This document shows positions 1-64,000 of a stretch of 64,000 bases of DNA, in pieces. The notes under the pieces were generated by a model that searched no databases, was not told where the DNA came from, and saw only the letters and a list, made by a program, of their open reading frames with translations. Every line of letters begins with the position of its first letter. Position 1 is the first letter of the stretch. The stretch covers positions 6,955,001 to 7,019,000 of the forward strand of contig NZ_LT629693.1 of assembly GCF_900099825.1 (NCBI RefSeq), in the 5' to 3' direction. Position numbers and translations under genes: made by a program. Origin of the DNA: Bradyrhizobium ottawaense. GTDB taxonomy: Bacteria > Pseudomonadota > Alphaproteobacteria > Rhizobiales > Xanthobacteraceae.

Positions 1-746
1 AACCCGATCCGACCAAGTCGGCGGACTGGAACCGGGGCGCCTATCTGGTCGAAGGGCTCGGCCATTGCGGCATGTGCCACACCGCGATCAATGCGCTCGG
101 CGGCAGTTCGGACTCGCAGGCCTTCGAGGGCGGATTGATTCCGATGCAGAACTGGTACGCGCCCTCGCTGACGTCGAACAAGGAAGCCGGCCTCGGCGAC
201 TGGAGCCTTGAGGAGATCTCCGACTATCTGCGCAAGGGTGTCTCGAGCCGCGGCGCGGTCTACGGGCCGATGGCGGAAGTCGTCTACAACAGCCTGCAAT
301 ATCTCAACGACGACGATACCCGCGCGATGGCGGTCTATCTGAAGAGCCTCACGCAGGGGACATCGCCGGAGAAGCCGTCGCAGCCGCTGCCATCGGCGGA
401 GAGCAGCCTGCTGCTCAGCCTGGGCAAGCAGATCTACGACCGCGAGTGCGCCAGTTGCCACGGCACGGTGGGGCTCGGCATGCCGCCGCATTATCCGCCG
501 CTGGCCGGCAACCAGTCGATCCAGATGGTTTCCGCCGTCAACGCGATCCGGATGGTGCTCAATGGCGGCTATCCGCCCGGCACGTCGGGCAATCCGATGC
601 CCTACGGCATGCCGCCGTTCGCGCACCGGCTGTCCGACGACGAGGTCGCGGCTGTCGTGACCTATATCCGCACCTCCTGGGGTAATCGCGGCGAGCCGGT
701 CTCGGCGCGGCAGGCCAATGAACTTCGCGCGGCAACGCTGAACTGA
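1..746 (+). CDS. Di-haem cytochrome c, 5' end outside window
   Basis: The reading frame is already open at base 3, so the start lies upstream of the window. Two c-type haem sites are visible: CGMCH at bases 66-80 and CASCH at 447-461. Each is followed by a cytochrome-c-like domain, and Met-rich stretches (GMPPHYPP, GMPPF) could supply axial ligands. The protein would be exported and tethered or soluble in the periplasm. It is the first visible gene of a ba3-like oxidase operon and ends 8 nt before the next small gene. It most likely passes electrons to the oxidase encoded downstream, or is the cytochrome subunit of an alcohol/aldehyde dehydrogenase reused here. The haem motifs are certain; the partner is inferred from gene order. 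Confidence 0.85.
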   Translation, partial: PDPTKSADWNRGAYLVEGLGHCGMCHTAINALGGSSDSQAFEGGLIPMQNWYAPSLTSNKEAGLGDWSLEEISDYLRKGVSSRGAVYGPMAEVVYNSLQYLNDDDTRAMAVYLKSLTQGTSPEKPSQPLPSAESSLLLSLGKQIYDRECASCHGTVGLGMPPHYPPLAGNQSIQMVSAVNAIRMVLNGGYPPGTSGNPMPYGMPPFAHRLSDDEVAAVVTYIRTSWGNRGEPVSARQANELRAATLN

Positions 747-754
747 GGCGCGTC

Positions 755-931
755 ATGATCAATTCAACTCCGCCGCAGGCGACCACACTGGGCTCCGAGG
801 AAGAGCGCGTCGACGCCATCGTCCGCTCCGGTCCGGGCGGCGCCGTGGCGGTCGCCGGCATCGCGACCGCGATCGTGATCGCGCTGTGGTTTGCGTTCTA
901 TCTCCTGGTCTTCCTGCCCAGGAGCGTGTGA
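755..931 (+). CDS. Small single-span oxidase-associated membrane protein (58 aa)
   Basis: A 58-residue ORF lies between the cytochrome c gene and oxidase subunit II. Its first ~27 residues are polar and acidic (GSEEERVDAIV), followed by one hydrophobic span from about residue 30 to 55 (AVAVAGIATAIVIALWFAFY). Its stop is 2 nt before the subunit II start, so the two are almost certainly co-translated. Size and position match the small accessory subunit (subunit IIa-like) of B-family haem-copper oxidases, but there is no diagnostic motif. The function is inferred from context. Confidence 0.7.
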   Translation: MINSTPPQATTLGSEEERVDAIVRSGPGGAVAVAGIATAIVIALWFAFYLLVFLPRSV

Positions 932-933
932 GC

Positions 934-1497
934 ATGACGTCAGAGGTGGACCATGGCATCGGTGAAGCGGTCGCCGCCCGCATCGAGCGGCGATGGGCGA
1001 CGCTGTCGATCGTGATCGTCGGTGTGCTGGTCGGCACGGCGACGTACATCGGCATCCATCAGGCGACGATGCCGCAAGGCCACGTCGAAACCGCCGATCC
1101 CAAAACGCTGCATCTTTCCGGCGAGTTCGTCGAAAGCAATCTCGGCAGTGCAGTCGAGGCCGACGGCTCCGTCACGGTGCGCGCGATCGGGCAGCAATAT
1201 TCCTTTACGCCGCAATGCGTCGTGGTGCCTTCGGAGACCCCGATCAAGTTCCGCGCCACCAGCGCAGATGTGGTGCATGGCCTTTTGATCGAGGGCACCA
1301 ACATCAACATCATGCTGGTCCCGGGCTATGTCTCCGACCTGCCGGTGCGCTTCAAGGCGCCGGGGGATCACGTGATGCCGTGCCAGGAATTCTGCGGCAT
1401 CGGGCATCAGGGCATGTGGGGCAAGGTCAAGGTGGTCGACAAGACCGCATTCCTCAACCTGATGGCGTCGAAGCGGAGGCTGACCTGTGTTGACTAA
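934..1497 (+). CDS. Cytochrome c oxidase subunit II, ba3-like (CuA)
   Basis: This 187-residue protein has one N-terminal transmembrane helix (about residues 22-42) and a C-terminal cupredoxin domain. The CuA site is clear: a His in VVHGLLIEG and the cluster CQEFCGIGHQGM, giving the C-x3-C-x3-H-x2-M ligands. It accepts electrons from cytochrome c on the periplasmic side and passes them to subunit I. The ATG at 934 was chosen because it sits 2 nt after the previous stop; a longer frame from 886 overlaps that gene. The single helix and short length resemble B-family (ba3) subunit II rather than the two-helix aa3 type. Confidence 0.92.
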   Translation: MTSEVDHGIGEAVAARIERRWATLSIVIVGVLVGTATYIGIHQATMPQGHVETADPKTLHLSGEFVESNLGSAVEADGSVTVRAIGQQYSFTPQCVVVPSETPIKFRATSADVVHGLLIEGTNINIMLVPGYVSDLPVRFKAPGDHVMPCQEFCGIGHQGMWGKVKVVDKTAFLNLMASKRRLTCVD

Positions 1498-3112
1498 CAA
1501 GCGGCTCATCCTCTCGCACTTCTGGCTCGCCTTCATCGTATTCGGCGCGGCGCTGGTGCTCGGCGCCTGGCAGATGTTCGTGCGCAGCCCGCTGAATGCC
1601 TGGAACTTCAATCCGGAATTCTATTATCGCTCGGTCACCGCGCACGGCTCGGCGATGGGTTATGTGTTCCCGACCCTGGTCGCGATGGGCTTTGGCTATG
1701 CGATCACGGAATCAGCACTGGAAAAGCCGTTGGTCGGCCGCCGCTGGGCGTGGGCGGGTTTCTTCCTCGTCGCCGTCGGCGCTGTGGTGGCGATGATCCC
1801 GGTGTCGCTCGGGCTCGCTTCGGTGCTGTACACGTTCTACCCGCCGATGATCGGCAATCCCTTCTACTACATCGGCGTCGTGATGGTCGTGGTCGGCTCA
1901 TGGATATGGGTCGCGCTGATGTCGATCAACATGGCGATCTGGAAGCGCGAGAATCCGGACAAGCCGGTGCCGCTGGCGATGTTCGCCAATGTCGCGGGCT
2001 CCTATCTCTGGGGCTGGACCGCAGTTGGCGCGGCGCTCGAAATCATCTTCCAGATCTTGCCGGTCGCGCTCGGCCTGAGCGCCACCATCGACGCCGGGTT
2101 GGCGCGGGTGTTCTTTTCGTGGACGCTGCACGCGATCGTCTATTTCTGGCTGATCCCGACCTACATTGCCTATTACACGATCTTTCCGCGCGCGATCGGC
2201 GGCCGGCTCTACAGCGACGCCATGGCGCGGATTTCCTTCATCCTGTTCGTCGTCGTTGCGATGCCGATCGGCGTGCATCATCTGTTTGCCGATCCGCAGG
2301 TCGGCGCCGGATTCAAGTTCATGCATTCGGTGTTCACCGGCCTCGTCGCGCTGCCGACGCTGCTGACGGTGTTCACGATCTGCGCTTCGGCCGAGATCGC
2401 GAGCCGCCTGCGCGGCGGGCGCGGCGCGTTCGGTTGGGTGACGGCACTGCCATGGCAAAATCCGATCATGCTGGCGACCGCGCTGTCGCTGGTGATGCTC
2501 GGCTTCGGCGGCGCCGGCGGGCTGATCAACATGAGCTATCAACTCGATGCCAGCATCCACAACACGCAGTGGATCACCGGGCATTTCCACCTGATCTTCG
2601 GCGGCGCCATCGTCATCATGTATTTCGCGATCGCCTATGACCTGTGGCCGCATCTCACCGGCCGCGCGCTGGAAAGTTTTGGCCTGATGCGCGCGCAGCT
2701 CTGGCTGTGGTTCGTCGGCATGATCGTCACCACGTTTCCGTGGCACTATGTCGGCATTCTCGGCATGCCGCGCCGCATGGCGTTTTACGACTACGCCAAT
2801 CCGGCGATCTCGCCGCAGGCGTTTTCGGTGGCGATGTCGGCGGTCGGCGGATTCATCCTGCTGATTTCCGGCGTGTTGTTCCTTGCCGTGCTGGTCCGTG
2901 GCCAGTGGGCCGCGAGCAGCGAGGCGGGCGCCTACCGCTTCGCCGTGCCCCTGCACATGCCGGTGCGGATCCCGGCCGCGCTGAACAGTTTTGGGCTCTG
3001 GCTGGCGCTAATGGTCGGGCTCACCGTCGTCAATTACGGCTATCCGATCGCGCAATTGATGGCGTTGAAGGAAACCAACGTGCCCGCGGTCTATGTCGGA
3101 GCCAGCCGATGA
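1487..3112 (+). CDS. Cytochrome c oxidase subunit I, ba3-like (B-family)
   Basis: This 541-residue polytopic membrane protein is the catalytic core that reduces O2 and pumps protons. Haem and copper ligands are visible: H-x3-Y in TLHAIVYFW (CuB His and the cross-linked Tyr), the HH pair in GVHHLFADP, and HFH in ITGHFHLIFGG for haem a3/b. The Y-in-helix-VI pattern and lack of the canonical D-channel motif point to the B family (ba3 type). The start is GTG at 1487, overlapping the end of subunit II by 11 nt. The next gene overlaps its stop (ATGA). Such oxidases usually have high O2 affinity, so a role at low oxygen is plausible but not shown here. Confidence 0.93.
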   Translation: MLTNKRLILSHFWLAFIVFGAALVLGAWQMFVRSPLNAWNFNPEFYYRSVTAHGSAMGYVFPTLVAMGFGYAITESALEKPLVGRRWAWAGFFLVAVGAVVAMIPVSLGLASVLYTFYPPMIGNPFYYIGVVMVVVGSWIWVALMSINMAIWKRENPDKPVPLAMFANVAGSYLWGWTAVGAALEIIFQILPVALGLSATIDAGLARVFFSWTLHAIVYFWLIPTYIAYYTIFPRAIGGRLYSDAMARISFILFVVVAMPIGVHHLFADPQVGAGFKFMHSVFTGLVALPTLLTVFTICASAEIASRLRGGRGAFGWVTALPWQNPIMLATALSLVMLGFGGAGGLINMSYQLDASIHNTQWITGHFHLIFGGAIVIMYFAIAYDLWPHLTGRALESFGLMRAQLWLWFVGMIVTTFPWHYVGILGMPRRMAFYDYANPAISPQAFSVAMSAVGGFILLISGVLFLAVLVRGQWAASSEAGAYRFAVPLHMPVRIPAALNSFGLWLALMVGLTVVNYGYPIAQLMALKETNVPAVYVGASR

Positions 3113-3900
3113 GCGACCAGCCGCTATTCTCGTCCCGCAATCCCTGGTTCAGCATCAGCGTCGGCGTTACCGCCGGCATTGCGGTACTGGCGGCGATCAT
3201 CGGCCTGATCTGGCTGCCCCTGGCGCAACCGGATTTGAAACTGAGCGGCATCTGGGACGCGATCTGCAGCGCCGCCGGCGTGCCGCGCGTCACCTCACAG
3301 CCAAATTCCATCCAGCCGGATTTCAAGACGTCTGATGTCGTGATGACTTCGGAGATGCTGACGAAGCCGAGCCAGGTCTCGATCGGCCGCGGGGCGACGC
3401 TGGCGCAGCGCTGTGCGATCTGCCACGGACCACAGGGCGTCAGCGACGCCAATTCGCCCAACCTCGCGGGCCAGTTCGCTGCGGTGACCTACAAGGAACT
3501 GAACGACTTCAAGGCCGGTGCGCGGGTCAACGTGGTCATGAGTCCGTTCGCGGCCACCATGAGCAACCAGGACATGCTCGACGTCGCGGCCTACTACGCT
3601 TATCTGCCGCGGGTGCCGTCGAGCAATCTGGACCTGAAGCTTGCGGCTCCCCAGATCGTCACGACCGGCGCGCCGATGCGCAACATCGCCCCCTGCGGCT
3701 CCTGCCATGGCGACGTCGACAACAAGGCCGGCAGTCCATGGCTCGGCGGCCAGTCGGCGGTCTATATCAAGGCGCAACTGCAGGCGTTCGCGTCGGGGAT
3801 CCGGCGCAACGACATCAGCCAGCAGATGCGCAATATCGCCCGCCAGATGACGGCGGAAGAGATCGACCAGGTCGCCCGCTATTACGAGGCCCAGCCCTGA
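3109..3900 (+). CDS. Membrane-anchored di-haem cytochrome c (c4-like)
   Basis: This 263-residue protein starts at an ATGA overlap with the subunit I stop, so it is translationally coupled to it. One N-terminal transmembrane anchor (about residues 17-40, VTAGIAVLAAIIGLIWL) is followed by two cytochrome c domains with CAICHG and CGSCHG haem motifs. The two similar domains in tandem resemble cytochrome c4. It probably delivers electrons to CuA of this oxidase. The operon therefore carries four haem-c sites in two separate cytochromes, one at each end. Confidence 0.9.
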   Translation: MSDQPLFSSRNPWFSISVGVTAGIAVLAAIIGLIWLPLAQPDLKLSGIWDAICSAAGVPRVTSQPNSIQPDFKTSDVVMTSEMLTKPSQVSIGRGATLAQRCAICHGPQGVSDANSPNLAGQFAAVTYKELNDFKAGARVNVVMSPFAATMSNQDMLDVAAYYAYLPRVPSSNLDLKLAAPQIVTTGAPMRNIAPCGSCHGDVDNKAGSPWLGGQSAVYIKAQLQAFASGIRRNDISQQMRNIARQMTAEEIDQVARYYEAQP

Positions 3901-4011
3901 AGGGTTAACCCGTCATTAACCATAATTGCCGCAGGGTGACGGTGGCCTTGGCGATCGGGAGCTCGTGCAGGCCGAGAGGGGTCGTTTCGCGGGGAGCGGG
4001 GCACCAGGCAT

Positions 4012-5055
4012 ATGTCGGTCGACACAATAAACGCCACGGCTGCGGCAGGTGTTGATCCCACGCGCGTGAAGATCGCGGGCTCGATCAAGCAGGCCGCCTC
4101 GACCACCGGCGCCAGCTTCGAATACCTGCTCACCACCGCGAAGATGGAATCCAACTTCAATCCGAAGGCATCCGCCTCGACCTCGTCGGCGCGGGGGCTG
4201 TTTCAATTCATCGACCAGACCTGGCTCGGGACGGTGAAGGAAGCGGGCAGCCAGCTCGGCTACGGCAAATTCGCCGACGCCATCACCAAGAACCCTTCCG
4301 GCAGTTATTCGGTCAGCGATCCCTCGGATCGGGCCGCGGTAATGAAGTTGCGCGACGACCCCGATGCGGCCTCGTCGATGGCGGGGGTACTGACCCAGTC
4401 CAACAGCTTCAAGCTGACCGGCAAGATCGGGCGCCGCCCGACCGACGCCGAACTCTATATGGCGCATTTCATGGGCGTCGGCGGCGCCGGCAAACTGATA
4501 TCGAGCGCCGAGGACAATCCGAACGCCAACGCCGCGCAGATGTTTCCGAACGCGGCGGCGGCCAACCGTTCGATCTTCTACGATCGCTCGGGCTCCGCCC
4601 GCAGCGTTTCCCAGGTCTATTCGGTGCTGACTTCGCGCTACGCCAGCGCCGCGAGTTCGCCGGCGACGCAGACCGCGATGGCGGCGGTCGGCGGCGACAT
4701 CAAGCGCGGCGTGGCGGTTGCGAGCGCCGCACCGTCCGTGTCGATGGACACGGCCGCTTACCTCTCGAGTTTTCCGGATTCGCGCACCGTGACGCCGGTG
4801 GCCGCGACATCGTCGACCGATCTCAAGACCGCCTCGGCGCAGCCGCAGCCGATTTTCCGCTCGTTGTTCCAGGCGGGCGACCGCGCGGAGCCGATTTCAC
4901 CGGCGGTTCAGGAATTGTGGGGTAGCGGTTCTTCGCTGACTTCCGTGTCGGTTGCGTCAAGCGCGGCGACGACCTCGCTGTCGGGGCAGACCCCCGAGGT
5001 CCGTGCGCCGGGCCGGCTCGATCTCTTCAGCGACCGCAACGGCACGTTTAGCTGA
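4012..5055 (+). CDS. Lytic transglycosylase (SLT-domain) protein
   Basis: This 347-residue protein has an SLT-type muramidase fold in its first ~200 residues. The catalytic Glu is in AKMESNFNP, followed by ARGLFQFIDQTW, the usual GLxQ/W motif. Lytic transglycosylases cleave the MurNAc-GlcNAc bond of peptidoglycan. The C-terminal ~140 residues are rich in Ser, Ala, Thr and Pro and look disordered. No classical signal peptide is seen at the N-terminus (MSVDTINATAAAG), so export may use another route, as for flagellar or type III-linked transglycosylases. It stands alone, downstream of the oxidase operon. Confidence 0.82.
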   Translation: MSVDTINATAAAGVDPTRVKIAGSIKQAASTTGASFEYLLTTAKMESNFNPKASASTSSARGLFQFIDQTWLGTVKEAGSQLGYGKFADAITKNPSGSYSVSDPSDRAAVMKLRDDPDAASSMAGVLTQSNSFKLTGKIGRRPTDAELYMAHFMGVGGAGKLISSAEDNPNANAAQMFPNAAAANRSIFYDRSGSARSVSQVYSVLTSRYASAASSPATQTAMAAVGGDIKRGVAVASAAPSVSMDTAAYLSSFPDSRTVTPVAATSSTDLKTASAQPQPIFRSLFQAGDRAEPISPAVQELWGSGSSLTSVSVASSAATTSLSGQTPEVRAPGRLDLFSDRNGTFS

Positions 5056-5148
5056 CCCTCATGGTGAGGAGGCGCACTTGCGCCGTCTCGAACCATGTGG
5101 CCCGTGGCCCATCCTTCGAGACGTGCTTCGCGCTCCTCAGGATGAGGG
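5056..5148 (+). repeat. Dispersed palindromic intergenic repeat
   Basis: An imperfect inverted repeat begins directly after the transglycosylase stop. The outer arms are CCCTCATGGTGAGGAG and CTCCTCAGGATGAGGG, and the inner arms are GTCTCGAACCAT and ATCCTTCGAGAC. The arrangement matches REP-like elements I know from Bradyrhizobium genomes. It can fold into a long hairpin and may act as a transcript end or mRNA stabiliser. Confidence 0.75.
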
Positions 5149-5295
5149 CAGTGGAGAGCCGGTCCCGCACCCTTAACAAAACGTCAATAAAACCAGCCGT
5201 TTATGGTGAACCCTTTGTTAAGCGTCATGGTTTATTTTCTATGACAGTGGCACCGCGTCATGGTGCCGTCACGGGTTGCGTAAGCCGGCAGGACC

Positions 5296-6462
5296 ATGAT
5301 CGTTCGGCAGTTCATCAGTTGGATACGTACCGCTCCGGCAGGCGAGCGGGCAGAGGCGACGCGGTCTTTGGCGCGGGCCTGGTTGATTTCAGATCTTTCC
5401 GAGGACGATCGCACCGCAGCCGAAGGCGCGCTGCTGATGCTGCTCGACGATCCGTCGCCGCTGGTTCGCCAGTCGATGGCGGAAGTGTTCGCGCGCAGCT
5501 CGGAAGCTCCGGCCGCCATCGTGCAGGCACTGTCGCTCGACCAGACGTCGATCGCGCTGCCTATTCTCGAACACTCTCCGCTTCTGATCGACGCCGACCT
5601 CGTCGACATCGTCGCGACCGGCAATGGCGAGATGCAATGCGCCATCGCCCGCCGCATCAATCTGCCGCCGTCTGTGTCGGCTGCGATTGCCGAAGTAGGT
5701 TCCGCGGCTGCAGCGCTCGAATTGATCGAAAACGCCTATGCGGAACTGGCGCCGTTTTCCTGGGACCGCATCGTCGAGCGTCACGGCCATCTCGCCGCGA
5801 TCCGGGAATCGATGCTGGTGCTGGAAGGCCTGCCCGCCGCCACGCGGCTGGCACTGGTCGCAAAACTCTCGGACACGCTGGCGCAATTCGTCGTGGCGCG
5901 TAACTGGCTCAGTCCGGACCGGGCAGGGCGGGTGGCGAGCGAAGCCCGCGAACGTTCGACCGTCAACATCGCGGCGCGTTCGGGCGGCGAGGACATGCAG
6001 GGGCTGGTGCGGCACCTGCGCGCCACCGGGCAACTGACCGCCGGCCTGATCCTGCGGGCGCTGCTGTCGGGTAATCTCGAACTGTTCGATTCAGCGCTCG
6101 CCGAATTGTCCGATCTGCCGCTGGCCCGCGTCTCGGCGTTGCTGCATGACCGCGGCAGCGCCAGCCTGCAGGCACTGCTGATCCGCGCCGGTTTTCCCGA
6201 ATCCACTTTCGCTGCGTTCCGCGTCGCGCTCGAGGTCAGTCACGAAACCGGATATGTCGACACCCTTGGCGGCGCGGCAAGATTGCGCCGGAGCATGGTC
6301 GAGCGTGTGCTGACCCATTGCGAAACCGATCGCCAGGCCGCCGAACCTTTGTTGATCCTGCTGCGGCGCTTCGCCACCGAGTCGGCGCGCGAGGAAGCCC
6401 GCATGTTCTGCGACGAACTGGTCGCCGAAGATGCCAACGGGCATGACCTGATCGCGGCGTAG
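5296..6462 (+). CDS. DUF2336 protein, HEAT-like
   Basis: This 388-residue protein resembles the DUF2336 family. Its N-terminal half is helical and HEAT-like, with a recurring pattern such as LLMLLDDPSPLVRQSMAEVFA followed by LPILEHSPLLIDADLVDIVA. No signal peptide, membrane span or catalytic motif is visible. It is followed by a Bradyrhizobium-type repeat, and an Hpt/response-regulator pair lies convergently downstream. A scaffold or regulatory role is possible, but the family has no established biochemical function. Confidence 0.75.
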   Translation: MIVRQFISWIRTAPAGERAEATRSLARAWLISDLSEDDRTAAEGALLMLLDDPSPLVRQSMAEVFARSSEAPAAIVQALSLDQTSIALPILEHSPLLIDADLVDIVATGNGEMQCAIARRINLPPSVSAAIAEVGSAAAALELIENAYAELAPFSWDRIVERHGHLAAIRESMLVLEGLPAATRLALVAKLSDTLAQFVVARNWLSPDRAGRVASEARERSTVNIAARSGGEDMQGLVRHLRATGQLTAGLILRALLSGNLELFDSALAELSDLPLARVSALLHDRGSASLQALLIRAGFPESTFAAFRVALEVSHETGYVDTLGGAARLRRSMVERVLTHCETDRQAAEPLLILLRRFATESAREEARMFCDELVAEDANGHDLIAA

Positions 6463-6478
6463 GTCGCTATCGCAAATT

Positions 6479-6576
6479 CGTAGGGTGGGCAAAGCGAAGC
6501 GTGCCCACCATCTTCAGCAAAAAGTTGTAGTTGTTGTCGGTGGGCACGGCGCAAGAGCGCCTTTGCCCACCCTACG
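6479..6576 (+). repeat. Inverted repeat between convergent genes
   Basis: The arms CGTAGGGTGGGCAAAG and CTTTGCCCACCCTACG are perfect complements at the two ends. A second inner pair (GTGCCCACC / GGTGGGCAC) makes a long cruciform of about 98 nt. It lies between two convergent genes, where it could terminate both transcripts. This family differs from the repeats at 5056 and 7874. Confidence 0.8.
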
Positions 6577-6591
6577 GATTCGGAGTCTATC

Positions 6592-7170
6592 TCACTCCGC
6601 CGGAATGATGCTCGGCGCCAGGATCGCTTCGAGATGTTCGGGGCGGTCTCGGTTGGCGTAAGCGAGGAATTCGTCGGCGATGCCGCGCAACTGCCGGCTC
6701 AACGCGGGAGCCATGACCGCCGTGTCGAGCTTGGTACGCTCGCGCACAATCGCCTGAATGGCGTTGATGTGGTGGGCGATCAGATTCGCGGGCACCTTTT
6801 CGAGGTCGGGTGCGTGTTCGATAATGCGGCACAGGCTCTCGGCGGCAACGCCCGCGGAAGCGAAGCCGAAGGTCGCGGCATCGCCCTTGATGTCATGTGC
6901 GGCACGAAACAGCTCTTCGCGGTTGTCGTCGGTTAGGCCTTCGCGCAGGATCGCGGCGTGAGCGGCGGAAAGGCGGTCGGCTTCGATGGTCATCCAGTTC
7001 TTGAATTCGCTGGACAGCCCGGCGAGCGCCTTTTCGGCGCGGCCGACGGGATCGTCGAGATCGGATTCCGGAACGCGCAGCAAAACCTTGCGCAGCGGAT
7101 TGGGCTGCGTGATGACGTGATGATCGGCGAAGGACTGGACTTCCAGTCTGCCCGGCTTTTCCTTCGCCAT
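6592..7170 (-). CDS. Histidine phosphotransfer (Hpt) domain protein
   Basis: This 192-residue protein contains an Hpt four-helix bundle in its middle. The phosphoryl-accepting His lies in AAHDIKGDAATFG, matching the H-x-[IL]-K-G consensus. It would shuttle phosphate between histidine kinases and response regulators. Its ATG at 7170 lies 22 nt downstream of the stop of a CheY-like receiver gene on the same strand, so the pair is probably an operon and functional partners. A frame open further upstream is ignored because it overlaps the receiver gene. Confidence 0.85.
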   Translation of the reverse strand: MAKEKPGRLEVQSFADHHVITQPNPLRKVLLRVPESDLDDPVGRAEKALAGLSSEFKNWMTIEADRLSAAHAAILREGLTDDNREELFRAAHDIKGDAATFGFASAGVAAESLCRIIEHAPDLEKVPANLIAHHINAIQAIVRERTKLDTAVMAPALSRQLRGIADEFLAYANRDRPEHLEAILAPSIIPAE

Positions 7171-7192
7171 GATGCTTTCCCTCAGACCTGCG

Positions 7193-7738
7193 CTAGACGC
7201 TGGATCGCGCTTTGTCGAGCAACGACGGCTGCTGCATGACTTCGACCTCGCCGCCGATGCGTCGCTCGGGGCCGATATAGGCGTTGTTGGTGTTGCGCCG
7301 GCGATCCGGACCGAAATAGGTTTTGGTCTTGATGAACGGGCGCGGATTGGCGACGACGTTGAGGATGCGCTGGTACAATCCCTTGGCCGAGATTGGCTTG
7401 GCCAGAAACTCGGTGACGCCGGCGTCGCGCGCCACCGTGACACGGCGCTTTTCCGAATGGCCGGTCAGCATGATGATCGGCGCGTAGGGATTACCCTTGG
7501 ATTCCGGCTGCCGGATCATCTGCGCCAGTTCGAGGCCGTCGAAGATCGGCATCGACCAGTCGGTGATGACGATGTCGGGAACGTAGTGGCTGTACATTTC
7601 GAGTGCGGTGGCGCCGTCCTCGGCCTCATAGGCCTCGCGCGCGCCGAACGAATGCAGCAGCGTGCGCAGGATGCGGCGCATGTGCGGGTTGTCGTCGCAG
7701 ATCAGAAATCGCAGCTTGTTGAAGTCGATGCGATACAT
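7193..7738 (-). CDS. Receiver-only (CheY-like) response regulator
   Basis: This 181-residue protein has a receiver domain in about its first 125 residues. The acidic pair is in ICDDNPHMRR, the phospho-acceptor Asp in IVITDWSMP, and the conserved Lys in FLAKPISAKGL. The remaining ~55 residues are basic, with two copies of a GPDRR/GPERR pattern, and carry no DNA-binding domain. It heads an operon with the Hpt gene. Output is probably through protein-protein contacts, for example in motility or cell-cycle phosphorelays. Confidence 0.88.
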   Translation of the reverse strand: MYRIDFNKLRFLICDDNPHMRRILRTLLHSFGAREAYEAEDGATALEMYSHYVPDIVITDWSMPIFDGLELAQMIRQPESKGNPYAPIIMLTGHSEKRRVTVARDAGVTEFLAKPISAKGLYQRILNVVANPRPFIKTKTYFGPDRRRNTNNAYIGPERRIGGEVEVMQQPSLLDKARSSV

Positions 7739-7873
7739 GGTTCGGCCCTAAGCGCATACCGCGGCCAAAACGGTATACCTGACGTTAACCATATCGCGCC
7801 GCCGGTTAACGAATGGTTGCGAAACCGGAGTCTTGGGAGGGGTGGGTCGACGGGAATGTTGCTGCTTTCCCGC

Positions 7874-7996
7874 CGTCGTCCCTGCGGAAGCAGGGACCCA
7901 TACTCCGTGCAGCCCGTTGTGAAGCGGAATGGCTAAGAGCAACGCGCGAAAACAACGGCCGGTGGTTATGGGTCCCGGCTCAAGGCCGGGATGACG
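7874..7996 (+). repeat. Dispersed inverted repeat upstream of nadK 3' end
   Basis: The left part contains GTCGTCCCTGCGGAAGCAGG and GACCCATA; the right part contains TATGGGTCCCGG and GCCGGGATGACG. Together they form a long imperfect palindrome of about 120 nt. The style (CGTCATCCC / GGGATGACG termini) is that of intergenic elements common in Bradyrhizobium. It separates the receiver gene promoter region from the 3' end of nadK. Confidence 0.7.
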
Positions 7997-8001
7997 AGTA
8001 G

Positions 8002-8781
8002 CTAATGCCCGAACTGCTCGCGCAGGATGCGTTCCTCGAGGCTGTGGCCGGGGTCGAACAGCATCCGCATCGAAATTGTCTTGTCGGACAGCACCTCGAC
8101 GCGGCGGACGTCGCGCACCTCGTCATGGTCGGCCACCGCCGCCACCGGGCGCTTATCGCCCTCGAGCACCTCGATCACCACGAAGGCGGTGTTGGGGAGC
8201 AGGGCGCCGCGCCAGCGCCGCGGCCGGAACGCGCTGATCGGGGTCAGCGCCAGCAGCGCCGCGTTGATCGGCAGGATCGGTCCCTGGGCGGACAGATTGT
8301 AGGCGGTGGAGCCCGCCGGCGTCGCCACCAGGATGCCGTCGGCGATCAACTCCGCCATGCGTTCGTGCTCGTCGATCAGGATGCGCAGGCGCGCTGCCTG
8401 ATAGGTCTGGCGAAACATCGCGACTTCGTTGATGGCATGATGCAGATGCACCGTGCCGTGGACGTCGGTGGCCCGCATCAACAGCGGGTTGATCAGCGAT
8501 TCCCGCGCCGCCGCGAGGCGCGTATGCAGGTCGTGCGTCGTGAATTCGTTCATCAGGAAGCCGACGGTGCCGCGATGCATGCCGTAGATCGGCTTGTTGG
8601 AGCGCATGTGGGCGTGCAGCGTCTGCAGCATCAAGCCGTCGCCGCCGAGCGCGACCACGACGTCGGCATCGTCGGCATTGTGATTGCCGTAGATATCGGT
8701 CAGTTGCTCCAGCGCCGCCTGCGCTTCCGTGCTGGCGCTCGCAACGAACGCAATCCGGTCATATCGCTTGGGGCTGGCCAT
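8002..8781 (-). CDS. nadK: NAD kinase
   Basis: This 259-residue protein phosphorylates NAD to NADP. It contains the conserved [13 protein letters not shown] (GGDG motif, catalytic Asp), [10 protein letters not shown], and the glycine-rich [19 protein letters not shown] (the TPTGSTAY-like NAD-binding segment). The start at 8781 ([15 protein letters not shown]) fits the family's N-terminus; the frame open upstream has no homologous content. No close operon partner is seen on this strand, and the next gene upstream is divergent. Confidence 0.95.
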
Positions 8782-9055
8782 GAGACGCGTACTCTTAAGC
8801 TTCGGTGCAGCCTCGATATAGCATTCGAAGGTGAAACGAAACCGGGCGATCGCTGTGGCGATCTGTCCGATTGCCCTAAACGGAGGTCTAGTTAACCGAG
8901 ACAGGCTCTTGCCTGTTGGCCTGAGACGTTTCTCGGGCTTCCAATTGCCGGCGGCGGATGCCGACATGAACAATCCTTAATTTCTCAACCTCTTGTGGGC
9001 CCTGCCGACCCGCACCTGTGTCGGTTACACTGCGGCCAACAGGGAGGTAGCACAC

Positions 9056-10657
9056 ATGGGTATCGGACCGGCCTTGCAGCACTACGCGCGCGTGGTGATT
9101 GCGCTTCTTGTCGTTTCAATCGCGACCGGTGCCTGGGCGGATGACGAAACACCGCCGCCATCACAGCAGCAACCTGCCGCAACGACGCCAGCGCCGTCCG
9201 CAGGCCAGAAGGGTGGGGGCCGCCGCAGTGGCGACACCGCGCCGCCCTCCAATGCGCCCTCCGCCGAGCAACACCGCCTGCCGCCGGATTCGACCACCAA
9301 GCAGACGCTGGCGTTGCCCGGACGGACGCTCAATTTCACCGCGACCGCGGGCTCGATCCGCCTGTTCGACGACAAGGGCGAGCCGCAGGCCGATATCGCC
9401 TACACGTCCTACCAGCTCGACGGCGCCGACCGGACCGACCGGCCGGTGACGTTCCTGTTCAACGGCGGGCCGGGTGCATCCTCGGCCTGGCTGCAATTCG
9501 GCGACGCCGGACCATGGCGGTTGTCGATCAGCGGTGACGGCGCGGTGTCTTCCGCTTCCCCCGATCTGCTGCCCAACGCCGAGACCTGGCTCGACTTCAC
9601 CGATCTCGTATTCATCGATCCCGTTGGCACCGGCTATAGCCGCTTCGTCGCGTCGGGCGATGAGGTGCGCAAGCGATTGTTTTCCGTCGACGGCGACGTC
9701 AGTTCGATTGCGCTGGTCATCCGGCGATGGCTGGAAAAATACGACCGCCTGCTGTCCCCGAAATTCGTGGCGGGCGAAAGCTATGGCGGCATACGCGGAC
9801 CGAAAATCGTGCGCAACCTGCAGACCCAGCAGGGTGTCGGCGTGCGGGGATTGGTCCTGATCTCGCCGGTGCTCGACTTCCGCGACTATTCGGGCTCGAG
9901 CCTGCTGCAATACGTCACCAGCCTGCCGACGATGGCAGCGGTGGCACGCGAAGCCAAAGACGCGGGGAACGGATCGGTGACCCGCGCCGGCCTCGCGGAC
10001 GTCGAAAAATATGCGCAAGGCGAGTTCCTGCTCGATCTGATCAAGGGGCAGGTCGACAAGGAGGCGACGACGCGGCTTGCCGACAAGGTAGCGGCGCTGA
10101 CCGGTATCGATCAGGCGGTGAGCCGCAGGCTCGCCGGGCGCTTCGAGATCGGAGAGTTTCGCCGGGAATTCGACCGCCGCAGCGGCCGGGTCACCGGACG
10201 TTACGACGCCTCGGTCTCGGGCTTCGATCCCTATCCGGATTCGAGCTTCTTCCACTTTGGCGATCCCTCCGGCGATCCGCTGATGGCGCCCCTGACCAGT
10301 GCGGCCGTCGACCTCACCACGCGAAAACTCAATTGGCGGCCAGATGGTTCGTACCAATTGCTGAGTGACAGCGTGAACCAGGCCTGGGACTTCGGGCGCG
10401 GACGAAATCCGGCCGAGTCGGTGTCGCAGCTTCGGCAAATCCTCGCGCTCGATCCGAACATGAAGTTGCTGGTCGGTCACGGGCTGTTCGATCTCGCCAC
10501 GCCCTATTTCGCCTCGAAGATCATCCTCGACCAGTTGCCGGCCTATGCCGGTCCGAACCGGGTGAAGCTCGTCGTCTATCCCGGCGGCCACATGTTCTAT
10601 TCGCGTGACGGCGCGCGTCAGGCGTTCCGTGCGGAAATTCAGGCGCTGATGAAGTGA
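9056..10657 (+). CDS. Secreted S10-family serine carboxypeptidase-like protein
   Basis: This 533-residue protein has a signal peptide (about residues 1-30, hydrophobic ARVVIALLVVSIATGAWA) and a Pro/Gln-rich linker. The peptidase S10 domain shows oxyanion-type NGGPGASSAWLQFGDAGPW, nucleophile GESYGG, Asp in GHGLFDLATPYF and His in YPGGHMFY. These define the Ser-Asp-His triad. It would act in the periplasm or outside the cell. The start at 9056 was chosen for the signal peptide and an AGGGAGGT ribosome-binding site 8 nt upstream. The gene is monocistronic, with a hairpin following it. Confidence 0.9.
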   Translation: MGIGPALQHYARVVIALLVVSIATGAWADDETPPPSQQQPAATTPAPSAGQKGGGRRSGDTAPPSNAPSAEQHRLPPDSTTKQTLALPGRTLNFTATAGSIRLFDDKGEPQADIAYTSYQLDGADRTDRPVTFLFNGGPGASSAWLQFGDAGPWRLSISGDGAVSSASPDLLPNAETWLDFTDLVFIDPVGTGYSRFVASGDEVRKRLFSVDGDVSSIALVIRRWLEKYDRLLSPKFVAGESYGGIRGPKIVRNLQTQQGVGVRGLVLISPVLDFRDYSGSSLLQYVTSLPTMAAVAREAKDAGNGSVTRAGLADVEKYAQGEFLLDLIKGQVDKEATTRLADKVAALTGIDQAVSRRLAGRFEIGEFRREFDRRSGRVTGRYDASVSGFDPYPDSSFFHFGDPSGDPLMAPLTSAAVDLTTRKLNWRPDGSYQLLSDSVNQAWDFGRGRNPAESVSQLRQILALDPNMKLLVGHGLFDLATPYFASKIILDQLPAYAGPNRVKLVVYPGGHMFYSRDGARQAFRAEIQALMK

Positions 10658-10674
10658 AACAGGAACAACAACAA

Positions 10675-10702
10675 GCCGGCGCAGCTTGATGACTGCGCCG
10701 GC
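10675..10702 (+). terminator. Hairpin between convergent genes
   Basis: The perfect 10-bp stem GCCGGCGCAG / CTGCGCCGGC has an 8-nt loop. It lies between the S10 peptidase and the convergent TPR gene and could stop both. There is no T-run, so intrinsic termination is uncertain. Confidence 0.55.
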
Positions 10703-10721
10703 TAAATTCGTGTTGCCTAAC

Positions 10722-11261
10722 TCAGTAAACCAGTCCGGTGCCCGGCGGTTTCTCCATCGCTTCGGCGAGCGAGCGATATTCTTCGCTGGTCGTGCCGGTG
10801 AGCTGGGCGATCCGGTTCAGGTGATATTGCGCCTGGTCGCGGTTGCCCTGTTCGAGCTGCCACAGGCCGTAATACTGCCAGGTCTTGACGTGGTTCGGAT
10901 CGGCCTTGAGCGCGCGCTCGTACCAGATCTGCGATACCTTGTAGTCGCCCAGCTTGCGGTAGGAGTAGCCGATCAGGTTGGCGACGGCGGCGCTGTCGTC
11001 ACGCCCGAGTGCTTTCAGCTGCGGGATCGCCGCGGCGTAGTCGTGGCGGTCGTAGATGGTGGCATAGGCGGCGCGATAGCCGTCGGCGAAAGCGGTCTGC
11101 TCGATGGCCGGGCGCGCTTCAGAGGATTTCTTCTTCTTGCCCTTGTCCGGCGGCGGAGGATCGTTGTCCGGCGCAGCGTAGACCACGGTGACGATGGGCG
11201 CTGCCGCGAGCGTCAGCGACAGCATGGCGAGCGTCAAAAGCCTGATGGCAAGTTTGTTCAT
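10722..11261 (-). CDS. Exported TPR-repeat protein
   Basis: This 179-residue protein has an N-terminal signal peptide (about residues 1-29, ending TVVYA). A charged linker rich in Pro and Lys (PPPPDKGKKKK) follows. Then come about three tetratricopeptide repeats (for example VANLIGYSYRKLGDYKVSQI and WQYYGLWQLEQGNRDQAQYH). It should act as a periplasmic scaffold. AGGAGAG lies just upstream of the ATG at 11261. No partner gene is adjacent on this strand. Confidence 0.85.
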   Translation of the reverse strand: MNKLAIRLLTLAMLSLTLAAAPIVTVVYAAPDNDPPPPDKGKKKKSSEARPAIEQTAFADGYRAAYATIYDRHDYAAAIPQLKALGRDDSAAVANLIGYSYRKLGDYKVSQIWYERALKADPNHVKTWQYYGLWQLEQGNRDQAQYHLNRIAQLTGTTSEEYRSLAEAMEKPPGTGLVY

Positions 11262-11551
11262 GCATCTCTCCTGATGGCCAGTTCGGTAATCCTACACGGA
11301 TGCCTGGTGAATTGAACCCCCGGCGGTTGCAAACATTCCCGCTTGTCTGCCCTGATTTGCGCAAAATTTGCGCGCGCGGACGGCGGTCCGCGAAACCCGC
11401 AACATGACCAACATGTCATGCAGATGAACGAAGTCCGTCATTGCGCTTCAGCAGGGGTTCAGCGCGCGCTCGCTAAGGTCATCTCCATGATCAGCGAGCC
11501 CCCGGTCATCCGGCCGGAGATGCCAGCGATCCCCTGAAAGAGGAGACATCC

Positions 11552-11860
11552 ATGTTCAAGACCATTTCCGCAGCGCTCGTTGCCGTTTCCGTTCTCGCCG
11601 CGCCCGTGCTCGCCGCCGCTCCCGGCAAGACGACCCAGAACACCGCTATCAAAGCTCCGGTGACCAAGACGGTGCAGGCCCCGGTGATCAAGGCCGATAC
11701 CGCGAAGTCGAAGTTTCTGAACGCCAATGCCCGCATGGGCCGCCATCACCAGGAGCACTTTCGTCATCATCGCCACCACCAGCACATGGGTGCGCTGAAG
11801 ACCCACGCCGCGCCGAATCTCGCGGTCAAGCATGTGACGCCGGCGCCCAAGCGCGGCTGA
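11552..11860 (+). CDS. Small exported His-rich protein
   Basis: This 102-residue protein has a signal peptide (SAALVAVSVLAAPVLAAA). The middle is very rich in His (RHHQEHFRHHRHHQHMG), and the tail is Lys/Pro-rich. The His cluster suggests binding of divalent metals in the periplasm, but no family motif confirms it. A GAAAGAGGAG ribosome-binding site precedes the ATG. A long hairpin with a T-run follows at 11936. Confidence 0.72.
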   Translation: MFKTISAALVAVSVLAAPVLAAAPGKTTQNTAIKAPVTKTVQAPVIKADTAKSKFLNANARMGRHHQEHFRHHRHHQHMGALKTHAAPNLAVKHVTPAPKRG

Positions 11861-11935
11861 AACTAGCGGCTGAAACTGATCCGCGGGCGCGTCTCGATCG
11901 CCCCCATTGCCCACCGCGCCAGCGGATATCCGGCC

Positions 11936-11976
11936 CAGCCCACGCGCCATGCCCCATGGCCGTGGGCTGGTGCTTT
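11936..11976 (+). terminator. Intrinsic terminator after the His-rich gene
   Basis: The stem CAGCCCACG / CGTGGGCTG, with an inner CCATG / CATGG pairing, is followed by TGCTTTT. Confidence 0.6.
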
Positions 11977-12063
11977 TGATGACAGAGATGCGAATTCCAA
12001 TTCACCGCCGGGCGGTCTAAGAGTGCCCCAAGACCGGATTAAGACCGGATAGAAGAGTTTCGC

Positions 12064-12486
12064 TTGGGGACATCAGCAAAATTTGCGGCGATCCTGATGC
12101 TGCCGATCGTGCTTTCGGCCTGCGCCGGCAGCGACGAAGGCAGGCCGATCACGTATAGCGACGATCGCGGCGTCGCCAACCAGCCGTTTCCGGGCAATTA
12201 CCGCACCGAAGTGCTGGCGTTCATGAAGAGCTACCTCAACAATCCGGCGGGCGTGCATGAGGCCGCGATGGCTGAGCCGGTCCAGCGCGTCGTCGGCGGC
12301 CGGCTCCGCTATGTCACCTGCCTGCGCTTCAGCCCGCGCGAATCGGACGGCAGCTATCGCGAGCCCCGCGAGCGCGGCATTCTCTTTGTCGATGGCCGGC
12401 TCGACCGGCTCGTCGAGAACGCCAGCGAGCCTTGCGCCGGCGCGGTCTATGCGCCCTTTCCGGAAATGGAAAAGCTGACACGGTAG
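12064..12486 (+). CDS. Small lipoprotein of unknown function
   Basis: This 140-residue protein has a lipoprotein signal: a hydrophobic stretch ILMLPIVLSACAG with a lipobox (LSAC) around residue 20. The mature part contains YRTEVLAFMKSYLNNPAGV and a repeated RESDGSYREPRERG region, with a second Cys near the end. The only usable start in the open frame is TTG at 12064, because TAA at 12040 closes the frame upstream and no ATG/GTG lies between. Its function is unknown; it probably sits on the inner face of the outer membrane or on the inner membrane. Confidence 0.7.
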   Translation: MGTSAKFAAILMLPIVLSACAGSDEGRPITYSDDRGVANQPFPGNYRTEVLAFMKSYLNNPAGVHEAAMAEPVQRVVGGRLRYVTCLRFSPRESDGSYREPRERGILFVDGRLDRLVENASEPCAGAVYAPFPEMEKLTR

Positions 12487-12808
12487 GGCCGCTCGGCTGC
12501 GCCACGGCAGCCGGTTCCAGACGGGTTGCCAGGCGGTGGTCGCGACCTCTGTAGCGGGCTGAAAAGGTGAACGAAACCCGATCACTTTTCGGCGAGGCTT
12601 GAACCTCGCCTTAGTTGTCTTCGACATCAACAAAGCGGGAAATCACCTGATTAACGCAGGAAAAAACCTTACATGCGAGGGAACTAAAGCGCTTTGTTGC
12701 CATGCCGTCACAGTTGCGCACCATCGGTGCGCCGGCATTGCCCCAAAGCAACCTAAATGAGGTCACGTTGTTTGTTTGATATCGCAACGTAAGTCATGGG
12801 GAATGAAG
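12487..12808. other. Intergenic region upstream of the porin gene
   Basis: No coding sequence is supported. A 7-bp hairpin (GGCGAGG / CCTCGCC, 12591-12610) could end the lipoprotein transcript. The AT-richer part from about 12640 to 12800 should hold the porin promoter, but no clear -35/-10 pair was identified. Confidence 0.4.
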
Positions 12809-13534
12809 ATGAAGAAGATTTTGCTCGGCGCTGCCGCGCTGGCCGCCCTGTCGGTACCTTTGGCGGCACCTGCTTTTGCGGCTGACATGCCGGCCCGCAC
12901 CTATTCCAAGGCGCCGGTCTATACCGCGCCGGCGCTGGTCTATAACTGGACCGGGTTCTATATCGGCGGCCATCTCGGCGGCGCCTTTGCAGGCAATAAC
13001 GGCCTGCAGGGCAGCGACGCCCGCTTCCTTGGCGGCGTGCAGGCCGGCTTCGACTATCAGTTCGCGCCCAACTGGGTGATGGGTGTCGAGGCCCAGTACA
13101 GCTGGCTGCCCAACAGCAACAATAACGGGGTGCTGTTCCCGGGCGGGACGCTGGTGACCTCCAATACCAACCAGCTCGGCTCGGTGACCGGCCGGGTCGG
13201 TTACACCTGGGGCCCGGCGCTGCTCTACGCCAAGGGCGGTTACGCCTGGCGTGACGGCAACAACATCGGCGTGACGGCTGGCGGCCTGGCGCAGCCCTTC
13301 ACCACCAATGGCAACCACAAGGACGGCTACACCGTCGGCGGCGGCCTCGAATACATGTTCGCCCCGAACTGGTCGGCCAAGGCCGAGTACCAGTATTATA
13401 ATTTCGGCAATACCAACTTCATCACCGCCCCGGCGGATGTTGCGGGCCGGAGCTTCCGGAACGACGAACACACCGTCAAGGTCGGCGTGAACTACCGGTT
13501 TGGCTGGGGTGGTCCGGTCGCCGCCAAATATTGA
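12809..13534 (+). CDS. Outer-membrane beta-barrel porin (Omp25/31-like)
   Basis: This 241-residue protein has a classic signal peptide (MKKILLGAAALAALSVPLAA, cleaved near AFA/AD). An 8-strand-type barrel follows, starting with WTGFYIGGHLGGAF. It shows regular alternating strands such as GGVQAGFDYQFAPNWVMGVE and KVGVNYRFGWGGP near the C-terminus. This is the abundant alphaproteobacterial Omp25/Omp31 family. The start at 12809 is preferred over 12803 because GGGGA lies 6 nt upstream. A strong intrinsic terminator follows, consistent with a highly expressed single gene. Confidence 0.9.
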   Translation: MKKILLGAAALAALSVPLAAPAFAADMPARTYSKAPVYTAPALVYNWTGFYIGGHLGGAFAGNNGLQGSDARFLGGVQAGFDYQFAPNWVMGVEAQYSWLPNSNNNGVLFPGGTLVTSNTNQLGSVTGRVGYTWGPALLYAKGGYAWRDGNNIGVTAGGLAQPFTTNGNHKDGYTVGGGLEYMFAPNWSAKAEYQYYNFGNTNFITAPADVAGRSFRNDEHTVKVGVNYRFGWGGPVAAKY

Positions 13535-13558
13535 TCGACGCCTGACATAAGACGCGAC

Positions 13559-13585
13559 AAAGGCCGGCTTCACGCCGGCCTTTTT
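13559..13585 (+). terminator. Intrinsic terminator of the porin gene
   Basis: The perfect stem AAAGGCCGGC / GCCGGCCTTT has a TTCAC loop and is followed by a T-run. Confidence 0.9.
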
Positions 13586-13712
13586 GTTGGCGGTCGGGTG
13601 CTGCGGCGCGCGCCCGGCATTTTTCGGACGTCGAAAAATAATTTTTGCAGCGCACGAAACTTTTCCGTCATGTTGAGTTATTATGGTTCAGCCGGCTGGT
13701 TGGACAACGAAC

Positions 13713-13952
13713 ATGCGTGCTTTTGCGTTAGGGCTGATTTTTTCCGCGATGGCGTTTCCCTGCCTTGCCCAGACCGTCCTGAAATCCGAACCGTTGATCA
13801 TGGCACCCTATGAAATCGCCTTTGTGCAGGACATCTCGTGTCCGGCAGGCAAGGTGCTGAAGGTCACCGGCGCGATCCGGGGACTGCACCGGCGCAAGGC
13901 CTGCGTCTCGCTGGCTGCGGAGCAGGCCTCGCTGGCAACGGCGACGCCTTAG
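13713..13952 (+). CDS. Small exported Cys-containing protein (DUF6719-like)
   Basis: This 79-residue protein has a signal peptide (MRAFALGLIFSAMAFPCLAQ). The short mature region has two Cys in the pattern DISCPAGKVLKVTGA ... RRKACVSL. The CPAG(x)nKxVTGG plus distal C layout resembles a small exported family widespread in Bradyrhizobium; my match to DUF6719 is from memory. The ATG at 13713 puts the signal peptide at the N-terminus; an ATG at 13683 would add ten unlikely residues. Confidence 0.55.
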   Translation: MRAFALGLIFSAMAFPCLAQTVLKSEPLIMAPYEIAFVQDISCPAGKVLKVTGAIRGLHRRKACVSLAAEQASLATATP

Positions 13953-14097
13953 ATCGGCATTCCAGCTTTCTCGCCAGCTTTCACGGCGTGTCCGCCTGCG
14001 CGGGCGTCCGGCGGGTTGCGCCTTTCGGTAGGACAGTAGCGTCCGGGAAATACCGGATCATCCGCTTCGCGGACGAAGAGCCGCCGAACAACAGACT

Positions 14098-14352
14098 TCA
14101 CGAACCCAATGGCGGCTCCAGCCTGGCGTCGCGCTCGGCATCTGCCTTGTTTTTGGCTGGGTCTTCATGCGGTTCGGGCTGGCACGGCCGGATCTCGTAA
14201 TCATTGTCCAGCACCGGACGCGGCGCGGCCTTCTGTTTCTCGGAGACGACGTCGACCACGAGGCCGCTGTTCTGGGCCACCTTCCAGACGTCGGCCTCGG
14301 TCGGGTAAGCCTTGCTCAGTTTAGCGTCGTTGCAGAACAGGGCGAAGGGCAT
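14098..14352 (-). CDS. Small conserved-looking hypothetical protein (84 aa)
   Basis: This 84-residue acidic cytosolic protein begins with MPFALFCNDAKLSKAYPTEADVWKVAQNSGL. It has no signal peptide or membrane span. The N-terminal half is well ordered in composition and the C-terminal half is charged and probably disordered. GGAG lies 7 nt before the ATG at 14352. Codon-position bias and composition support coding; the function is unknown. Confidence 0.6.
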   Translation of the reverse strand: MPFALFCNDAKLSKAYPTEADVWKVAQNSGLVVDVVSEKQKAAPRPVLDNDYEIRPCQPEPHEDPAKNKADAERDARLEPPLGS

Positions 14353-14435
14353 GGTTGGCTCCGGTAAAAAGCGTCAACGCGGAAGCCTCATCCGGGTTGC
14401 AGGCTGGCTGGTATGCCGGCGGGTTCTAATGACCT

Positions 14436-14471
14436 AAAACGGACTAAATTCGCCCATTTCGGTCCGTTTTT
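14436..14471 (+). terminator. Hairpin with T-run
   Basis: The stem AAAACGGAC / GTCCGTTTTT has a 17-nt loop. It is upstream of the 14098-14352 gene on that gene's strand, so it may serve an unrecognised plus-strand transcript. Confidence 0.5.
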
Positions 14472-14548
14472 GAGGAGTCCCTGAGTCCTTAACGAGGGGT
14501 AAATCCGGCAAAAAAGAATCCCCGAGACTCCCCGGCCAGAATCGCCGG

Positions 14549-14668
14549 ATGTTGCCGGCCATGAGAACGATCCTCCCGACCTCCTGCGAGCGTGTCCACC
14601 TCACGCTCACTGTCGCGCTGCTGGCCGCCTGCGCCACCAACGTGGCGCTGGTATGCGCCTGGCTCTGA
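14549..14668 (+). CDS. Possible 39-aa membrane peptide
   Basis: The short ORF encodes a peptide with a hydrophobic segment HLTLTVALLAACATNVALVC that contains a lipobox-like LAAC. The start is ATG at 14549 or an in-frame ATG at 14561. It stops 98 nt before the next gene. Composition fits a small single-span or lipidated peptide, but a chance ORF cannot be excluded. Confidence 0.3.
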   Translation: MLPAMRTILPTSCERVHLTLTVALLAACATNVALVCAWL

Positions 14669-14766
14669 CTTCGGGCGATTGACGCCGTGCCCGTTCGACC
14701 CATCATGCAGGTCAACCAAGAGAACGGGCCGCCTTGAGCGGCCGGGCGTATGCGAGGGGGGACCAA

Positions 14767-15135
14767 ATGATCGAGACGCTGCCTGAGCGGGTCAATGGCG
14801 ATGCGGCGCTGGTCCGGCGCGGACGCTACCTGACGACCACGTTTCTGCTGGAGGTCGGCCAGACCTGCTGGCTGGTCGCGATCCACGAGGGCCGCATCGT
14901 GTCGGTGACGCGGGGCCCGTTCGTGATGCCGTCCTCGTCCTTTGCGCTTCGTGCGCCCGAGGAAGAATGGCAGAAATTCTGGAGCAAGCGGCCGCCGCCG
15001 GGCTCCAACGACCTGCTGGCGCTGATCAAGCGACGGGTGCTGAAGGCCGAAGGCAATCTGCAGATTTTCATGTCCCATCTGCGCTACTTCAAGGAGGCGC
15101 TCGCCAAGCTACGCGCGCAGGGAGCGGCGGCATGA
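14767..15135 (+). CDS. Hypothetical protein coupled to an alpha/beta hydrolase
   Basis: This 122-residue cytosolic protein is not assigned to a family. It opens with MIETLPERVNGDAALVRRGR, has a beta-rich core (TTTFLLEVGQTCWLVAIHEG) and a helical C-terminal half. This composition recalls small SCP2-like or substrate-carrier folds, but there is no diagnostic motif. GAGGGGG lies just upstream of the ATG. Its stop overlaps the hydrolase start (ATGA), so the two proteins are translated together and probably act on the same substrate. Confidence 0.65.
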   Translation: MIETLPERVNGDAALVRRGRYLTTTFLLEVGQTCWLVAIHEGRIVSVTRGPFVMPSSSFALRAPEEEWQKFWSKRPPPGSNDLLALIKRRVLKAEGNLQIFMSHLRYFKEALAKLRAQGAAA

Positions 15136-15980
15136 GGGCGCGGTTCGAGCCGATTACCGGCCGCTACATGCATCTCGATCTGTTCGGGCGGCCGCACCGC
15201 GTCTATGTCGAGGAGGCGGGCGAGGGCACGCCGCTGTTGTGCCTGCATACGGCCGGAAGCGACGGCCGGCAGTATCGCGGTCTGATGAACGACACGCGCG
15301 TGACCGCAACGCATCGCGTGATCGCCTTCGACATGCCCTGGCACGGCAAATCGTCGCCGCCGTCGGGCTGGCACGAGGAGGAGTATCAGCTCACCTCGGC
15401 GCAATACACCACGATGATCCTGGAGATCTCGGCCGCGCTCGAACTCGACAGGCCGATCCTGATCGGCTGTTCGATCGGCGGCCGCATCGCGCTGCATCTG
15501 GCGCTTGAACATCCCGAACGCTTTCGCGCCATCATCGGCCTGCAGGCCGGCACGCATGTCGATCCCTATTACGATCTCAACTTCCTGCACCGGGCAGACG
15601 TGCATGGCGGCGAGGTCTGCGGCGCCATCGTCTCCGGGCTGGTCGGCCCGGATGCGCCAGACAGCGAGCGCTGGGAGACGCTGTGGCACTACATGCAGGG
15701 CGGCCCCGGCGTCTTCAAGGGCGATCTCTATTTTTACAAGCTCGACGGCGACATCCGCGGCCGGGTGGCGCAGATCGACACCCGGCGCTGCCCGCTGTTT
15801 CTGCTGTCCGGCGAATACGACTATTCCTGCACGCCGGAGGAAACACTGGCGGTGGCGAACAGCATCCCGGGTTCCGAGGTTGCCATCATGAAGGGCCTCG
15901 GCCACTTTCCGATGAGCGAAGATCCGCAGGCGTTTCTGACGCATCTTCTCCCTGTGCTGGAGAAGATCGGCAAGGGCTGA
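15132..15980 (+). CDS. Alpha/beta hydrolase
   Basis: This 282-residue protein has the alpha/beta hydrolase core. It shows an oxyanion-like LLCLHTAGSDGRQYRG, the nucleophile elbow GCSIGG (Ser), an acidic residue in LFLLSGEYDYSC and the catalytic His in GLGHFPMSEDP. The family includes esterases and C-C bond hydrolases; the substrate cannot be read from sequence. It is translationally coupled to the preceding 122-aa protein. Confidence 0.85.
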   Translation: MRARFEPITGRYMHLDLFGRPHRVYVEEAGEGTPLLCLHTAGSDGRQYRGLMNDTRVTATHRVIAFDMPWHGKSSPPSGWHEEEYQLTSAQYTTMILEISAALELDRPILIGCSIGGRIALHLALEHPERFRAIIGLQAGTHVDPYYDLNFLHRADVHGGEVCGAIVSGLVGPDAPDSERWETLWHYMQGGPGVFKGDLYFYKLDGDIRGRVAQIDTRRCPLFLLSGEYDYSCTPEETLAVANSIPGSEVAIMKGLGHFPMSEDPQAFLTHLLPVLEKIGKG

Positions 15981-16067
15981 AGGTCGCGAAGCGGCTCACA
16001 CACCCCGCACCAAGGTGCGGGGGTGAACCGGTCTGCGCAAACGCGTCATAAGGGAAGTATGGGAGAG

Positions 16068-16499
16068 CTACTTGCCCACCCGCGGCGAGGCCGGCATCTC
16101 CCGCAGCGTGGCATGGACCTTGGCCATGGTGGCGCTGCAATAGGCCTCGCGCTCCTGGCTGAATCGCTCCTGGTGGGCCCGGAAATTGGCGACCCGCGCC
16201 TTGATCTCGGATATTTCCGACTGGAAGCCATTGCGCAGGTCGGCTCGAGCGATCGTTTGCACCGGCCGCAACGCTTCCCTAGAAATTTCCCGCGGCGCCT
16301 CCTTCGGCAGATCGGCCACGAGGGCCTCGGCCAGCAGGGCCTCAATGTCAGGCATCGGCGCTGCCGTGTCGGCGGCTCCCGAGGTCAACGCGACCGATGT
16401 GGCAACTGTGTTCCCGGCCTCCGGCATCTTGCCGGTCACCGATTGAACAAACGCCATGGTCTGCGCGATCAGAAGGTCGCGTTCCCTCATCCATTTCAT
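16068..16499 (-). CDS. Hypothetical helical protein (143 aa)
   Basis: This 143-residue protein is predicted to be mostly helical and charged. Its N-terminus (MKWMRERDLLIAQTMAFVQSV) is amphipathic, and a long helical stretch (FQSEISEIKARVANFRAHQE) could form a coiled coil. AGAGG lies 6 nt before the ATG at 16499; the frame extends upstream but without plausible content. No domain is recognised. It is convergent with the hydrolase operon. Confidence 0.6.
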   Translation of the reverse strand: MKWMRERDLLIAQTMAFVQSVTGKMPEAGNTVATSVALTSGAADTAAPMPDIEALLAEALVADLPKEAPREISREALRPVQTIARADLRNGFQSEISEIKARVANFRAHQERFSQEREAYCSATMAKVHATLREMPASPRVGK

Positions 16500-16685
16500 G
16501 AGACACCTCTGCCTACCTAACACCATCAAATCGCTTTTCTGGAAGCAAGGGCGGTTGGTGATTTGGAAGGGGACAGCGTCGGTTTTGCGTGCGAGGTGAC
16601 AAAACTGTGACACTTGGCGCACGCCAGCGTGCACATGGTGGCGTCACGGGGCGATCCCGCTACCGCCGTTGCGCGAGCAAGCAAT

Positions 16686-16925
16686 CTATCGTTCGCGCGG
16701 ATTGGTGTTGGGCACGAACGGCGCGCCGACCACGCGAACCGCCGGCTGGTCGGTGACGTGGACGATCGGCCTGGCGGCTGCCGGGGTCTGCTCGGCGCGG
16801 GCGGCGAAGCGGACCGGGGCCTTGTCGGCCGGCTCCACCAGACTGGCGCTGGCCGCAACGATCACGGTGAACACCGTGACGACGGCGAGCAGGAACATGT
16901 TGCAGTTTTCTTCGCGAATTTTCAT
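16686..16925 (-). CDS. Small membrane or exported protein (79 aa)
   Basis: This 79-residue protein starts MKIREENCNMF. It has one hydrophobic span (LLAVVTVFTVIVAASASL, about residues 12-29) and an Ala/Pro/Val-rich periplasmic tail ending PFVPNTNPRER. The longer frame upstream of 16925 runs into antisense tRNA territory and is not used. Its function is unknown. Confidence 0.55.
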   Translation of the reverse strand: MKIREENCNMFLLAVVTVFTVIVAASASLVEPADKAPVRFAARAEQTPAAARPIVHVTDQPAVRVVGAPFVPNTNPRER

Positions 16926-17121
16926 GCGGAGAAAACGTGGGAGGTGGGGGTTGGTTCCGCAGCGGATGGAAGGAGCCAGCGCCGTGCCCGGGACTGGTGG
17001 CAAGTACGGCGGAAGTGGATTTCGGGGTTCTGGCCCTTTGAGGGCAAGTCTGGTATTCGACCCGCCGAAGATCGATTGGCTGCAGTCCGGTATTCTGCCG
17101 CCCGCCGATCCCCTTCAGTCC

Positions 17122-17196
17122 GCCGGTTTAGCTCAGCGGTAGAGCAGCGGTTTTGTAAACCGAAGGTCGGGAGTTCAATCCTCTCAACCGGCACCA
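17122..17196 (+). tRNA. tRNA-Thr(TGT)
   Basis: A complete cloverleaf is visible. The acceptor GCCGGTT pairs with AACCGGC, and D-loop AGCTCAGCGGTAGAGC, T-arm GGTTCAATCC-like segment and encoded CCA are present. The anticodon loop TTTGTAA gives anticodon TGT, reading ACA (Thr). A strong hairpin terminator follows at 17211. Confidence 0.95.
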
Positions 17197-17210
17197 TTCC
17201 TTGCGTATGA

Positions 17211-17236
17211 AAAAGGCGGCCTTTCGGCCGCCTTTT
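17211..17236 (+). terminator. Terminator after tRNA-Thr
   Basis: The perfect stem AAAAGGCGGCC / GGCCGCCTTTT has a short loop and T-run. It also faces the convergent gene at 17258, so it probably works in both directions. Confidence 0.85.
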
Positions 17237-17257
17237 CCGCATCGATGGGTAATTGCC

Positions 17258-17692
17258 TTACTGGCAGATGTGCTGCCGCCCGTCCTCGCCGCGGAACCAG
17301 GTGCCGGGGACGCAGACAAAACCGTTGCGGCGGGCATAGTCCGCGCCGCCGATCGGGGCTGTGGCGATGGCGGCTGCGGTGCCTACGGCGCCGCCGACCA
17401 CGCCGGCCGCGACGTTGCCCGGCCGGAAGCCGCCGTCATTGTCATACCGGTTGTAGCTGCCGCGCCAGCGGCGGTCGTGCCGATAGCCCTGATCCTGCCA
17501 GTCCTGGTTCTGGGTGACCTGCCGCTGGTAGCTGCCGGTGTAGGGGTTGCCCGGTCCCTTGTTCTGGCAATTGGCATTTGGATAGAACTGGGCGCAGTAG
17601 CCGGGATTGTAGATCACTTCCTGCGCCATGGCGGGGGTTGCGAGCGCGGATGCGACCAGCGCGGCGGCACCCAAAATTCCGAATCTTGTCAT
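17258..17692 (-). CDS. Exported Gly/Asn-rich protein of unknown function
   Basis: This 144-residue protein has a signal peptide (MTRFGILGAAALVASALATP, cleaved after AMA). The mature region has four Cys (YCAQFYPNANC near the N-terminus, FVCVPG and the terminal HICQ). A central Gly/Ala stretch (NVAAGVVGGAVGTAAAIATA) could be a membrane-inserting or glycine-zipper segment. The pattern matches small exported proteins frequent in Bradyrhizobium. Two disulfides are plausible. GGGAGAA precedes the ATG at 17692. Confidence 0.75.
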   Translation of the reverse strand: MTRFGILGAAALVASALATPAMAQEVIYNPGYCAQFYPNANCQNKGPGNPYTGSYQRQVTQNQDWQDQGYRHDRRWRGSYNRYDNDGGFRPGNVAAGVVGGAVGTAAAIATAPIGGADYARRNGFVCVPGTWFRGEDGRQHICQ

Positions 17693-17912
17693 GTGGGTTC
17701 TCCCAGAGAGGTGTGAGCCGGGGCAACCGGGGGCGCGCAGGCATGTTCCGGTTTTAAGCGTTGTGCGATCTTCAAACCGGTGTGAAGTTCCTCCTTCGGC
17801 ATTCTGACGGGGATTGCGACTCCGGTTGGCGGGTTGCGCGGCGAGAGTAAGTGTTTGACCTGACAAAGGCTTCGACTTGGTATTTGATGTACCGGCAGAG
17901 AGCAGGGGGCGC

Positions 17913-18608
17913 ATGTTCGGAATTCTAGGGCTTGGCTTTTTGCTCGGCATGCAGCATGCGCTCGAGGCCGACCATATCGCCGCCGTATCCAGCATCGCCG
18001 CGCGCCGCAGCCAGGTCGGGGACATCGTCAGGCACGGCCTGACCTGGGGGCTCGGGCACACCCTGACCCTGTTCATCTTTGCCGGCGCCGCCCTGCTGCT
18101 CGGCCACGCCATCCCCGAGAGCCTGGCCCGGCCGATCGAGACCGCCGTCGGCGTCATGCTGGTCGGTCTCGGTTCGCATGTGCTGTGGCGGCTGTGGCGC
18201 GACCGGGTGCATTTTCACCGCCATGGCCATGGCGACGGCACGGTGCACTTCCATGCCCACAGCCATGCCGGCGAAATCGCCCCGCATGCCCGCACCGCCC
18301 ACGCCCATGAACACGGCTTCCGCTGGCGCACGCTGCTGGTCGGGCTGATGCACGGGATGGCCGGCTCCGCAGCACTTCTGGTGCTGACGGTATCGCAGGC
18401 CTCCAGTCCCGCGGTCGGGCTTGGCTATGTCGCGCTGTTTGGAATCGGCTCGATGATCGGGATGGGCGCATTGTCGACGTTGATTGCGGTGCCGCTGGCG
18501 GTCACGGCGCGCTGGCTCACCTTTGCCAATCACGGCCTGCAGGCGGTGGTGGGAGCCGCCACGATTGCCATCGGCATCAGGACCATCGTCGAGATGGCGT
18601 TGGCCTAA
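17913..18608 (+). CDS. Ni2+/Co2+ permease (NiCoT/UreH-like)
   Basis: This 231-residue inner-membrane protein has about six transmembrane helices. The first contains GMQHALEADHIAAV, matching the H-A-x4-D-H signature of nickel/cobalt permeases. A cytoplasmic loop between helices is very His-rich (residues about 95-145, HFHRHGHGDGTVHFHAHSHA), typical of metal-buffering loops. An AGCAGGGGG ribosome-binding site supports the ATG at 17913. It stands alone, so the client enzyme (urease or hydrogenase) is not visible. Confidence 0.85.
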   Translation: MFGILGLGFLLGMQHALEADHIAAVSSIAARRSQVGDIVRHGLTWGLGHTLTLFIFAGAALLLGHAIPESLARPIETAVGVMLVGLGSHVLWRLWRDRVHFHRHGHGDGTVHFHAHSHAGEIAPHARTAHAHEHGFRWRTLLVGLMHGMAGSAALLVLTVSQASSPAVGLGYVALFGIGSMIGMGALSTLIAVPLAVTARWLTFANHGLQAVVGAATIAIGIRTIVEMALA

Positions 18609-18671
18609 TGCCGGATTGTCGACCCTGCCGAGGGCTGATGTAGTGGGCAAAAATCGTTCGGGAGGACGGGG

Positions 18672-19637
18672 ATGAAGCGCCGGGATTTTCTGGCAGGAGG
18701 CGCGGCGTGCACGCTGGCGGCGATTTCAGGCAAGGCGTCTGCGCAATCGGGCCCGCTGACGAAAATCATCTTTCCGTTTGCGGCCGGCGGCGGCGGCGAC
18801 GCGCTGTGCCGGGTGCTGGCGCAGTATATGAGCCAGCCGCTCGATCGTAACATCATCGTCGAGAACCGTACCGGCGGTGACGGGCTGATCGGAATCAAGG
18901 CGGCGAAGGCTGCCAATCCTGACGGCACCACCATCCTCGTGACCACGGGTCCGACGATGTACCTGCTGCCGATGGTCGAGACGCAGCCGACATTCGATAC
19001 CGCCAAGGACTTTGTCCCGGTTTCGCAGCTCGTGCGTTTCGAGTTCTGTGTCGTCGCTGGTCCGGCCGTGGACGCGAAGGATTTCACGCAATTCGTCGCC
19101 TGGCTGAAGGCCAATCCCGACAAGGCGACGTTTGGCGTGCCGAGCAATGGCACCATTCCGCATTTCACCGGCTCGAGGCTCGAGGAGGTGCTGGGCATCA
19201 AGATGACACGGGTGGCCTATCGCGGCGGGGCGCCGATCATGAACGACCTCATCGGCGGTCACCTGCCGTTTGCGATTGTCACACTGACCGACGCGATCCC
19301 GCAACATCGCGCCGGCGGTGTCAAGGTTCTGGCGGTGACGAGTGCCGAGCGTTCGCCGTTCCTGGAGGTGCCGACCCTGAAGGAGTACGGCATCGATCTG
19401 GTGGCGGACGCCTGGTACGGCATGTGGCTGCCGGCGGGGGCGTCGCCCGCCTTCGCCAAGCAGGTGAGCGAGGCAGCGGCCACGGCGCTCGCCAAGCCCG
19501 AGGTCCGGGAAAAGCTGCTCGCGATCGGCTTGATCCCGGTCGGCTCGACGCCCGAAGGTCTGACGCGGGAACTCGCCGCGAACACCGCTTTCTGGCAGCC
19601 CATCGTGAAGGCGACTGGATACAAGATTACCAACTAG
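18672..19637 (+). CDS. TctC/Bug-family substrate-binding protein
   Basis: This 321-residue periplasmic binding protein of the tripartite tricarboxylate transporter type has a Tat-like signal (MKRRDFLAGGAACTLAAISG). Family features include ITKIIFPFAAGGGGDALCRV near the N-terminus and IIVENRTGGDGLIGIKAAKA. The associated TctA/TctB membrane subunits are not adjacent, which is common for these orphan receptors. The next gene, a serine hydrolase, begins 29 nt downstream and may act on the same ligand. Confidence 0.88.
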   Translation: MKRRDFLAGGAACTLAAISGKASAQSGPLTKIIFPFAAGGGGDALCRVLAQYMSQPLDRNIIVENRTGGDGLIGIKAAKAANPDGTTILVTTGPTMYLLPMVETQPTFDTAKDFVPVSQLVRFEFCVVAGPAVDAKDFTQFVAWLKANPDKATFGVPSNGTIPHFTGSRLEEVLGIKMTRVAYRGGAPIMNDLIGGHLPFAIVTLTDAIPQHRAGGVKVLAVTSAERSPFLEVPTLKEYGIDLVADAWYGMWLPAGASPAFAKQVSEAAATALAKPEVREKLLAIGLIPVGSTPEGLTRELAANTAFWQPIVKATGYKITN

Positions 19638-19666
19638 GCGAACTCGAAACCCCGGGGAAGTCGCTG

Positions 19667-20971
19667 ATGCCAGATGCCGGAACTTCGCGAGAAAGCCGTT
19701 TCGCGATCGTCTTCGCGCTTGTCGGCGCCCTGTTCGTGGGCGCGGGCACCGCCATGGCGGAATCGGCTGCTCCCCAGGCGCCGACCTTTTCGCACGCTGC
19801 GCTCGACAGCTTTGGTGACTTCATCCGCAGGGAGATCGCTGCCGACAAGATTCCCGGCGGCGTCCTGCTGATCCAGCAGCACGGCAAGCCGGTCTATCTC
19901 GAAAGTTTCGGCGTGCGGGATCCCGCCACCCAGGCGCCGATGACGGCAGATACCATTTTTCAGGTCTATTCGATGAGCAAGGCGGTCACTTCGGTGGCTG
20001 TGATGATGCTGGTGGAGGACGGCAAGCTTTCGATTGACGATCCCGTCCAGAAATACATCGAGTCATTTGCCTATGCCAAAGTGGGCATCGACGATTCCGA
20101 CGAGGCCGGGCAACGGCCGCTCAGGCTGGTGCCGTTGAAGCGGCCGATCACCATCAGGGACCTGCTGCGGCATACATCCGGCATCACCTACGGCTTCTAC
20201 GGTGAAGGCGTGATCCGCAAACTCTACGGCGATCCCAAATTGTTTGCAGGCGATCCCGACAACGCCGACTTCGCCGACCGTATCGCCGTGCTGCCGCTGG
20301 CCGACCAGCCGGGTGTGCGCTGGGACTACGGCCATTCAGTCGACGTGCTTGGGCGCGTCGTCGAGGTGGTGTCGGGACAGTCGCTGTTTCAGTTCGAGAA
20401 GCAGCGGCTGTTCGATCCACTTCACATGCCCGACACCAACTACTTCGTTGCGGACAAGAAGGACTGGTCGCGCATTGCGCGACCGTTGAAGGCCGATATT
20501 TTCGAGCGCCCGCTGGCCGGCATTATCGATCCGAGACTGCCGCGGCGCTTTGAGTCCGGCGGCGCCGGGCTCAACACCACCATCGGAGATTATTCGCACT
20601 TCCTGCAGATGCTGCTCAACAAGGGCGAGCTCAACGGCAAACGCTATCTGAAGCCCGAGACGGTGGCGCTGATGACGTCGGACCAGATCGGTCCGGAGAC
20701 CGGCATCATCCACGATCCCTTCTATTTTCCGAGCCCGAACAGCGGTTTCGGTCTCGGCTTCGCCGTCCGCACGTCGCCGCCGGCGGGTACCACGTGGCCG
20801 CTCGGCGAATATCGCTGGGATGGGGCTGGCGGCGCATTCTATTTCGTCGATCCGGTCGACGATCTGTTCGCGATCTTCATGGTGCATTCGCCGACGCAAG
20901 GCGGCCGGATTCAGTTGGCGCTGAAGACGCTGATGTATCAAGCGTTGGGCAAGGGGCTGCGCAAGGACTGA
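19667..20971 (+). CDS. Exported beta-lactamase-like serine hydrolase
   Basis: This 434-residue protein has a signal peptide (FAIVFALVGALFVGAGTAMA) and a class-C beta-lactamase/esterase fold. The SxxK motif is in YSMSKAVTSV, with the second-motif Tyr in WDYGHSVDVLG. Members of this family are usually esterases or peptidases rather than true beta-lactamases. The start at 19667 was chosen for the signal peptide; the frame open from 19424 overlaps the TctC gene. It probably shares a transcript with that binding protein. Confidence 0.87.
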   Translation: MPDAGTSRESRFAIVFALVGALFVGAGTAMAESAAPQAPTFSHAALDSFGDFIRREIAADKIPGGVLLIQQHGKPVYLESFGVRDPATQAPMTADTIFQVYSMSKAVTSVAVMMLVEDGKLSIDDPVQKYIESFAYAKVGIDDSDEAGQRPLRLVPLKRPITIRDLLRHTSGITYGFYGEGVIRKLYGDPKLFAGDPDNADFADRIAVLPLADQPGVRWDYGHSVDVLGRVVEVVSGQSLFQFEKQRLFDPLHMPDTNYFVADKKDWSRIARPLKADIFERPLAGIIDPRLPRRFESGGAGLNTTIGDYSHFLQMLLNKGELNGKRYLKPETVALMTSDQIGPETGIIHDPFYFPSPNSGFGLGFAVRTSPPAGTTWPLGEYRWDGAGGAFYFVDPVDDLFAIFMVHSPTQGGRIQLALKTLMYQALGKGLRKD

Positions 20972-21079
20972 TACATAGCGTTTTCAAGCGAAGTGGATTC
21001 CGGTTCGCGTAGCAATCAAGCTTGCGCAGATTGCGTAGACTTATCTGCGGTAGAAAACGCGTCAAAAAGAAAAGCAAAA

Positions 21080-22573
21080 TCAAACAATGGCGTTGCGTGC
21101 GATGGTTTCGCGATAGAACGATGCGCTGAGTCTTGGCGTGCGACGCTGGGTGTCGAAATCGACCCGGTAGAGGCCGAAGCGCTTTTCAAGTCCGTCCGAC
21201 CATTCGAAATTGTCCAGCAGGCTCCACAGAAAATAACCGTGCACCGGCACGCCCTCGGCTGTCGCGCGCTGCAACTGCGCCAGGTAGTTGCGCAGATACA
21301 TGACGCGATCGAGGTCTGAGATGCTGCCATCGGCGGCAGGCTGGTCGGTCCCCGACGTGCCGTTCTCGGTGATGTAGATCGATTTCACGTTCCACAGTTT
21401 CGCGACATGGCGCGGCGTCCAGTACATGGTCTCGGGGCCGAATCTGAGCCAGGGCGCATCCATGTGCGGAAACGAGGCAGGGAAGGGCGCCAGCGTAAAC
21501 CCGCTGATGTTGTCGGCGGCCACGACGTAATGGTCGGGCATGTAGACATTCAAGCCGACGAAATCGACCGGCGACGAAATGATGCGCAGATCCTCAGGCG
21601 TGAATTTCGGCGCGTCGGCGCCGGCCTGCGCCAGATAAGCGTCGGTGTACTTCCCCTCCAACATCACGGTCAGATAACCGGCATTGAGTTCGCGCATCGC
21701 GATCTCGGCCGCCCGGATGTTCGCCGGCGTGTCGATCGCGGGGATGCAGCTCACGGCATTTTCCGCCGGGCCGACCTTGGTGCCGGCATGCGCATGGGCG
21801 CGGATCGCCTGTACGGCCAGACCGTGTCCGAGCGCGATGTGGTGACGGACCTGGTTCAATTCCACCCGCGGCAATTTGAGGCCGGGTGCGTCGGAGCCGT
21901 ATTCATGGCCGAGCGACACCGTCCTGGAGCATTCATTGATGGTGAAGAAATGTTTGACCCGGTCGCTCAGGCGGCCTGCGACATAGGCTGCATAATCCGC
22001 GAACGCCTTTGACGTGTCGCGGGACGTCCAGCCGCCGAAGCGGGTCTGCAGCGCCTGCGGCAGGTCCCAATGATACAGGGTCGCGAACGGTTCGATGCCG
22101 TTGGCCGATAATTCGTCGAGCAGGCGGTTGTAGAAGTCGAGACCTTTGGGGTTCGGCGTACCGGTGCCGTCAGGGAAAACGCGCGGCCATGCGATCGAAA
22201 ACCGATAGGCTTTTGCGCCCAGCGCCTTCATCAGCTGAACGTCTTCCTTGTACCGATGATAATGATCGTCGGCGGTGTCTCCCGTGCTCCGATCCGAGAT
22301 CGTGCCTGGCTGGTGCGTGAACAGATCCCAGATCGACGGGCCGCGGCCATCTTCGTTGACGGCGCCCTCGATTTGATAGGCGGACGTGGCCGTGCCCCAC
22401 AGAAAGCCGTTCGGAAAGCCGGGTGGGGCCGTTCGGCTTTCCCTGGGCAAAGCAGCCTGCGCGTCAGCGCGCCGCGCCGCGGTGGCGCCAGACATTCCGA
22501 GCGTTGACCAGCCCAAGATTTTGGAGAATTGGATTTTGGCGAACTGGCGCCGGGAAAATTTCAGCAACGGCAT
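21080..22573 (-). CDS. Exported GH1 beta-glucosidase-like enzyme
   Basis: This 497-residue glycoside hydrolase family 1 enzyme begins with a Tat-like twin-Arg signal (FSRRQFAK, residues 6-13). The barrel starts GFPNGFLWGTATSAYQIEGA. The nucleophile Glu is in IYITENGTSG. The acid/base motif reads FFTINECSRT, with Cys-Ser where most members have NEP, so the Glu is kept but its neighbourhood is unusual. It probably hydrolyses beta-glucosides or beta-glucan fragments outside the cytoplasm. It is divergent from a GH17-type glucan enzyme gene. Confidence 0.88.
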   Translation of the reverse strand: MPLLKFSRRQFAKIQFSKILGWSTLGMSGATAARRADAQAALPRESRTAPPGFPNGFLWGTATSAYQIEGAVNEDGRGPSIWDLFTHQPGTISDRSTGDTADDHYHRYKEDVQLMKALGAKAYRFSIAWPRVFPDGTGTPNPKGLDFYNRLLDELSANGIEPFATLYHWDLPQALQTRFGGWTSRDTSKAFADYAAYVAGRLSDRVKHFFTINECSRTVSLGHEYGSDAPGLKLPRVELNQVRHHIALGHGLAVQAIRAHAHAGTKVGPAENAVSCIPAIDTPANIRAAEIAMRELNAGYLTVMLEGKYTDAYLAQAGADAPKFTPEDLRIISSPVDFVGLNVYMPDHYVVAADNISGFTLAPFPASFPHMDAPWLRFGPETMYWTPRHVAKLWNVKSIYITENGTSGTDQPAADGSISDLDRVMYLRNYLAQLQRATAEGVPVHGYFLWSLLDNFEWSDGLEKRFGLYRVDFDTQRRTPRLSASFYRETIARNAIV

Positions 22574-22735
22574 CGCTTCACGTGTTCGGGATCGAGGCAA
22601 ATATGCGGCAAAAGCAGAGCTTACCCTTCGCAGCCGACCTTGATGCTGGTCGAATTGACATGTTACGAGGTCAAACGAAGTCGCGCAAACGGCGTGAACG
22701 CCCATCGACCACGCCTCAGGACAGGACCGACAGCC

Positions 22736-24436
22736 TTGCGCACGCCACTGGCGCTCTTCTTCGTTTCCATCGGATTGATCGCGGCGGCGTGGTGGTGGCT
22801 GGCCGCGCCGGTCACCCTGGTGCGTGCGCCGATCGATCCTGAGGCCAAACTCGAATGCGTGTCCTACGCGCCTTTTCGCGGAGAGCAAACGCCGCACAAT
22901 CCGCGACTGATCGTCAGTCCGGAGCAGATCGCGGAGGATCTCGGCGAGCTAGCCAAGGTCACCAAATGCATCCGCACCTATTCGATCGATAACGGGTTGG
23001 ACAAGGTGCCCGAACTGGCGTCCAAAGCCGGATTGAAGGTTCTGCTCGGGATCTGGATCGGGCGCGATCGCGCCAAGAATGTGCTGCTGATCAATCACGC
23101 GGTCGCGCTGGCCAACGATCATCCCGGCGTGGTCACGTCGGTCATCGTCGGTAGCGAGGTGCTGTTGCGCGGCGAGATGACGGTGTCCGATCTGCGCGAA
23201 TTCATCCGCTCGGCCAGATCGCGCGTCCACGTTCCCGTGACCTACGCCGATGTCTGGGAGTTCTGGCTGCGCTACCGGGAAGTCGCCGCCGATGTCGATT
23301 TCGTCACCGTGCATTTTCTGCCCTATTGGGAAGACGTTCCGCCGCGCGCCGAAGACGCCGCCGCGCATGTCGATGAAGTCCGCAAGCAGTTGACGGTCGC
23401 CTTTCCCGGCAAGGAGATACTGATCGGCGAGACCGGCTGGCCGAGCCAGGGACGGATGCGCGAGATCGCGGTGGCCTCCCGCATCAATCAGGCGCGGTTC
23501 ATTGCCGAGATTCTCGAACGCGCCAGAACCGAGAAGTTTCGCGTCAATCTGTTCGAGGCCTATGACGAGCCGTGGAAGCGCCGATGGGAAGGCACCGTGG
23601 GCGGCTATTGGGGCGTGTTCAATGCGTCAGATCGCCGGCTGAAATATCCGGCCGGTATTGCCATCGGCAACTATCCGCTCTGGAAGTGGCAGATGGCGGG
23701 CGGGCTTGCGCTGTGCATCCTCGTCTTCGCCACGGCGGGGTTGGCGCTGCGGCGCCGATCGTCGTCGCCGCGATTGGCATCGTGGATGGCGGTCGCGCTA
23801 TCGGCGACAACGAGCGGGGTTCTGCTCGGCGTCAGCCTCGACAAGCTGCTCTATGAAAGCTTCGGGTTCGATGGCTGGCTGCGCCAGTGCGCGCTGCTGG
23901 CAGCAGCGATCGCGGCACCGCTGTTGTCCACCCATGCCTTGATGTCGGAACGCCCGATTCCGGCGTTTCTCGATATCTTGGGGCCGTCCGAACGCCGAAC
24001 CCAGATCTTCATCACGACGCTCCTCGGCGTCACGCTGATCGCGATCACATTGATCTCGGTGGAAACCGCACTGGGTCTGGTGTTCGACGGGCGCTGGCGC
24101 GATTTCCCGTTCGCCGCCCTGACCATGGCGGTCGTGCCGTTTGCAACGCTGGCGCTGCTCACTCATCCGCGATCGGGCGCGCGCCCGATTGCCGAAGTCG
24201 TGTTCGCGAGCCTGCTCGCGATGGCGGCGCTTTATATCGGCTTCAATGAAGGTTCCGCCAACTGGCAGTCATTGTGGACCTGCGCGGTGTATCTGCTGCT
24301 GGGTTTCACGCTGGTGCAGGCGCGGGAGGGCAAGTCTTCCGAGGGCAAGGCTTTCGATGGCAAGGCTTCCGAGGATGAGGCTTCCGAGCCGCAGTCCGAA
24401 CGCTGGTCGAACGGGGCTTCCAGTCAGTTACGTTGA
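22736..24436 (+). CDS. Membrane GH17-type beta-glucan synthase/transferase (NdvC-like)
   Basis: This 566-residue protein has an N-terminal transmembrane anchor (LALFFVSIGLIAAAWWWLA). A periplasmic GH17 domain follows, with the acid/base Glu in IVGSEVLLRGE and the nucleophile in IGETGWPSQG. The C-terminal half has about seven or eight membrane spans. This layout matches the putative beta-(1,6)-glucan synthases (NdvC type) of Bradyrhizobium that make periplasmic cyclic beta-glucans. The TTG at 22736 is chosen for AGGA 9 nt upstream; an ATG at 22643 has no ribosome-binding site. The extreme C-terminus has a short repeated Lys/Asp/Glu pattern (GKSSEGKAFDGKASEDEA). Confidence 0.83.
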   Translation: MRTPLALFFVSIGLIAAAWWWLAAPVTLVRAPIDPEAKLECVSYAPFRGEQTPHNPRLIVSPEQIAEDLGELAKVTKCIRTYSIDNGLDKVPELASKAGLKVLLGIWIGRDRAKNVLLINHAVALANDHPGVVTSVIVGSEVLLRGEMTVSDLREFIRSARSRVHVPVTYADVWEFWLRYREVAADVDFVTVHFLPYWEDVPPRAEDAAAHVDEVRKQLTVAFPGKEILIGETGWPSQGRMREIAVASRINQARFIAEILERARTEKFRVNLFEAYDEPWKRRWEGTVGGYWGVFNASDRRLKYPAGIAIGNYPLWKWQMAGGLALCILVFATAGLALRRRSSSPRLASWMAVALSATTSGVLLGVSLDKLLYESFGFDGWLRQCALLAAAIAAPLLSTHALMSERPIPAFLDILGPSERRTQIFITTLLGVTLIAITLISVETALGLVFDGRWRDFPFAALTMAVVPFATLALLTHPRSGARPIAEVVFASLLAMAALYIGFNEGSANWQSLWTCAVYLLLGFTLVQAREGKSSEGKAFDGKASEDEASEPQSERWSNGASSQLR

Positions 24437-24450
24437 CGCGTGCGTCTCGC

Positions 24451-26091
24451 TCACGGCTTGACCCCGATCTTCTCCCGGATCGCGCCGAGCTCGGTCTCGT
24501 CCCAGATACCGATCAGGACGCCGTTCTTCACCTGCAGCTGCTGGTTTGCATAATTGGCGATCTTCTCGTTCGACGTGGTGATGTGTCCCTTCGGATGCAG
24601 CGCCCAGTCGAACAACTCCGCCTGCAGCCGGGCGACGACATCGGCGCAGGACGGGTCGGCGCCGCGATCGCGAAATTCCTCCGGATCGCTTTCGAGGTCG
24701 TAGAGCATCGGCCGAAACCCCGACGCGTGGATGAATTTCCAGCGGCCGTCGAACACCATGAACAGCCGGCAGCGTTCGATCGGCTGTCCCAGCATCACGC
24801 GGACGTCCTGCATGGCGTAGTCGTATTCGGAGAAGACTACCTTGCGCCAGTCGGCAGGCTGCTTGCCTTGCAGCAGCGGCAGCAACGAGCGTCCCTCCAG
24901 AATATGGTCCGGCGGCTTGCTGCCAAAATAATCAATGAAGGTCGGCGCCAGGTCGATGCCCTCGACCAGCGCGTCGCACACCGTGCCGCGCGTGCTGTCG
25001 GCTTGAGCCGACGGATCGATCACAATCAGCGGGATTTTGGCGGACTGTTCGTGGAACAGATCCTTCTCGCCCATCCAGTGATCGCCGAGATAGTCGCCAT
25101 GATCCGACGTGAACACGATCATGGTGGTGTCGAGCAGGCCGCGCGCCGCGAGGAACTGCATCAGCACGCCCATCTGGTCGTCGATCTGCTTGATCAGGCC
25201 CATATAGGTCGGAATGACCTTTTCGCGGGCCTCGTCGCGCGACATGTTCTTCGAATAGCGCATGTTCATGTAGGCGGCGAACACCGGATGGGCGTTGTCG
25301 CGTTCGATCTCCGACCGGATCGCAGGCTGCACGTCGGAGGCCGCGTACATGCTGGCGTAGGGCTCCGGCGCGATATAGGGCCAGTGCGGCTTGATGTAGG
25401 ACAGATGCAGGCACCACGGGCGGCCGTCGTCCTCGGCCTCCGCGATGAACCCCATCGCGCGCCGCGTCATGTAGGGCGTCTCGGAATGCTCCTCGGGCAC
25501 GCGCGCGGCCTTGTCGGCGTGAACCAATAGCCAGCCGTTTTGCAAGGCCCCCTCGGCGTCGGCGCCGGAATTGGCCCAGTGCTCCCACGGGTTGTCGGCG
25601 TTGTAGCCCTGCCGGCGCAGATAGTCGTCATAGGCCGGGCGAGGGCGTCCGGTCGGATGCAGGCCGTCGTCGCGCTCATAGGGCTCGAAGCCGCATTCCG
25701 ACACATGCACGCCGATGATCGAACTGGGCGCGATGCCGAGGTTCTTCAAGCCTTCGAGGTCGGGTGCCATGTGGGTCTTGCCGACCAGCACGTTGCGGAC
25801 GCCGATCTTCTTTAAGTGATCGCCGAGCGTCGGCTCGCCGACACGCAGCGGCCAGCCGTTCCAGTGCGAGCCGTGCGAGCGCATGTAGCGGCCGGTGTAA
25901 AACGACATCCGCGACGGGCCGCAGATCGGCGACTGCACATAGGCGTTGGAGAACAGCACGCCGCGTTTGGCCATCGCATCGATGTTGGGCGTCTTCAGCA
26001 CTGGATGGCCGGTACAGCCGAGATAGTCGTAGCGAAGCTGGTCGCACATGATCCAGAGCACGTTTTTCGCAGGCTTTTGGGAGGGCGGCAT
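24451..26091 (-). CDS. Sulfatase / phosphonate monoester hydrolase-like
   Basis: This 546-residue alkaline-phosphatase-superfamily enzyme has a metal site in IMCDQLRYDYLG. The formylglycine-forming motif is CGPSR in SPICGPSRMSFYTGRY, and a second metal site lies in FTSDHGDYLGDH. The Cys must be oxidised to formylglycine by a separate enzyme. No signal peptide is seen from the ATG at 26091, so it is probably cytoplasmic, as rhizobial phosphonate/phosphodiester hydrolases are. The substrate is unresolved: sulfate ester or phosphonate monoester. It is convergent with the glucan gene, with 14 nt between them. Confidence 0.87.
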   Translation of the reverse strand: MPPSQKPAKNVLWIMCDQLRYDYLGCTGHPVLKTPNIDAMAKRGVLFSNAYVQSPICGPSRMSFYTGRYMRSHGSHWNGWPLRVGEPTLGDHLKKIGVRNVLVGKTHMAPDLEGLKNLGIAPSSIIGVHVSECGFEPYERDDGLHPTGRPRPAYDDYLRRQGYNADNPWEHWANSGADAEGALQNGWLLVHADKAARVPEEHSETPYMTRRAMGFIAEAEDDGRPWCLHLSYIKPHWPYIAPEPYASMYAASDVQPAIRSEIERDNAHPVFAAYMNMRYSKNMSRDEAREKVIPTYMGLIKQIDDQMGVLMQFLAARGLLDTTMIVFTSDHGDYLGDHWMGEKDLFHEQSAKIPLIVIDPSAQADSTRGTVCDALVEGIDLAPTFIDYFGSKPPDHILEGRSLLPLLQGKQPADWRKVVFSEYDYAMQDVRVMLGQPIERCRLFMVFDGRWKFIHASGFRPMLYDLESDPEEFRDRGADPSCADVVARLQAELFDWALHPKGHITTSNEKIANYANQQLQVKNGVLIGIWDETELGAIREKIGVKP

Positions 26092-26334
26092 ATCCGGGCA
26101 TTTCCAGCAGTTCGGGAGCCGCGATGGTGCGATATTGCCGGTCAAATGACAATAAAGCGGGCCGCCGCAGCGGCCGGGGCCGGGACGTTAACGTTTGGCT
26201 ATCGCGATTTCTCGCAATTGAACTGGCATCGAGGCCGGCGCGTTAGGCTTACCGTCAGTTTGGCCCGCCGCTTTAACCCCTCAGGTTGTGCGTTGGATTA
26301 GATTGCCCGCCGAGGAAGGCAGGGATCCCAAGCA

Positions 26335-26796
26335 ATGCGCGTTCGCGTAACACTGGCAATCTTGATGGCGATGACGTCGACGGCGTTTGCCGGCGGCGGT
26401 TTTGACATTGTGATTCCCGGTCGCGCCGGCGTGCCCGTCATCATTAACGGCGTCGATGCGTCCTATGCGGCGGTCGAGGGCGAATGGGGGCTCGGCAAGA
26501 ACTGGCAGGTGCAGCCGACGGTTTACGGCGGCCGCTATATCGATCCGGTTCCGAACGTCGGCCATTACTATCCGAGCGCAGGCCATCTGCCCGGCTACGG
26601 GCGCCTGGAAGTCGAACCGCCGGCCAACCGCCGTTTGCCGCAGCCGGCCGAGAGCTATCATCAATCATGGTCGGCGCAGTCGGCGCCGCTGCCGGCGCAG
26701 TCCAACGTGCCGGTCGAACCGCCGGCCATCATTTACGCGCCGCAGGAGCAGGGTCGTCACGATTTCAGGCCGCGCCCGCACAACGTTCCGCACTAG
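26335..26796 (+). CDS. Exported Pro-rich protein of unknown function
   Basis: This 153-residue protein has a signal peptide (VTLAILMAMTSTAFA). The mature part begins GGGFDIVIPGRAGVPVIING, has a conserved-looking core (WGLGKNWQVQPTVYGGRY) and a Pro/Gln-rich tail. No domain is recognised. The next exported protein starts 55 nt downstream on the same strand, so the two may share a transcript. Confidence 0.7.
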   Translation: MRVRVTLAILMAMTSTAFAGGGFDIVIPGRAGVPVIINGVDASYAAVEGEWGLGKNWQVQPTVYGGRYIDPVPNVGHYYPSAGHLPGYGRLEVEPPANRRLPQPAESYHQSWSAQSAPLPAQSNVPVEPPAIIYAPQEQGRHDFRPRPHNVPH

Positions 26797-26851
26797 GAAA
26801 ACAGGCACTTCAAGAAACGAAGCCAACGAAAACACCTTACAGGAGAGACTA

Positions 26852-27286
26852 ATGCGTCAATTGTTTACGGGATTGGTTGCGGCGGTCGCTGTCATGGCCG
26901 CGGCGCCCGCCTTTGCGTGCGGCTACACCCCTTGCGCAGCACCGGTCTACGTCGCGCCCGCGCCGGTCGTCGATTACGGCTGCAACCCCTGCGGCGGTGG
27001 CGGCTGGGCTCACGAGCGGCTCGCCGCCCCGGAGCAGCAGTACTATTACGTCAACCAGGGCCCGACCTATACCGGTCCGGGCGACTTCGCGCCGGCTCGG
27101 GTCTATGAAGAAGGTTCGGTCTCCGGTTACGGCTATGCCCGTCCGTATCACTATGGCTACCGCCCGCACTATGGCTATCGCCAGCATTACGGCTACCGCC
27201 ACTATCGCCAGTGGGCTCCGCGCGTCAGCTACTATCGCGGCCACGCGCCGTACTACGGCCACCGCGTTCTGCGCCGCTACTATTGA
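26852..27286 (+). CDS. Exported Tyr/Gly/His-rich protein
   Basis: This 144-residue protein has a signal peptide (LFTGLVAAVAVMAAAPAFA). Paired Cys follow (CGYTPCAAP and YGCNPCGGGGW), and the C-terminal third has a short repeat (HYGYRPHYGYRQHYGYRHY). AGGAGAG precedes the ATG at 26852. The low-complexity tail suggests surface or envelope interaction and possible metal binding. Its function is unknown. Confidence 0.72.
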   Translation: MRQLFTGLVAAVAVMAAAPAFACGYTPCAAPVYVAPAPVVDYGCNPCGGGGWAHERLAAPEQQYYYVNQGPTYTGPGDFAPARVYEEGSVSGYGYARPYHYGYRPHYGYRQHYGYRHYRQWAPRVSYYRGHAPYYGHRVLRRYY

Positions 27287-27309
27287 TCTGAAAACGATCT
27301 GAAAGCTTT

Positions 27310-27345
27310 AGCGCCCGTTCGCATCAAGCGAGCGGGCGTTGTCTT
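27310..27345 (+). terminator. Intrinsic terminator between convergent genes
   Basis: The near-perfect stem AGCGCCCGTTCGC / GCGAGCGGGCGTT has a short loop and is followed by GTCTTTT. It lies just before the 3' end of rlmB. Confidence 0.75.
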
Positions 27346-28176
27346 TTACCGGCCCATCAGGCCGAGCCGGCTCGCGCCGATATAGAGCGCCAGCACCGCG
27401 GCGTTCGACACGTTGAGGCTCTTGATCTCGCCGGGCATGTCGAGGCGCGCCACCACGCTGCAGGTCTCGCGCGTCAATTGCCGCAGGCCCTTGCCCTCGG
27501 CGCCCAGCACCAGCGCCAGCGGCTGCCGCAGTTCGACCGCGGCGAGGTCGGTGCTGCCCTCGCTGTCGAGACCGACCGTCAGGTAGCCCAGGTCGTTGAG
27601 CTCGTTCAGCGCGCGGGCGAGGTTCTGCACGGTCACCAGCGGCACCATTTCCAGCGCGCCGGAGGCCGATTTCGCCAGCACGCCGGTCGCCTCCGGACTG
27701 TGTCGGCTGGTGGTGACGATCGCCTTGACCGCGAACGCCGCAGCCGAGCGCATAATGGCGCCAACATTGTGCGGATCGGTGATCTGGTCGAGCACCAGCA
27801 CGATGCCCTCCTGGGGCAGCGTCTCGAGGTCGGGCGAGGGCAGGGGATCGGCCTCCGCCAGCAGGCCCTGATGGACGGCGTCGGGCCCGAGCCGGGCGTC
27901 GATCTCGCTCGGCCGGACGATTTCCGGGGCAACCCTGGTGTCGATATTCTCGTCACTGAGCCGGCGAGCAGCATTCTCGGTCAGCAACAGCTTGCGGATC
28001 CCGCGCGCCGGGTTGGCCAAGGCGGCCGAAACCGTGTGCCAGCCATAGAGAATCACCGGGCCGTCCGGACTGCTGTCACGGTCCCGCCAGACCGGCCGGC
28101 CGCCCGGTTTTCGGCCTTTTTCGAAGGGTTTGCCGCCGCCACGGCGGAACGGCGGTTTTCGATCGCGATCACTCAT
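27346..28176 (-). CDS. rlmB: 23S rRNA 2'-O-methyltransferase RlmB (SpoU family)
   Basis: This 276-residue protein has a basic, disordered N-terminus (residues 1-35). A substrate-binding domain begins at ILYGWHTVSAAL, and the SPOUT methyltransferase domain follows. SpoU motifs are visible: DQITDPHNVGAIMRSAAAF (motif 1), LALVLGAEGKGL (motif 2) and LNVSNAAVLALY (motif 3). RlmB 2'-O-methylates G2251 of 23S rRNA. The long basic extension is common in alphaproteobacterial members. Confidence 0.9.
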   Translation of the reverse strand: MSDRDRKPPFRRGGGKPFEKGRKPGGRPVWRDRDSSPDGPVILYGWHTVSAALANPARGIRKLLLTENAARRLSDENIDTRVAPEIVRPSEIDARLGPDAVHQGLLAEADPLPSPDLETLPQEGIVLVLDQITDPHNVGAIMRSAAAFAVKAIVTTSRHSPEATGVLAKSASGALEMVPLVTVQNLARALNELNDLGYLTVGLDSEGSTDLAAVELRQPLALVLGAEGKGLRQLTRETCSVVARLDMPGEIKSLNVSNAAVLALYIGASRLGLMGR

Positions 28177-28377
28177 GGGAAGCTTCTGTCACGGGTTCCG
28201 GATTATGGCAATTTGGGCCCTTCCGGGGCGGATTTGATGGCTCGCCTTGGTTGACTTTGCCACCCCCCTTCGCCCATAAACGCGCCCGACCGGGAGCTCG
28301 CCATCGGCTCCCGGATTTAACGTCATCCATGGCCTGATCGCCGCCTCTTGGCGGTTGGGTTTGCGATGCTGTTGGAC

Positions 28378-28463
28378 GGGGGAGTGTCCCGAGTGGCAAA
28401 GGGAGCTGACTGTAAATCAGCCGTCTTATGACTTCGAAGGTTCGAGTCCTTCTTCCCCCACCA
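28378..28463 (+). tRNA. tRNA-Tyr(GTA)
   Basis: This is a class II tRNA with a long variable arm. The acceptor GGGGGAG pairs with TTCCCCC (one G-T wobble). The anticodon arm CTGACTGTAAATCAG gives anticodon GTA. The T-arm is GAAGG-TTCGAGT-CCTTC and CCA is encoded. It is divergent from rlmB. Confidence 0.95.
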
Positions 28464-28524
28464 CGCTTCGCCCTGACGGGCTACGCGTGGCGCAGCCACG
28501 CTGAGGCCGGCAGGGCGAAGCGTG
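28462..28524 (+). repeat. Inverted repeat abutting tRNA-Tyr
   Basis: The arms CACGCTTCGCCCTG and CAGGGCGAAGCGTG begin within the tRNA CCA end. The hairpin may serve as the tRNA transcript end. Related GCGAAGCGT motifs continue to about 28560. Confidence 0.6.
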
Positions 28525-28717
28525 TCCGGCGTAGCTGAGCGCAGCGAAGCGTAGACGGACTGGCGCGGCACAGGCGGGCCCGACTGCCCAACTACGGCAC
28601 CGCGCCCCAGTGGGCTCTGTAAGCCAGCGCCCCCCATTTGCATCCCCCGACATCCCGTAGCAGGATACCTGCGTCCTTATTCCAGGTTCCCGTTCGCTGC
28701 CATCACAGGCCCCCCGC

Positions 28718-29815
28718 GTGCCCTTAACCGCCAACGCGCTTCACAATGCCAACAAGCTCAAGCTTGGGCTGTTTTCCCTCAACGCCGATGGCGGCATCGC
28801 CATCACAAAAGTGCCGGAGCGCTGGCGGGCGGACTGGGCTGACATCGCCGAGGTCGCCCAACTGGTCGACCGTGCCGGCTTCGAATTCATCCTGCCGATC
28901 GCGCGCTGGAAGGGATTTGGCGGCGAGCTCGATGTCCGCACGCTGTGCTTCGAGACGTTTACGTTTGCCGCAGCACTCAGCGCGATGACCGAACAGATCA
29001 CGATCTTTTCCACCGTGCATGTGCCGGTCGTGCATCCGGTGTTCGCGGCGAAGGCGCTGGTGACGGTGGACCATGTCAGCGGCGGCCGCGCCGGGCTCAA
29101 CATCGTGGCCGGATGGAATCAGGGCGAGTTCGACATGTTCGGACATGCGCTCGCCGAGCACGATCGCCGCTACGAGCAGGGGCTCGAATGGTTCGAGGTG
29201 ATGAACCGGATCTTCACTTCAAAAGAGCGGTTCGACCACGCCGGCGAGTTCTACCAATTGACTGGCGTGATCGGAAAGCCGCAGCCGGTGCAGCGCCCGC
29301 GTCCGCTGACGATGTCGGCGGCGTCCTCGCCGGCGGGGCGGGCGTTCGCGATGAAAACCAGCGACCTTCTGGTCACCGTGCTCGGCGTCGCCGGCGAGGG
29401 CCTGGCGCCGGTGCGGGCACTCGCGGCGCAGCGCAACGCCGAAGGCCGTCCGCTGCAGATCATCACCACGACGCATGTGGTTTGCCGCGAGACCGATCGC
29501 GAGGCGGAAGACTATTATCAGCATTATGCGGTTGCGAATGCCGACACCGAAGCGGTCGACTATCACATGAACATGTCGCGCCGGAATCGCCAGCTCGATA
29601 CCAACGAGATCTTCAACGAGCGCAAGCGTTATGCCGGAGGCTTGAGTTCGCATCCCTTGATCGGCCGGCCGGAAAAGATCGTCGACGAATTGCTGTGGCT
29701 CAACGCCGCCGGGATCGACGGCGTCACGCTGTCCTTTGTCAATTTCAAGGACGAACTGCCGTTCTTCATCGACCGCGTGCTGCCGCTGCTGCGGCAGGCC
29801 GGCTTGCGACAGTAG
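28718..29815 (+). CDS. LLM-class flavin-dependent monooxygenase
   Basis: This 365-residue protein has the bacterial luciferase-like TIM barrel. Recognisable segments are EFILPIARWKGFGG near the N-terminus, VTVDHVSGGRAGLNIVAGWN and LEWFEVMNRIF. They resemble FMN-dependent alkanesulfonate, sulfone and pyrimidine (RutA) monooxygenases; the GGRxGxNxVxGW core is typical. A flavin reductase partner is not adjacent. The GTG at 28718 starts the open frame. The exact substrate is not inferable. Confidence 0.85.
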   Translation: MPLTANALHNANKLKLGLFSLNADGGIAITKVPERWRADWADIAEVAQLVDRAGFEFILPIARWKGFGGELDVRTLCFETFTFAAALSAMTEQITIFSTVHVPVVHPVFAAKALVTVDHVSGGRAGLNIVAGWNQGEFDMFGHALAEHDRRYEQGLEWFEVMNRIFTSKERFDHAGEFYQLTGVIGKPQPVQRPRPLTMSAASSPAGRAFAMKTSDLLVTVLGVAGEGLAPVRALAAQRNAEGRPLQIITTTHVVCRETDREAEDYYQHYAVANADTEAVDYHMNMSRRNRQLDTNEIFNERKRYAGGLSSHPLIGRPEKIVDELLWLNAAGIDGVTLSFVNFKDELPFFIDRVLPLLRQAGLRQ

Positions 29816-29842
29816 GCCGGGCTGAGGACGGCCCCCGCAAGC

Positions 29843-30232
29843 CTATTCCTCCGCCGCCTCGGTCGCCGCAACCGGCGCGCCCGGAAGGTATTTGCGGATC
29901 TCGCGGATCTCGTAGACCGCGGTCGGATTGACCTGGCGGAGCTGTCGGGCGACGTCGAGGGCTGCGTCCTCACTGGCGCAGTCGACCACGTATAGCCCCA
30001 GCAACTGCTCCTTGGTCTCGGCAAACGGCCCGTCCAGCACCATGCCGGCGCCCGGGCCGCGCAGGGTGCGGGCCTTGGCGGTACCGCCCAGCCGCGCCGT
30101 CGGGCCGAGCAGTTTGTGCGCGTTGAGCCGGTCATGGACGGCGAGCAGGTTGACCATCAGGGCCGCATCCTCCTCCGGCGTCCAGGACATGACCTCGGCT
30201 TCGACGTGATAGGCCAGAATGGCGTAAAGCAT
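29843..30232 (-). CDS. YciI-like / DGPF-domain protein
   Basis: This 129-residue protein has the YCII/DGPF fold. The signature DGPFAETKEQLLGLYVVD is visible in the middle, and a His-containing N-terminus starts LYAILAYHVEAEVMSWTPEE. Many members are encoded beside ECF sigma factors, but none is seen here. The biochemical role of the family is not established. It is convergent with the monooxygenase gene. Confidence 0.85.
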   Translation of the reverse strand: MLYAILAYHVEAEVMSWTPEEDAALMVNLLAVHDRLNAHKLLGPTARLGGTAKARTLRGPGAGMVLDGPFAETKEQLLGLYVVDCASEDAALDVARQLRQVNPTAVYEIREIRKYLPGAPVAATEAAEE

Positions 30233-30457
30233 GGGTTCTCCTCGTTTGCTTGCGGGATCGGCTGCCGCTCAAGGACGTCTGGACACGGCCTATCCCGACA
30301 ATCCGGCTTTTGAAACGTGGCACCATGCCGCCATGTTGCCGGCCGGCGATGAAACATTCCGGAAACACGATATATCCGCCGATCCTTGAACGGACCGCCA
30401 GAAGGCCACGACTGATGGGCAGAACGCAGGAACTGCGCGGCCATCATGGAGACGGTC

Positions 30458-30655
30458 ATGTCACGCGAGCCTACCATCATCAGCGATTCCGCCAGATCCC
30501 GCGCGTCGCTGCCGGCATCGTCGCAGGCCGGTGACTGGCACGACGTCAGCGGCCATCACCGCTACTACGGCAGCTCGGCCACCAATGGCGGCGAGCGAAT
30601 CGTCGAGAATCGCCGCGGCCCGCGCCCGCGCTCCGTCAATCTCTGCGGCTTCTGA
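30458..30655 (+). CDS. Possible small hypothetical protein (65 aa)
   Basis: This 65-residue ORF starts at the ATG following GGAGACGGTC. Composition is polar and rich in Ser, Arg and Gly (HHRYYGSSATNGGERIVENR), with no span or signal. It could be real because of the good ribosome-binding site, but there is no family support. Confidence 0.35.
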   Translation: MSREPTIISDSARSRASLPASSQAGDWHDVSGHHRYYGSSATNGGERIVENRRGPRPRSVNLCGF

Positions 30656-30705
30656 TCGCAAGCGCCGCTCCGATCCCAAGGTTGCTAACACCGAAATTTC
30701 CATCC

Positions 30706-30921
30706 ATGACCGCCGTCGCGCTGTTCGTCCTGTTCCTGCCGTTTCTGCTGTCGCTGTTCGGACAAAGCTCGATGGCGAAGATGCTCTGTCTGGTGACGAG
30801 CATCCTGGCCACGCTGCTGAGCGTCGAACCCGGTGGGGCCGTGCTGCCCTGGTTCCTCGGCGCACTGATCGCCGGGGTATCGGTGTGGGAACGAATCCGG
30901 CAGCGGCGGACGGCGCAATAA
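30706..30921 (+). CDS. Small two-span membrane protein (71 aa)
   Basis: This 71-residue protein has two hydrophobic helices (AVALFVLFLPFLLSLFG and ILATLLSV...WFLGALIAGVSVW). It ends in a short basic tail (ERIRQRRTAQ). The ATG at 30706 lacks a good ribosome-binding site; an in-frame TTG at 30682 is an alternative start. Its function is unknown. Confidence 0.5.
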   Translation: MTAVALFVLFLPFLLSLFGQSSMAKMLCLVTSILATLLSVEPGGAVLPWFLGALIAGVSVWERIRQRRTAQ

Positions 30922-30987
30922 CCTGTTCATCGTCATCGATGCTTCGCATCGCCCCGGAATGTCTGCGACTGGGAAAATGACAATACC

Positions 30988-31024
30988 AAAATAAAAGGCG
31001 CGACGGGATTGCTCCCGTCGCGCC
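30988..31024 (-). terminator. Strong intrinsic terminator of the 14-codon ORF transcript
   Basis: On the minus strand the 12-bp perfect stem GGCGCGACGGGA / TCCCGTCGCGCC has a GCAA tetraloop and is followed by TTTTATTTT. On the plus strand there is no T-run, so it acts for the minus-strand unit. Confidence 0.9.
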
Positions 31025-31118
31025 CCACTATTTGTGCTCGCTGGTCCAGGGCTGAGAGCGCCCCGATGCCAGACCTTCAAAACCTACAAGCCTTCAAAGC
31101 TAGTTGGCCTTGCAGAGC

Positions 31119-31163
31119 CTAGCGGGCGATCCCAGCGAGGTGACAGCGCTTGGTAAGAGACAC
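31119..31163 (-). CDS. 14-codon micro-ORF with full-length anti-SD match
   Basis: GTG at 31163 opens a 14-codon frame encoding (M)SLTKRCHLAGIAR, ending at TAG. It is preceded by AAAGGAGGTGATCC (31165-31178), complementary over 14 nt to the 16S rRNA 3' tail, with 7 nt between GGAGG and the start. A sigma70-like promoter lies 34-63 nt upstream of the start and a strong terminator about 95 nt downstream of the stop. The complete unit argues that it is expressed. The peptide contains a Cys and a His and is basic; its function is unknown. It could be a leader, a ribosome-sequestering RNA or a true micro-protein. Confidence 0.7.
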   Translation of the reverse strand: MSLTKRCHLAGIAR

Positions 31164-31164
31164 T

Positions 31165-31178
31165 GGATCACCTCCTTT
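31165..31178 (-). promoter_or_regulatory. Exceptionally long Shine-Dalgarno sequence
   Basis: AAAGGAGGTGATCC on the minus strand pairs without mismatch to GGATCACCTCCTTT, the bacterial 16S 3' end. Normal sites in this window pair over 4-7 nt. Confidence 0.85.
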
Positions 31179-31197
31179 CGTTGGTTGTGGAAACATC

Positions 31198-31226
31198 AAT
31201 ATAGGCGGCGAATCTGCCGCTGTTAA
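31198..31226 (-). promoter_or_regulatory. Sigma70-like promoter of the micro-ORF unit
   Basis: On the minus strand TTAACA (31221-31226) and TATATT (31198-31203) are separated by exactly 17 nt. The expected start near 31191 gives a leader of about 28 nt and a transcript of about 200 nt. Confidence 0.65.
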
Positions 31227-31334
31227 GCCCCGAACCGTTGCGGAATCCCGGGAATAATGGCCGTTGGTCGGCGCGGAGGCCGCCGCGAGGCGGGTTGAGG
31301 CCGCCTGCGCGGCGTGTTAGGTGATCCCCGGTGC

Positions 31335-31408
31335 GCGGGTGTAGCTCAATGGTAGAGCAGCAGCCTTCCAAGCTGAATACGAGGGTTCGATTCCCTTCAC
31401 CCGCTCCA
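31335..31408 (+). tRNA. tRNA-Gly(TCC), integration target
   Basis: The acceptor GCGGGTG pairs with CACCCGC. The D-arm is AGCTCAATGGTAGAGC, anticodon loop CTTCCAA gives TCC (Gly, GGA/GGG) and CCA is encoded. Its 3' 44 nt recur exactly at 40961-41004 and with two changes at 55024-55067, so this gene is the attachment site of the islands that follow. Confidence 0.95.
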
Positions 31409-31430
31409 AAAGCGATTTCAATGACTTAGC
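31365..31430 (+). repeat. Attachment-site copy 1 (tRNA-Gly 3' half)
   Basis: The sequence begins CTTCCAAGCTGAATACGAGG and runs through the tRNA CCA into AAAAGCGATTTCAATGACTTAG. The same order recurs at copy 2 with a one-base deletion and one substitution in the post-tRNA part. Confidence 0.9.
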
Positions 31431-31680
31431 CGTGGATTTTAGTTTCAGTCCTGGCGCCATTCTGACAATTTTTACATGTCATGGCTGAAGGCTGACGCAA
31501 ATTCGCGAGTGTTTTCATACTCTACTACAAGTCGTTCTTATTTATGATAACCGTCCGCGATAAGCTTTGTTCGTGGTCGGCGTGGCCACGATTGCCGATA
31601 TCCGCGCCGTGGGCTTGTGATCTCTGAAACATCGGATCGCGGTAACGGCGATCTAGCTTATCGGTTCAGACGTGCGTCGC

Positions 31681-32292
31681 CTAATGGCGATCTGACTTTT
31701 CCTTACCGACTTTGGGCGGTTCGAGCATGACCTCCTTCAAGCGATCACCACTGGCGATGACGACCGCGAAGTTGAGTTTGCCATCCTGCTTCATCAGACC
31801 TCCGGCAAGGGCGCTTCCCGATGCAGCTTTTTCAGCGATGCGTACGGCATCCGATAGCTCTTGCTTAACTGATTTCAGGGCAGTGATGTTGCCCAGATCC
31901 TCTCTATCCAGCTCGCTCAGCGATGACGAAATTTCCTTTTCTGTAACGCTTCCGGTGTTCGCATCTATGACATTTTCCCAAATTCGCTCATTTCTTACCG
32001 TCCGCACTCGATAAATGGCCGGACCGGATATCTCAAAGCTAACGTCCGCGGTCCTTGAACCGTCATGTAAATGCTCGGCGATCGCTACCGCCTGACTGAG
32101 TGGTATTTTTATGGTGCGAAATTGCTCGAGCAGGCGACGAATCACCGCCTCCTCGGCATCGCCTTGCGCGGCTACGCCTCTATTTGTGGCGTCCAAAGGG
32201 GAGTGGGTGAAATCGGCTCTCGCGCCCGTAGCAGCAAGCGTGGCGGACAAAACGATAATCGCTAATAATTTCTTCTTCGACATGAAGTTCAT
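31681..32292 (-). CDS. Exported PepSY-domain protein
   Basis: This 203-residue protein has a signal peptide (KKLLAIIVLSATLAATGARA). Two PepSY-like modules follow: one around LSQAVAIAEHL...YRVRTV...NVIDANTGSV, and a second around VKQELSDAVRIAEKAASG...FAVVIASGDRLKEVML. PepSY domains are often periplasmic inhibitors or partners in metal- and redox-linked systems. The ATG at 32292 has GAGAG upstream; an internal ATG at 32283 is also possible. It is the last of three minus-strand genes, which suits association with the metal efflux genes further on. Confidence 0.78.
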   Translation of the reverse strand: MNFMSKKKLLAIIVLSATLAATGARADFTHSPLDATNRGVAAQGDAEEAVIRRLLEQFRTIKIPLSQAVAIAEHLHDGSRTADVSFEISGPAIYRVRTVRNERIWENVIDANTGSVTEKEISSSLSELDREDLGNITALKSVKQELSDAVRIAEKAASGSALAGGLMKQDGKLNFAVVIASGDRLKEVMLEPPKVGKEKSDRH

Positions 32293-32371
32293 CCAGTAGC
32301 TCTCGGTCAAAACTGACCGGTGCAGTTATTTGTGTGTGGGCAATGCGCCATCAGCAGGCGCGTACTGTGCG

Positions 32372-32509
32372 CTATTCGGGCGGGTAAAGCTGGACGCCTC
32401 TGCGCGCCAGCTCCGACTCGATGAGGTTGAATACACATTCGACGGGTAGGAGCCACACGTTGACCGAATAGATGATGCAATCGCGAGCGAAGAGAAGGGC
32501 CGGGGTCAC
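32372..32509 (-). CDS. 45-aa membrane-associated peptide
   Basis: The GTG at 32509 overlaps the stop of the upstream 69-aa gene (GTGA), indicating translational coupling. The peptide has one hydrophobic-amphipathic segment (ALLFARDCIIYSVNVWLLPV) and ends LARRGVQLYPPE. No family is recognised. Confidence 0.5.
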   Translation of the reverse strand: MTPALLFARDCIIYSVNVWLLPVECVFNLIESELARRGVQLYPPE

Positions 32510-32715
32510 GGGGTGGCCCTCCGGCGCTGGGCTTGTTGCGTGATCGGCACCGCCTCTCGATCGACGAACGCGTGCAGCCCGGCAAGCAAGGATATCGTAA
32601 CGCCCAGCAGCAAGCTCAGGCCCACGAGGAACAGAGCCACGACCAGGTTCAGGAATGCGAGCGCAAGCCCCGGCCACGGATTTTCTTTTGCGAGCGACCA
32701 TAAAAGTGTTGACAT
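32506..32715 (-). CDS. 69-aa small membrane protein
   Basis: AGGAG lies 7 nt before the ATG at 32715. The protein has one long or two short hydrophobic stretches (PGLALAFLNLVVALFLVGLS and LLLGVTISLLAG) and a basic C-terminus (QQAQRRRATP). It is the first gene of a three-gene set with the 45-aa peptide and the PepSY protein. Its function is unknown; it may regulate or stabilise a membrane complex. Confidence 0.65.
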   Translation of the reverse strand: MSTLLWSLAKENPWPGLALAFLNLVVALFLVGLSLLLGVTISLLAGLHAFVDREAVPITQQAQRRRATP

Positions 32716-32892
32716 TCTTTGGCTCCTAAATACACTACACCGTATAGTTCATATACATCCCGATCCCCGGGATGTGTCAAGAGCGAAGACTCACAAGCGC
32801 GTGTTCGGGCCGTTCCAATGGTGGGGAGTTTGGAGCGTAAGGCTGCGCTCCCCAGGCGAACGCGGGTGCCGCAACTGTAGAAGGGATTCGAT

Positions 32893-33180
32893 ATGTTCAA
32901 GTACACATTGGTCGTCGTGCTGGCGGCTTTGTTCGCCAACGGCACTGTCTTAGCGCAGGAGAACCGCGCCACTCCCGAGCAAAGGGCCGCGTGCGCGCCT
33001 GATGCCTTCCGGCTATGCGCGAGCTACATCCCTGACGCCGGGAATGTGGAGGCGTGTCTCAGGCAAAGAAAGTCAGACCTGAGCGATGCTTGCAGAGCCG
33101 TCTTCGATCACGCTGCGGGGACTGCTTCGGTCAAGACCATAGGATCGCTCCGGTACCACAGCGCAACAGATGAGGAATGA
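32893..33180 (+). CDS. Exported Cys-rich small protein
   Basis: This 95-residue protein has a signal peptide (FKYTLVVVLAALFANGTVLA). The mature domain has four Cys in the pattern RAACAPDAFRLCASYIP ... VEACLRQ ... DACRAVF. This small exported family (PEQRAAC...FRLC...C...CRAVF) recurs in Bradyrhizobium genomes. Two disulfides are likely. Its stop is 4 nt before the GTG of the next gene. Confidence 0.75.
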   Translation: MFKYTLVVVLAALFANGTVLAQENRATPEQRAACAPDAFRLCASYIPDAGNVEACLRQRKSDLSDACRAVFDHAAGTASVKTIGSLRYHSATDEE

Positions 33181-33184
33181 TCGC

Positions 33185-33622
33185 GTGAACACGTTTTATG
33201 CTCCCGCTTTCGCCGCGTTCGGAGGCTCGGCCTTCGGAGCGATCTCTACGATCGTAACTGGATGGGTGAGCCGGCGCCGCAGGGTTCGCGAGCGTCACTA
33301 TGCCCGGTCGATTTCCAAGCGCGAGCGGCTCTATCGAAGCTTCATCGAGGAGGCCTCCCGAGTCTACGCCGACGCGCTCGTCAGCGACAAATCCGAGATT
33401 CCGCAACTGGTCAATCTGTATGCGCTGATAGGGCGGATGAGGATTCTGTCCAGCGATCAAGTGGTTCAAGCCGCGGAGCGGGCAGGTCGCCTGATCATCG
33501 AAACCTACCTGTCACCAAACCGCGAATTTGGCGATCTGCCCGGGTTCATGGAGGAAATGGATCCCCTGCGTGGCTTCGGGGAAGCCTGCCGACGCGAATT
33601 GCATTCGATCCCATCTCACTGA
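33185..33622 (+). CDS. Hypothetical membrane-anchored protein (145 aa)
   Basis: This 145-residue protein has one N-terminal membrane span (AFAAFGGSAFGAISTIVTGWV). A cytoplasmic helical domain follows, beginning SRRRRVRERHYARSISKRER. The GTG at 33185 is preferred because GAGGA lies 8 nt upstream; an ATG at 33170 has no site and overlaps the previous gene. No family is recognised. Confidence 0.6.
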   Translation: MNTFYAPAFAAFGGSAFGAISTIVTGWVSRRRRVRERHYARSISKRERLYRSFIEEASRVYADALVSDKSEIPQLVNLYALIGRMRILSSDQVVQAAERAGRLIIETYLSPNREFGDLPGFMEEMDPLRGFGEACRRELHSIPSH

Positions 33623-33691
33623 GGTCCCTTGCGATGCTGCCGACTTAAGTCCCAAAGCCGTGGCGCAAGGTTAGCGAGCGGGGTGGCTGAT

Positions 33692-34015
33692 TCACGGCCT
33701 CCAGTCCGCTTTGCAAGCCGCGAGAAAGAAATTGACTCGTTCGTGCAGGAATGTCGGCAGCTCTTTTTTGAGATCCTTCAGTTCCTCACCCATCAGAGAT
33801 CTCATCAGCATCGGAAGCAGGATGAGATCCATGAACATCTGCGCGGTCGCAACGCTCCGCTTTGCGCTGAAGGGTCCTTTGGCCGAGCGCGCGACCTTCT
33901 GCGTCGCGTCGTTCAGGAGCTACGAAACTGCCCCAGCCGCGCGGTCGCGCGCCGCGTCGTGAACATTTCGGCTCAACTCCGGAAATCGCTGCGAGCGGGT
34001 CATGTGCTTCGACAT
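33692..34015 (-). pseudogene. Small gene after the RND pump, interrupted by an amber codon
   Basis: The ATG at 34015 lies 2 nt after the pump gene stop and opens a frame starting MSKHMTRSQRFPELSRNVHD. After 31 codons it meets TAG (33920-33922). The same frame then continues 75 more codons with protein-like content (LLNDATQKVARSAKGPF, FMDLILLPMLMRSLMGEELK, LPTFLHERVNFFLAACKADW) to TGA at 33692. This is most simply a 106-residue gene broken by one nonsense mutation. Two separate small ORFs are the alternative. Confidence 0.55.
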
Positions 34016-34017
34016 CG

Positions 34018-37000
34018 TCACTCTGCCGGTTGCGGTGCGTAGGAGGCGTCGTGTGCGGCCGGGCCAACAAAGCGGCGCGCGCGGCAGAACCAGGGATAGA
34101 GAGCGGGGAGCACGAGCAACGTCAGCAACGTTGCGCTAATCAGGCCGCCGATGACTACCGTGGCGAGCGGGCGCTGCACCTCGGCGCCCGAGTTCGTCGA
34201 GAGCGCCATTGGCAGGAAGCCGAGACTGGCCACAGTCGCCGTCATCAGCACCGGGCGCAGCCGCGTCATGGCAGCCTGCCAGGCCGCGTCGGCCATGGCG
34301 AGTCCTTCCTTGCGCCGTTCCTCCATGTAGCTCACCATCACGACGCCGTTCAGAATAGCGATGCCGAACAGGGCGATGAAGCCGACCGCGGCCGAGATAC
34401 TGAACGGCATGCCGCGCAGCGCCAGAGCGAAGATTCCGCCGACCGCCGCAAACGGCACGTTGAAGAAGATCAGCGTCGCGAGACCGGCGCTGTCGAACAT
34501 CAGATAGAGCAACAGGAAAATGACGCCGAGCGCCACCGGCACGACGCTCGACAGCCGCGCCATGCCCTCTTGAAGGTCCTGGAAGCTCCCACCCCAGGAA
34601 ATCGTATAGCCGGGCGGCAGCCGGACCTGGGCCGCAACGGCCTGCTGCGCATCGGTCACGAAGCTGGCGAGCGGCCGCGCGCGCACATTGGCCTGCACCT
34701 TGATGATGCGCTTGCCCTGCTCGCGTTCGATCTGGGCAGGACCAGGCTCCCAGCTGACGTCGGCCAGATCGCCAAGAGCAACCGAAAGGCCGGCGCCGTT
34801 GCTCACACGCAGCGCCCGGATACGGGCGATGCTGTCACGGTCCTGCGGCGCCAACCGGACGCGGATGTTGTACCGCTCTTCCCCGTCCTTCATGGTGCCC
34901 ACCGTGCGTCCGCCGAGCGCTTCGACAAGGTCGAGCACCTGAGTCGCGCTGAATCCGTGACGGGCGATGGCATCGCGATTGACGACGACGCGCAGATAAG
35001 GCTGGCCGACGGTTTGCTTGGCCTGCACGTCGGTAGCGCCAGGAACGCTCGACACCACGCGCGCCACCTGGTCGCCGAGGTCGTGGAGTGTCGCCGTGTC
35101 GGTCCCGTGGATGACGATGGCAAGGTCCGCCATCACGCCCTGCAGCAGGTCGTCCATCCGCATCTCGATCGGCTGCGCCCAGCTCTGGGTAATCCCGGGC
35201 ACGCTCTCATCCAGGGCCTGCTTGTAGGCTTCGATCAGCCCGGCCTCGGTCTGCGCGGTCCGCCATTCCGACTTCGGCTTGAGAATGATGAAGGTGTCGC
35301 TTTGCTCGACTCCCATGGGGTCGGTTGGGATCTCCGAACTGCCGCCGAGCGTGACGACGGTCTGGACCTCCGGGAATTTCTTCAGCGTCTTCTCCACCAT
35401 GGTCTGCGTGGCGATGGCGGATTCGAGCGAGATGCCGGGCAGCTTGGTGGTGGTGACGGTGAGCGCACCTTCCTCCAGGCGGGGCAGGAACTCCGCGCCG
35501 AGGTTTGAGCCGATCGCGAGCGCGCTGCCCAGCATCACGGTCGCTACCAGGATCGTGATGACGGGATGGCGCATCGTCCTCGCGAGCACGGGCGCATAAC
35601 CGCGGCGAGCAACTCCGATGATGCGGCTGTCCCGTTCGGCGACCGGCTTGCGAAGGAAGAACGACGCGAGCACCGGCATCAGCGTGAGCGTCAGCACGAG
35701 CGAAGCGACCAGCGCGAACATGACGGTCAGCGCCATTGGGCGGAACATCTTGCCCTCGACGCCCTGCAGGCTGAGGATCGGCAGATAGATCAGCGTGATG
35801 ATCGCGACCGCAAAGGCGACCGGTCGCGCCACATCGTGCGCGGCCTCGCGCACCACCTGCGCCGCAGGAAGGGAAGGCGCCTCGGCGCGGCGGCGCACGA
35901 TGTTCTCGATCATCACCACCGCCCCGTCGACCAGCAGGCCAAAATCGATGGCGCCGAGGCTCATCAGGTTGCCCGACAGTCCGGTGAAATACATCGCGGT
36001 GACGGCGGCCAGCATCGAGAGCGGAATCGCCAGCGCGACGACGACGGCGGCGCGGAAATTGCCCAGCAGCAACAACAGGACGGCGATGACCAGGAAGGCA
36101 CCCTCAGCCAGGTTGTGGGCCACGGTCTCCAGAACGCGGTCGATCAGATCGGCGCGATTGTAGTAGGGAACTATGCTGACACCGAGCGGCAGCGTCTTGT
36201 TGATCTGTTCGACGGTGGTGCCAAGTCGCTGCGCGACCACGCGCGTGTTCTCGCCCAGCGTCATCAGTGCGACGCCCACCACCGCCTGGCCGTCGCCCTG
36301 GCTCGTCACCGCCCCGAGCCGCGGCATCGGCGCCTCGACCACCTCGGCGATGTTCTTGACGTACAGCGGCGAACCGCCGGCTGCGGTGCGCAGGACGATA
36401 TTGCCGATGTCGCCGATAGATTCCAGCAGTCCTTCGCCGCGGATGACAGCCTGCTCGCCGTTGCGCGCGATCGTCGCACCGCCAGTAGCGCGGTTGTTCT
36501 GCGCCACCGCGTTGTAGATGTCCTCGATGGACATCCCAAAGCGCGTCAACGCGCTCTGGGAGACTCGGACCTCGTAGGTCTTGAGCTCACCGCCGTTGAC
36601 ATTGACCTCGGTGATGCCCGGGACCTGCTTGAGCTGCGGTGAGACCTGCCAATCCAGGATCGAGCGCAACTGCATGAGCGAGTAGTTTTTGCCCTCGACC
36701 CTGAACTGGTAGATCTCGGAGAGGCCGTCGGAGAGGGGGCCAAGCCTGGGCGTTCCTGCTTCTGCGGGCAGCGCTGTCTGGCTCAGCCGCTGCGCAACAA
36801 GCGTGCGGTCGGTCAGGATGTCGCCGCTGTCGGCGAACTTCACATAGATGACGGAGAGCCCGTAGCGCGAGATCGAGCGGTAGCTCGTCATGCCCGGCAG
36901 GCCCTGCAGGGCCAGCTCGATCGGCGTGGTAATCGAACGCTCCACGTCCGGCGGGGCCAAACCCGGTGCTTGGGTGGTGACCAGCACCTGCAGCGGCGAG

Positions 37001-37125
37001 ATGTCAGGGTCGGCGTCAAACGGCAGGCGTTGCATGCTCAAAAGACCGGCCGCGACAAGCCCGGCGATGAGGATGAGCACGAGCATGCGGTTGCCAAGGG
37101 CGGCATCGACAATTCTGTTGATCAC
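34018..37125 (-). CDS. czcA: Heavy-metal RND efflux pump, CzcA/CnrA-type (HME)
   Basis: This 1035-residue inner-membrane transporter has 12 spans and two large periplasmic loops. TM4 reads IDFGLLVDGAVVMIENIVRR, with the D-x5-D-x6-E proton-relay set of Zn/Co/Cd/Ni exporters rather than the CusA (Cu/Ag) variant. The N-terminus (DPDISPLQVLVTTQAPGLAP) is typical of HME pumps. It follows its adaptor gene by 13 nt on the same strand. No outer-membrane factor is encoded nearby, so a TolC-type channel from elsewhere must complete the complex. Confidence 0.9.
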   Translation of the reverse strand: MINRIVDAALGNRMLVLILIAGLVAAGLLSMQRLPFDADPDISPLQVLVTTQAPGLAPPDVERSITTPIELALQGLPGMTSYRSISRYGLSVIYVKFADSGDILTDRTLVAQRLSQTALPAEAGTPRLGPLSDGLSEIYQFRVEGKNYSLMQLRSILDWQVSPQLKQVPGITEVNVNGGELKTYEVRVSQSALTRFGMSIEDIYNAVAQNNRATGGATIARNGEQAVIRGEGLLESIGDIGNIVLRTAAGGSPLYVKNIAEVVEAPMPRLGAVTSQGDGQAVVGVALMTLGENTRVVAQRLGTTVEQINKTLPLGVSIVPYYNRADLIDRVLETVAHNLAEGAFLVIAVLLLLLGNFRAAVVVALAIPLSMLAAVTAMYFTGLSGNLMSLGAIDFGLLVDGAVVMIENIVRRRAEAPSLPAAQVVREAAHDVARPVAFAVAIITLIYLPILSLQGVEGKMFRPMALTVMFALVASLVLTLTLMPVLASFFLRKPVAERDSRIIGVARRGYAPVLARTMRHPVITILVATVMLGSALAIGSNLGAEFLPRLEEGALTVTTTKLPGISLESAIATQTMVEKTLKKFPEVQTVVTLGGSSEIPTDPMGVEQSDTFIILKPKSEWRTAQTEAGLIEAYKQALDESVPGITQSWAQPIEMRMDDLLQGVMADLAIVIHGTDTATLHDLGDQVARVVSSVPGATDVQAKQTVGQPYLRVVVNRDAIARHGFSATQVLDLVEALGGRTVGTMKDGEERYNIRVRLAPQDRDSIARIRALRVSNGAGLSVALGDLADVSWEPGPAQIEREQGKRIIKVQANVRARPLASFVTDAQQAVAAQVRLPPGYTISWGGSFQDLQEGMARLSSVVPVALGVIFLLLYLMFDSAGLATLIFFNVPFAAVGGIFALALRGMPFSISAAVGFIALFGIAILNGVVMVSYMEERRKEGLAMADAAWQAAMTRLRPVLMTATVASLGFLPMALSTNSGAEVQRPLATVVIGGLISATLLTLLVLPALYPWFCRARRFVGPAAHDASYAPQPAE

Positions 37126-37138
37126 GGCGATGTCTCCT

Positions 37139-38485
37139 TCAGCCTTGGTCCGGAATGGTGGACTGCATCAGAGCCGCCTTGAGCCAATAGCTGCCCTCGC
37201 CGACGACTGGCGTGCCAGCCGCGAGCCCGCTCGTGATCTGGGTCTTTCCGTTTGCAACCAGGCCGGTATGAACCGCGCGCCAGGCGAACTGGCGATCTCC
37301 TGTCGGGATGAACACGACGCTCTGTCCATTGACCTCCTGCAGGCTACTGCTCGGCGCCAGGACGGCGTCGCTGCCCTGCGGCGAGAGGATATTGACGGTT
37401 GCGAACATGTTGACGCGCAGTGCGCCATCCGGGTTTGGGACCTCACAGCGCACCTTGGCCATCCCCGTCCCCGACTCGATCTGGTCGGGGATGTAGGTGA
37501 CGCGGCCAGCAAAAACCCGGTCCGGAAAAGCGCTCACTTTCACCTCGACTGCATCGCCCACCTTGACTGCGCCGAGATCCCTCTCTGCTACGTCGGCCTG
37601 TACCCAGACGGTTGAGAGGTCGGACACGGTGAAGATCGGTGTCGCCGGATCGACGATCTCTCCGGTTGCGACGGAGACCGAATCAACGACCCCGGCGAAT
37701 GGTGCGAACAGGGCGCCGCGGGAATCCCCCGGCCGATCGTTGGACGCGTCGGCACCACCGGCAGCAGAGCGCACGGGCAAGAGCCGTGCCTCCTCCTCTT
37801 GGTACTGCCGTAACACCGCTTCCTTGGTACGGAGATCGGCTTCCATGGTAACTGCGGTGGCGCGCCGAGCCACGAGTTCGGCCTGGGTCACGAGGTCGCT
37901 GCGAATAAGGTTTGTCGCACGATCATAAGCAGCACTTGCCGCAGCGAGTTGCGCCTTTGCCTGATTCAGCGCCGCCTCGGCGCCCAGAACCTTGCTGTGG
38001 GCCGCACTGAGGTCGAAGTTATCGAGAACGGCCAGGCGTTGACCTGGAACGACCCGATCGCCGGCGGTTACATCGACTGTCTCGATCCGGCCGCGCGCCG
38101 TAGGCTTGATGCGGGCAAGGTGGAGTTGATCGTATCCGACGCTACCCGTCGCCGACACGGCGCGCACCAGCGGCCCGGCCTTCGCCTTCTCGATCTGCAA
38201 TTGCAGGTTCGCCAGCTTCGGCTCGGAGAGAGTAATTGCGGCGGGCAACTCCGGATCGGCGGCAACTGCCGACGGGGCGCTCACAGGCATGGCAACTGAA
38301 GCAGACGGCAACGAACGACCAGCCACAAATCCCGCAACTACAGCGATAGCGACCGTCGCGACACTGAGAAGCAATCGGCGTTTCAGAATCGGCAGCCTCC
38401 CAGGAAGAAGGGACCGGCGATTATTGGACTCCGACCAATTGATCGCGATTGCGTGAGCTGTGCGTGATAGGCTTGTATGAATCAT
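37139..38485 (-). CDS. RND adaptor (CzcB-like membrane fusion protein)
   Basis: This 448-residue periplasmic adaptor has an N-terminal anchor or signal (LLLSVATVAIAVVAGFVAG). A lipoyl/barrel-sandwich region (RIKPTARGRIETVDVTAGDR) and a long coiled coil (AHSKVLGAEAALNQAKAQLA) follow. A second lipoyl half (LFAPFAGVVDSVSVATGEIV) and a beta-barrel domain complete it. It links the pump to an outer-membrane channel. GGAG lies 7 nt upstream of the ATG. It diverges from a two-component system that probably controls it. Confidence 0.88.
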   Translation of the reverse strand: MIHTSLSRTAHAIAINWSESNNRRSLLPGRLPILKRRLLLSVATVAIAVVAGFVAGRSLPSASVAMPVSAPSAVAADPELPAAITLSEPKLANLQLQIEKAKAGPLVRAVSATGSVGYDQLHLARIKPTARGRIETVDVTAGDRVVPGQRLAVLDNFDLSAAHSKVLGAEAALNQAKAQLAAASAAYDRATNLIRSDLVTQAELVARRATAVTMEADLRTKEAVLRQYQEEEARLLPVRSAAGGADASNDRPGDSRGALFAPFAGVVDSVSVATGEIVDPATPIFTVSDLSTVWVQADVAERDLGAVKVGDAVEVKVSAFPDRVFAGRVTYIPDQIESGTGMAKVRCEVPNPDGALRVNMFATVNILSPQGSDAVLAPSSSLQEVNGQSVVFIPTGDRQFAWRAVHTGLVANGKTQITSGLAAGTPVVGEGSYWLKAALMQSTIPDQG

Positions 38486-38604
38486 CTTCCCGCTCCGACG
38501 AAATATTGTAGGTCGGCACCGTTAGCGGGCTTTTCTGACGCGGGCCTGAAGGCTATCTGATTGACGTTCAGGTTGGCGTCAGCTTTCTCCTGCAATTAAC
38601 CCTC

Positions 38605-39279
38605 ATGACGACGAGCGAGCCCATGCGAGTCTTGCTAATTGAAGACGAACCACATCTCGGATCGGCTGTGCAGGAGCATGTCCGCGCGGCAGGACACGCG
38701 GTCGACTGGTTCGAACGGCTGGAGCCGGCGGAGCACGCGGTGCGCACGGTATCTTATGACGCGCTGCTGCTTGATCTGCACCTGCCTGATGGGCGCGGCC
38801 TGGATTTCCTGCGCAAACTTCGCCGCCGCGGCGATGCGCTGCCGGTCGTCATCCTCACCGCGCGCGATTTGGTCAGTGACCGGATCGAGGGCCTTAAGGC
38901 GGGCGCCGACGATTACATCGTCAAACCTTTCGACCTCGACGAAGTGAATGCACGTTTAGAGGCCGTCAGACGCCGGTATTTCGGCAAGGCAATGCCGGTC
39001 GTTCAGGTCGGTCCCGTGGAGTTGGAGTGGGAATCGAAGGTGGCGCGGCTGGACGGACGACTGGTCGAACTGAGCGCGCGGGAGTGGGCCGTCATCGAAG
39101 TGCTGGGCCGACGGCGGCAATCGACGGTCTCGAAAGAGCAAATCGAGGATGCGCTCTACGCATTCGGCGAGGAGATCGAAAGCAACACCATCGAGGTCTA
39201 TGTTAGCCGCATTCGCCGCAAGCTTGGGCGGGATTTCATTCGCACGATACGCGGTCTCGGCTACGGCTTGGGAGATTAG
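38605..39279 (+). CDS. OmpR-family response regulator (CzcR/CusR-like)
   Basis: This 224-residue protein has a receiver domain: acidic pair in VLLIEDEPHLGS, phospho-Asp in ALLLDLHLPDG, Lys in IVKPFDLDEV. A winged-helix DNA-binding domain follows (ELSAREWAVIEVLGRRRQ, IEVYVSRIRRKLG). It diverges from the RND genes across a 119-bp region that holds a direct repeat (TTGACGTTCAG / TTGGCGTCAG at 38561-38582), a candidate binding site. The kinase gene starts 4 nt after its stop. Confidence 0.9.
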   Translation: MTTSEPMRVLLIEDEPHLGSAVQEHVRAAGHAVDWFERLEPAEHAVRTVSYDALLLDLHLPDGRGLDFLRKLRRRGDALPVVILTARDLVSDRIEGLKAGADDYIVKPFDLDEVNARLEAVRRRYFGKAMPVVQVGPVELEWESKVARLDGRLVELSAREWAVIEVLGRRRQSTVSKEQIEDALYAFGEEIESNTIEVYVSRIRRKLGRDFIRTIRGLGYGLGD

Positions 39280-39282
39280 GAC

Positions 39283-40617
39283 GTGGCGGGCAGGAGTCTG
39301 GTCTCACGGCTGATCTGGATGCTGGCCTCGTCGATGGCGGGGCTGTGGCTATTGGGCAGCGTGGCCGCCGGCGTGCTGACGGTTTTCGAGGTCAATGAGA
39401 GGCTCGATGACGCGATCGAGGAGGTAGCGCAGCGGCTGCTGCCTGCCACCTATGATGCAGTCCAGCAACCACAGGCCATGCAGCAGATGGCGAGACACCT
39501 GGTCGCGACGATGGATCCCAAAGCTCTGGCCTATCAGATCATCGGTCCGGCCGGCGAGATCGTCATGCGCTCCGACAACGCGCCAGAGACACCGTTTCAG
39601 GTCCCGCGCCAGACTGGCTTCCACGACGTCCCGCGCTATCGGGTCTATTCCCAGCCAGCGGCTGTCGATGGCTTTTTCATCGAGGTTGCCGAGCCCTCCG
39701 TGCACCGCTCCGAGTCTCTGAGGCGGACCGCCGCGCTTACCGTCGGGCCACTGCTGTTGTTCTTGCCGTTGTCGTGGTTTTTGATCCGCTTGGCGGTGTT
39801 CCGGAGTATGCGCTCACTGGACCAGTTGCGGAGCGAGATCGGTCGTCGCGACGGCTCCAATCTATCGCAGATCCCCTATATGGACCTGCCGACCGAGCTC
39901 GCTTCGATGCTGGTAGCGGTGAACCGGTTATTGGAGCGGCTGGAACGGGCGCTGGCCACCGAGCGTCAGTTCGCAGCCAACAGCGCACACGAATTGCGGA
40001 CGCCGATCGCAGCCGTGCTGGCGCAGATGCAATTGTTGTCGGCACAGCTCGCCGGCACGCAGCATGCAGAGCGCGCGGCGCGTATCGTCAACCAGATAAA
40101 GGGACTCAGCAGTCTTGCCGAGAAGCTGCTGCAACTGTCGCGGGCCGGGGCAGGCGTCGGGATGCTGCGAGAACGCATTGATATGTTGACCGTCTTGCAA
40201 GTTCTGGTCGATGAGTTTCGCCGACGCGAGGACGTGGGCGACAGGCTGGTCGTCACCGCCGAATGTCCGGACGAATTCATCGTGCAGGGAGAATTGGACG
40301 TTCTCGGCATAACGCTGCGCAACCTGATCGAGAACGCCATCCGTTATGGCGCTCCTGATGAGCCGATCGAGATCGTCGTCGAACGCGGCCGGCAAATTCG
40401 GCTGCTGAACGGCGGCGCTCCCGTTCCAACCGAGACTCTTGAAACTCTGAAGAAACCTTTCGTCCGCGGATCATCGGTCGGCGCCGGCGGCGGTCTCGGG
40501 CTTGCGATCGTCGACAGTGTGATGAAACAGATTGGCGGCAGCCTGACCCTTATTTCTCCTGTTATCGGCCGTGGCAGCGGCTTTGAGGCGCGCCTGGTCT
40601 TCCCTGAACCGAATTGA
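39283..40617 (+). CDS. Sensor histidine kinase of the metal RND locus
   Basis: This 444-residue membrane kinase has two spans (LIWMLASSMAGLWLLGSVAA and LTVGPLLLFLPLSWFLI) flanking a ~120-residue periplasmic sensor domain. HisKA has the phospho-His in FAANSAHELRTPIA, the ATPase N-box is LRNLIENAIRYG, and the G-box is GGGLGLAIVDSV. The start is GTG, 4 nt after the regulator. It most likely senses periplasmic divalent metal for the divergent pump genes. Confidence 0.9.
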   Translation: MAGRSLVSRLIWMLASSMAGLWLLGSVAAGVLTVFEVNERLDDAIEEVAQRLLPATYDAVQQPQAMQQMARHLVATMDPKALAYQIIGPAGEIVMRSDNAPETPFQVPRQTGFHDVPRYRVYSQPAAVDGFFIEVAEPSVHRSESLRRTAALTVGPLLLFLPLSWFLIRLAVFRSMRSLDQLRSEIGRRDGSNLSQIPYMDLPTELASMLVAVNRLLERLERALATERQFAANSAHELRTPIAAVLAQMQLLSAQLAGTQHAERAARIVNQIKGLSSLAEKLLQLSRAGAGVGMLRERIDMLTVLQVLVDEFRRREDVGDRLVVTAECPDEFIVQGELDVLGITLRNLIENAIRYGAPDEPIEIVVERGRQIRLLNGGAPVPTETLETLKKPFVRGSSVGAGGGLGLAIVDSVMKQIGGSLTLISPVIGRGSGFEARLVFPEPN

Positions 40618-40960
40618 ATAATTCGGATCACATCTTCAGGGCCTGGGCGTTCGGAACACCGGGGTGATCGTGTTTGAATCGATTGTTAAGTTGAAGAGTG
40701 CAAGGTCGCGCCAATTGCGTGAAATCTCTAGCCGAACGCGAATGGACCAAACGTGCTTGGGTTGGAGCGGTTGCTTTTTGACCGACGAGCAATCCCTTAT
40801 CCGTCCAGCGGTTCCCTTGCGTGTTTCCACAATCGCGTTGCGATTGCGCTCCGATGCGGCTATCGCCATTCTGACAACCAGAAATTCTGTAATGATCTCA
40901 ATGGGCCAAAAACACCGAAAATGTCAGAACGGCTCTTGAAAACACAGCGAAAATTCGAGA
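40618..40960. other. Non-coding end of island segment 1
   Basis: No protein-like frame, tRNA or hairpin of note is seen between the kinase stop and attachment copy 2. The stretch TCTTGAAAACACAGCG just before copy 2 resembles TTGAAAATATCGAG before copy 3, possibly part of the attachment or excision site. Confidence 0.4.
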
Positions 40961-41025
40961 CTTCCAAGCTGAATACGAGGGTTCGATTCCCTTCACCCGC
41001 TCCAAAACGATTTCAATGGCTTAGC
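40961..41025 (+). repeat. Attachment-site copy 2
   Basis: Bases 40961-41004 are identical to the last 44 nt of tRNA-Gly(TCC). The following ACGATTTCAATGGCTTAGC matches the post-tRNA flank of copy 1 with one deletion and one change. It marks the junction between island segments 1 and 2. Confidence 0.9.
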
Positions 41026-41474
41026 ACGAGTTTTCCGATCTCATTCCGACAATCATTCCGACGACCAGCCTGAATACCGTTCCAATTTTTGCCAGTGTTT
41101 TCAGTCCCGCGAATCTCGATGTCGCCGTAGTGCCTGCGATCGGTTCAATGCGCCAACCTCTACTGCTCTTCGCTTCCGTCCTTGCGCAATCACCGCCGAT
41201 CGTCGTCGGTTAACACAAAGACGATGGCGCGCGATTTCAGCGCAGCGACCAAGGATTGAAATGGCGCGCATTGCGTCTTCGCGAAGCTGTTCAGCAATCA
41301 TCCGGATCAATGACTTCGGTGTAATCAACAATGACGAGGCGTTGAAGTTCACGCCATGCGACAACCGGGGCGCGACGAATAATGAGCGATATGGAACGAC
41401 CGCTTCTGGCGCTGCGGACATTTGCGTCAGCTAGACTAAGGGCCCAATAGTAGCCGCATCAATCGTTGTGTTAA
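41026..41474. other. Non-coding start of island segment 2
   Basis: About 450 bp without a supportable gene. A minus-strand frame at 41101-41421 has basic, low-order composition and no ribosome-binding site. Nothing is recognised. Confidence 0.4.
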
Positions 41475-42254
41475 TCAACTTGCGCTGTCCTGCGCTGCGA
41501 GCGCTGCAACAATGGTACGCGCAGTTGTGTTGAGTGGTCCAAGGTAACGATCGGCCGCCTGTTCGTGCGTCATGACCGATCGGGGAAAACGCATCACGAG
41601 ACACGCGATCACCTGGCGGCCTTGCCGCACGGGAACCGCGAGCCCAAGCACCTTGTACGGGCGTGGCGACAATGTCACGGCGTAGCCACGGCGCCGAACC
41701 ACGGCGAGATGCGCCTCGAGTGCTCGGGCGTCGCGCATACCCAAAACGCCGAGCCCCGCCTCAGGAAGCAACTCCCGGATCAAACGCCGTCGTTCCTCCG
41801 CAGGGCAGAAGGCCAGGTAGGCCTGCCCGAGCGCGCTGGGTATGAGCGGATAGGTCCGATTGTATCCAGCTCGCTCGAACGACAGCGGACTTTGCGGCGC
41901 GGTGCTGTGGAGAAGCACCACAACAGCGCCCCGGACCTTGGCGAGCCCGATCGGCCAATTGTGTTGGCGGGTAAATTGGCGCATCGCCGGCACAGCGGCG
42001 TCAACGATCCGATCGATGAAGCGAAGGCCGACTGAGAGCGCCAACACGTGCTCGGTGATCCGGTAGCCGGCCTCGCTCGAGATGCGGGCGCCATATCCGG
42101 CTGCGATCAAGGTGTCCAAGAGGCGGATCAGCGTTGGCTTCGGTAAACCGGTGGCAGCGCGCAAATCGCCGAGGCTGCTCGCGGATTTACGATTAAGCGC
42201 CTCCAGCAACTTCAGTGCCCGCACCACTGGTTCTACCGGCTTGCTTGCGCCCAT
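41475..42254 (-). CDS. IclR-family transcriptional regulator
   Basis: This 259-residue regulator has an N-terminal winged helix (VVRALKLLEALNRKSASSLG, TGLPKPTLIRLLDTLIAAGY). A C-terminal IclR ligand-binding domain follows (YPLIPSALGQAYLAFCPAEE). IclR proteins respond to aromatic or small organic acids. It diverges from the dioxygenase gene across 128 bp and most likely controls the dioxygenase-ferredoxin-P450-MFS set. Confidence 0.9.
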   Translation of the reverse strand: MGASKPVEPVVRALKLLEALNRKSASSLGDLRAATGLPKPTLIRLLDTLIAAGYGARISSEAGYRITEHVLALSVGLRFIDRIVDAAVPAMRQFTRQHNWPIGLAKVRGAVVVLLHSTAPQSPLSFERAGYNRTYPLIPSALGQAYLAFCPAEERRRLIRELLPEAGLGVLGMRDARALEAHLAVVRRRGYAVTLSPRPYKVLGLAVPVRQGRQVIACLVMRFPRSVMTHEQAADRYLGPLNTTARTIVAALAAQDSAS

Positions 42255-42382
42255 GGCGAAAATGTCCCGTGGCGCATTCCGTATTACGGAATCTGCTCAG
42301 AATCAGCAAGCGGTTTTGCGTTTTCTCCGGCAAACACAGCCAGGACGCGCGAACAAACCAGCGTCGATAGGGAGGAAATGCA

Positions 42383-43219
42383 ATGACATATCAGTCAATC
42401 GAAGTGCGTAAACTGACCCCAACCATCGGCGCGGAGATCTTCGGCGTCGACCTCGGCGGGCAGCTGGGTAACCAGCAATTCCAGGAGGTGCATGACGCGC
42501 TCATGGAAAACCTGGTGATATTCTTCCGCGACCAGAAGCTGACGCCGGAGCAGCACAAGGACTTCGGCCGCCGGTTCGGCAAGCTGCATGTGCACCCCAA
42601 TGCGCCGCAGCTGATCGAGGGTCATCCCGAAATCCTGGTGATCAAGGCAGACGAAAAGTCGAAACGGGTTGCCGGAGAAGAATGGCACTCCGACGTGTCC
42701 TGCGACGAGGAACCGCCCATGGGCTCGATCCTCTACATGCAGGAAACACCTGCGAGCGGCGGCGGCGACACCATGTTTGCAAATATGTATTCCGCCTACG
42801 ATGCCCTTTCAGAGCCGATACGGCATCTGCTTGAGGGCTGCACGGCGATCCATGACAGCAACAAGGCGCATCCCTACCGCCACAACGCGAAGGACCGCGC
42901 CGACATGCAATTCCCGAAATCGGAACATCCGGTGATCCGCACCCATCCCGTGACCGGACGGAAAGCGCTCTACGTCAACCGCGGCTTCACCACTCACATT
43001 CCGCAGTTGAAGAAGCAAGAGAGCGCGGCCCTGCTCGAGATGTTGTACCGGCATGTCGAGACGCCGGAGTTCATGTGCCGCTTCAAATGGCAGCCAGGCT
43101 CGATTGCTTTCTGGGACAATCGCAGCGCGCAGCACCACGCGCTGTGGGATTATTTCCCGGAGCGACGCTATGGCCATCGTGTGACCGTCTGTGGCGACAA
43201 GCCGTTTTACCGCGGCTGA
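42383..43219 (+). CDS. TauD/TfdA-family Fe(II)/2-oxoglutarate dioxygenase
   Basis: This 278-residue enzyme has the double-stranded beta-helix fold. The iron ligands are the H-x-D pair in EEWHSDVSCDEEP and the distal His in SAQHHALWDY. The 2-oxoglutarate Arg is probably in PERRYGHRVTV. The family hydroxylates taurine, 2,4-D and related substrates. AGGGAGGAA precedes the ATG. It is the first gene of the plus-strand set after the divergent IclR regulator. Confidence 0.9.
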   Translation: MTYQSIEVRKLTPTIGAEIFGVDLGGQLGNQQFQEVHDALMENLVIFFRDQKLTPEQHKDFGRRFGKLHVHPNAPQLIEGHPEILVIKADEKSKRVAGEEWHSDVSCDEEPPMGSILYMQETPASGGGDTMFANMYSAYDALSEPIRHLLEGCTAIHDSNKAHPYRHNAKDRADMQFPKSEHPVIRTHPVTGRKALYVNRGFTTHIPQLKKQESAALLEMLYRHVETPEFMCRFKWQPGSIAFWDNRSAQHHALWDYFPERRYGHRVTVCGDKPFYRG

Positions 43220-43388
43220 CAAGGCGCTTTTCGAGATGTCCAGCGAGCGGCGGCGACGCCGGCGCTCGCGGCAGGCGCGCTAACAATGCGCCGTCGGAAA
43301 GACCAGGCAAGACAGCCGCGGGCAATGCGGTTGTCAAATGCGCAAGCGCGCGGCGCGAGCGCACAATCAATCAGAGGAAACGGCAGCC

Positions 43389-43709
43389 ATGCCAAAGGTC
43401 ACCTATGTCGAATACAGCGGAACCGAGCGAGAAATCGAGTTGCCATCAGGTCTTTCGGTGATGCAGGGCGCAATCGACCACCAGATCACGGGCATAGATG
43501 CCGATTGCGGAGGCGAATGCGCTTGCGCGACGTGTCATGTGTATGTCGACCCTCGCTGGCTCGAAAGGGTCGGACCTCAGGGATCGCAGGAGGCGGCGCT
43601 GCTGGACTTCGCCGCGCTCGCGCAACCCAATTCGCGTCTCGCCTGCCAAATCAAGATGAACGATCGGTTGGACGGCCTCGTCGTGAACTTGCCTGAGGCT
43701 CAGCACTGA
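43389..43709 (+). CDS. [2Fe-2S] ferredoxin (P450 redox partner type)
   Basis: This 106-residue protein is an adrenodoxin/putidaredoxin-type ferredoxin. The cluster ligands are in [14 protein letters not shown] (C-x5-C-x2-C, with a fourth Cys at RLACQIK). The start [11 protein letters not shown] is chosen for a GAGGAAAC site upstream. It lies 67 nt before a P450 gene, which is a standard arrangement for the electron donor. A ferredoxin reductase is not present in the window. Confidence 0.93.
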
Positions 43710-43776
43710 CCGCGAGCCGATCTGCCGCGCGTTGGAATTGGTCCTCGATATCAGCAGACATTTTGGAGAATTCCGC

Positions 43777-45018
43777 ATGAGCACGCAAACCACTCAATCT
43801 ACGAAAGTCCATGCGCACGATATTCCACTCGATCAGATTGATGTCAGCGATCCGCAACCCTTTCAGGACGGCACCATCTGGCCGTATTTCGAGCGATTGC
43901 GCCGAGAGGACCCCGTCCACTATTGCGGGCAGAGCGCGTTCGGACCCTATTGGTCGATCACCAAGTACAAAGACATCATGCAGGTCGACACCAATCACGC
44001 CGTCTTTTCCTCGGAAGGCGGCATAACCATCCTGGATCGGCCCGAAGAATTTCGAACACCCAATTTCATTTCGATGGATCCGCCGAAGCATGACGAGCAG
44101 CGCAAGACCGTGAGCCCGATCGTTGCGCCCGGCAACCTGGCCAAACTTGAACACCTCATTCGCAGTAGAGCTTGCGCTATTCTCGACGCGTTGCCCGTTA
44201 ACGAGACGTTCGACTGGGTGGATCGGGTGTCGATCGAACTGACCACCCAGATGTTGGCGACGCTGTTCGATTTTCCGCTGCAAGATCGACGCTTGCTCAC
44301 CTATTGGTCCGACGCGGCCACGGCCCCCATTGGCCCTGGGGGGATGTTCGACACCGAAGAGGCCCGGCTGGCTGAATTGAAGAACTGCCTGGAATACTTC
44401 ACCCGGCTTTGGAACGAACGGGTAAATGCAGAGCCTGGAAGCGATCTGATTTCAATGCTGGCGCACTCGCCCGCAACCAGAAACATGGGACCGAAGGAGT
44501 TTCTGGGAAATCTGATCTTGCTGATCGTGGGAGGCAACGACACCACCAGGAATTCCATTTCCGGCGGCTTGCTGTTTCTGAACCAGAATCCGGATCAGTA
44601 CCAAAAGCTGCGCGGCGACCCCGGCCTCATCACCAACATGGTATCGGAAATCATCCGCTACCAGACACCGCTTGCGCACATGCGGCGCACTGCGCTCGCC
44701 GATACGGAAATCGGAGGCAAGCAGATCAGAAAAGGTGCGAAGGTGGTCATGTGGTACATTTCGGGAAATCGCGACGACGAGGTGATCGACAACCCCAACA
44801 AGTTCATGATCGATCGCCCGCGCGCCCGGCAGCACCTCTCGTTCGGCTTCGGGATTCATCGTTGCGTCGGGAATAGGATCGCGGAATTGCAGTTGAAAAT
44901 CCTGTGGGAGGAGGCGTTGAAGCGCTACCCCACCATCGAGGTCGTCGGCGAGCCCGAACGCGTCTATTCCAGCTTCGTCCACGGCTACAAGTCTCTCCCG
45001 GTGCGGATTCCAGCGTAA
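43777..45018 (+). CDS. Cytochrome P450, CYP153-like
   Basis: This 413-residue soluble P450 has an I-helix oxygen-activation motif [14 protein letters not shown]. The ExxR is in [17 protein letters not shown], and the haem-binding loop [13 protein letters not shown] supplies the Cys thiolate. The NDTTRNS and PLAHMRRTA stretches are typical of CYP153, which terminally hydroxylates alkanes or fatty acids; related families share parts of it. TTGGAGAA upstream supports the ATG at 43777. Electrons should come from the ferredoxin just upstream. Confidence 0.9.
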
Positions 45019-45090
45019 CGGCCGGCGACGCGCCGCGCGTCCAGGACTCAGATTTCGCGGAAGGTTGGCATTCACGGAGGGAGCAAGCAT

Positions 45091-46401
45091 ATGAGCGCGC
45101 AGAAGCCGTCAAGATACGGTTGGGTCATCGTCCTCCTTCTATTTCTGTTCATGCTGATCAATTTCGCGGACAAGGCGGTGATCGGACTGGCGGCAGCCCC
45201 GATCATGAAGGATCTGGAATTGACGCCGAGCCAGTTCGGCCTCGTCGGTTCCAGTTTCTTCTTTCTTTATGCGGTGTCCGGGGTCGTCACGGGCTTCGTC
45301 GTCAATCGCATTCAGACCCGTTGGGCGCTTTTGGCCATGGGGCTGATCTGGGCGGTTACCCAGTTTCCGATGGTCGGCTCGATCGGCTTCACAACGCTGA
45401 TTGCTTGCCGCGTGCTGCTCGGCGCAGGCGAAGGCCCGGCATATCCGGTGGCGCTGCACTCGGCCTACAAGTGGTTTCCCAACGAACTTCGCACATTGCC
45501 TACCGCCTTGATCTCCCAGGGCGCGAGCATCGGTGTGGTGCTGGCGCTACCCGGCCTCAACTATCTCATTGTGCACTACTCCTGGCATTGGGCTTTCGCA
45601 GCGCTCGGAGTGACCGGCCTGGTCTGGGCGCTGGCGTGGCTGGCGTTCGGACGCGAAGGCACCCTCATTGAAACGCCAACGCCGACCGAGGGACGATCGT
45701 TTGGACGGATTCCCTACCGACGCCTTTTGCTTAATCCCACCGTACTCGCGGCATGCGCATCGGGCTTCGGCGCCTATTGGGGTCTGTCGCTGATGATCGC
45801 ATGGCTACCGCATTATCTGATCAAAGGTCTCGGATATACCCAACAACAGACCGGGTGGCTCAGCACCCTGCCGTGGGCATGCAATGTCTTTATCGTCATC
45901 GGGGCTGGCTGGCTTTCGCAAAACCTGTTCGCACGCGGCTACTCGAGCCTCGTCGCGCGCAGCTTGATCGGCGGCGGCGCAGTCGCCTTGGGAGGGATTG
46001 CGCTGATTGTCATGCCGCATGTCGAAGCGCCCATGCTGAACCTGGCGCTTCTTGTGCTCGGGATTTCGCTTCCGTCGGTGATCTATGTCCTCAGCCCAGC
46101 GATCGTCAGCGAGTTCACGCCGGTGTCGCAGCGTGGCGCGATGCTGACGATCATCACCGCGGTGGCGACATCGGCGGGGCTGCTGGCGCCCTACGTAATG
46201 GGGCGCGTTATCGAAACTGGCGCCACTGCTTCCGAAGGCTTCCACCAGGGTTTCCTGATCTGCGGCGTCGTGAGCCTTATCGGCGGTTTGATCGGGATGG
46301 CATTTCTGCGTCCCGAGGCTGAAGCCGCGCGGTTCGCCGCTGCTGATGCGGCGGCCGTGGCAACGCGGAATCGTCTTGTTAACGCCGAATTAGCCTTGTG
46401 A
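45091..46401 (+). CDS. MFS transporter (anion:cation symporter-like)
   Basis: This 436-residue inner-membrane protein has 12 predicted spans. The N-terminus LLFLFMLINFADKAVIGLAA and the loop GLVGSSFFFLYAVSGVVTGF resemble the ACS family that imports organic anions and sugar acids. GAGGGAGCAAGC precedes the ATG. As the last gene of the dioxygenase-P450 set it probably imports the substrate that those enzymes oxidise. Confidence 0.9.
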   Translation: MSAQKPSRYGWVIVLLLFLFMLINFADKAVIGLAAAPIMKDLELTPSQFGLVGSSFFFLYAVSGVVTGFVVNRIQTRWALLAMGLIWAVTQFPMVGSIGFTTLIACRVLLGAGEGPAYPVALHSAYKWFPNELRTLPTALISQGASIGVVLALPGLNYLIVHYSWHWAFAALGVTGLVWALAWLAFGREGTLIETPTPTEGRSFGRIPYRRLLLNPTVLAACASGFGAYWGLSLMIAWLPHYLIKGLGYTQQQTGWLSTLPWACNVFIVIGAGWLSQNLFARGYSSLVARSLIGGGAVALGGIALIVMPHVEAPMLNLALLVLGISLPSVIYVLSPAIVSEFTPVSQRGAMLTIITAVATSAGLLAPYVMGRVIETGATASEGFHQGFLICGVVSLIGGLIGMAFLRPEAEAARFAAADAAAVATRNRLVNAELAL

Positions 46402-46487
46402 AGGTCGGCGCAGCCAGGCGCTGCATCGACTCCCGTGATTGGCAGATATAGACTGCCAATCTGTCGCTCGGCATCAGGAGATGCGCT

Positions 46488-49400
46488 TTGGCACAGAGTA
46501 GGTTGGCAGCTGTCAAGAACAGAGCGACCCAAGTCTGGCCGAAGCTTGCAACGCTGGTTATTGCGGCATGCCTGTTGCTTCCGCCATTGCATCAAGCCGC
46601 TGCCCTTGAGCAAGTTTCCCTGCAGCTCAAATGGAAGCATCAGTTTCAGTTCGCCGGCTACTATCAGGCGCTCGAGCAGGGGTTCTATCGCGACGCCGGC
46701 CTCGACGTCACCATCCGCGAGGGCGGTCCGGACATTGAAGTCGCCGAAGCGGTCGCCGGCGGCAAGGCCGACTTTGGAATCTGCAGTGCCAGCGTGTTGC
46801 GCGAGTGGGCGAAGGGGCTCCACTTGGTCGTGCTGGCCGTCATATTCCAGCAATCCCCGGCCATCATTCTGGTGCCGCGCCGGGCCGACATCAGCAGCGT
46901 GTCGGATTTGCGCGGCCGTACGCTGATGGACGCCCCGGGTAGCGATGAAATCGCTGCAATGCTGAAGCACGAAGGGGTGGACTACAGGGCCATGCCGCGG
47001 ATCGACCACCGCGGCGATCCACGCGATCTTCTGGCCGGTCGGGCCGACGCGATGGTTGCCTACAGCACCAACGAGCCGTTTGTGCTTGAACGGCTTGGCG
47101 CCGCCTACCGGACGTTCTCGCCGAGCGAGTACGGGGTCGATTTTTATGGCGACAATTTGTGTGCCTTCGAAGCGCAGGTGAAAGCCCACCGGGACCGCGC
47201 GGCCGCGTTTAGGGCAGCTAGTCTGAAAGGTTGGGCCTATGCCCTGGCGCACAAGGAAGCGACGGTCGATCTCATCCTCAGGGCCTATTCCAAAACCAAA
47301 AGCCGCGATGCCCTCCTGTTCGAGGCGACGCGCACGGCAATGTTGGTTGGGCACGATCCGGATCTGATCGGCGCGCAGGATCCCACGCGCTGGCGACGTA
47401 TCGCGGCGACCTATCACCAACTCGGCCTGCTAAGGGACGATGCGCTGCCGCAGGCGCTGATCTGGGAAGGAAGTGATACCGGCATGCACGCTTGGTCGAT
47501 GCCGCTACTGCTCGGATCGGTGACTGCAGCGCTTGCTTACCTCGCCTACCGCCGCCGTCGTTCCATGGCGGCTGCGTTTGCCTGGCTGGTAATGCTTCCG
47601 CCGATCGTCGCAATTGGACGGCCCAGACTGAGCCTGATCATGTCTTTGCTGTTCATCGCCCTCAGCATTCCGGTTCTCATCTTCATCCTGATCTACAATT
47701 ACAACAAGAATTCGGCCGGCATGGTGTCGATCCTGGACGATGCGGTTGCGCAGACCAGCCGGGCCGGCGTCGAGCGCACCAAGAGCCTGATCGAGAGCAC
47801 TGAAAGCCCGCTGCGCTTTCTCGCCACGGTGGCCGCCGCGGATTCCGGCTATTTCCGAACCGAACAAAGCAATGATCTCTTGTACCGCGCACTGACCTCC
47901 GCAGAGCATATCGACGCCGCCTACGTCAGCTTCGAGGATGGCTATCATCGTGTCGTTACCCGGATCGACGAGGATCGCAGGCGTAACGACCCCCGTATTG
48001 TGGCGGTCGCAAACTGGCACGCCAGCTACATCGACGCGATCAGCTTTGGGCTCTCGCGGGTCCGCCATCGCAAATTCTTCGACATATGGCCTCATGAGGT
48101 CGACGAATACAACATTGCTACCGACGTCGACATTCGCACCTTGCCCGGCTATCAGACGGCCAAGACGACGCGGACACTCGCGGTGACCGAACCCTCGATC
48201 AACCCCGACACCGGCTTTCCCATTCTCTCCTTGCGCGTTCCAATATTCCATGGTGTCGATTTCATCGGCTGCGCGTCGGCCAACATCACCATCGACGTGC
48301 TGTCACGCTTTCTGGACAAACACCGCGCCAGCGCGCACAGCACAACCCTGATCGCCGACCGCAACGACGGCAAGATCATCGCCTTCCCGAATATGCAGAA
48401 GGGCGTGCGCGTCGAGAATGACAAACTCAGGATCGCAACCCTGGCCGATATTGATGATCCAGACGTGCGCGAGGCCTCTCGCCAGCACGCACGCACCGAC
48501 GCCGACAGCTTCGCCTTCCGGTCCCCGGCGAATGGAGAAGATGTGATCGCGGCATTCGCCAATTTTCCGGATGGTTTCGGCCAGCCCTGGCAGGTGATAA
48601 CGCTGACACCGATCGACGATTTCGTGGGGACATTGAAGGCAACCAATCGATTGATCATGGTCGTGATCATCATCCTCACCATGATCGAGCTCTTCTTCAT
48701 CTATTTCGCATCCCGTCGGCTGTCGCGACCAGTCGAGAACGTGTCGCAGCAGCTACAGGCCATCGAAGGCCTGCAATTCGACGTGCCGACATCACAACCG
48801 TCCAACATCCGGGAGATCGCGAAGCTGGAACACGCAGCTTCACTGCTTCGCAACTCGCTGAAATCGTTCTCGTCGTTTGTGCCGCTGGATATCGTCAGGC
48901 AGCTCATCAAGTCGGGCATTCCGCTGACCTTGGGCGTCGAGCCACGATTCCTCACAATATTCTTCTCCGATCTGGAGAATTTTTCCAGCCACTCCGAAAC
49001 TCTGGCGCCAGACGATTTGCTGGTGCAAATCTCGACCTATCTCGAGCAAGTGTCCGGCGCCATCGCGGAAGAAGGCGGCACCGTCGACAAGTTCATCGGC
49101 GATGGCGTCATGGCGTTCTGGAATGCCCCGGTCGAGCGCCCCGACCACGTCCTTCGCGCGTGCGCCGGCGCCTTGCGGGCGGCGCGGCGCATGGAGCGCG
49201 TCAACGACGCCTGGGAGGCGGAAGGACGACCACGCATCCGCATCAGGATCGGGCTTAATTGCGCCAACGTCCTTGTCGGCAATGTCGGCTCTTCGGCTCG
49301 ACTGAGCTACACTGCCCTGGGAGACGGCGTGAATGTCGCCGCCCGCCTTGAAGGCATCAACAAACTGTTCGGCACCACGATCTGCATCAGCGACAGCATG

Positions 49401-49721
49401 TACAACCAGGCGCAGTCCGATGTATATGCGCGACCGCTGAAGCGGGTTCAGGTGAAGGGCCGGAAAACCGAGTTCATGATCTATGAATTGCTGGCATTCC
49501 GCGCCAGCGACGATCCGGAGCTAACGGTCCGCGATGGGGATGAGCAGCTTTGCGCGATGACTTGGGAAGCCTCGCAACAGATGGAGGCTGGCGATTTCAC
49601 GGCGTCAGCGCGCGGCTATCGCGCCATCCTTGACAAGTTTCCCGCAGATCCCGTGGCCAAATTCATGCTGAAGGAATGCGAGGAGCGGGCAGCCAATCTC
49701 CCTGAGAAAGTTGGTGGGTGA
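46488..49721 (+). CDS. Receptor-type adenylate cyclase fused to an NMT1/SsuA-like binding domain
   Basis: This 1077-residue multidomain protein has, in order, a signal peptide (to about residue 40) and an NMT1/THI5-like binding domain (about 42-325; LQLKWKHQFQFAGYYQALEQ). A first span (about 337-356), a second (about 382-405), a Cache-like sensor (about 410-720), a third span (722-743) and a HAMP-type linker follow. The class III cyclase domain (about 815-1005) has metal Asp in IFFSDLENFSSH and DKFIGDGVMAF, and GDGVNVAARLEG. A short TPR-like tail ends it. Two extracytoplasmic sensor domains on one cyclase is unusual. The catalytic residues look intact, so cAMP production in response to two ligands is inferred. 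Confidence 0.85.
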   Translation: MAQSRLAAVKNRATQVWPKLATLVIAACLLLPPLHQAAALEQVSLQLKWKHQFQFAGYYQALEQGFYRDAGLDVTIREGGPDIEVAEAVAGGKADFGICSASVLREWAKGLHLVVLAVIFQQSPAIILVPRRADISSVSDLRGRTLMDAPGSDEIAAMLKHEGVDYRAMPRIDHRGDPRDLLAGRADAMVAYSTNEPFVLERLGAAYRTFSPSEYGVDFYGDNLCAFEAQVKAHRDRAAAFRAASLKGWAYALAHKEATVDLILRAYSKTKSRDALLFEATRTAMLVGHDPDLIGAQDPTRWRRIAATYHQLGLLRDDALPQALIWEGSDTGMHAWSMPLLLGSVTAALAYLAYRRRRSMAAAFAWLVMLPPIVAIGRPRLSLIMSLLFIALSIPVLIFILIYNYNKNSAGMVSILDDAVAQTSRAGVERTKSLIESTESPLRFLATVAAADSGYFRTEQSNDLLYRALTSAEHIDAAYVSFEDGYHRVVTRIDEDRRRNDPRIVAVANWHASYIDAISFGLSRVRHRKFFDIWPHEVDEYNIATDVDIRTLPGYQTAKTTRTLAVTEPSINPDTGFPILSLRVPIFHGVDFIGCASANITIDVLSRFLDKHRASAHSTTLIADRNDGKIIAFPNMQKGVRVENDKLRIATLADIDDPDVREASRQHARTDADSFAFRSPANGEDVIAAFANFPDGFGQPWQVITLTPIDDFVGTLKATNRLIMVVIIILTMIELFFIYFASRRLSRPVENVSQQLQAIEGLQFDVPTSQPSNIREIAKLEHAASLLRNSLKSFSSFVPLDIVRQLIKSGIPLTLGVEPRFLTIFFSDLENFSSHSETLAPDDLLVQISTYLEQVSGAIAEEGGTVDKFIGDGVMAFWNAPVERPDHVLRACAGALRAARRMERVNDAWEAEGRPRIRIRIGLNCANVLVGNVGSSARLSYTALGDGVNVAARLEGINKLFGTTICISDSMYNQAQSDVYARPLKRVQVKGRKTEFMIYELLAFRASDDPELTVRDGDEQLCAMTWEASQQMEAGDFTASARGYRAILDKFPADPVAKFMLKECEERAANLPEKVGG

Positions 49722-50096
49722 CCGATGATGCGGTCAGGGCAGTCGTCAGTAGTGTTCGTTAATGTAGCTCTCGTGGATGCTCCAGAATGAGTTTACGACG
49801 AGCGTACTTGTCGATACACTTGCGGTTGAACTGGCGCGACGTCGGACCTTCGCTACGTCCTCGTCACTGTGCGCGTGGTGCGCGCAATGCAGCGATCCAC
49901 CGGTCAAGAACTATTCCAGGCTTAGGGGGATGGCGCCGTCAATGATCGCCAAATCCGCGTGCGAAGAGAATGTCCGAGGCGCCGGTGCCGCGTCCGTTTG
50001 CGCCGATGGCGGCGGTCGCTGAACGATTGGCTATTTCCAATTCTTAAGGCAGGATCGCGATCGAATCGAACAAGCAGGACACCACGGGAGGCTGCA
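49722..50096. other. Intergenic region before the RND pair
   Basis: About 375 bp. A frame opening at 49777 has no family-like content and no good ribosome-binding site. No terminator hairpin was identified. The promoter of the RND operon is expected here. Confidence 0.4.
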
Positions 50097-51200
50097 ATGC
50101 GAACCGCAATCTGCACCGTGTTTATGGTTTGCGGACTCGTGGTCCCGGCCGGTGCGCAACAGGCGCAACCGGCCGCCATTCCGGTCGGCGTCGTCAAGGC
50201 CGAACACAAGACGATCGAGAAGACACTCGATTTCGTCGGGCGAGTGGAAGCGGTTAATCGCGTCGAGATACGAGCGCGGGTACAGGGGTTCCTGGAAGCG
50301 GTGCTGTTCAAGGAGGGAGACCCGATCAAGGAAAATGATCCCCTCTATCGCATAGAGAAGGGGCTGTTCCAGGCAGCGGTCGAACAGGCGGACGGCGCCC
50401 TGGCACGCAGCAAGGCCTCGAAAGTGCTCACCGAAGCGCAACTCGGGCGGGCGGAGGACCTGCTGGCAAAGAACGCCGGGACGGCCGTTGCGCGGGATCA
50501 GGCGCTTGCCGCGGACGAGCAGGCGAAGGGCCAGATCATGAGCGACGAGGCCACCCTGCAGACCGCCAAAATCAATCTTGGCTATACCGACATCGTCGCG
50601 CCGGTTTCCGGACGGATCGGCCGCACCAACATCACCAAGGGCAATGTCGTCGGCCCCGACAGTGGCCCGCTCACCGTCGTCGTGAGCCAGGATCCGATGT
50701 ATGTGACGTTTCCGGTGAGCCAGCGCGATTTCCTGCGAGCGAAGGAGGACACTCACCAGGTCGACCTCAAGGCGATCAAGGCCAGGCTTCGCTTTGCCGA
50801 CGGCGCAACCTACGACCAAACCGGCCAGATCAATTTCGTCGACGTGACGGTTGATCGCGCCACCGACACTGTGCTGGTGCGCGCCACGTTCCCAAATCCG
50901 GCCGGCGGACTGACCGACGGCCAGTTGGTGCGGGTGGCGCTCGAAAGCGGCACGCCAAAGGAAATGGTCGTAGTTCCGCAATCGGCGCTGATCGCCGACC
51001 AGGAAGGCGTCTACGTCTTCGTGGTCGAGGACGGCAAAGCCGTTGTGAAGCGGATCAAACCCGGGGGCGAGAGCGGAACGGATACCGTTGTCCAGGAAGG
51101 CTTGTCCGGGAGCGAGCAGGTTATTGTCGAGGGATTGCAGGGGGTGCGCCCCGGTGCGCCGGTCAAGGCCAGCCCGGTGACAACGCTCAAAAGGAGCTGA
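50097..51200 (+). CDS. RND adaptor (AcrA/MexE-like)
   Basis: This 367-residue periplasmic adaptor has a signal peptide ([17 protein letters not shown]). Lipoyl halves are visible ([20 protein letters not shown] and [20 protein letters not shown]) with a helical hairpin between them and a beta-barrel domain. GGGAGG precedes the ATG at 50097. The pump gene starts 4 nt after its stop, so they form an operon. The family exports organic compounds and drugs. Confidence 0.92.
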
Positions 51201-51204
51201 TCCA

Positions 51205-54200
51205 ATGCTCTCCGCCATCTTCGTCGATCGGCCGCGGCTCGCGATCGTCATTGCCATCGTGACAACCCTCGCGGGGTTGCTGGCGCTGTTTTCGATTCCG
51301 ATTGCGCAGTATCCCGATATCGTTCCACCCCAGGTCTCGGTCACGACGGTCTATCCGGGAGCCAATTCCGGTGTTGTCGATGCGACCGTCGCACAGCCGA
51401 TCGAGGCGCAAGTCGTCGGCGTCGACAAGATGATCTACATGAAAAGTGTGAGCGGCGATGACGGCAGCTACACGCTGACATGTTCTTTCGAGCTCGGCAC
51501 TGACCCCGACATCAACGCCGTCAACGTCAATAACCGCGTCCAGGTCGCCTTATCCAAGCTGCCACAGGACGTCCAGAAGCAAGGCATCACGGTCAAGAAG
51601 AAGTCTTCCGCCCTGCTCGGCGTGATTGCCGTCTATTCGCCGAAGCATACGCACGACCCGTTGTTCATCTCCAACTACGTCACCATCAATCTGCTCGACC
51701 CCGTCAAGAATACCGCGGGTGTTGGCGACGCTTATCTGTGGGGCCCGCAGGACTACGCGATGCGCGCGTGGGTTCGAACCGACAGGCTGACCGGGCTGAA
51801 CCTGACGACCGGCGACATCATCAATGCCATCCAGTCGCAGAACGTCCAGGCCGCCGTCGGACGCATCGGCGCGCGACCGATTTCAGACGATCAGCAGCTG
51901 CAGCTCAACATTCAGACCAAGGGCCGCCTGGATTCGCCCGAGGAATTCGGCAACATCGTCGTGCGCACCAATCCGGACGGGTCCGTGCTGCGTCTCAGCG
52001 ACGTCGCGAGGCTGGAACTGGGCGCCGCCAATCTGGACCGGGATACGCGCTTCAATGGCGGCCCTGCGGCGGTGATCGCAGTCTTCCAATCGCCGGGCGC
52101 CAATGCCATCGCTACCCTGAAGGCCGTGCGTGATCGCTTTACCGAGCTGCAGAAGCGATTCCCCGACGATCTCGAATGGAAAGTTACCTACGATCCGACA
52201 ACTTTCGTCACCGATACGATCCATGAGGTGCAGAAGACGCTGCTAGAGGCATTCGTCCTTGTCGTCATCGTGGTGTTTTTGTTCCTCGGCAGCATACGGG
52301 CGACCTTGATCCCGATGTTTGCGGTGCCGGTCAGCCTGGTCGGCGCCTTCATCGTGCTCAAGGCGGTGGGCTATTCCGCCAACACGGTCTCGCTCCTCGC
52401 GATCGTGCTGGCCATCGGCATCGTCGTCGACGATGCCATCGTGGTGGTCGAGAACGTCGAGAGGGTGATGGAGGAGCATCCGGAGCTTTCCCCGGGCGAG
52501 GCGACCAAGCTGGCGATGCGCGAGATCACCGCCCCCATCATCGCGATCACGCTGGTGCTGCTGTCGGTGTTTGTGCCGGTGGCGTTCATCCCCGGCATTT
52601 CCGGTGAGCTGTTCCGCCAGTTTGCGGTCACCGTCGCGGTTGCGATGTTTCTCTCGGCGATCAACGCGCTCACCTTGTCTCCCGCGCTCTGCGGGGTCTT
52701 GCTGCGGCCGCAGCATGGCCCTCGTCGCGGTGTGATGGGGTTTGTGATGCGCTCTATCGATCGCGTGCGTGACGCCTATGGGGATGCGGTTGCCCGCATC
52801 GTGCGGCTCTCCATCATCGGGCTGGTCGTCGTTGCGGTCTGCGGGTTCGGCGTCGTGGGGCTGACAAAAATCACCCCGACGGGGTTCCTCCCCGAAGATG
52901 ACCAGGGCGCGCTTTTTGTTGTCGCCCAGTTACCGGGCGGCGCCTCGGTCGAACGGACGTCGGAGGTGATCCGCCAGGCCGAAGCCATCGTGAAAGAGGA
53001 GCCGGCTGTCGCCGACTACACGTCAGCGATCGGACTGAACTTCATCGACAATTACTCGCAGTCGAACGCCGCGTTCATGGTGTTGTCGTTCAAGCCCTTC
53101 GACGAGCGCAAGGATCCGTCCCTCGGGGCGCAAGAGGTCATCAAGCGACTTGGTGCCAAGCTCCGCCAAATCCAGGGCGGAACCGTCGTCCCTCTTGCGC
53201 CGCCGCCGATCGTCGGCCTCGGCACCGGGGGTGGTTTTGCCTACGTGGTCGAGGATCTCCGCGGCGGCGACCCGAAGGCGCTCGCGCAGGTCATCCGCGG
53301 ACTGATGGTTGCCGCCAATCAGGATCCGCGGCTGAGCCGCGTGTTCAGCACGTTCTCGGCAACGAACCCCTCGATCTATCTCGACATCGACCGCGACAAG
53401 GCGCAGATCCTCGGCGTGCCGCTGAGTTCAGTCTTTCAGGCGCTACAGGCTTCCCTCGGCGGGTATTTCGTCAACAACATGAACCTGTACGGCCGTACCT
53501 GGCAGGTGCAAGTCCAGGCCGAAGCGGCCGACCGGGCCAGTATCGACGACATCTATCGGATCAACGTCCGCAATGGCAAAGGACAGATGATCCCGCTCAG
53601 GAGTCTGGTGGAGGTCCGCGTCGTGGTCGGTCCGCCGTCGCTGATCCGCTACAACAATCTCCGCGCGGTGACGGTTCAGGGGGCTCCGGCACCCGGCGTC
53701 TCGTCCGGGCAAGCGCTCAAGGCCATGGAGGAGGTAGCCGCGCACGCACTTCCTCCGGGTTTTGCGGGCGAATGGACCGATACCGCATTCCAGGAGAAGC
53801 GCGCCGAAGGCAAGACCGGGATCATTCTTGGTTTCGCGGTGCTGTTTGCGTATCTCTTCCTGGTTGGGCTCTACGAAAGCTGGACCATTCCGGTGCCGGT
53901 GCTGCTGTCGGTGACGGTTGGCATCCTGGGATCGTTTGCCGCGATTGTGCTCGCCGGTCTGACGCTCGATCTCTATGCGCAAATCGGTATCATCGTGTTG
54001 ATCGGGCTTGCGGCGAAGAACGGTATTCTGATCGTCGAGTTTGCGAAGGAGAAGCGCGAGCATGGGGTGCCGTTGCTCGAGGCCGCAACTCAGGGCGCGA
54101 GGGAGCGCTTCCGCCCGGTGATGATGACGTCGTTCGCCTTTATCCTTGGTCTGCTTCCCCTGGTGGTCGCCGTCGGCGCCTCGCAGCTCGCGCGGCGCAA

Positions 54201-54360
54201 CGTTGGAACCCCGGTATTTGGCGGCATGATCTTCTCATCGTTGCTCGGCATCTTCGTCATTCCGCCGCTTTACGTGGTCTTCCAGATGATGCGCGAACGG
54301 ATCAGGCCATCGGTCCGTCCTGAAAAAGCGGCTGAGCCCAGCGCGGGCGCGGCGGAATGA
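51205..54360 (+). CDS. RND efflux pump, AcrB/HAE1 type
   Basis: This 1051-residue inner-membrane proton-driven exporter has 12 spans. TM4 contains [20 protein letters not shown], with the Asp-Asp pair of hydrophobe/amphiphile exporters (HAE1). The N-terminus [20 protein letters not shown] and the porter-domain segment [20 protein letters not shown] fit the family. No outer-membrane channel or local TetR/MarR repressor is present. Its position next to a P450/dioxygenase set suggests export of a toxic substrate or product. Confidence 0.93.
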
Positions 54361-54560
54361 TGCACGTGCCGCGCCACGCCGAAGGATTACCTCGTTCGCG
54401 GATTTCATGTTGTGGGAACGCCATATCCGCCCGCGGACCTGCAAAAATGGTCGTGCAATGACGGCGTAAGCACAATCGATATCAACTGTACTTTTGTGAG
54501 GAAAGAGAGCCTAGGAGGGAGGACATCCGTCGATGGCGCCTGTTGGCTTGGCCGGAGGCG

Positions 54561-54692
54561 TTACAAAAACAAAAAGGTCCCAATCAGCAGACCCGCCGCA
54601 AATGCCCAGAGTCCCAGGGTGCAGGCTGAAACGATGCGGACGAGGTTGCGGAGGTCCGCATCCTGCGCGATTTCGTGCGATTGATCCGTCAT
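54561..54692 (-). CDS. 43-aa single-span membrane protein
   Basis: The short ORF has a polar N-terminus (MTDQSHEIAQDADLRNLVR) and one hydrophobic C-terminal span (IVSACTLGLWAFAAGLLIGT). AGGGGGG lies about 5 nt before the ATG at 54692. The layout is clean and gene-like; the function is unknown. Confidence 0.5.
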   Translation of the reverse strand: MTDQSHEIAQDADLRNLVRIVSACTLGLWAFAAGLLIGTFLFL

Positions 54693-55023
54693 GCAGCCCC
54701 CCCTGCGGCGACCGCCAGCCATTATGGGAAAATTGGCATCCTTCCTAAAGGCCGTGCCCGAGAGTTCCCCTCTTTGGTGCCCAAAAGAAGGCAAAAACGG
54801 TTACGGGATATCACAATTTGGCAAGCCTGGCAGATGGGAGACCGCCCGAGGCCCGCGCCGCCGGTTCTCGATTGAGCCGTCTTGGCGCAGAGTTTGAGGA
54901 ATACCGGCGGAGTCGGCGCAAAGTCGGATGTTCGGACAAGGCGAAGAAGCCGTTTGCGTCCAATGAACGAATTTGAGGTGATTTGTCGGAATGACCCTTG
55001 AAAATATCGAGAGATCGACACCC
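54693..55023. other. Non-coding end of island segment 2
   Basis: No supportable gene. The last 40 nt (GTCGGAATGACCCTTGAAAA) resemble the sequence before attachment copy 2. Nothing else is recognised. Confidence 0.4.
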
Positions 55024-55067
55024 CTTCCAAGCTGAATACGAGGGGTCGAGTCCCTTCACCCGCTCCA
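55024..55067 (+). repeat. Attachment-site copy 3
   Basis: The 44-nt tRNA-Gly 3' half has two substitutions relative to copies 1 and 2 (both in the T-arm). It is followed by CGATTTTCTACGCC, which differs from the copy 1/2 flank but resembles that of copy 4. Confidence 0.88.
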
Positions 55068-55167
55068 CGATTTTCTACGCCACGCTACGATCTAGTGCGA
55101 TTTGGCACGCTTTTATGCGCGCGTTTCCTCGCCGCCGATCCGGCGCGGCGATTGAGATCAACCTCTC

Positions 55168-56088
55168 CTAGAAACTTATCCCGCTGTCTGCTTCGCCTTC
55201 CACGGCGGGGATAAGGTTCGCGGCGAGAAAGTCCACGAAAGCTCTGAGCTTGGGAGCGAGATGCCGGCTCGACGGCCACAGCACCCGAAGCGGTCCGGAG
55301 CGGTCGGTGTAGTCGTCGAGCACGGTGACGAGCAGGCCTTCACGAAGTTGCCGGCCGATGGCGAAGTCCGGCAAATAGGCGATGCCCAGTCCTTGCTCGG
55401 CCATATAGATCAGCGGCTCAAGCGTGCTTGCGACCGCCGTTTTCGGCAGTTCAATCTCGACGCCGGCCTGCTCAGGCGGCAAGGGCCATTGCTCGAACCT
55501 TCTGCTGGTCGGAAACCTGTGGTGCAGACAGGCATGAGCCTTGAGGTCATCAGGGGTTTTGGGAACACCTTTGGCCGCGAGATAAGCCGGGGCCGCCACC
55601 AGGCGCCGGCGATAGGTGCCCAAGGCCCGCGACATCAAGCGCGTGTCGCCGGCGTCGGCGAAGCGCACCACGGCGTCAAAACCCTCCTCGATCACATCGA
55701 TGATCCGATCGCTGAAATCGAGATCCAGCATGATCTCGGGATAGGTCCGCATGAACGCCGCGAGCGTCGGTATCATCAGCATGCCGACCAATGGCAGACC
55801 GACACGCAGCGTGCCGCGCGGGGCCTCGTGTGTCTGCGACAGCTCAAGCTCGGCTGCTTCGATTTCAGAAAAGATGCGCCGGCAGCGATCGAGGAACAGG
55901 GCGCCTTCCGCGGTGAGTGTGATGCTGCGCGTGCTGCGATGGAAGAGGCGCACGCCGAGCCGTTCCTCCATCCGAGCCACTGACTTGCCGATCGCTGATG
56001 ACGACACGCCAAGCTGCCGTCCCGCAACCGTGAAGCTTCGGGTCTCGGCGGCCCGAACGAACGCATTGAGCGATCCCAGACTGTCCAT
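55168..56088 (-). CDS. LysR-family transcriptional regulator
   Basis: This 306-residue regulator has an N-terminal winged helix-turn-helix (LNAFVRAAETRSFTVAGRQL, SSSAIGKSVARMEERLGVRL) and a substrate-binding domain (LRVGLPLVGMLMIPTLAAFM). GGAGG lies 7 nt before the ATG at 56088. It diverges from the SDR gene across 168 bp, the usual layout for a regulator controlling its neighbour. Confidence 0.93.
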   Translation of the reverse strand: MDSLGSLNAFVRAAETRSFTVAGRQLGVSSSAIGKSVARMEERLGVRLFHRSTRSITLTAEGALFLDRCRRIFSEIEAAELELSQTHEAPRGTLRVGLPLVGMLMIPTLAAFMRTYPEIMLDLDFSDRIIDVIEEGFDAVVRFADAGDTRLMSRALGTYRRRLVAAPAYLAAKGVPKTPDDLKAHACLHHRFPTSRRFEQWPLPPEQAGVEIELPKTAVASTLEPLIYMAEQGLGIAYLPDFAIGRQLREGLLVTVLDDYTDRSGPLRVLWPSSRHLAPKLRAFVDFLAANLIPAVEGEADSGISF

Positions 56089-56256
56089 CCGCGAACCTCC
56101 ATATCGGACACTCATGTCCGATATGTTTGGAATTATGGCCTGTTTTTCAATTGGTCGAGAACGCTCATCTTGGGGCCAACGCCGCAACCGACCCCTCTCA
56201 CAACACCCGGTCGGAGACCGCGGCCACAGAAACCTTTTCTTATCAAGGAGATAATC

Positions 56257-57000
56257 ATGCCATCATCAGTCGTTCTCATCACTGGGGCTCTCACGGGCAT
56301 CGGCCGCGCTGCGGCGGTCTCGTTCGCGAAAGCGGGCAATCGCGTTGTTGTTTCTGGGCGCAAGCCGGATGCCGGTGAGGCACTGGTTCGCGAACTCCGT
56401 TCGCTCGGTGCCGAAGCCGAATTCGTCCAGGCCGATGTGCGCAAGGAAGACGATGTCCGTCGTCTCGTCGACCGCACCGTCGAGCGCTTCGGACGTGTCG
56501 ATATCGCGGTCAATAATGCCGGCACCGAAGGCAAACCCGGCCCGATCACGGAGCAGACCGCGGAAAGCTATTCCGCGACGTTCGACACCAATGTTCTCGG
56601 CGTACTCCTGAGCATGAAGCACGAAGCGCGCGTCATGCAGGGACAGCGCAGCGGGACCATCATCAACATCTCCTCGACCTATGGGCACGAGGGCGCGGCG
56701 GGGGCCCCGATCTATGTCGGCAGCAAGCACGCCGTCGAAGGCATCACCAAGTCGGTGGCGCTCGAGCTCGCGAAGTCGGGGATACGTGTCAATGCGGTGG
56801 CGCCTGGCCCGACCGACACCGGCATGTTGACCCGCTTCACGGGCACGCCGGAGAACAAGGCGGCGCTGACGGCGACCGTTCCGATGGCGCGTCTCGGCCT
56901 CTCGCAAGAAATCGCCAACGCGATCGTCTTCATCGCGTCGGAGGGAGCCTCCTACATCACCGGCCATGTCCTCCACGTCGATGGCGGCAAGAGCCACTGA
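56257..57000 (+). CDS. Short-chain dehydrogenase/reductase (SDR)
   Basis: This 247-residue NAD(P)-dependent oxidoreductase has cofactor motif TGALTGIG and VNNAG. The catalytic Ser is in INISSTYG, and Tyr and Lys in YVGSKHA (Y-x3-K). The C-terminus ITGHVLHVDGGKSH is typical of classical SDRs. AAGGAGATAA precedes the ATG. It is the likely target of the divergent LysR regulator; the substrate is unknown. Confidence 0.92.
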   Translation: MPSSVVLITGALTGIGRAAAVSFAKAGNRVVVSGRKPDAGEALVRELRSLGAEAEFVQADVRKEDDVRRLVDRTVERFGRVDIAVNNAGTEGKPGPITEQTAESYSATFDTNVLGVLLSMKHEARVMQGQRSGTIINISSTYGHEGAAGAPIYVGSKHAVEGITKSVALELAKSGIRVNAVAPGPTDTGMLTRFTGTPENKAALTATVPMARLGLSQEIANAIVFIASEGASYITGHVLHVDGGKSH

Positions 57001-57112
57001 CTCTGAGGGCTTTCTCGTTCGCGCTTCATCGATCGGGCTTGTTCACGGCAGTCGATTATTGCGACCAAACCCGATTGGCGCGCAACGCATTTCAAATAGT
57101 GGGAGGAGCCCG

Positions 57113-57547
57113 ATGGGCAACGTGGTGACGAAGCACAGCATTTCTTCCGAGCTGGCACAGAAGATGATCGATCAAGCGGTGGCAAAAGCCAGACAAATGG
57201 GGGTCGCCGAGAACATCGCGATTCTCGATGACGGCGGCAATCTCAAGGCCTTTAGCCGGATGGATGGGGCCCCGATCCTTTCCATCGAGATTGCGCAGAA
57301 CAAGGCGTACACAGCTCTGTTCGGCGTCTCCACCCAGGACTTTTTCAACTTTATCCAGCGCGACCCGTCGCTTCTGGCTGGGATCCCCACGCTTGCGCGT
57401 GTGGCAGCGTACGGAGGAGGTTTTCCTATCAAGGCGGGCGGAGAAGTCGTCGGGGCAATCGGGGTGAGCGGGGCTCCGGTGCAGCACGACGTCGATTGCG
57501 CGAAAGCAGCCCTTGCGCTCGTGCCCGATGCGATGCGAGCCGAATAA
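57113..57547 (+). CDS. GlcG/HbpS-family small protein
   Basis: This 144-residue cytosolic protein has the GlcG/HbpS fold (DUF336). Recognisable parts are AENIAILDDGGNLKAFSRMD, AQNKAYTALFGVST and IKAGGEVVGAIGVSGAP. Members bind haem or corrinoids or modulate catabolic operons. GGGAGGAG precedes the ATG. It lies 112 nt after the SDR gene, probably on the same transcript. Confidence 0.88.
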   Translation: MGNVVTKHSISSELAQKMIDQAVAKARQMGVAENIAILDDGGNLKAFSRMDGAPILSIEIAQNKAYTALFGVSTQDFFNFIQRDPSLLAGIPTLARVAAYGGGFPIKAGGEVVGAIGVSGAPVQHDVDCAKAALALVPDAMRAE

Positions 57548-57658
57548 TTGGAGCTCAGATCATGATGATTCACAGCCGTCCGGAAGAACAAGCGCTATGA
57601 GCACACCTTCGGAGAGCGCGATAGTGACCACCTGCACCTGCCAACACGGAGACGAGTC

Positions 57659-58027
57659 ATGACTGACAAGCCAGTGAAGATTCCGGGGCCGGACCACCCG
57701 ATTTCGATCGAAGCGAACCCGTCTCGCATCGTGGTCAAGGTCGGCGGAAAAATCATCGCCGACACAAGCGCTGCGTTGACACTTCGCGAGGCGTCGTATC
57801 CCCCCGTTCAGTATATTCCCCGTCGGGACATCGATATGGCCGCGCTTATGCGCAGCGAACACACTTCGTATTGCCCCTACAAAGGCGACGCTTCCTACTA
57901 CAGCATTCCTGCTGGCGGTGATCGTTCACGCAACGCGGTGTGGACTTATGAGGCTCCATTTGAAGCGATGATGCAGATCAAGGATTATGTCGCCTTCTAC
58001 CCGGACCGGGTCGACGAGATAAGTTAA
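57659..58027 (+). CDS. DUF427-domain protein
   Basis: This 122-residue protein contains the DUF427 core: HPISIEANPSRIVVKVGGKI, YPPVQYIPRRDIDMALM-like segment, and TSYCPYKGDASYYS, followed by WTYEAP and DYVAFYPDRV near the C-terminus. The family has a small beta-tent fold and no established activity. It is last of the SDR-GlcG-DUF427 set. Confidence 0.9.
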   Translation: MTDKPVKIPGPDHPISIEANPSRIVVKVGGKIIADTSAALTLREASYPPVQYIPRRDIDMAALMRSEHTSYCPYKGDASYYSIPAGGDRSRNAVWTYEAPFEAMMQIKDYVAFYPDRVDEIS

Positions 58028-58060
58028 CCGGCGAGAGGAAGGAGCATAAGAGATGGCGTC

Positions 58061-58186
58061 GATGGAAGAAAGGAACAGACGCTTGTCCTCGAAGCATTCA
58101 ATACACTCTTCAAGACCAGAGGCCGATCTCGACCTCTTCAGCTAAGCGATAAACAATGGTTCGTCGGGCCCAACTGCGTCCAATGA
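58061..58186 (+). pseudogene. Remnant of a SnoaL-like gene
   Basis: One frame reads EQTLVLEAFNTLFKTRG, which resembles the N-terminal helix of SnoaL-like/NTF2-fold proteins (LVLEAFdTLFNKRD). It then loses similarity and ends at TGA (58184-58186). No complete gene is possible here. Confidence 0.35.
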
Positions 58187-58280
58187 AACGTCCAACAAAG
58201 CGTCCAACACAAAAACTGGCTGCGCGTCTAAGCTTATGGTATGCAATCGAAAATCCGATCGGATAATTCGAGTCGGCGCG

Positions 58281-58294
58281 CTTCACCCGCTCCA
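58281..58294 (+). repeat. Degenerate attachment-site copy 4
   Basis: CTTCACCCGCTCCA equals the last 14 nt of tRNA-Gly. It is followed by CTCCACGATTTCCTGCGCC, similar to the flank of copy 3 with a 5-nt duplication (TCCAC). Confidence 0.5.
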
Positions 58295-58417
58295 CTCCAC
58301 GATTTCCTGCGCCTTCCCACGATGTTCTGCGATCGCGTTCGCTGGACGGCCGCACTCAGGTTTCCTGGGCGCGTAGCCCGCCGCGCTGCGCGTTGGGCCG
58401 AGGTGACGACGGTCCTT

Positions 58418-60337
58418 TTAGTTCACGCCGGCCTTCCGCAGGCCGCTCAGCAGCTGAGCCACAGCCTTTTGCGCCGTGGGATTCTGGTATTGGTCTTCGC
58501 TGTAGTATTTGGTGATCGAAGCGAGATCTGATCGCGAATTGTGTGCTTCTTTGAATTCATCGATCGCCTGTTTCGCTTCCGCATTTCGATTGGTCAGGGC
58601 AAGGGCTGCAATCAGCCAGGCGTGGGTAAACCAGAGGTTCGGCCGCGCCCGGACCGATGCCCCAAGAGCTTCGGCCGCCTTCTCGTAATCACCGATAGCG
58701 AAATAAGCGCGTCCTTTGACCCACAGGAATACCGTGTACGACATATCCTTGGGGCTGAGCTCACAAGCCTTTTCGGCGAGCGCAATCGCGCCCTTGGGAT
58801 CGCCGAGAAACACCATTTCATTGCCGGCCTGGGCATAGGCGGATGCGAAGTTGGGATTGATCTTGATCGCCTGCCTGAAGGCGTCGAGCGCGGCTTGATG
58901 GTTGCCGCGCAACCGATGGACCCACCCAAGAGCAAAATGCGCAGACTGCACATTAGGGTCGAGGCCTATCGCTTTTCTGGCGGCCGCATCCGCACGTTCC
59001 ACCTCGGCGTTGCCTGCGTCATTCCAGCCATTGAGGACATCCGAAGTCAGCTTTGTGGCGATTAGACCCAACAGGCGCGCATTGTCCGGATCTGCCATGA
59101 GGCCGGCCTCCGCATGCCGGCGTGCTTCGAGGGATTTTTCGGCCGTCTGAAAGCCGGTATTTGCCGCCATTGCTCTCATCCTCTCATCCAATGGATTGTG
59201 ATCCGCGGCCAGCGTGCCGACCTCGTGTCGCACCCCAGTTCTAATCACCTCATCATTCAGCGAAGCGGCGATGCGGCTCATCAGTTTGTCCTGCAGATCA
59301 AGCAGGCTGCCGGTTTCATATGCGAAGGAATTGGCCCAAAGGTTGGTGCCGCTTTCGGTGTCGATCAGCTGCGCATTCACCTGGACGAGCGGTCCCGTGC
59401 GCCTGACGCTGCCTTCGAGAGCGTAGCGGACCCGCAGCTCGCGGCCGATCTGGCGGGGGTCGTTCTGCTTGTCCTTGTAGGTGAAGGCGGTGCCGGAGGA
59501 GATCACCCAGGCGCGTTGCAGCCGGGAAAGCTCGTTCGTCAAATCGTCGGTGATCGCGTCGGCCAGATAGCCATCTCCCCTGTTTCCGTCGAAGTTCTTG
59601 AACGGCAACACGACGATCCGGTTCGTCCTGGCAACCGTTCCATGCAACTCGCGAAACATCAGCACTGACGCGATCGAGGCGACAGCGATCGCCCCGATGC
59701 TGGCGGTTATCGCCATTCCGCTCCAGCGGGCAGCGATCCAGTGGAGGAAAGAGACGCGTATCCGTTCATACGCGACCTCGTAGACGTGGACCGGGTACGG
59801 GATATTTTTTACACGGCGTTCACCGCGGTCCGCGAAAAAGAACTGGGGAAGAGCGCGCGTCTGGTCGTAGATGCTCTGGCTGACGCATACCGTTCCCGGC
59901 GACGCCAGGGCCTCGAGCCGAGCCGCGATATTGACGCTATTTCCGTAAAGGTCGCGCTGATCGACCAGGACGTCGCCCGTGTTGATCCCGATCCGGAGCC
60001 GGATGCGGTCCTTCTCCTTCTCATTCACCTGACGCGCGGCAAGTCCGCGCTGGATATCGAGCGCGCAGCGTACCGCGTCGACCGCGCTCGAAAACTCGAC
60101 CAGCAAGCCGTCGCCCATGCTACGCACGAGATGTCCGTTATATTTGTCGACTGTCGGGTCGATCAATTCACGCGCATGGCCCGCGAAGCGCGCATGCGTC
60201 TCGTCCTCGCTACGGCTCATCATGCGGCTGTAGCCGACGACATCGGCCAACATCACGGCCATCAATCGCCTACGCTGCGCGGCGACTGGCTCAATTGCCG
60301 TCGGGGCCGTCCGCGCGGTGACCAACTCGATTGCCAT
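58418..60337 (-). CDS. Class III cyclase with TolB-like and TPR domains
   Basis: This 639-residue protein has an N-terminal cyclase domain (about 25-195). Metal Asp residues are in VMLADVVGYSRMM and RSMGDGLLVEF, and GNSVNIAARLEALA is near its end. One span (about 207-228), a TolB-like domain (RIVVLPFKNFDGNRGDGYLA) and about six TPR units follow. This architecture is common and multi-copy in Bradyrhizobium. It is presumed to make cAMP or act as a scaffold; the first metal site is intact. Confidence 0.88.
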   Translation of the reverse strand: MAIELVTARTAPTAIEPVAAQRRRLMAVMLADVVGYSRMMSRSEDETHARFAGHARELIDPTVDKYNGHLVRSMGDGLLVEFSSAVDAVRCALDIQRGLAARQVNEKEKDRIRLRIGINTGDVLVDQRDLYGNSVNIAARLEALASPGTVCVSQSIYDQTRALPQFFFADRGERRVKNIPYPVHVYEVAYERIRVSFLHWIAARWSGMAITASIGAIAVASIASVLMFRELHGTVARTNRIVVLPFKNFDGNRGDGYLADAITDDLTNELSRLQRAWVISSGTAFTYKDKQNDPRQIGRELRVRYALEGSVRRTGPLVQVNAQLIDTESGTNLWANSFAYETGSLLDLQDKLMSRIAASLNDEVIRTGVRHEVGTLAADHNPLDERMRAMAANTGFQTAEKSLEARRHAEAGLMADPDNARLLGLIATKLTSDVLNGWNDAGNAEVERADAAARKAIGLDPNVQSAHFALGWVHRLRGNHQAALDAFRQAIKINPNFASAYAQAGNEMVFLGDPKGAIALAEKACELSPKDMSYTVFLWVKGRAYFAIGDYEKAAEALGASVRARPNLWFTHAWLIAALALTNRNAEAKQAIDEFKEAHNSRSDLASITKYYSEDQYQNPTAQKAVAQLLSGLRKAGVN

Positions 60338-60980
60338 CGAGGCGCCCTCTATCGATTATCAATATAACCTGCGCGCCCGCCGAAATGCGGATAGCAAAAG
60401 CGTCTTTTGGCATTTCGTCAATCCCCGGAACTCACATCTGCGAACTGAATTCCACCGCCCCAGATTGGATTTGGGCCGGCTACCGGGGATTGAAGAGTTG
60501 CTTCGATACCTGCGTTGCGCGTCGGGCCGAAGTGAGCAAGGCTGTGCGCCGAGTTTAGCGTCAATGCGTATTCGAGGTGCGTCGAAAGCGGCTACCGTTC
60601 GTCACGCCTTGGCTGAACGGCGTCGGTATCACGCCCCACGCGGCCGGCCAGTTCACCACCTTCGATCTGCCGGCTGATGCCGAAAGCGTGGTTTCCGACG
60701 CTGGCGCCTTTGCTCTTTTTGACGCCGCGATAAGCGTGATCGACACGCGGACTGAACTCGGCCTCCGCACCGACAAGTCTCTTGCGATGACGAATGGCAT
60801 TCTCACTATGCGCGGCCGTCTTGCATGGGCGCAGGACTTCAATCCGGATCGCTCGAAATGACAACCGAATCCACCGACGCTGTATCTGTTGTGCCGATGG
60901 ATCGCATCTGAATAAACTGACTTATCCGACGACACGGCAATTCCTAGCTTTTCCTTATGCATCCAATCGAGGAGAACGCT
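60338..60980. other. Region with gene debris between cyclase and OYE genes
   Basis: About 640 bp with no intact gene. The segment 60548-60861 is an autotransporter remnant, listed separately. Bases 60338-60547 show nothing recognisable apart from the cyclase promoter region. Confidence 0.5.
60548..60861 (+). pseudogene. Frameshifted fragment of an autotransporter beta-domain
   Basis: Frame 2 reads AEFSVNAYSRCVESGYR. From base 60598 frame 1 continues FVTPWLNGVGITPHAAGQF and later TRTELGLRTDKSLAMTNGIL and LRGRLAWAQDFNPDRSK. This order is that of the C-terminal autotransporter barrel in Bradyrhizobium. One base is missing where TACCGTTCGTC should read TACCGTTTCGTC. Both the passenger and the last strands are absent. 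Confidence 0.75.
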
Positions 60981-62054
60981 ATGAACCATTCATTCACGCC
61001 CGTCCGTGTCGGACGCTACACGCTGCCAAACCGTCTGGTCATGGCCCCGATGACCCGCAGCCGCGCCAAGTTGGACGGCACGCCGGGAGAACTGGCCGTC
61101 GAATATTATGCCCAGCGCGCCAGCGTCGGCCTGATCGTCACCGAAGGCACCCAGCCTTCCGATGACGGCCAGGGCTACCTCGCGACGCCCGGCATCTACA
61201 GCCCGGCGCATGTCGCAGGCTGGAAGAAGGTGTCCGCCGCCGTGCATGACAAAGGCGGCCGCATCTTCATCCAGATCATGCACGCCGGACGCATGTCGCA
61301 CCCCGACAATACGCCGCATCATCGCCAAGCCGTCGCACCCTCCGCGATCGCGCCGGGGGCGCAGATGTTCACCGCCACGGGAATGAAGGACATTCCCGCG
61401 CCGCGCGCGCTGGCGAACGAGGAAGTGCGCCGGACCGTCGCCGACTTCCGCCATGCGGCGCGCGCCGCCATCGAGGCCGGCGCCGATGGTGTCGAGATTC
61501 ACGGCGCAAATTCCTATCTCATCCAGCAGTTCTTCGCCCCGAGCGCCAACGCGCGCAGCGATGAATATGGCGGCTCGATCGCGAACCGTGCCCGCTTCGC
61601 CATCGAGGTGGTCCGCGCGGTTGCCGGGGAGATCGGCGCGGACCGGACGGCGATCCGCCTGTCCCCCGGCCTGACCATGAACGGGATCGACGAAGGCGCG
61701 GAAGGCCCGGACCTCTATCGCTATCTGGTCGCTGAACTCGGCAAGCTTGGCCTTGCCTACCTTCACGTCCTGCATGCCGGCGACGAGAAACTGGTGGGCG
61801 ACATCCGCGCACTGTGGAAGCAAGCGCTGATCGTGAACCGGCCCGGTCGTGCGCGCGACCGGATCGGCGCCGACCTGGCTTCGGGGCTGGCCGATCTGGA
61901 AGCCTACGGCCAGCTGGTCCTTGCCAACCCGGATTTCGTCGCCCGGGTGAAGACCGGTGCGCCGCTGAACGAAGCGGATCGCGCCAGCTTCTTTGGCGGC
62001 GCCGCACAGGGCTACACCGACTATCCCGCGCTTGAGGCGGCCACGGCCGCGTAG
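60981..62054 (+). CDS. Old Yellow Enzyme-family alkene reductase
   Basis: This 357-residue FMN enzyme has a TIM barrel starting VGRYTLPNRLVMAPMTRSRA. The active-site pair is in GVEIHGANSYLIQQFF (H-x2-N), and SANARSDEYGGSIANRARF is family-typical. OYE enzymes reduce activated C=C bonds or nitrate esters with NAD(P)H. GAGGAGAA precedes the ATG at 60981. The C-terminus ends normally (FFGGAAQGYTDYPALEAA). Confidence 0.93.
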   Translation: MNHSFTPVRVGRYTLPNRLVMAPMTRSRAKLDGTPGELAVEYYAQRASVGLIVTEGTQPSDDGQGYLATPGIYSPAHVAGWKKVSAAVHDKGGRIFIQIMHAGRMSHPDNTPHHRQAVAPSAIAPGAQMFTATGMKDIPAPRALANEEVRRTVADFRHAARAAIEAGADGVEIHGANSYLIQQFFAPSANARSDEYGGSIANRARFAIEVVRAVAGEIGADRTAIRLSPGLTMNGIDEGAEGPDLYRYLVAELGKLGLAYLHVLHAGDEKLVGDIRALWKQALIVNRPGRARDRIGADLASGLADLEAYGQLVLANPDFVARVKTGAPLNEADRASFFGGAAQGYTDYPALEAATAA

Positions 62055-62692
62055 GGCGCCCGCACCAGCGCAAGCGTGGCAGCGACGCAAGTCGCGCCAC
62101 GTGCCTGCGTGGCGCGGCGCACAGAACGTCGCTGCCACCGACGCGGCCGGGAAGGCGGGCGTCAAGCATATCGTCTTCATGTCGGCCGTGGGCGCGCGCG
62201 CGGCAGGAGGAGGAGCCGGTGCGCGGCGCCTCCTGCTGCGGGGCGAACAGCGTCTTGTCGCCACGGCGCCGGCCTGGACCATCCTGCGTATGAACTTCTA
62301 TGCCGAAGCTTTCCTGCAGCTCGCCTTGGCGGCCGGCCGCCCAAGCCCTCCGCGGCGTGCTTGCCGAAGACTTGCAACGGCGCGTCGAAGCGATCGACGG
62401 GTCGAAAACCGGCATCACGATTGGGCTCACTCCGCCCACGCCCAAGGGTCGACCAACCATCGTGATCACCCAAGGCGGATTACGTCCGAGCAAGCATGCG
62501 CACCGTGCGACATCGCGCCACCGACGAGTCTCTCGCGCACGGCCGTACGGAAATCATCCATCGCTTCGGCCGGGCCGCGTCGCCGACATATCGGTAAAAC
62601 AGATAGATATCATCTGAATAAATCGGCTGTTGCAGGGACAGCCTGCCTCCTAGGTTCTCCTCACTGTTAACCTCAACCCAATGGAGACCAAC
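62055..62692. other. Gene-debris region between OYE and DoxX genes
   Basis: About 640 bp with no intact gene. It contains an NmrA-like remnant (62122-62338). The rest, including several long but low-order frames, gives no family signal. Confidence 0.5.
62122..62338 (+). pseudogene. Remnant of an NmrA-like NAD(P)-binding protein
   Basis: In frame the segment reads QNVAATDAAGKAGVKHIVFM, SAVGA, then RLVATAPAWTILRMNFYAEA. This follows the order of NmrA/atypical SDR proteins (A-x-AGVKHIV-x-S, then the WTILRP-x-x-F-x-E region). The Rossmann Gly motif and the C-terminal part are missing, and the middle is shortened and Ala/Arg-rich. Confidence 0.6.
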
Positions 62693-63091
62693 ATGAGTGC
62701 AGTTTCTATCCAATCATCTCGTCCCACCCGTCGTATCGGCGCCTGGACGTTGCAGGGCATCATCGCGGCGGCGTTTCTTGCGGCCGGCGCCGCCAAGCTG
62801 GCCGGCGTTCCCTTCATGGTCGACTTGTTCGAGCAGATCGGACTCGGTCAGTGGTTTCGCGTCGTGACCGGCGTCGTCGAAGTGGCCGGCGCCGTCGCGC
62901 TGCTTGTTCCCGGCCTGGCTTCGCTCGCCGCCCTGTGGCTCGGCGGCACCATGGTCGGCGCCGTGGCAACCCATCTGTTCGTCCTGCACACCAGTCCGGT
63001 CCCGGCGATCGTCCTGGGATTGCTCAACGCGCTGGTTGTCTACCTGCGGCGCGATGAACTCGCTGCCTTGCTTCACCGGGTCAAGGGTTGA
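62693..63091 (+). CDS. DoxX-family membrane protein
   Basis: This 132-residue protein has four predicted spans. The first reads LQGIIAAAFLAAGAAKLAGV and the second is preceded by LGQWFRVVTGVVEVAGAVAL, typical of the DoxX family. GGAG lies 6 nt before the ATG at 62693; an ATG at 62681 lacks a site. DoxX-like proteins are linked to redox and thiol stress. The next gene, a pirin, starts 41 nt downstream. Confidence 0.88.
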   Translation: MSAVSIQSSRPTRRIGAWTLQGIIAAAFLAAGAAKLAGVPFMVDLFEQIGLGQWFRVVTGVVEVAGAVALLVPGLASLAALWLGGTMVGAVATHLFVLHTSPVPAIVLGLLNALVVYLRRDELAALLHRVKG

Positions 63092-63132
63092 GCTTTGAAG
63101 TTCAGAGACAGCCAAACCTCAGGAGAACGAAA

Positions 63133-64000
63133 ATGAAGACCGATGCAGTGTTCACGCGTCCGAACCGTGCTGAAGCGACTTCCCGGCAGATTGCCCTGCG
63201 CTCGCGTGGACACTCGCATGGGGGCCTTACCCGACTGGTCAGTCCGGGCGACGTTGGTGAACGGATCAAGCCGTTCGTCTTTCTCGACTACTTCGACGCC
63301 GATCCGGCGACCGCACCCAAATTCGGATTTCATCCCCATTCGGGAATTGCCACGCTCACCGTCATTCTGGCCGGGCAGGCCTTCTACAAGGAGACCACCG
63401 GCCGCGAAGGCGTCATCGAGACCGGCGGAGTTGAATGGATGCGCGCCGGCAGTGGCGTCTGGCATACCGGCGGAATGTTCGGCACGGAGCGGATCAAGGG
63501 CTTTCAGCTCTGGGTCGCGATGCCGCCCGAGCTCGAGCTTGCCGAACCCCAAAGCCAATATCTCGGCGCTTCCGACTTCCATTTTGCCGGCCCTGCGAGG
63601 GTTATCGCAGGCGAATACGATGGCGTGAAAAGCATTGTCGCCTCGCCTCAGGGCATCACTTACCTCGATGTGCGGCTCAAGGCCGGAGAGCGCTGGACGT
63701 TCCGCCCGACCAAGGGGCACGACGTCGCCTGGATCGCGTTGCACCAGGGAATCGTGAGGACGCCGGAGCAGATATCGACGGGCGAAGTCGCCGTGTTCGA
63801 GGAGGGCGATCAGGCGATCGCGTTTGAAGCGCTCTCCGATGCCGGCTTCATCCTCGGCTCTGCGGTCAAGCATCCTTACGACCTGGTGACCGGCCACTAC
63901 TCCGTGCATACCAACGCGGAATCCCTGCGCACCGGGGAGAGCAACATCGCCGATATCGGCCGGCGGCTGCACAACCAGGGTGTCCTGGGACGCGCAAGAC
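63133..64000 (+). CDS. Pirin-family protein, 3' end outside window
   Basis: The open frame runs from ATG at 63133 to the window end (289 codons seen, no stop). It shows the pirin cupin features: GLTRLVSPGDVGERIKPFVF, metal ligands in FGFHPHSGIATLT, and GVEWMRAGSGVWHTGG. Pirins bind Fe and some have quercetinase activity. AGGAGAACG precedes the start. It probably shares a transcript with the DoxX gene, and the two frequently occur together. Confidence 0.92.
   Translation, partial: MKTDAVFTRPNRAEATSRQIALRSRGHSHGGLTRLVSPGDVGERIKPFVFLDYFDADPATAPKFGFHPHSGIATLTVILAGQAFYKETTGREGVIETGGVEWMRAGSGVWHTGGMFGTERIKGFQLWVAMPPELELAEPQSQYLGASDFHFAGPARVIAGEYDGVKSIVASPQGITYLDVRLKAGERWTFRPTKGHDVAWIALHQGIVRTPEQISTGEVAVFEEGDQAIAFEALSDAGFILGSAVKHPYDLVTGHYSVHTNAESLRTGESNIADIGRRLHNQGVLGRAR

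Follow-up and report, generated by a model that had tools for sequence, protein, structure and literature searches.

An rreB ortholog of Bradyrhizobium ottawaense with extended 16S complementarity and a predicted self-closed initiation site

The minus strand of a 64,000-nt stretch of the Bradyrhizobium ottawaense genome (the window) carries the ortholog of rreB in this species, a unit whose core finding is already known. Comparison of the locus with its relatives at the level of sequence shows 17-nt complementarity to the 3′ end of 16S rRNA, a predicted fold, conserved among the copies, that pairs the ORF with the Shine–Dalgarno sequence (SD), the start codon and the tail, and a fixed ORF length. 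We favour, with a probability of about 0.6, a reading in which the rreB ortholog is a stand-alone structured small mRNA whose initiation is self-locked, opened by the 30S subunit and remodelled by translation, with the peptide mainly a by-product. The present analysis adds the confinement of variation to a loop, the predicted self-lock of SD and start codon, the covariation of stop codon and tail, the class-wide relatives, the link to the Rfam family CC2171 and the drifting ORFs held at constant length. Micro-ORFs are usually judged by the conservation of their peptide; here, conservation of the ORF and function of the peptide appear to be separable. The element also bears on why bacteria keep a 17-nt SD that is expected to hinder initiation.

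The unit is the rreB ortholog

The original prediction, made from the letters of the window, had named a promoter, an SD, a GTG-started ORF, a tail and a terminator on the minus strand, and all of these parts are found there (Table 1). The terminator with its T-run is present as described, but its stem comprises 14 pairs instead of the predicted 12 bp. The micro-ORF runs from GTG at 31163-31161 to TAG at 31121-31119, contains no Trp codons and shares the first base of its start codon with the last base of the SD (31163).

Table 1 Features of the rreB locus in window coordinates
Feature	Position	Strand	Basis
Promoter-like TTAACA-17-TATATT	31198..31226	-	Sequence scan; 34/39 copies, spacing 17
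17-nt extended SD, complementary to 16S 3′ end	31163..31179	-	Sequence match
Micro-ORF MSLTKRCHLAGIAR, GTG, 14 codons, TAG	31119..31163	-	14 codons in 39 copies
Helix 1 (predicted): SD GAGGUGA and start CAGUGU with GCGCUG-UCACCUC of codons 6-9	31137..31174	-	Predicted fold
Helix 2 (predicted): ORF 3′ half (31135-31124) with tail GGGCG-C-UCUCAG (31063-31052)	31052..31135	-	One-sided changes only
Helix 3 (predicted): ORF end including stop codon (31123-31116) with tail (31075-31068)	31068..31123	-	
Invariant tail element CCAGCGAG, complementary to ORF CTCGCTGG	31037..31044	-	Alignment and folding
Intrinsic terminator	30995..31026	-	14-pair stem and T-run; both-side changes at 3 stem pairs
tRNA-Gly(TCC), divergent, syntenic marker	31335..31405	+	At most 500 nt away in 38/39 copies

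rreB is reportedly a small stand-alone mRNA with a 14-aa ORF, a GTG start and a 17-nt SD, conserved in Bradyrhizobium. The locus has the 14-codon ORF with a GTG start, the 17-nt complementarity to the 16S 3′ end and an orthologous place in the genus (33 of 35 genomes, with the tRNA-Gly neighbour in 38 of 39 copies), and we see no essential difference from rreB. The suspicion that an equivalent micro-ORF may already be known in Bradyrhizobium was right, as we equate a 14-codon GTG ORF with a 17-nt SD in this genus with the rreB of Hahn et al. (2017, RNA Biol 14:1353).

A DNA search matched 39 of 60 genomes, own genome included; the unit was present in 33 of 35 other genomes of the genus, the two without a match being assemblies of 1000 and 710 contigs, and five of the 39 lie elsewhere in the order, in other families, where the match is short. 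Conservation in relatives, on which the prediction had staked itself, was borne out: the promoter hexamer pair is kept in 34 of 39 copies, every one at spacing 17, and the ORF and the terminator in all 39. Within a scanned 2-kb stretch neither signal taken alone exceeds chance (promoter, 1 match observed against 0.7 expected; terminator, 2 against 2.1), but both are conserved across the copies. The divergent tRNA-Gly(TCC) lies upstream in 38 copies. The exception, L026, occupies the same genome place as L037, where an insertion of about 2.3 kb (L037, ~395-2660) separates the rreB promoter from the SD, a natural case of promoter disruption in one Bradyrhizobium assembly.

The original prediction had also raised the possibility of a leader. 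rnTrpL and peTrpL are attenuator RNAs, small and terminator-ended, with a micro-ORF. Regulation of a downstream gene in cis, by a leader or attenuator on the pattern of rnTrpL, would suit the leader-peptide-plus-terminator layout of rreB, and among the 34 of 39 copies in which downstream genes were compared, 20 have a YCII gene downstream on the same strand. However, the YCII offset ranges from 252 to 1639 nt, a different, convergent gene lies downstream in 10 of the 34, and all 39 copies retain the terminator. With no fixed co-oriented neighbour we rejected the attenuator, and the leader idea as a whole finds no support and strikes us as highly improbable. The likeness to rnTrpL and to peTrpL, as a passage of PMC7298713 presents the latter, lies in the small terminator-ended RNA with a micro-ORF; unlike them, rreB has neither Trp codons nor a fixed downstream gene.

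The SD matches the 16S 3′ end over 17 nucleotides

The 14-nt core AAAGGAGGTGATCC lies at 31178-31165 on the minus strand. Complete pairing with the 16S 3′ end had been predicted and is confirmed, but the predicted 14 nt fell short: set against the antisense of the 16S end in L001, the locus matches the genome's own 16S 3′ end over 17 nt (GAAAGGAGGTGATCCAG, 31179-31163). The core occurs twice in the whole 8.34-Mb genome, once at the rreB locus and once antisense to the 16S 3′ end. The claim that the site goes far beyond any other in the window has to be softened for a 13/14 match at 51190-51203. That second site, AAAGGAGCTGATCC on the plus strand, sits one base upstream of an ATG; the 1051-aa ORF that begins there resembles, by eye, an RND transporter.

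The ORF is predicted to close its own initiation site

All 39 copies have a GTG start, a stop codon and an ORF of 14 codons. Codons 1-2 and 5-14 are invariant at every position, third positions included, and variation within the ORF is limited to codons 3-4 and to which stop codon is used. In the predicted fold, the SD and start codon pair with codons 6-9 (helix 1), and the variable codons 3-4 form the loop of this helix. Helix 1 is paired in 100% of cells and 12 of its 13 pairs never vary, so covariation is uninformative here; the predicted helix is backed by its folding energy and by where the variable codons fall. The remainder of the ORF is predicted to pair with the tail, across a loop between stop codon and tail that is longer in the B. 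ottawaense copy than in most others.

Covariation is found at the far end of the ORF. The stop codon covaries with the tail, TAA, TAG and TGA each being matched by tail changes, and 12 of 39 sequences carry a both-side change at one pair of helix 3. Over the 39 sequences the fold has 99.0% of cells paired, with 24 both-side-change cells (17 in helix 3, at the stop codon, and 7 in the terminator) against 8.1 ± 2.6 in shuffled data; none of 500 shuffles reached 24, and sliding the partners by 1-3 columns gave at most 6. The whole RNA is also more stable than its own shuffles (z −5.71, 0/200), with the terminator contributing in part.

The invariant tail element CCAGCGAG is complementary to the ORF segment CTCGCTGG, and their pairing is a possible alternative state, modelled about 5 kcal/mol above the best fold. 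We do not claim a two-state switch between ORF:SD and ORF:CCAGCGAG pairing: the alternative averages −49.0 kcal/mol versus −53.8, and it enters the best fold of just 3 of 39 copies with the SD blocked. Folding with the SD kept unpaired leaves helices 2 and 3 mostly in place, so that an exchange of one tail partner for another is not established.

When each locus is compared with shuffles of itself, self-complementarity of the SD ranks in the top 5% for 36 of 39 Bradyrhizobium loci, and for 23/52, 10/23 and 13/54 loci of three other groups; the lock was not found in sphingomonads, where 1 of 35 loci reached the top 5%. Against a reversed-SD control, the real SD pairs better in 39/39, 16/23, 41/52 and 48/54 loci, but in only 17/35 sphingomonads, and in Bradyrhizobium the reversed SD pairs nearly as well as the real one (−18.8 versus −19.6 kcal/mol, a mean gap of 0.8). 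Over 65 class loci, among them 10 of the 39 from Bradyrhizobium, SD-region pairing shows a modest rise (mean z 0.61). RNAalifold returned weaker consensus folds for the Rhodobacter (22 of 23 loci, L197 left out) and sphingomonad sets.

In relatives across the class, codons covary with spacer and tail

Within the class, 62 of 385 genomes carry the SD-and-start pattern, the B. ottawaense genome among them, against 1 match for a reversed control pattern; within the order, at least 163 of 397 genomes carry it. The places listed in the class search amount to a single locus in each genome when start readings that overlap are counted once, and the relatives include sphingomonads. From 249 loci gathered in the class and order searches and a scan of named genomes we compiled, among the matches listed, 234 unique loci. 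We left out L001 and L002, any locus duplicating another exactly over a 106-nt key, those with less than 115 nt downstream and loci with an off-pattern SD or start (for example L041; L058, which has no spacer; and L078 and L079, with a TTG start). ORFs of 14-27 codons are found in 217 of the 234, again among the matches listed: 14 codons in Bradyrhizobium, 18 in the Rhodobacter type, mostly 18 in a sphingomonad group (MSHGS...), and 20-27 in the MSHCH...TWI and MSSE...EQP types. The CC2171-like and MSSE groups were chosen by head letters and a length of 20-27. One record, L192 (SAR92), is probably spurious. Five loci (L047, L066, L100, L101 and L179) have an rre-type SD followed by ORFs of 55-59 aa with starts that by eye resemble signal peptides, and in such lineages the product may matter.

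The single base between SD and start (GATCC-N-start) is complemented in the ORF region in 35 of 195 non-Bradyrhizobium loci, against 19.0 ± 3.1 after permutation (maximum 30 in 2000); because the loci are related, the permutation tests are inflated and their figures are indicative, not probabilities. Within the ORFs alone, 34 matches are to the spacer base of the same locus, compared with 19 to any of the other three. The sequence AGGATC is found in 6 of 11 loci with spacer T versus 3 of 108 with spacer A, and the Trp, Arg or Gly at the spacer-paired codon tends to follow the pairing. Bradyrhizobium is itself an exception to this matching, with spacer A and codon GGG.

A second correspondence links codon 4 to the tail, taken as the 140 nt after the stop codon. 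Of the 83 loci with CAT at codon 3, 64 have a tail in which the complement of codon 4 precedes an ATG, whereas permutation gives 23.9 ± 3.6 such loci and never more than 38 in 5000 rounds; 34 of the 64 are GGT:ACC from essentially one lineage. The silent change of codon 4 to TGC is paired with GCA in 6 of 6 loci, and TGT has ACA in 20 of 29, the wobble partner GCA in 6 and neither in 3. Although the SD lock is absent from sphingomonads, their codons 3-4 do pair with the tail. Compared with shuffles of the same locus, head-tail complementarity reaches the top 5% in 20 of 52 CC2171-like and 5 of 35 sphingomonad loci and is near absent in the other four groups (0/39 in Bradyrhizobium, 1/23, 1/54 and 0/31). 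For the MSSE group, visual inspection had suggested a head-tail pairing that the shuffle test did not confirm. The correspondences between spacer base and mid-ORF codon, codon 4 and tail, and stop codon and tail offer testable covariation.

ORF length is kept while the peptide drifts

With groups set by head sequence alone, regardless of ORF length, exactly 18 codons are found in 33 of 35 sphingomonad and 22 of 22 Rhodobacter-type ORFs. Representatives at least 12 nt apart keep 18 codons in 7/7 and 11/11 cases, respectively, where random substitution would do so in 27% and 38% each under a null in which substitutions fall anywhere and structural constraint is ignored; at a distance of at least 16 nt the counts are 3/3 and 8/8. 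The ratio of nonsynonymous to synonymous changes (N/S) among single-base codon differences is 3.42 versus 2.60 expected in sphingomonads and 2.17 versus 2.61 in the Rhodobacter type, and third codon positions in these groups are no more variable than first and second positions. Since 18 codons are kept despite a near-neutral N/S, translation across a fixed distance seems to be under selection. The peptide sequence may hardly matter, with the proviso that purifying selection on the peptide can be masked where base pairing constrains third positions. In Bradyrhizobium itself, constraint on peptide and on RNA are inseparable because codons 5-14 are fixed at all positions.

A gene for a functional 14-aa basic peptide, its synthesis merely tuned by the extended SD, would account for the invariance of codons 5-14, of GTG and of a stop codon in 39 of 39 copies. 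Yet the third positions of codons 5-14 are equally invariant, and the free codons 3-4 change mostly by replacement, pairwise single-base differences from codon 4 onward being 38 nonsynonymous and 0 synonymous (at codon 3 silent differences also occur). The relatives' peptides, moreover, drift with N/S near or above neutral, and their residues tend to follow base pairing. We consider this reading unlikely and rank it first among the rivals. The idea that the RNA matters more than its peptide gains support on both counts, the RNA pairing covarying and the peptide drifting in relatives.

Second in our order comes a pure decoy, also put forward in the original prediction, in which the 17-nt pairing captures 30S subunits and translation is irrelevant. 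The length of the 16S match and the presence of one such locus per genome fit a 30S sponge, but the ORF is kept as an ORF of fixed length, ended by three types of stop codon, for which a decoy has no use, and for that reason we disfavour it. The SD is, moreover, predicted to be closed by the ORF, and a single locus would presumably need very high transcription to titrate ribosomes. A pure decoy is therefore not supported, and we give it little credence.

The preferred reading of rreB as a self-locked mRNA can be set out as a sequence of steps. At rest, the ORF would close the initiation site, and a 30S subunit would open it by pairing through its whole 16S 3′ tail. A ribosome reaching the fixed stop codon would then melt the helices between ORF and tail, which could alter the lifetime of the RNA or expose the tail. 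The rreB RNA might thereby report on, or hold, free 30S subunits, the peptide being mainly a by-product. rreB RNA is reported to co-sediment with 30S, to be translated weakly and to be stabilised when the start codon is removed; these properties fit the self-locked mRNA model.

Relationship to CC2171 and rreR

The Rfam model RF01867 (CC2171, a Caulobacter sRNA) aligns to the locus over its full length (1-159) with 54 bits and an E value of 7.7e-11, below the gathering score of 75. We call the locus a relative of RF01867, not a member by Rfam's rule, because of that score and because much of it comes from the shared head and terminator. The two are alike in their 5′ end (CAAC..GAAAGGAGGTGATCCAGTGTCT), length and terminator, but the middle of the alignment is poor, with many non-standard pairs. 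A head-tail helix of CC2171 (CAUUGUC with GACAAUG; codons 3-5 with a pre-terminator element) is present in the CC2171-like and sphingomonad groups and absent in Bradyrhizobium, where codon 3 is not CAT and 0 of 39 loci show excess head-tail complementarity in the top 5%. At E ≤ 0.001, RF01867 has matches in 93 of 199 order genomes, and in 14 of these the score exceeds the cut-off; of 14 control genomes it matches one, Caulobacter.

The RF01867 consensus starts with the same extended SD followed by GUG UCU CAU. By this resemblance CC2171 looks like the same kind of element as rreB, and a family filed as an sRNA appears to carry a ribosome-binding micro-ORF. One passage of the Rfam 15 description lists RF01867 among families with a revised structure (PMC11701678), and one of a Mesorhizobium survey gives a CC2171 match among sRNA candidates (PMC5596092). 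The literature we searched, with rreB's original paper outside that search, held no description of the SD lock, the sphingomonad form or the CC2171 micro-ORF.

The filing of RF01867 by Rfam as an sRNA, and the conserved tail, speak for a trans-acting base-pairing sRNA with an incidental ORF; CCCTGGACCAGCGAG, the nearly invariant tail, would then serve as its seed. Such an RNA leaves unexplained both the 17-nt SD one base before the start codon and the fixed ORF length; it is third in our order, at long odds.

The Rhodobacter lineage reportedly has its own counterpart, rreR. It shares the extended SD with rreB, and its group holds 18 codons in 22 of 22 loci, but it differs in ORF and fold, the rreR start region being paired with AUUGGA. 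More tentatively, and at somewhat less than even odds, we propose that rreB, rreR, CC2171 and the 18-codon form of sphingomonads are versions of a single RNA device, found class-wide in Alphaproteobacteria at one copy per genome, a sensor of free or mature 30S subunits. The whole free 16S 3′ tail would serve as its key, and the ORF would be kept for its base pairing and for the fixed distance that ribosomes translate, rather than for its peptide.

Of 20 relatives scanned with RF01867, two reach its threshold, L069 and L072. These two loci and L102 seem to have a similar gene just downstream of the rre terminator, with a frame reading ..DADxCPVK.. that resembles the UPF0178/YaiI family.
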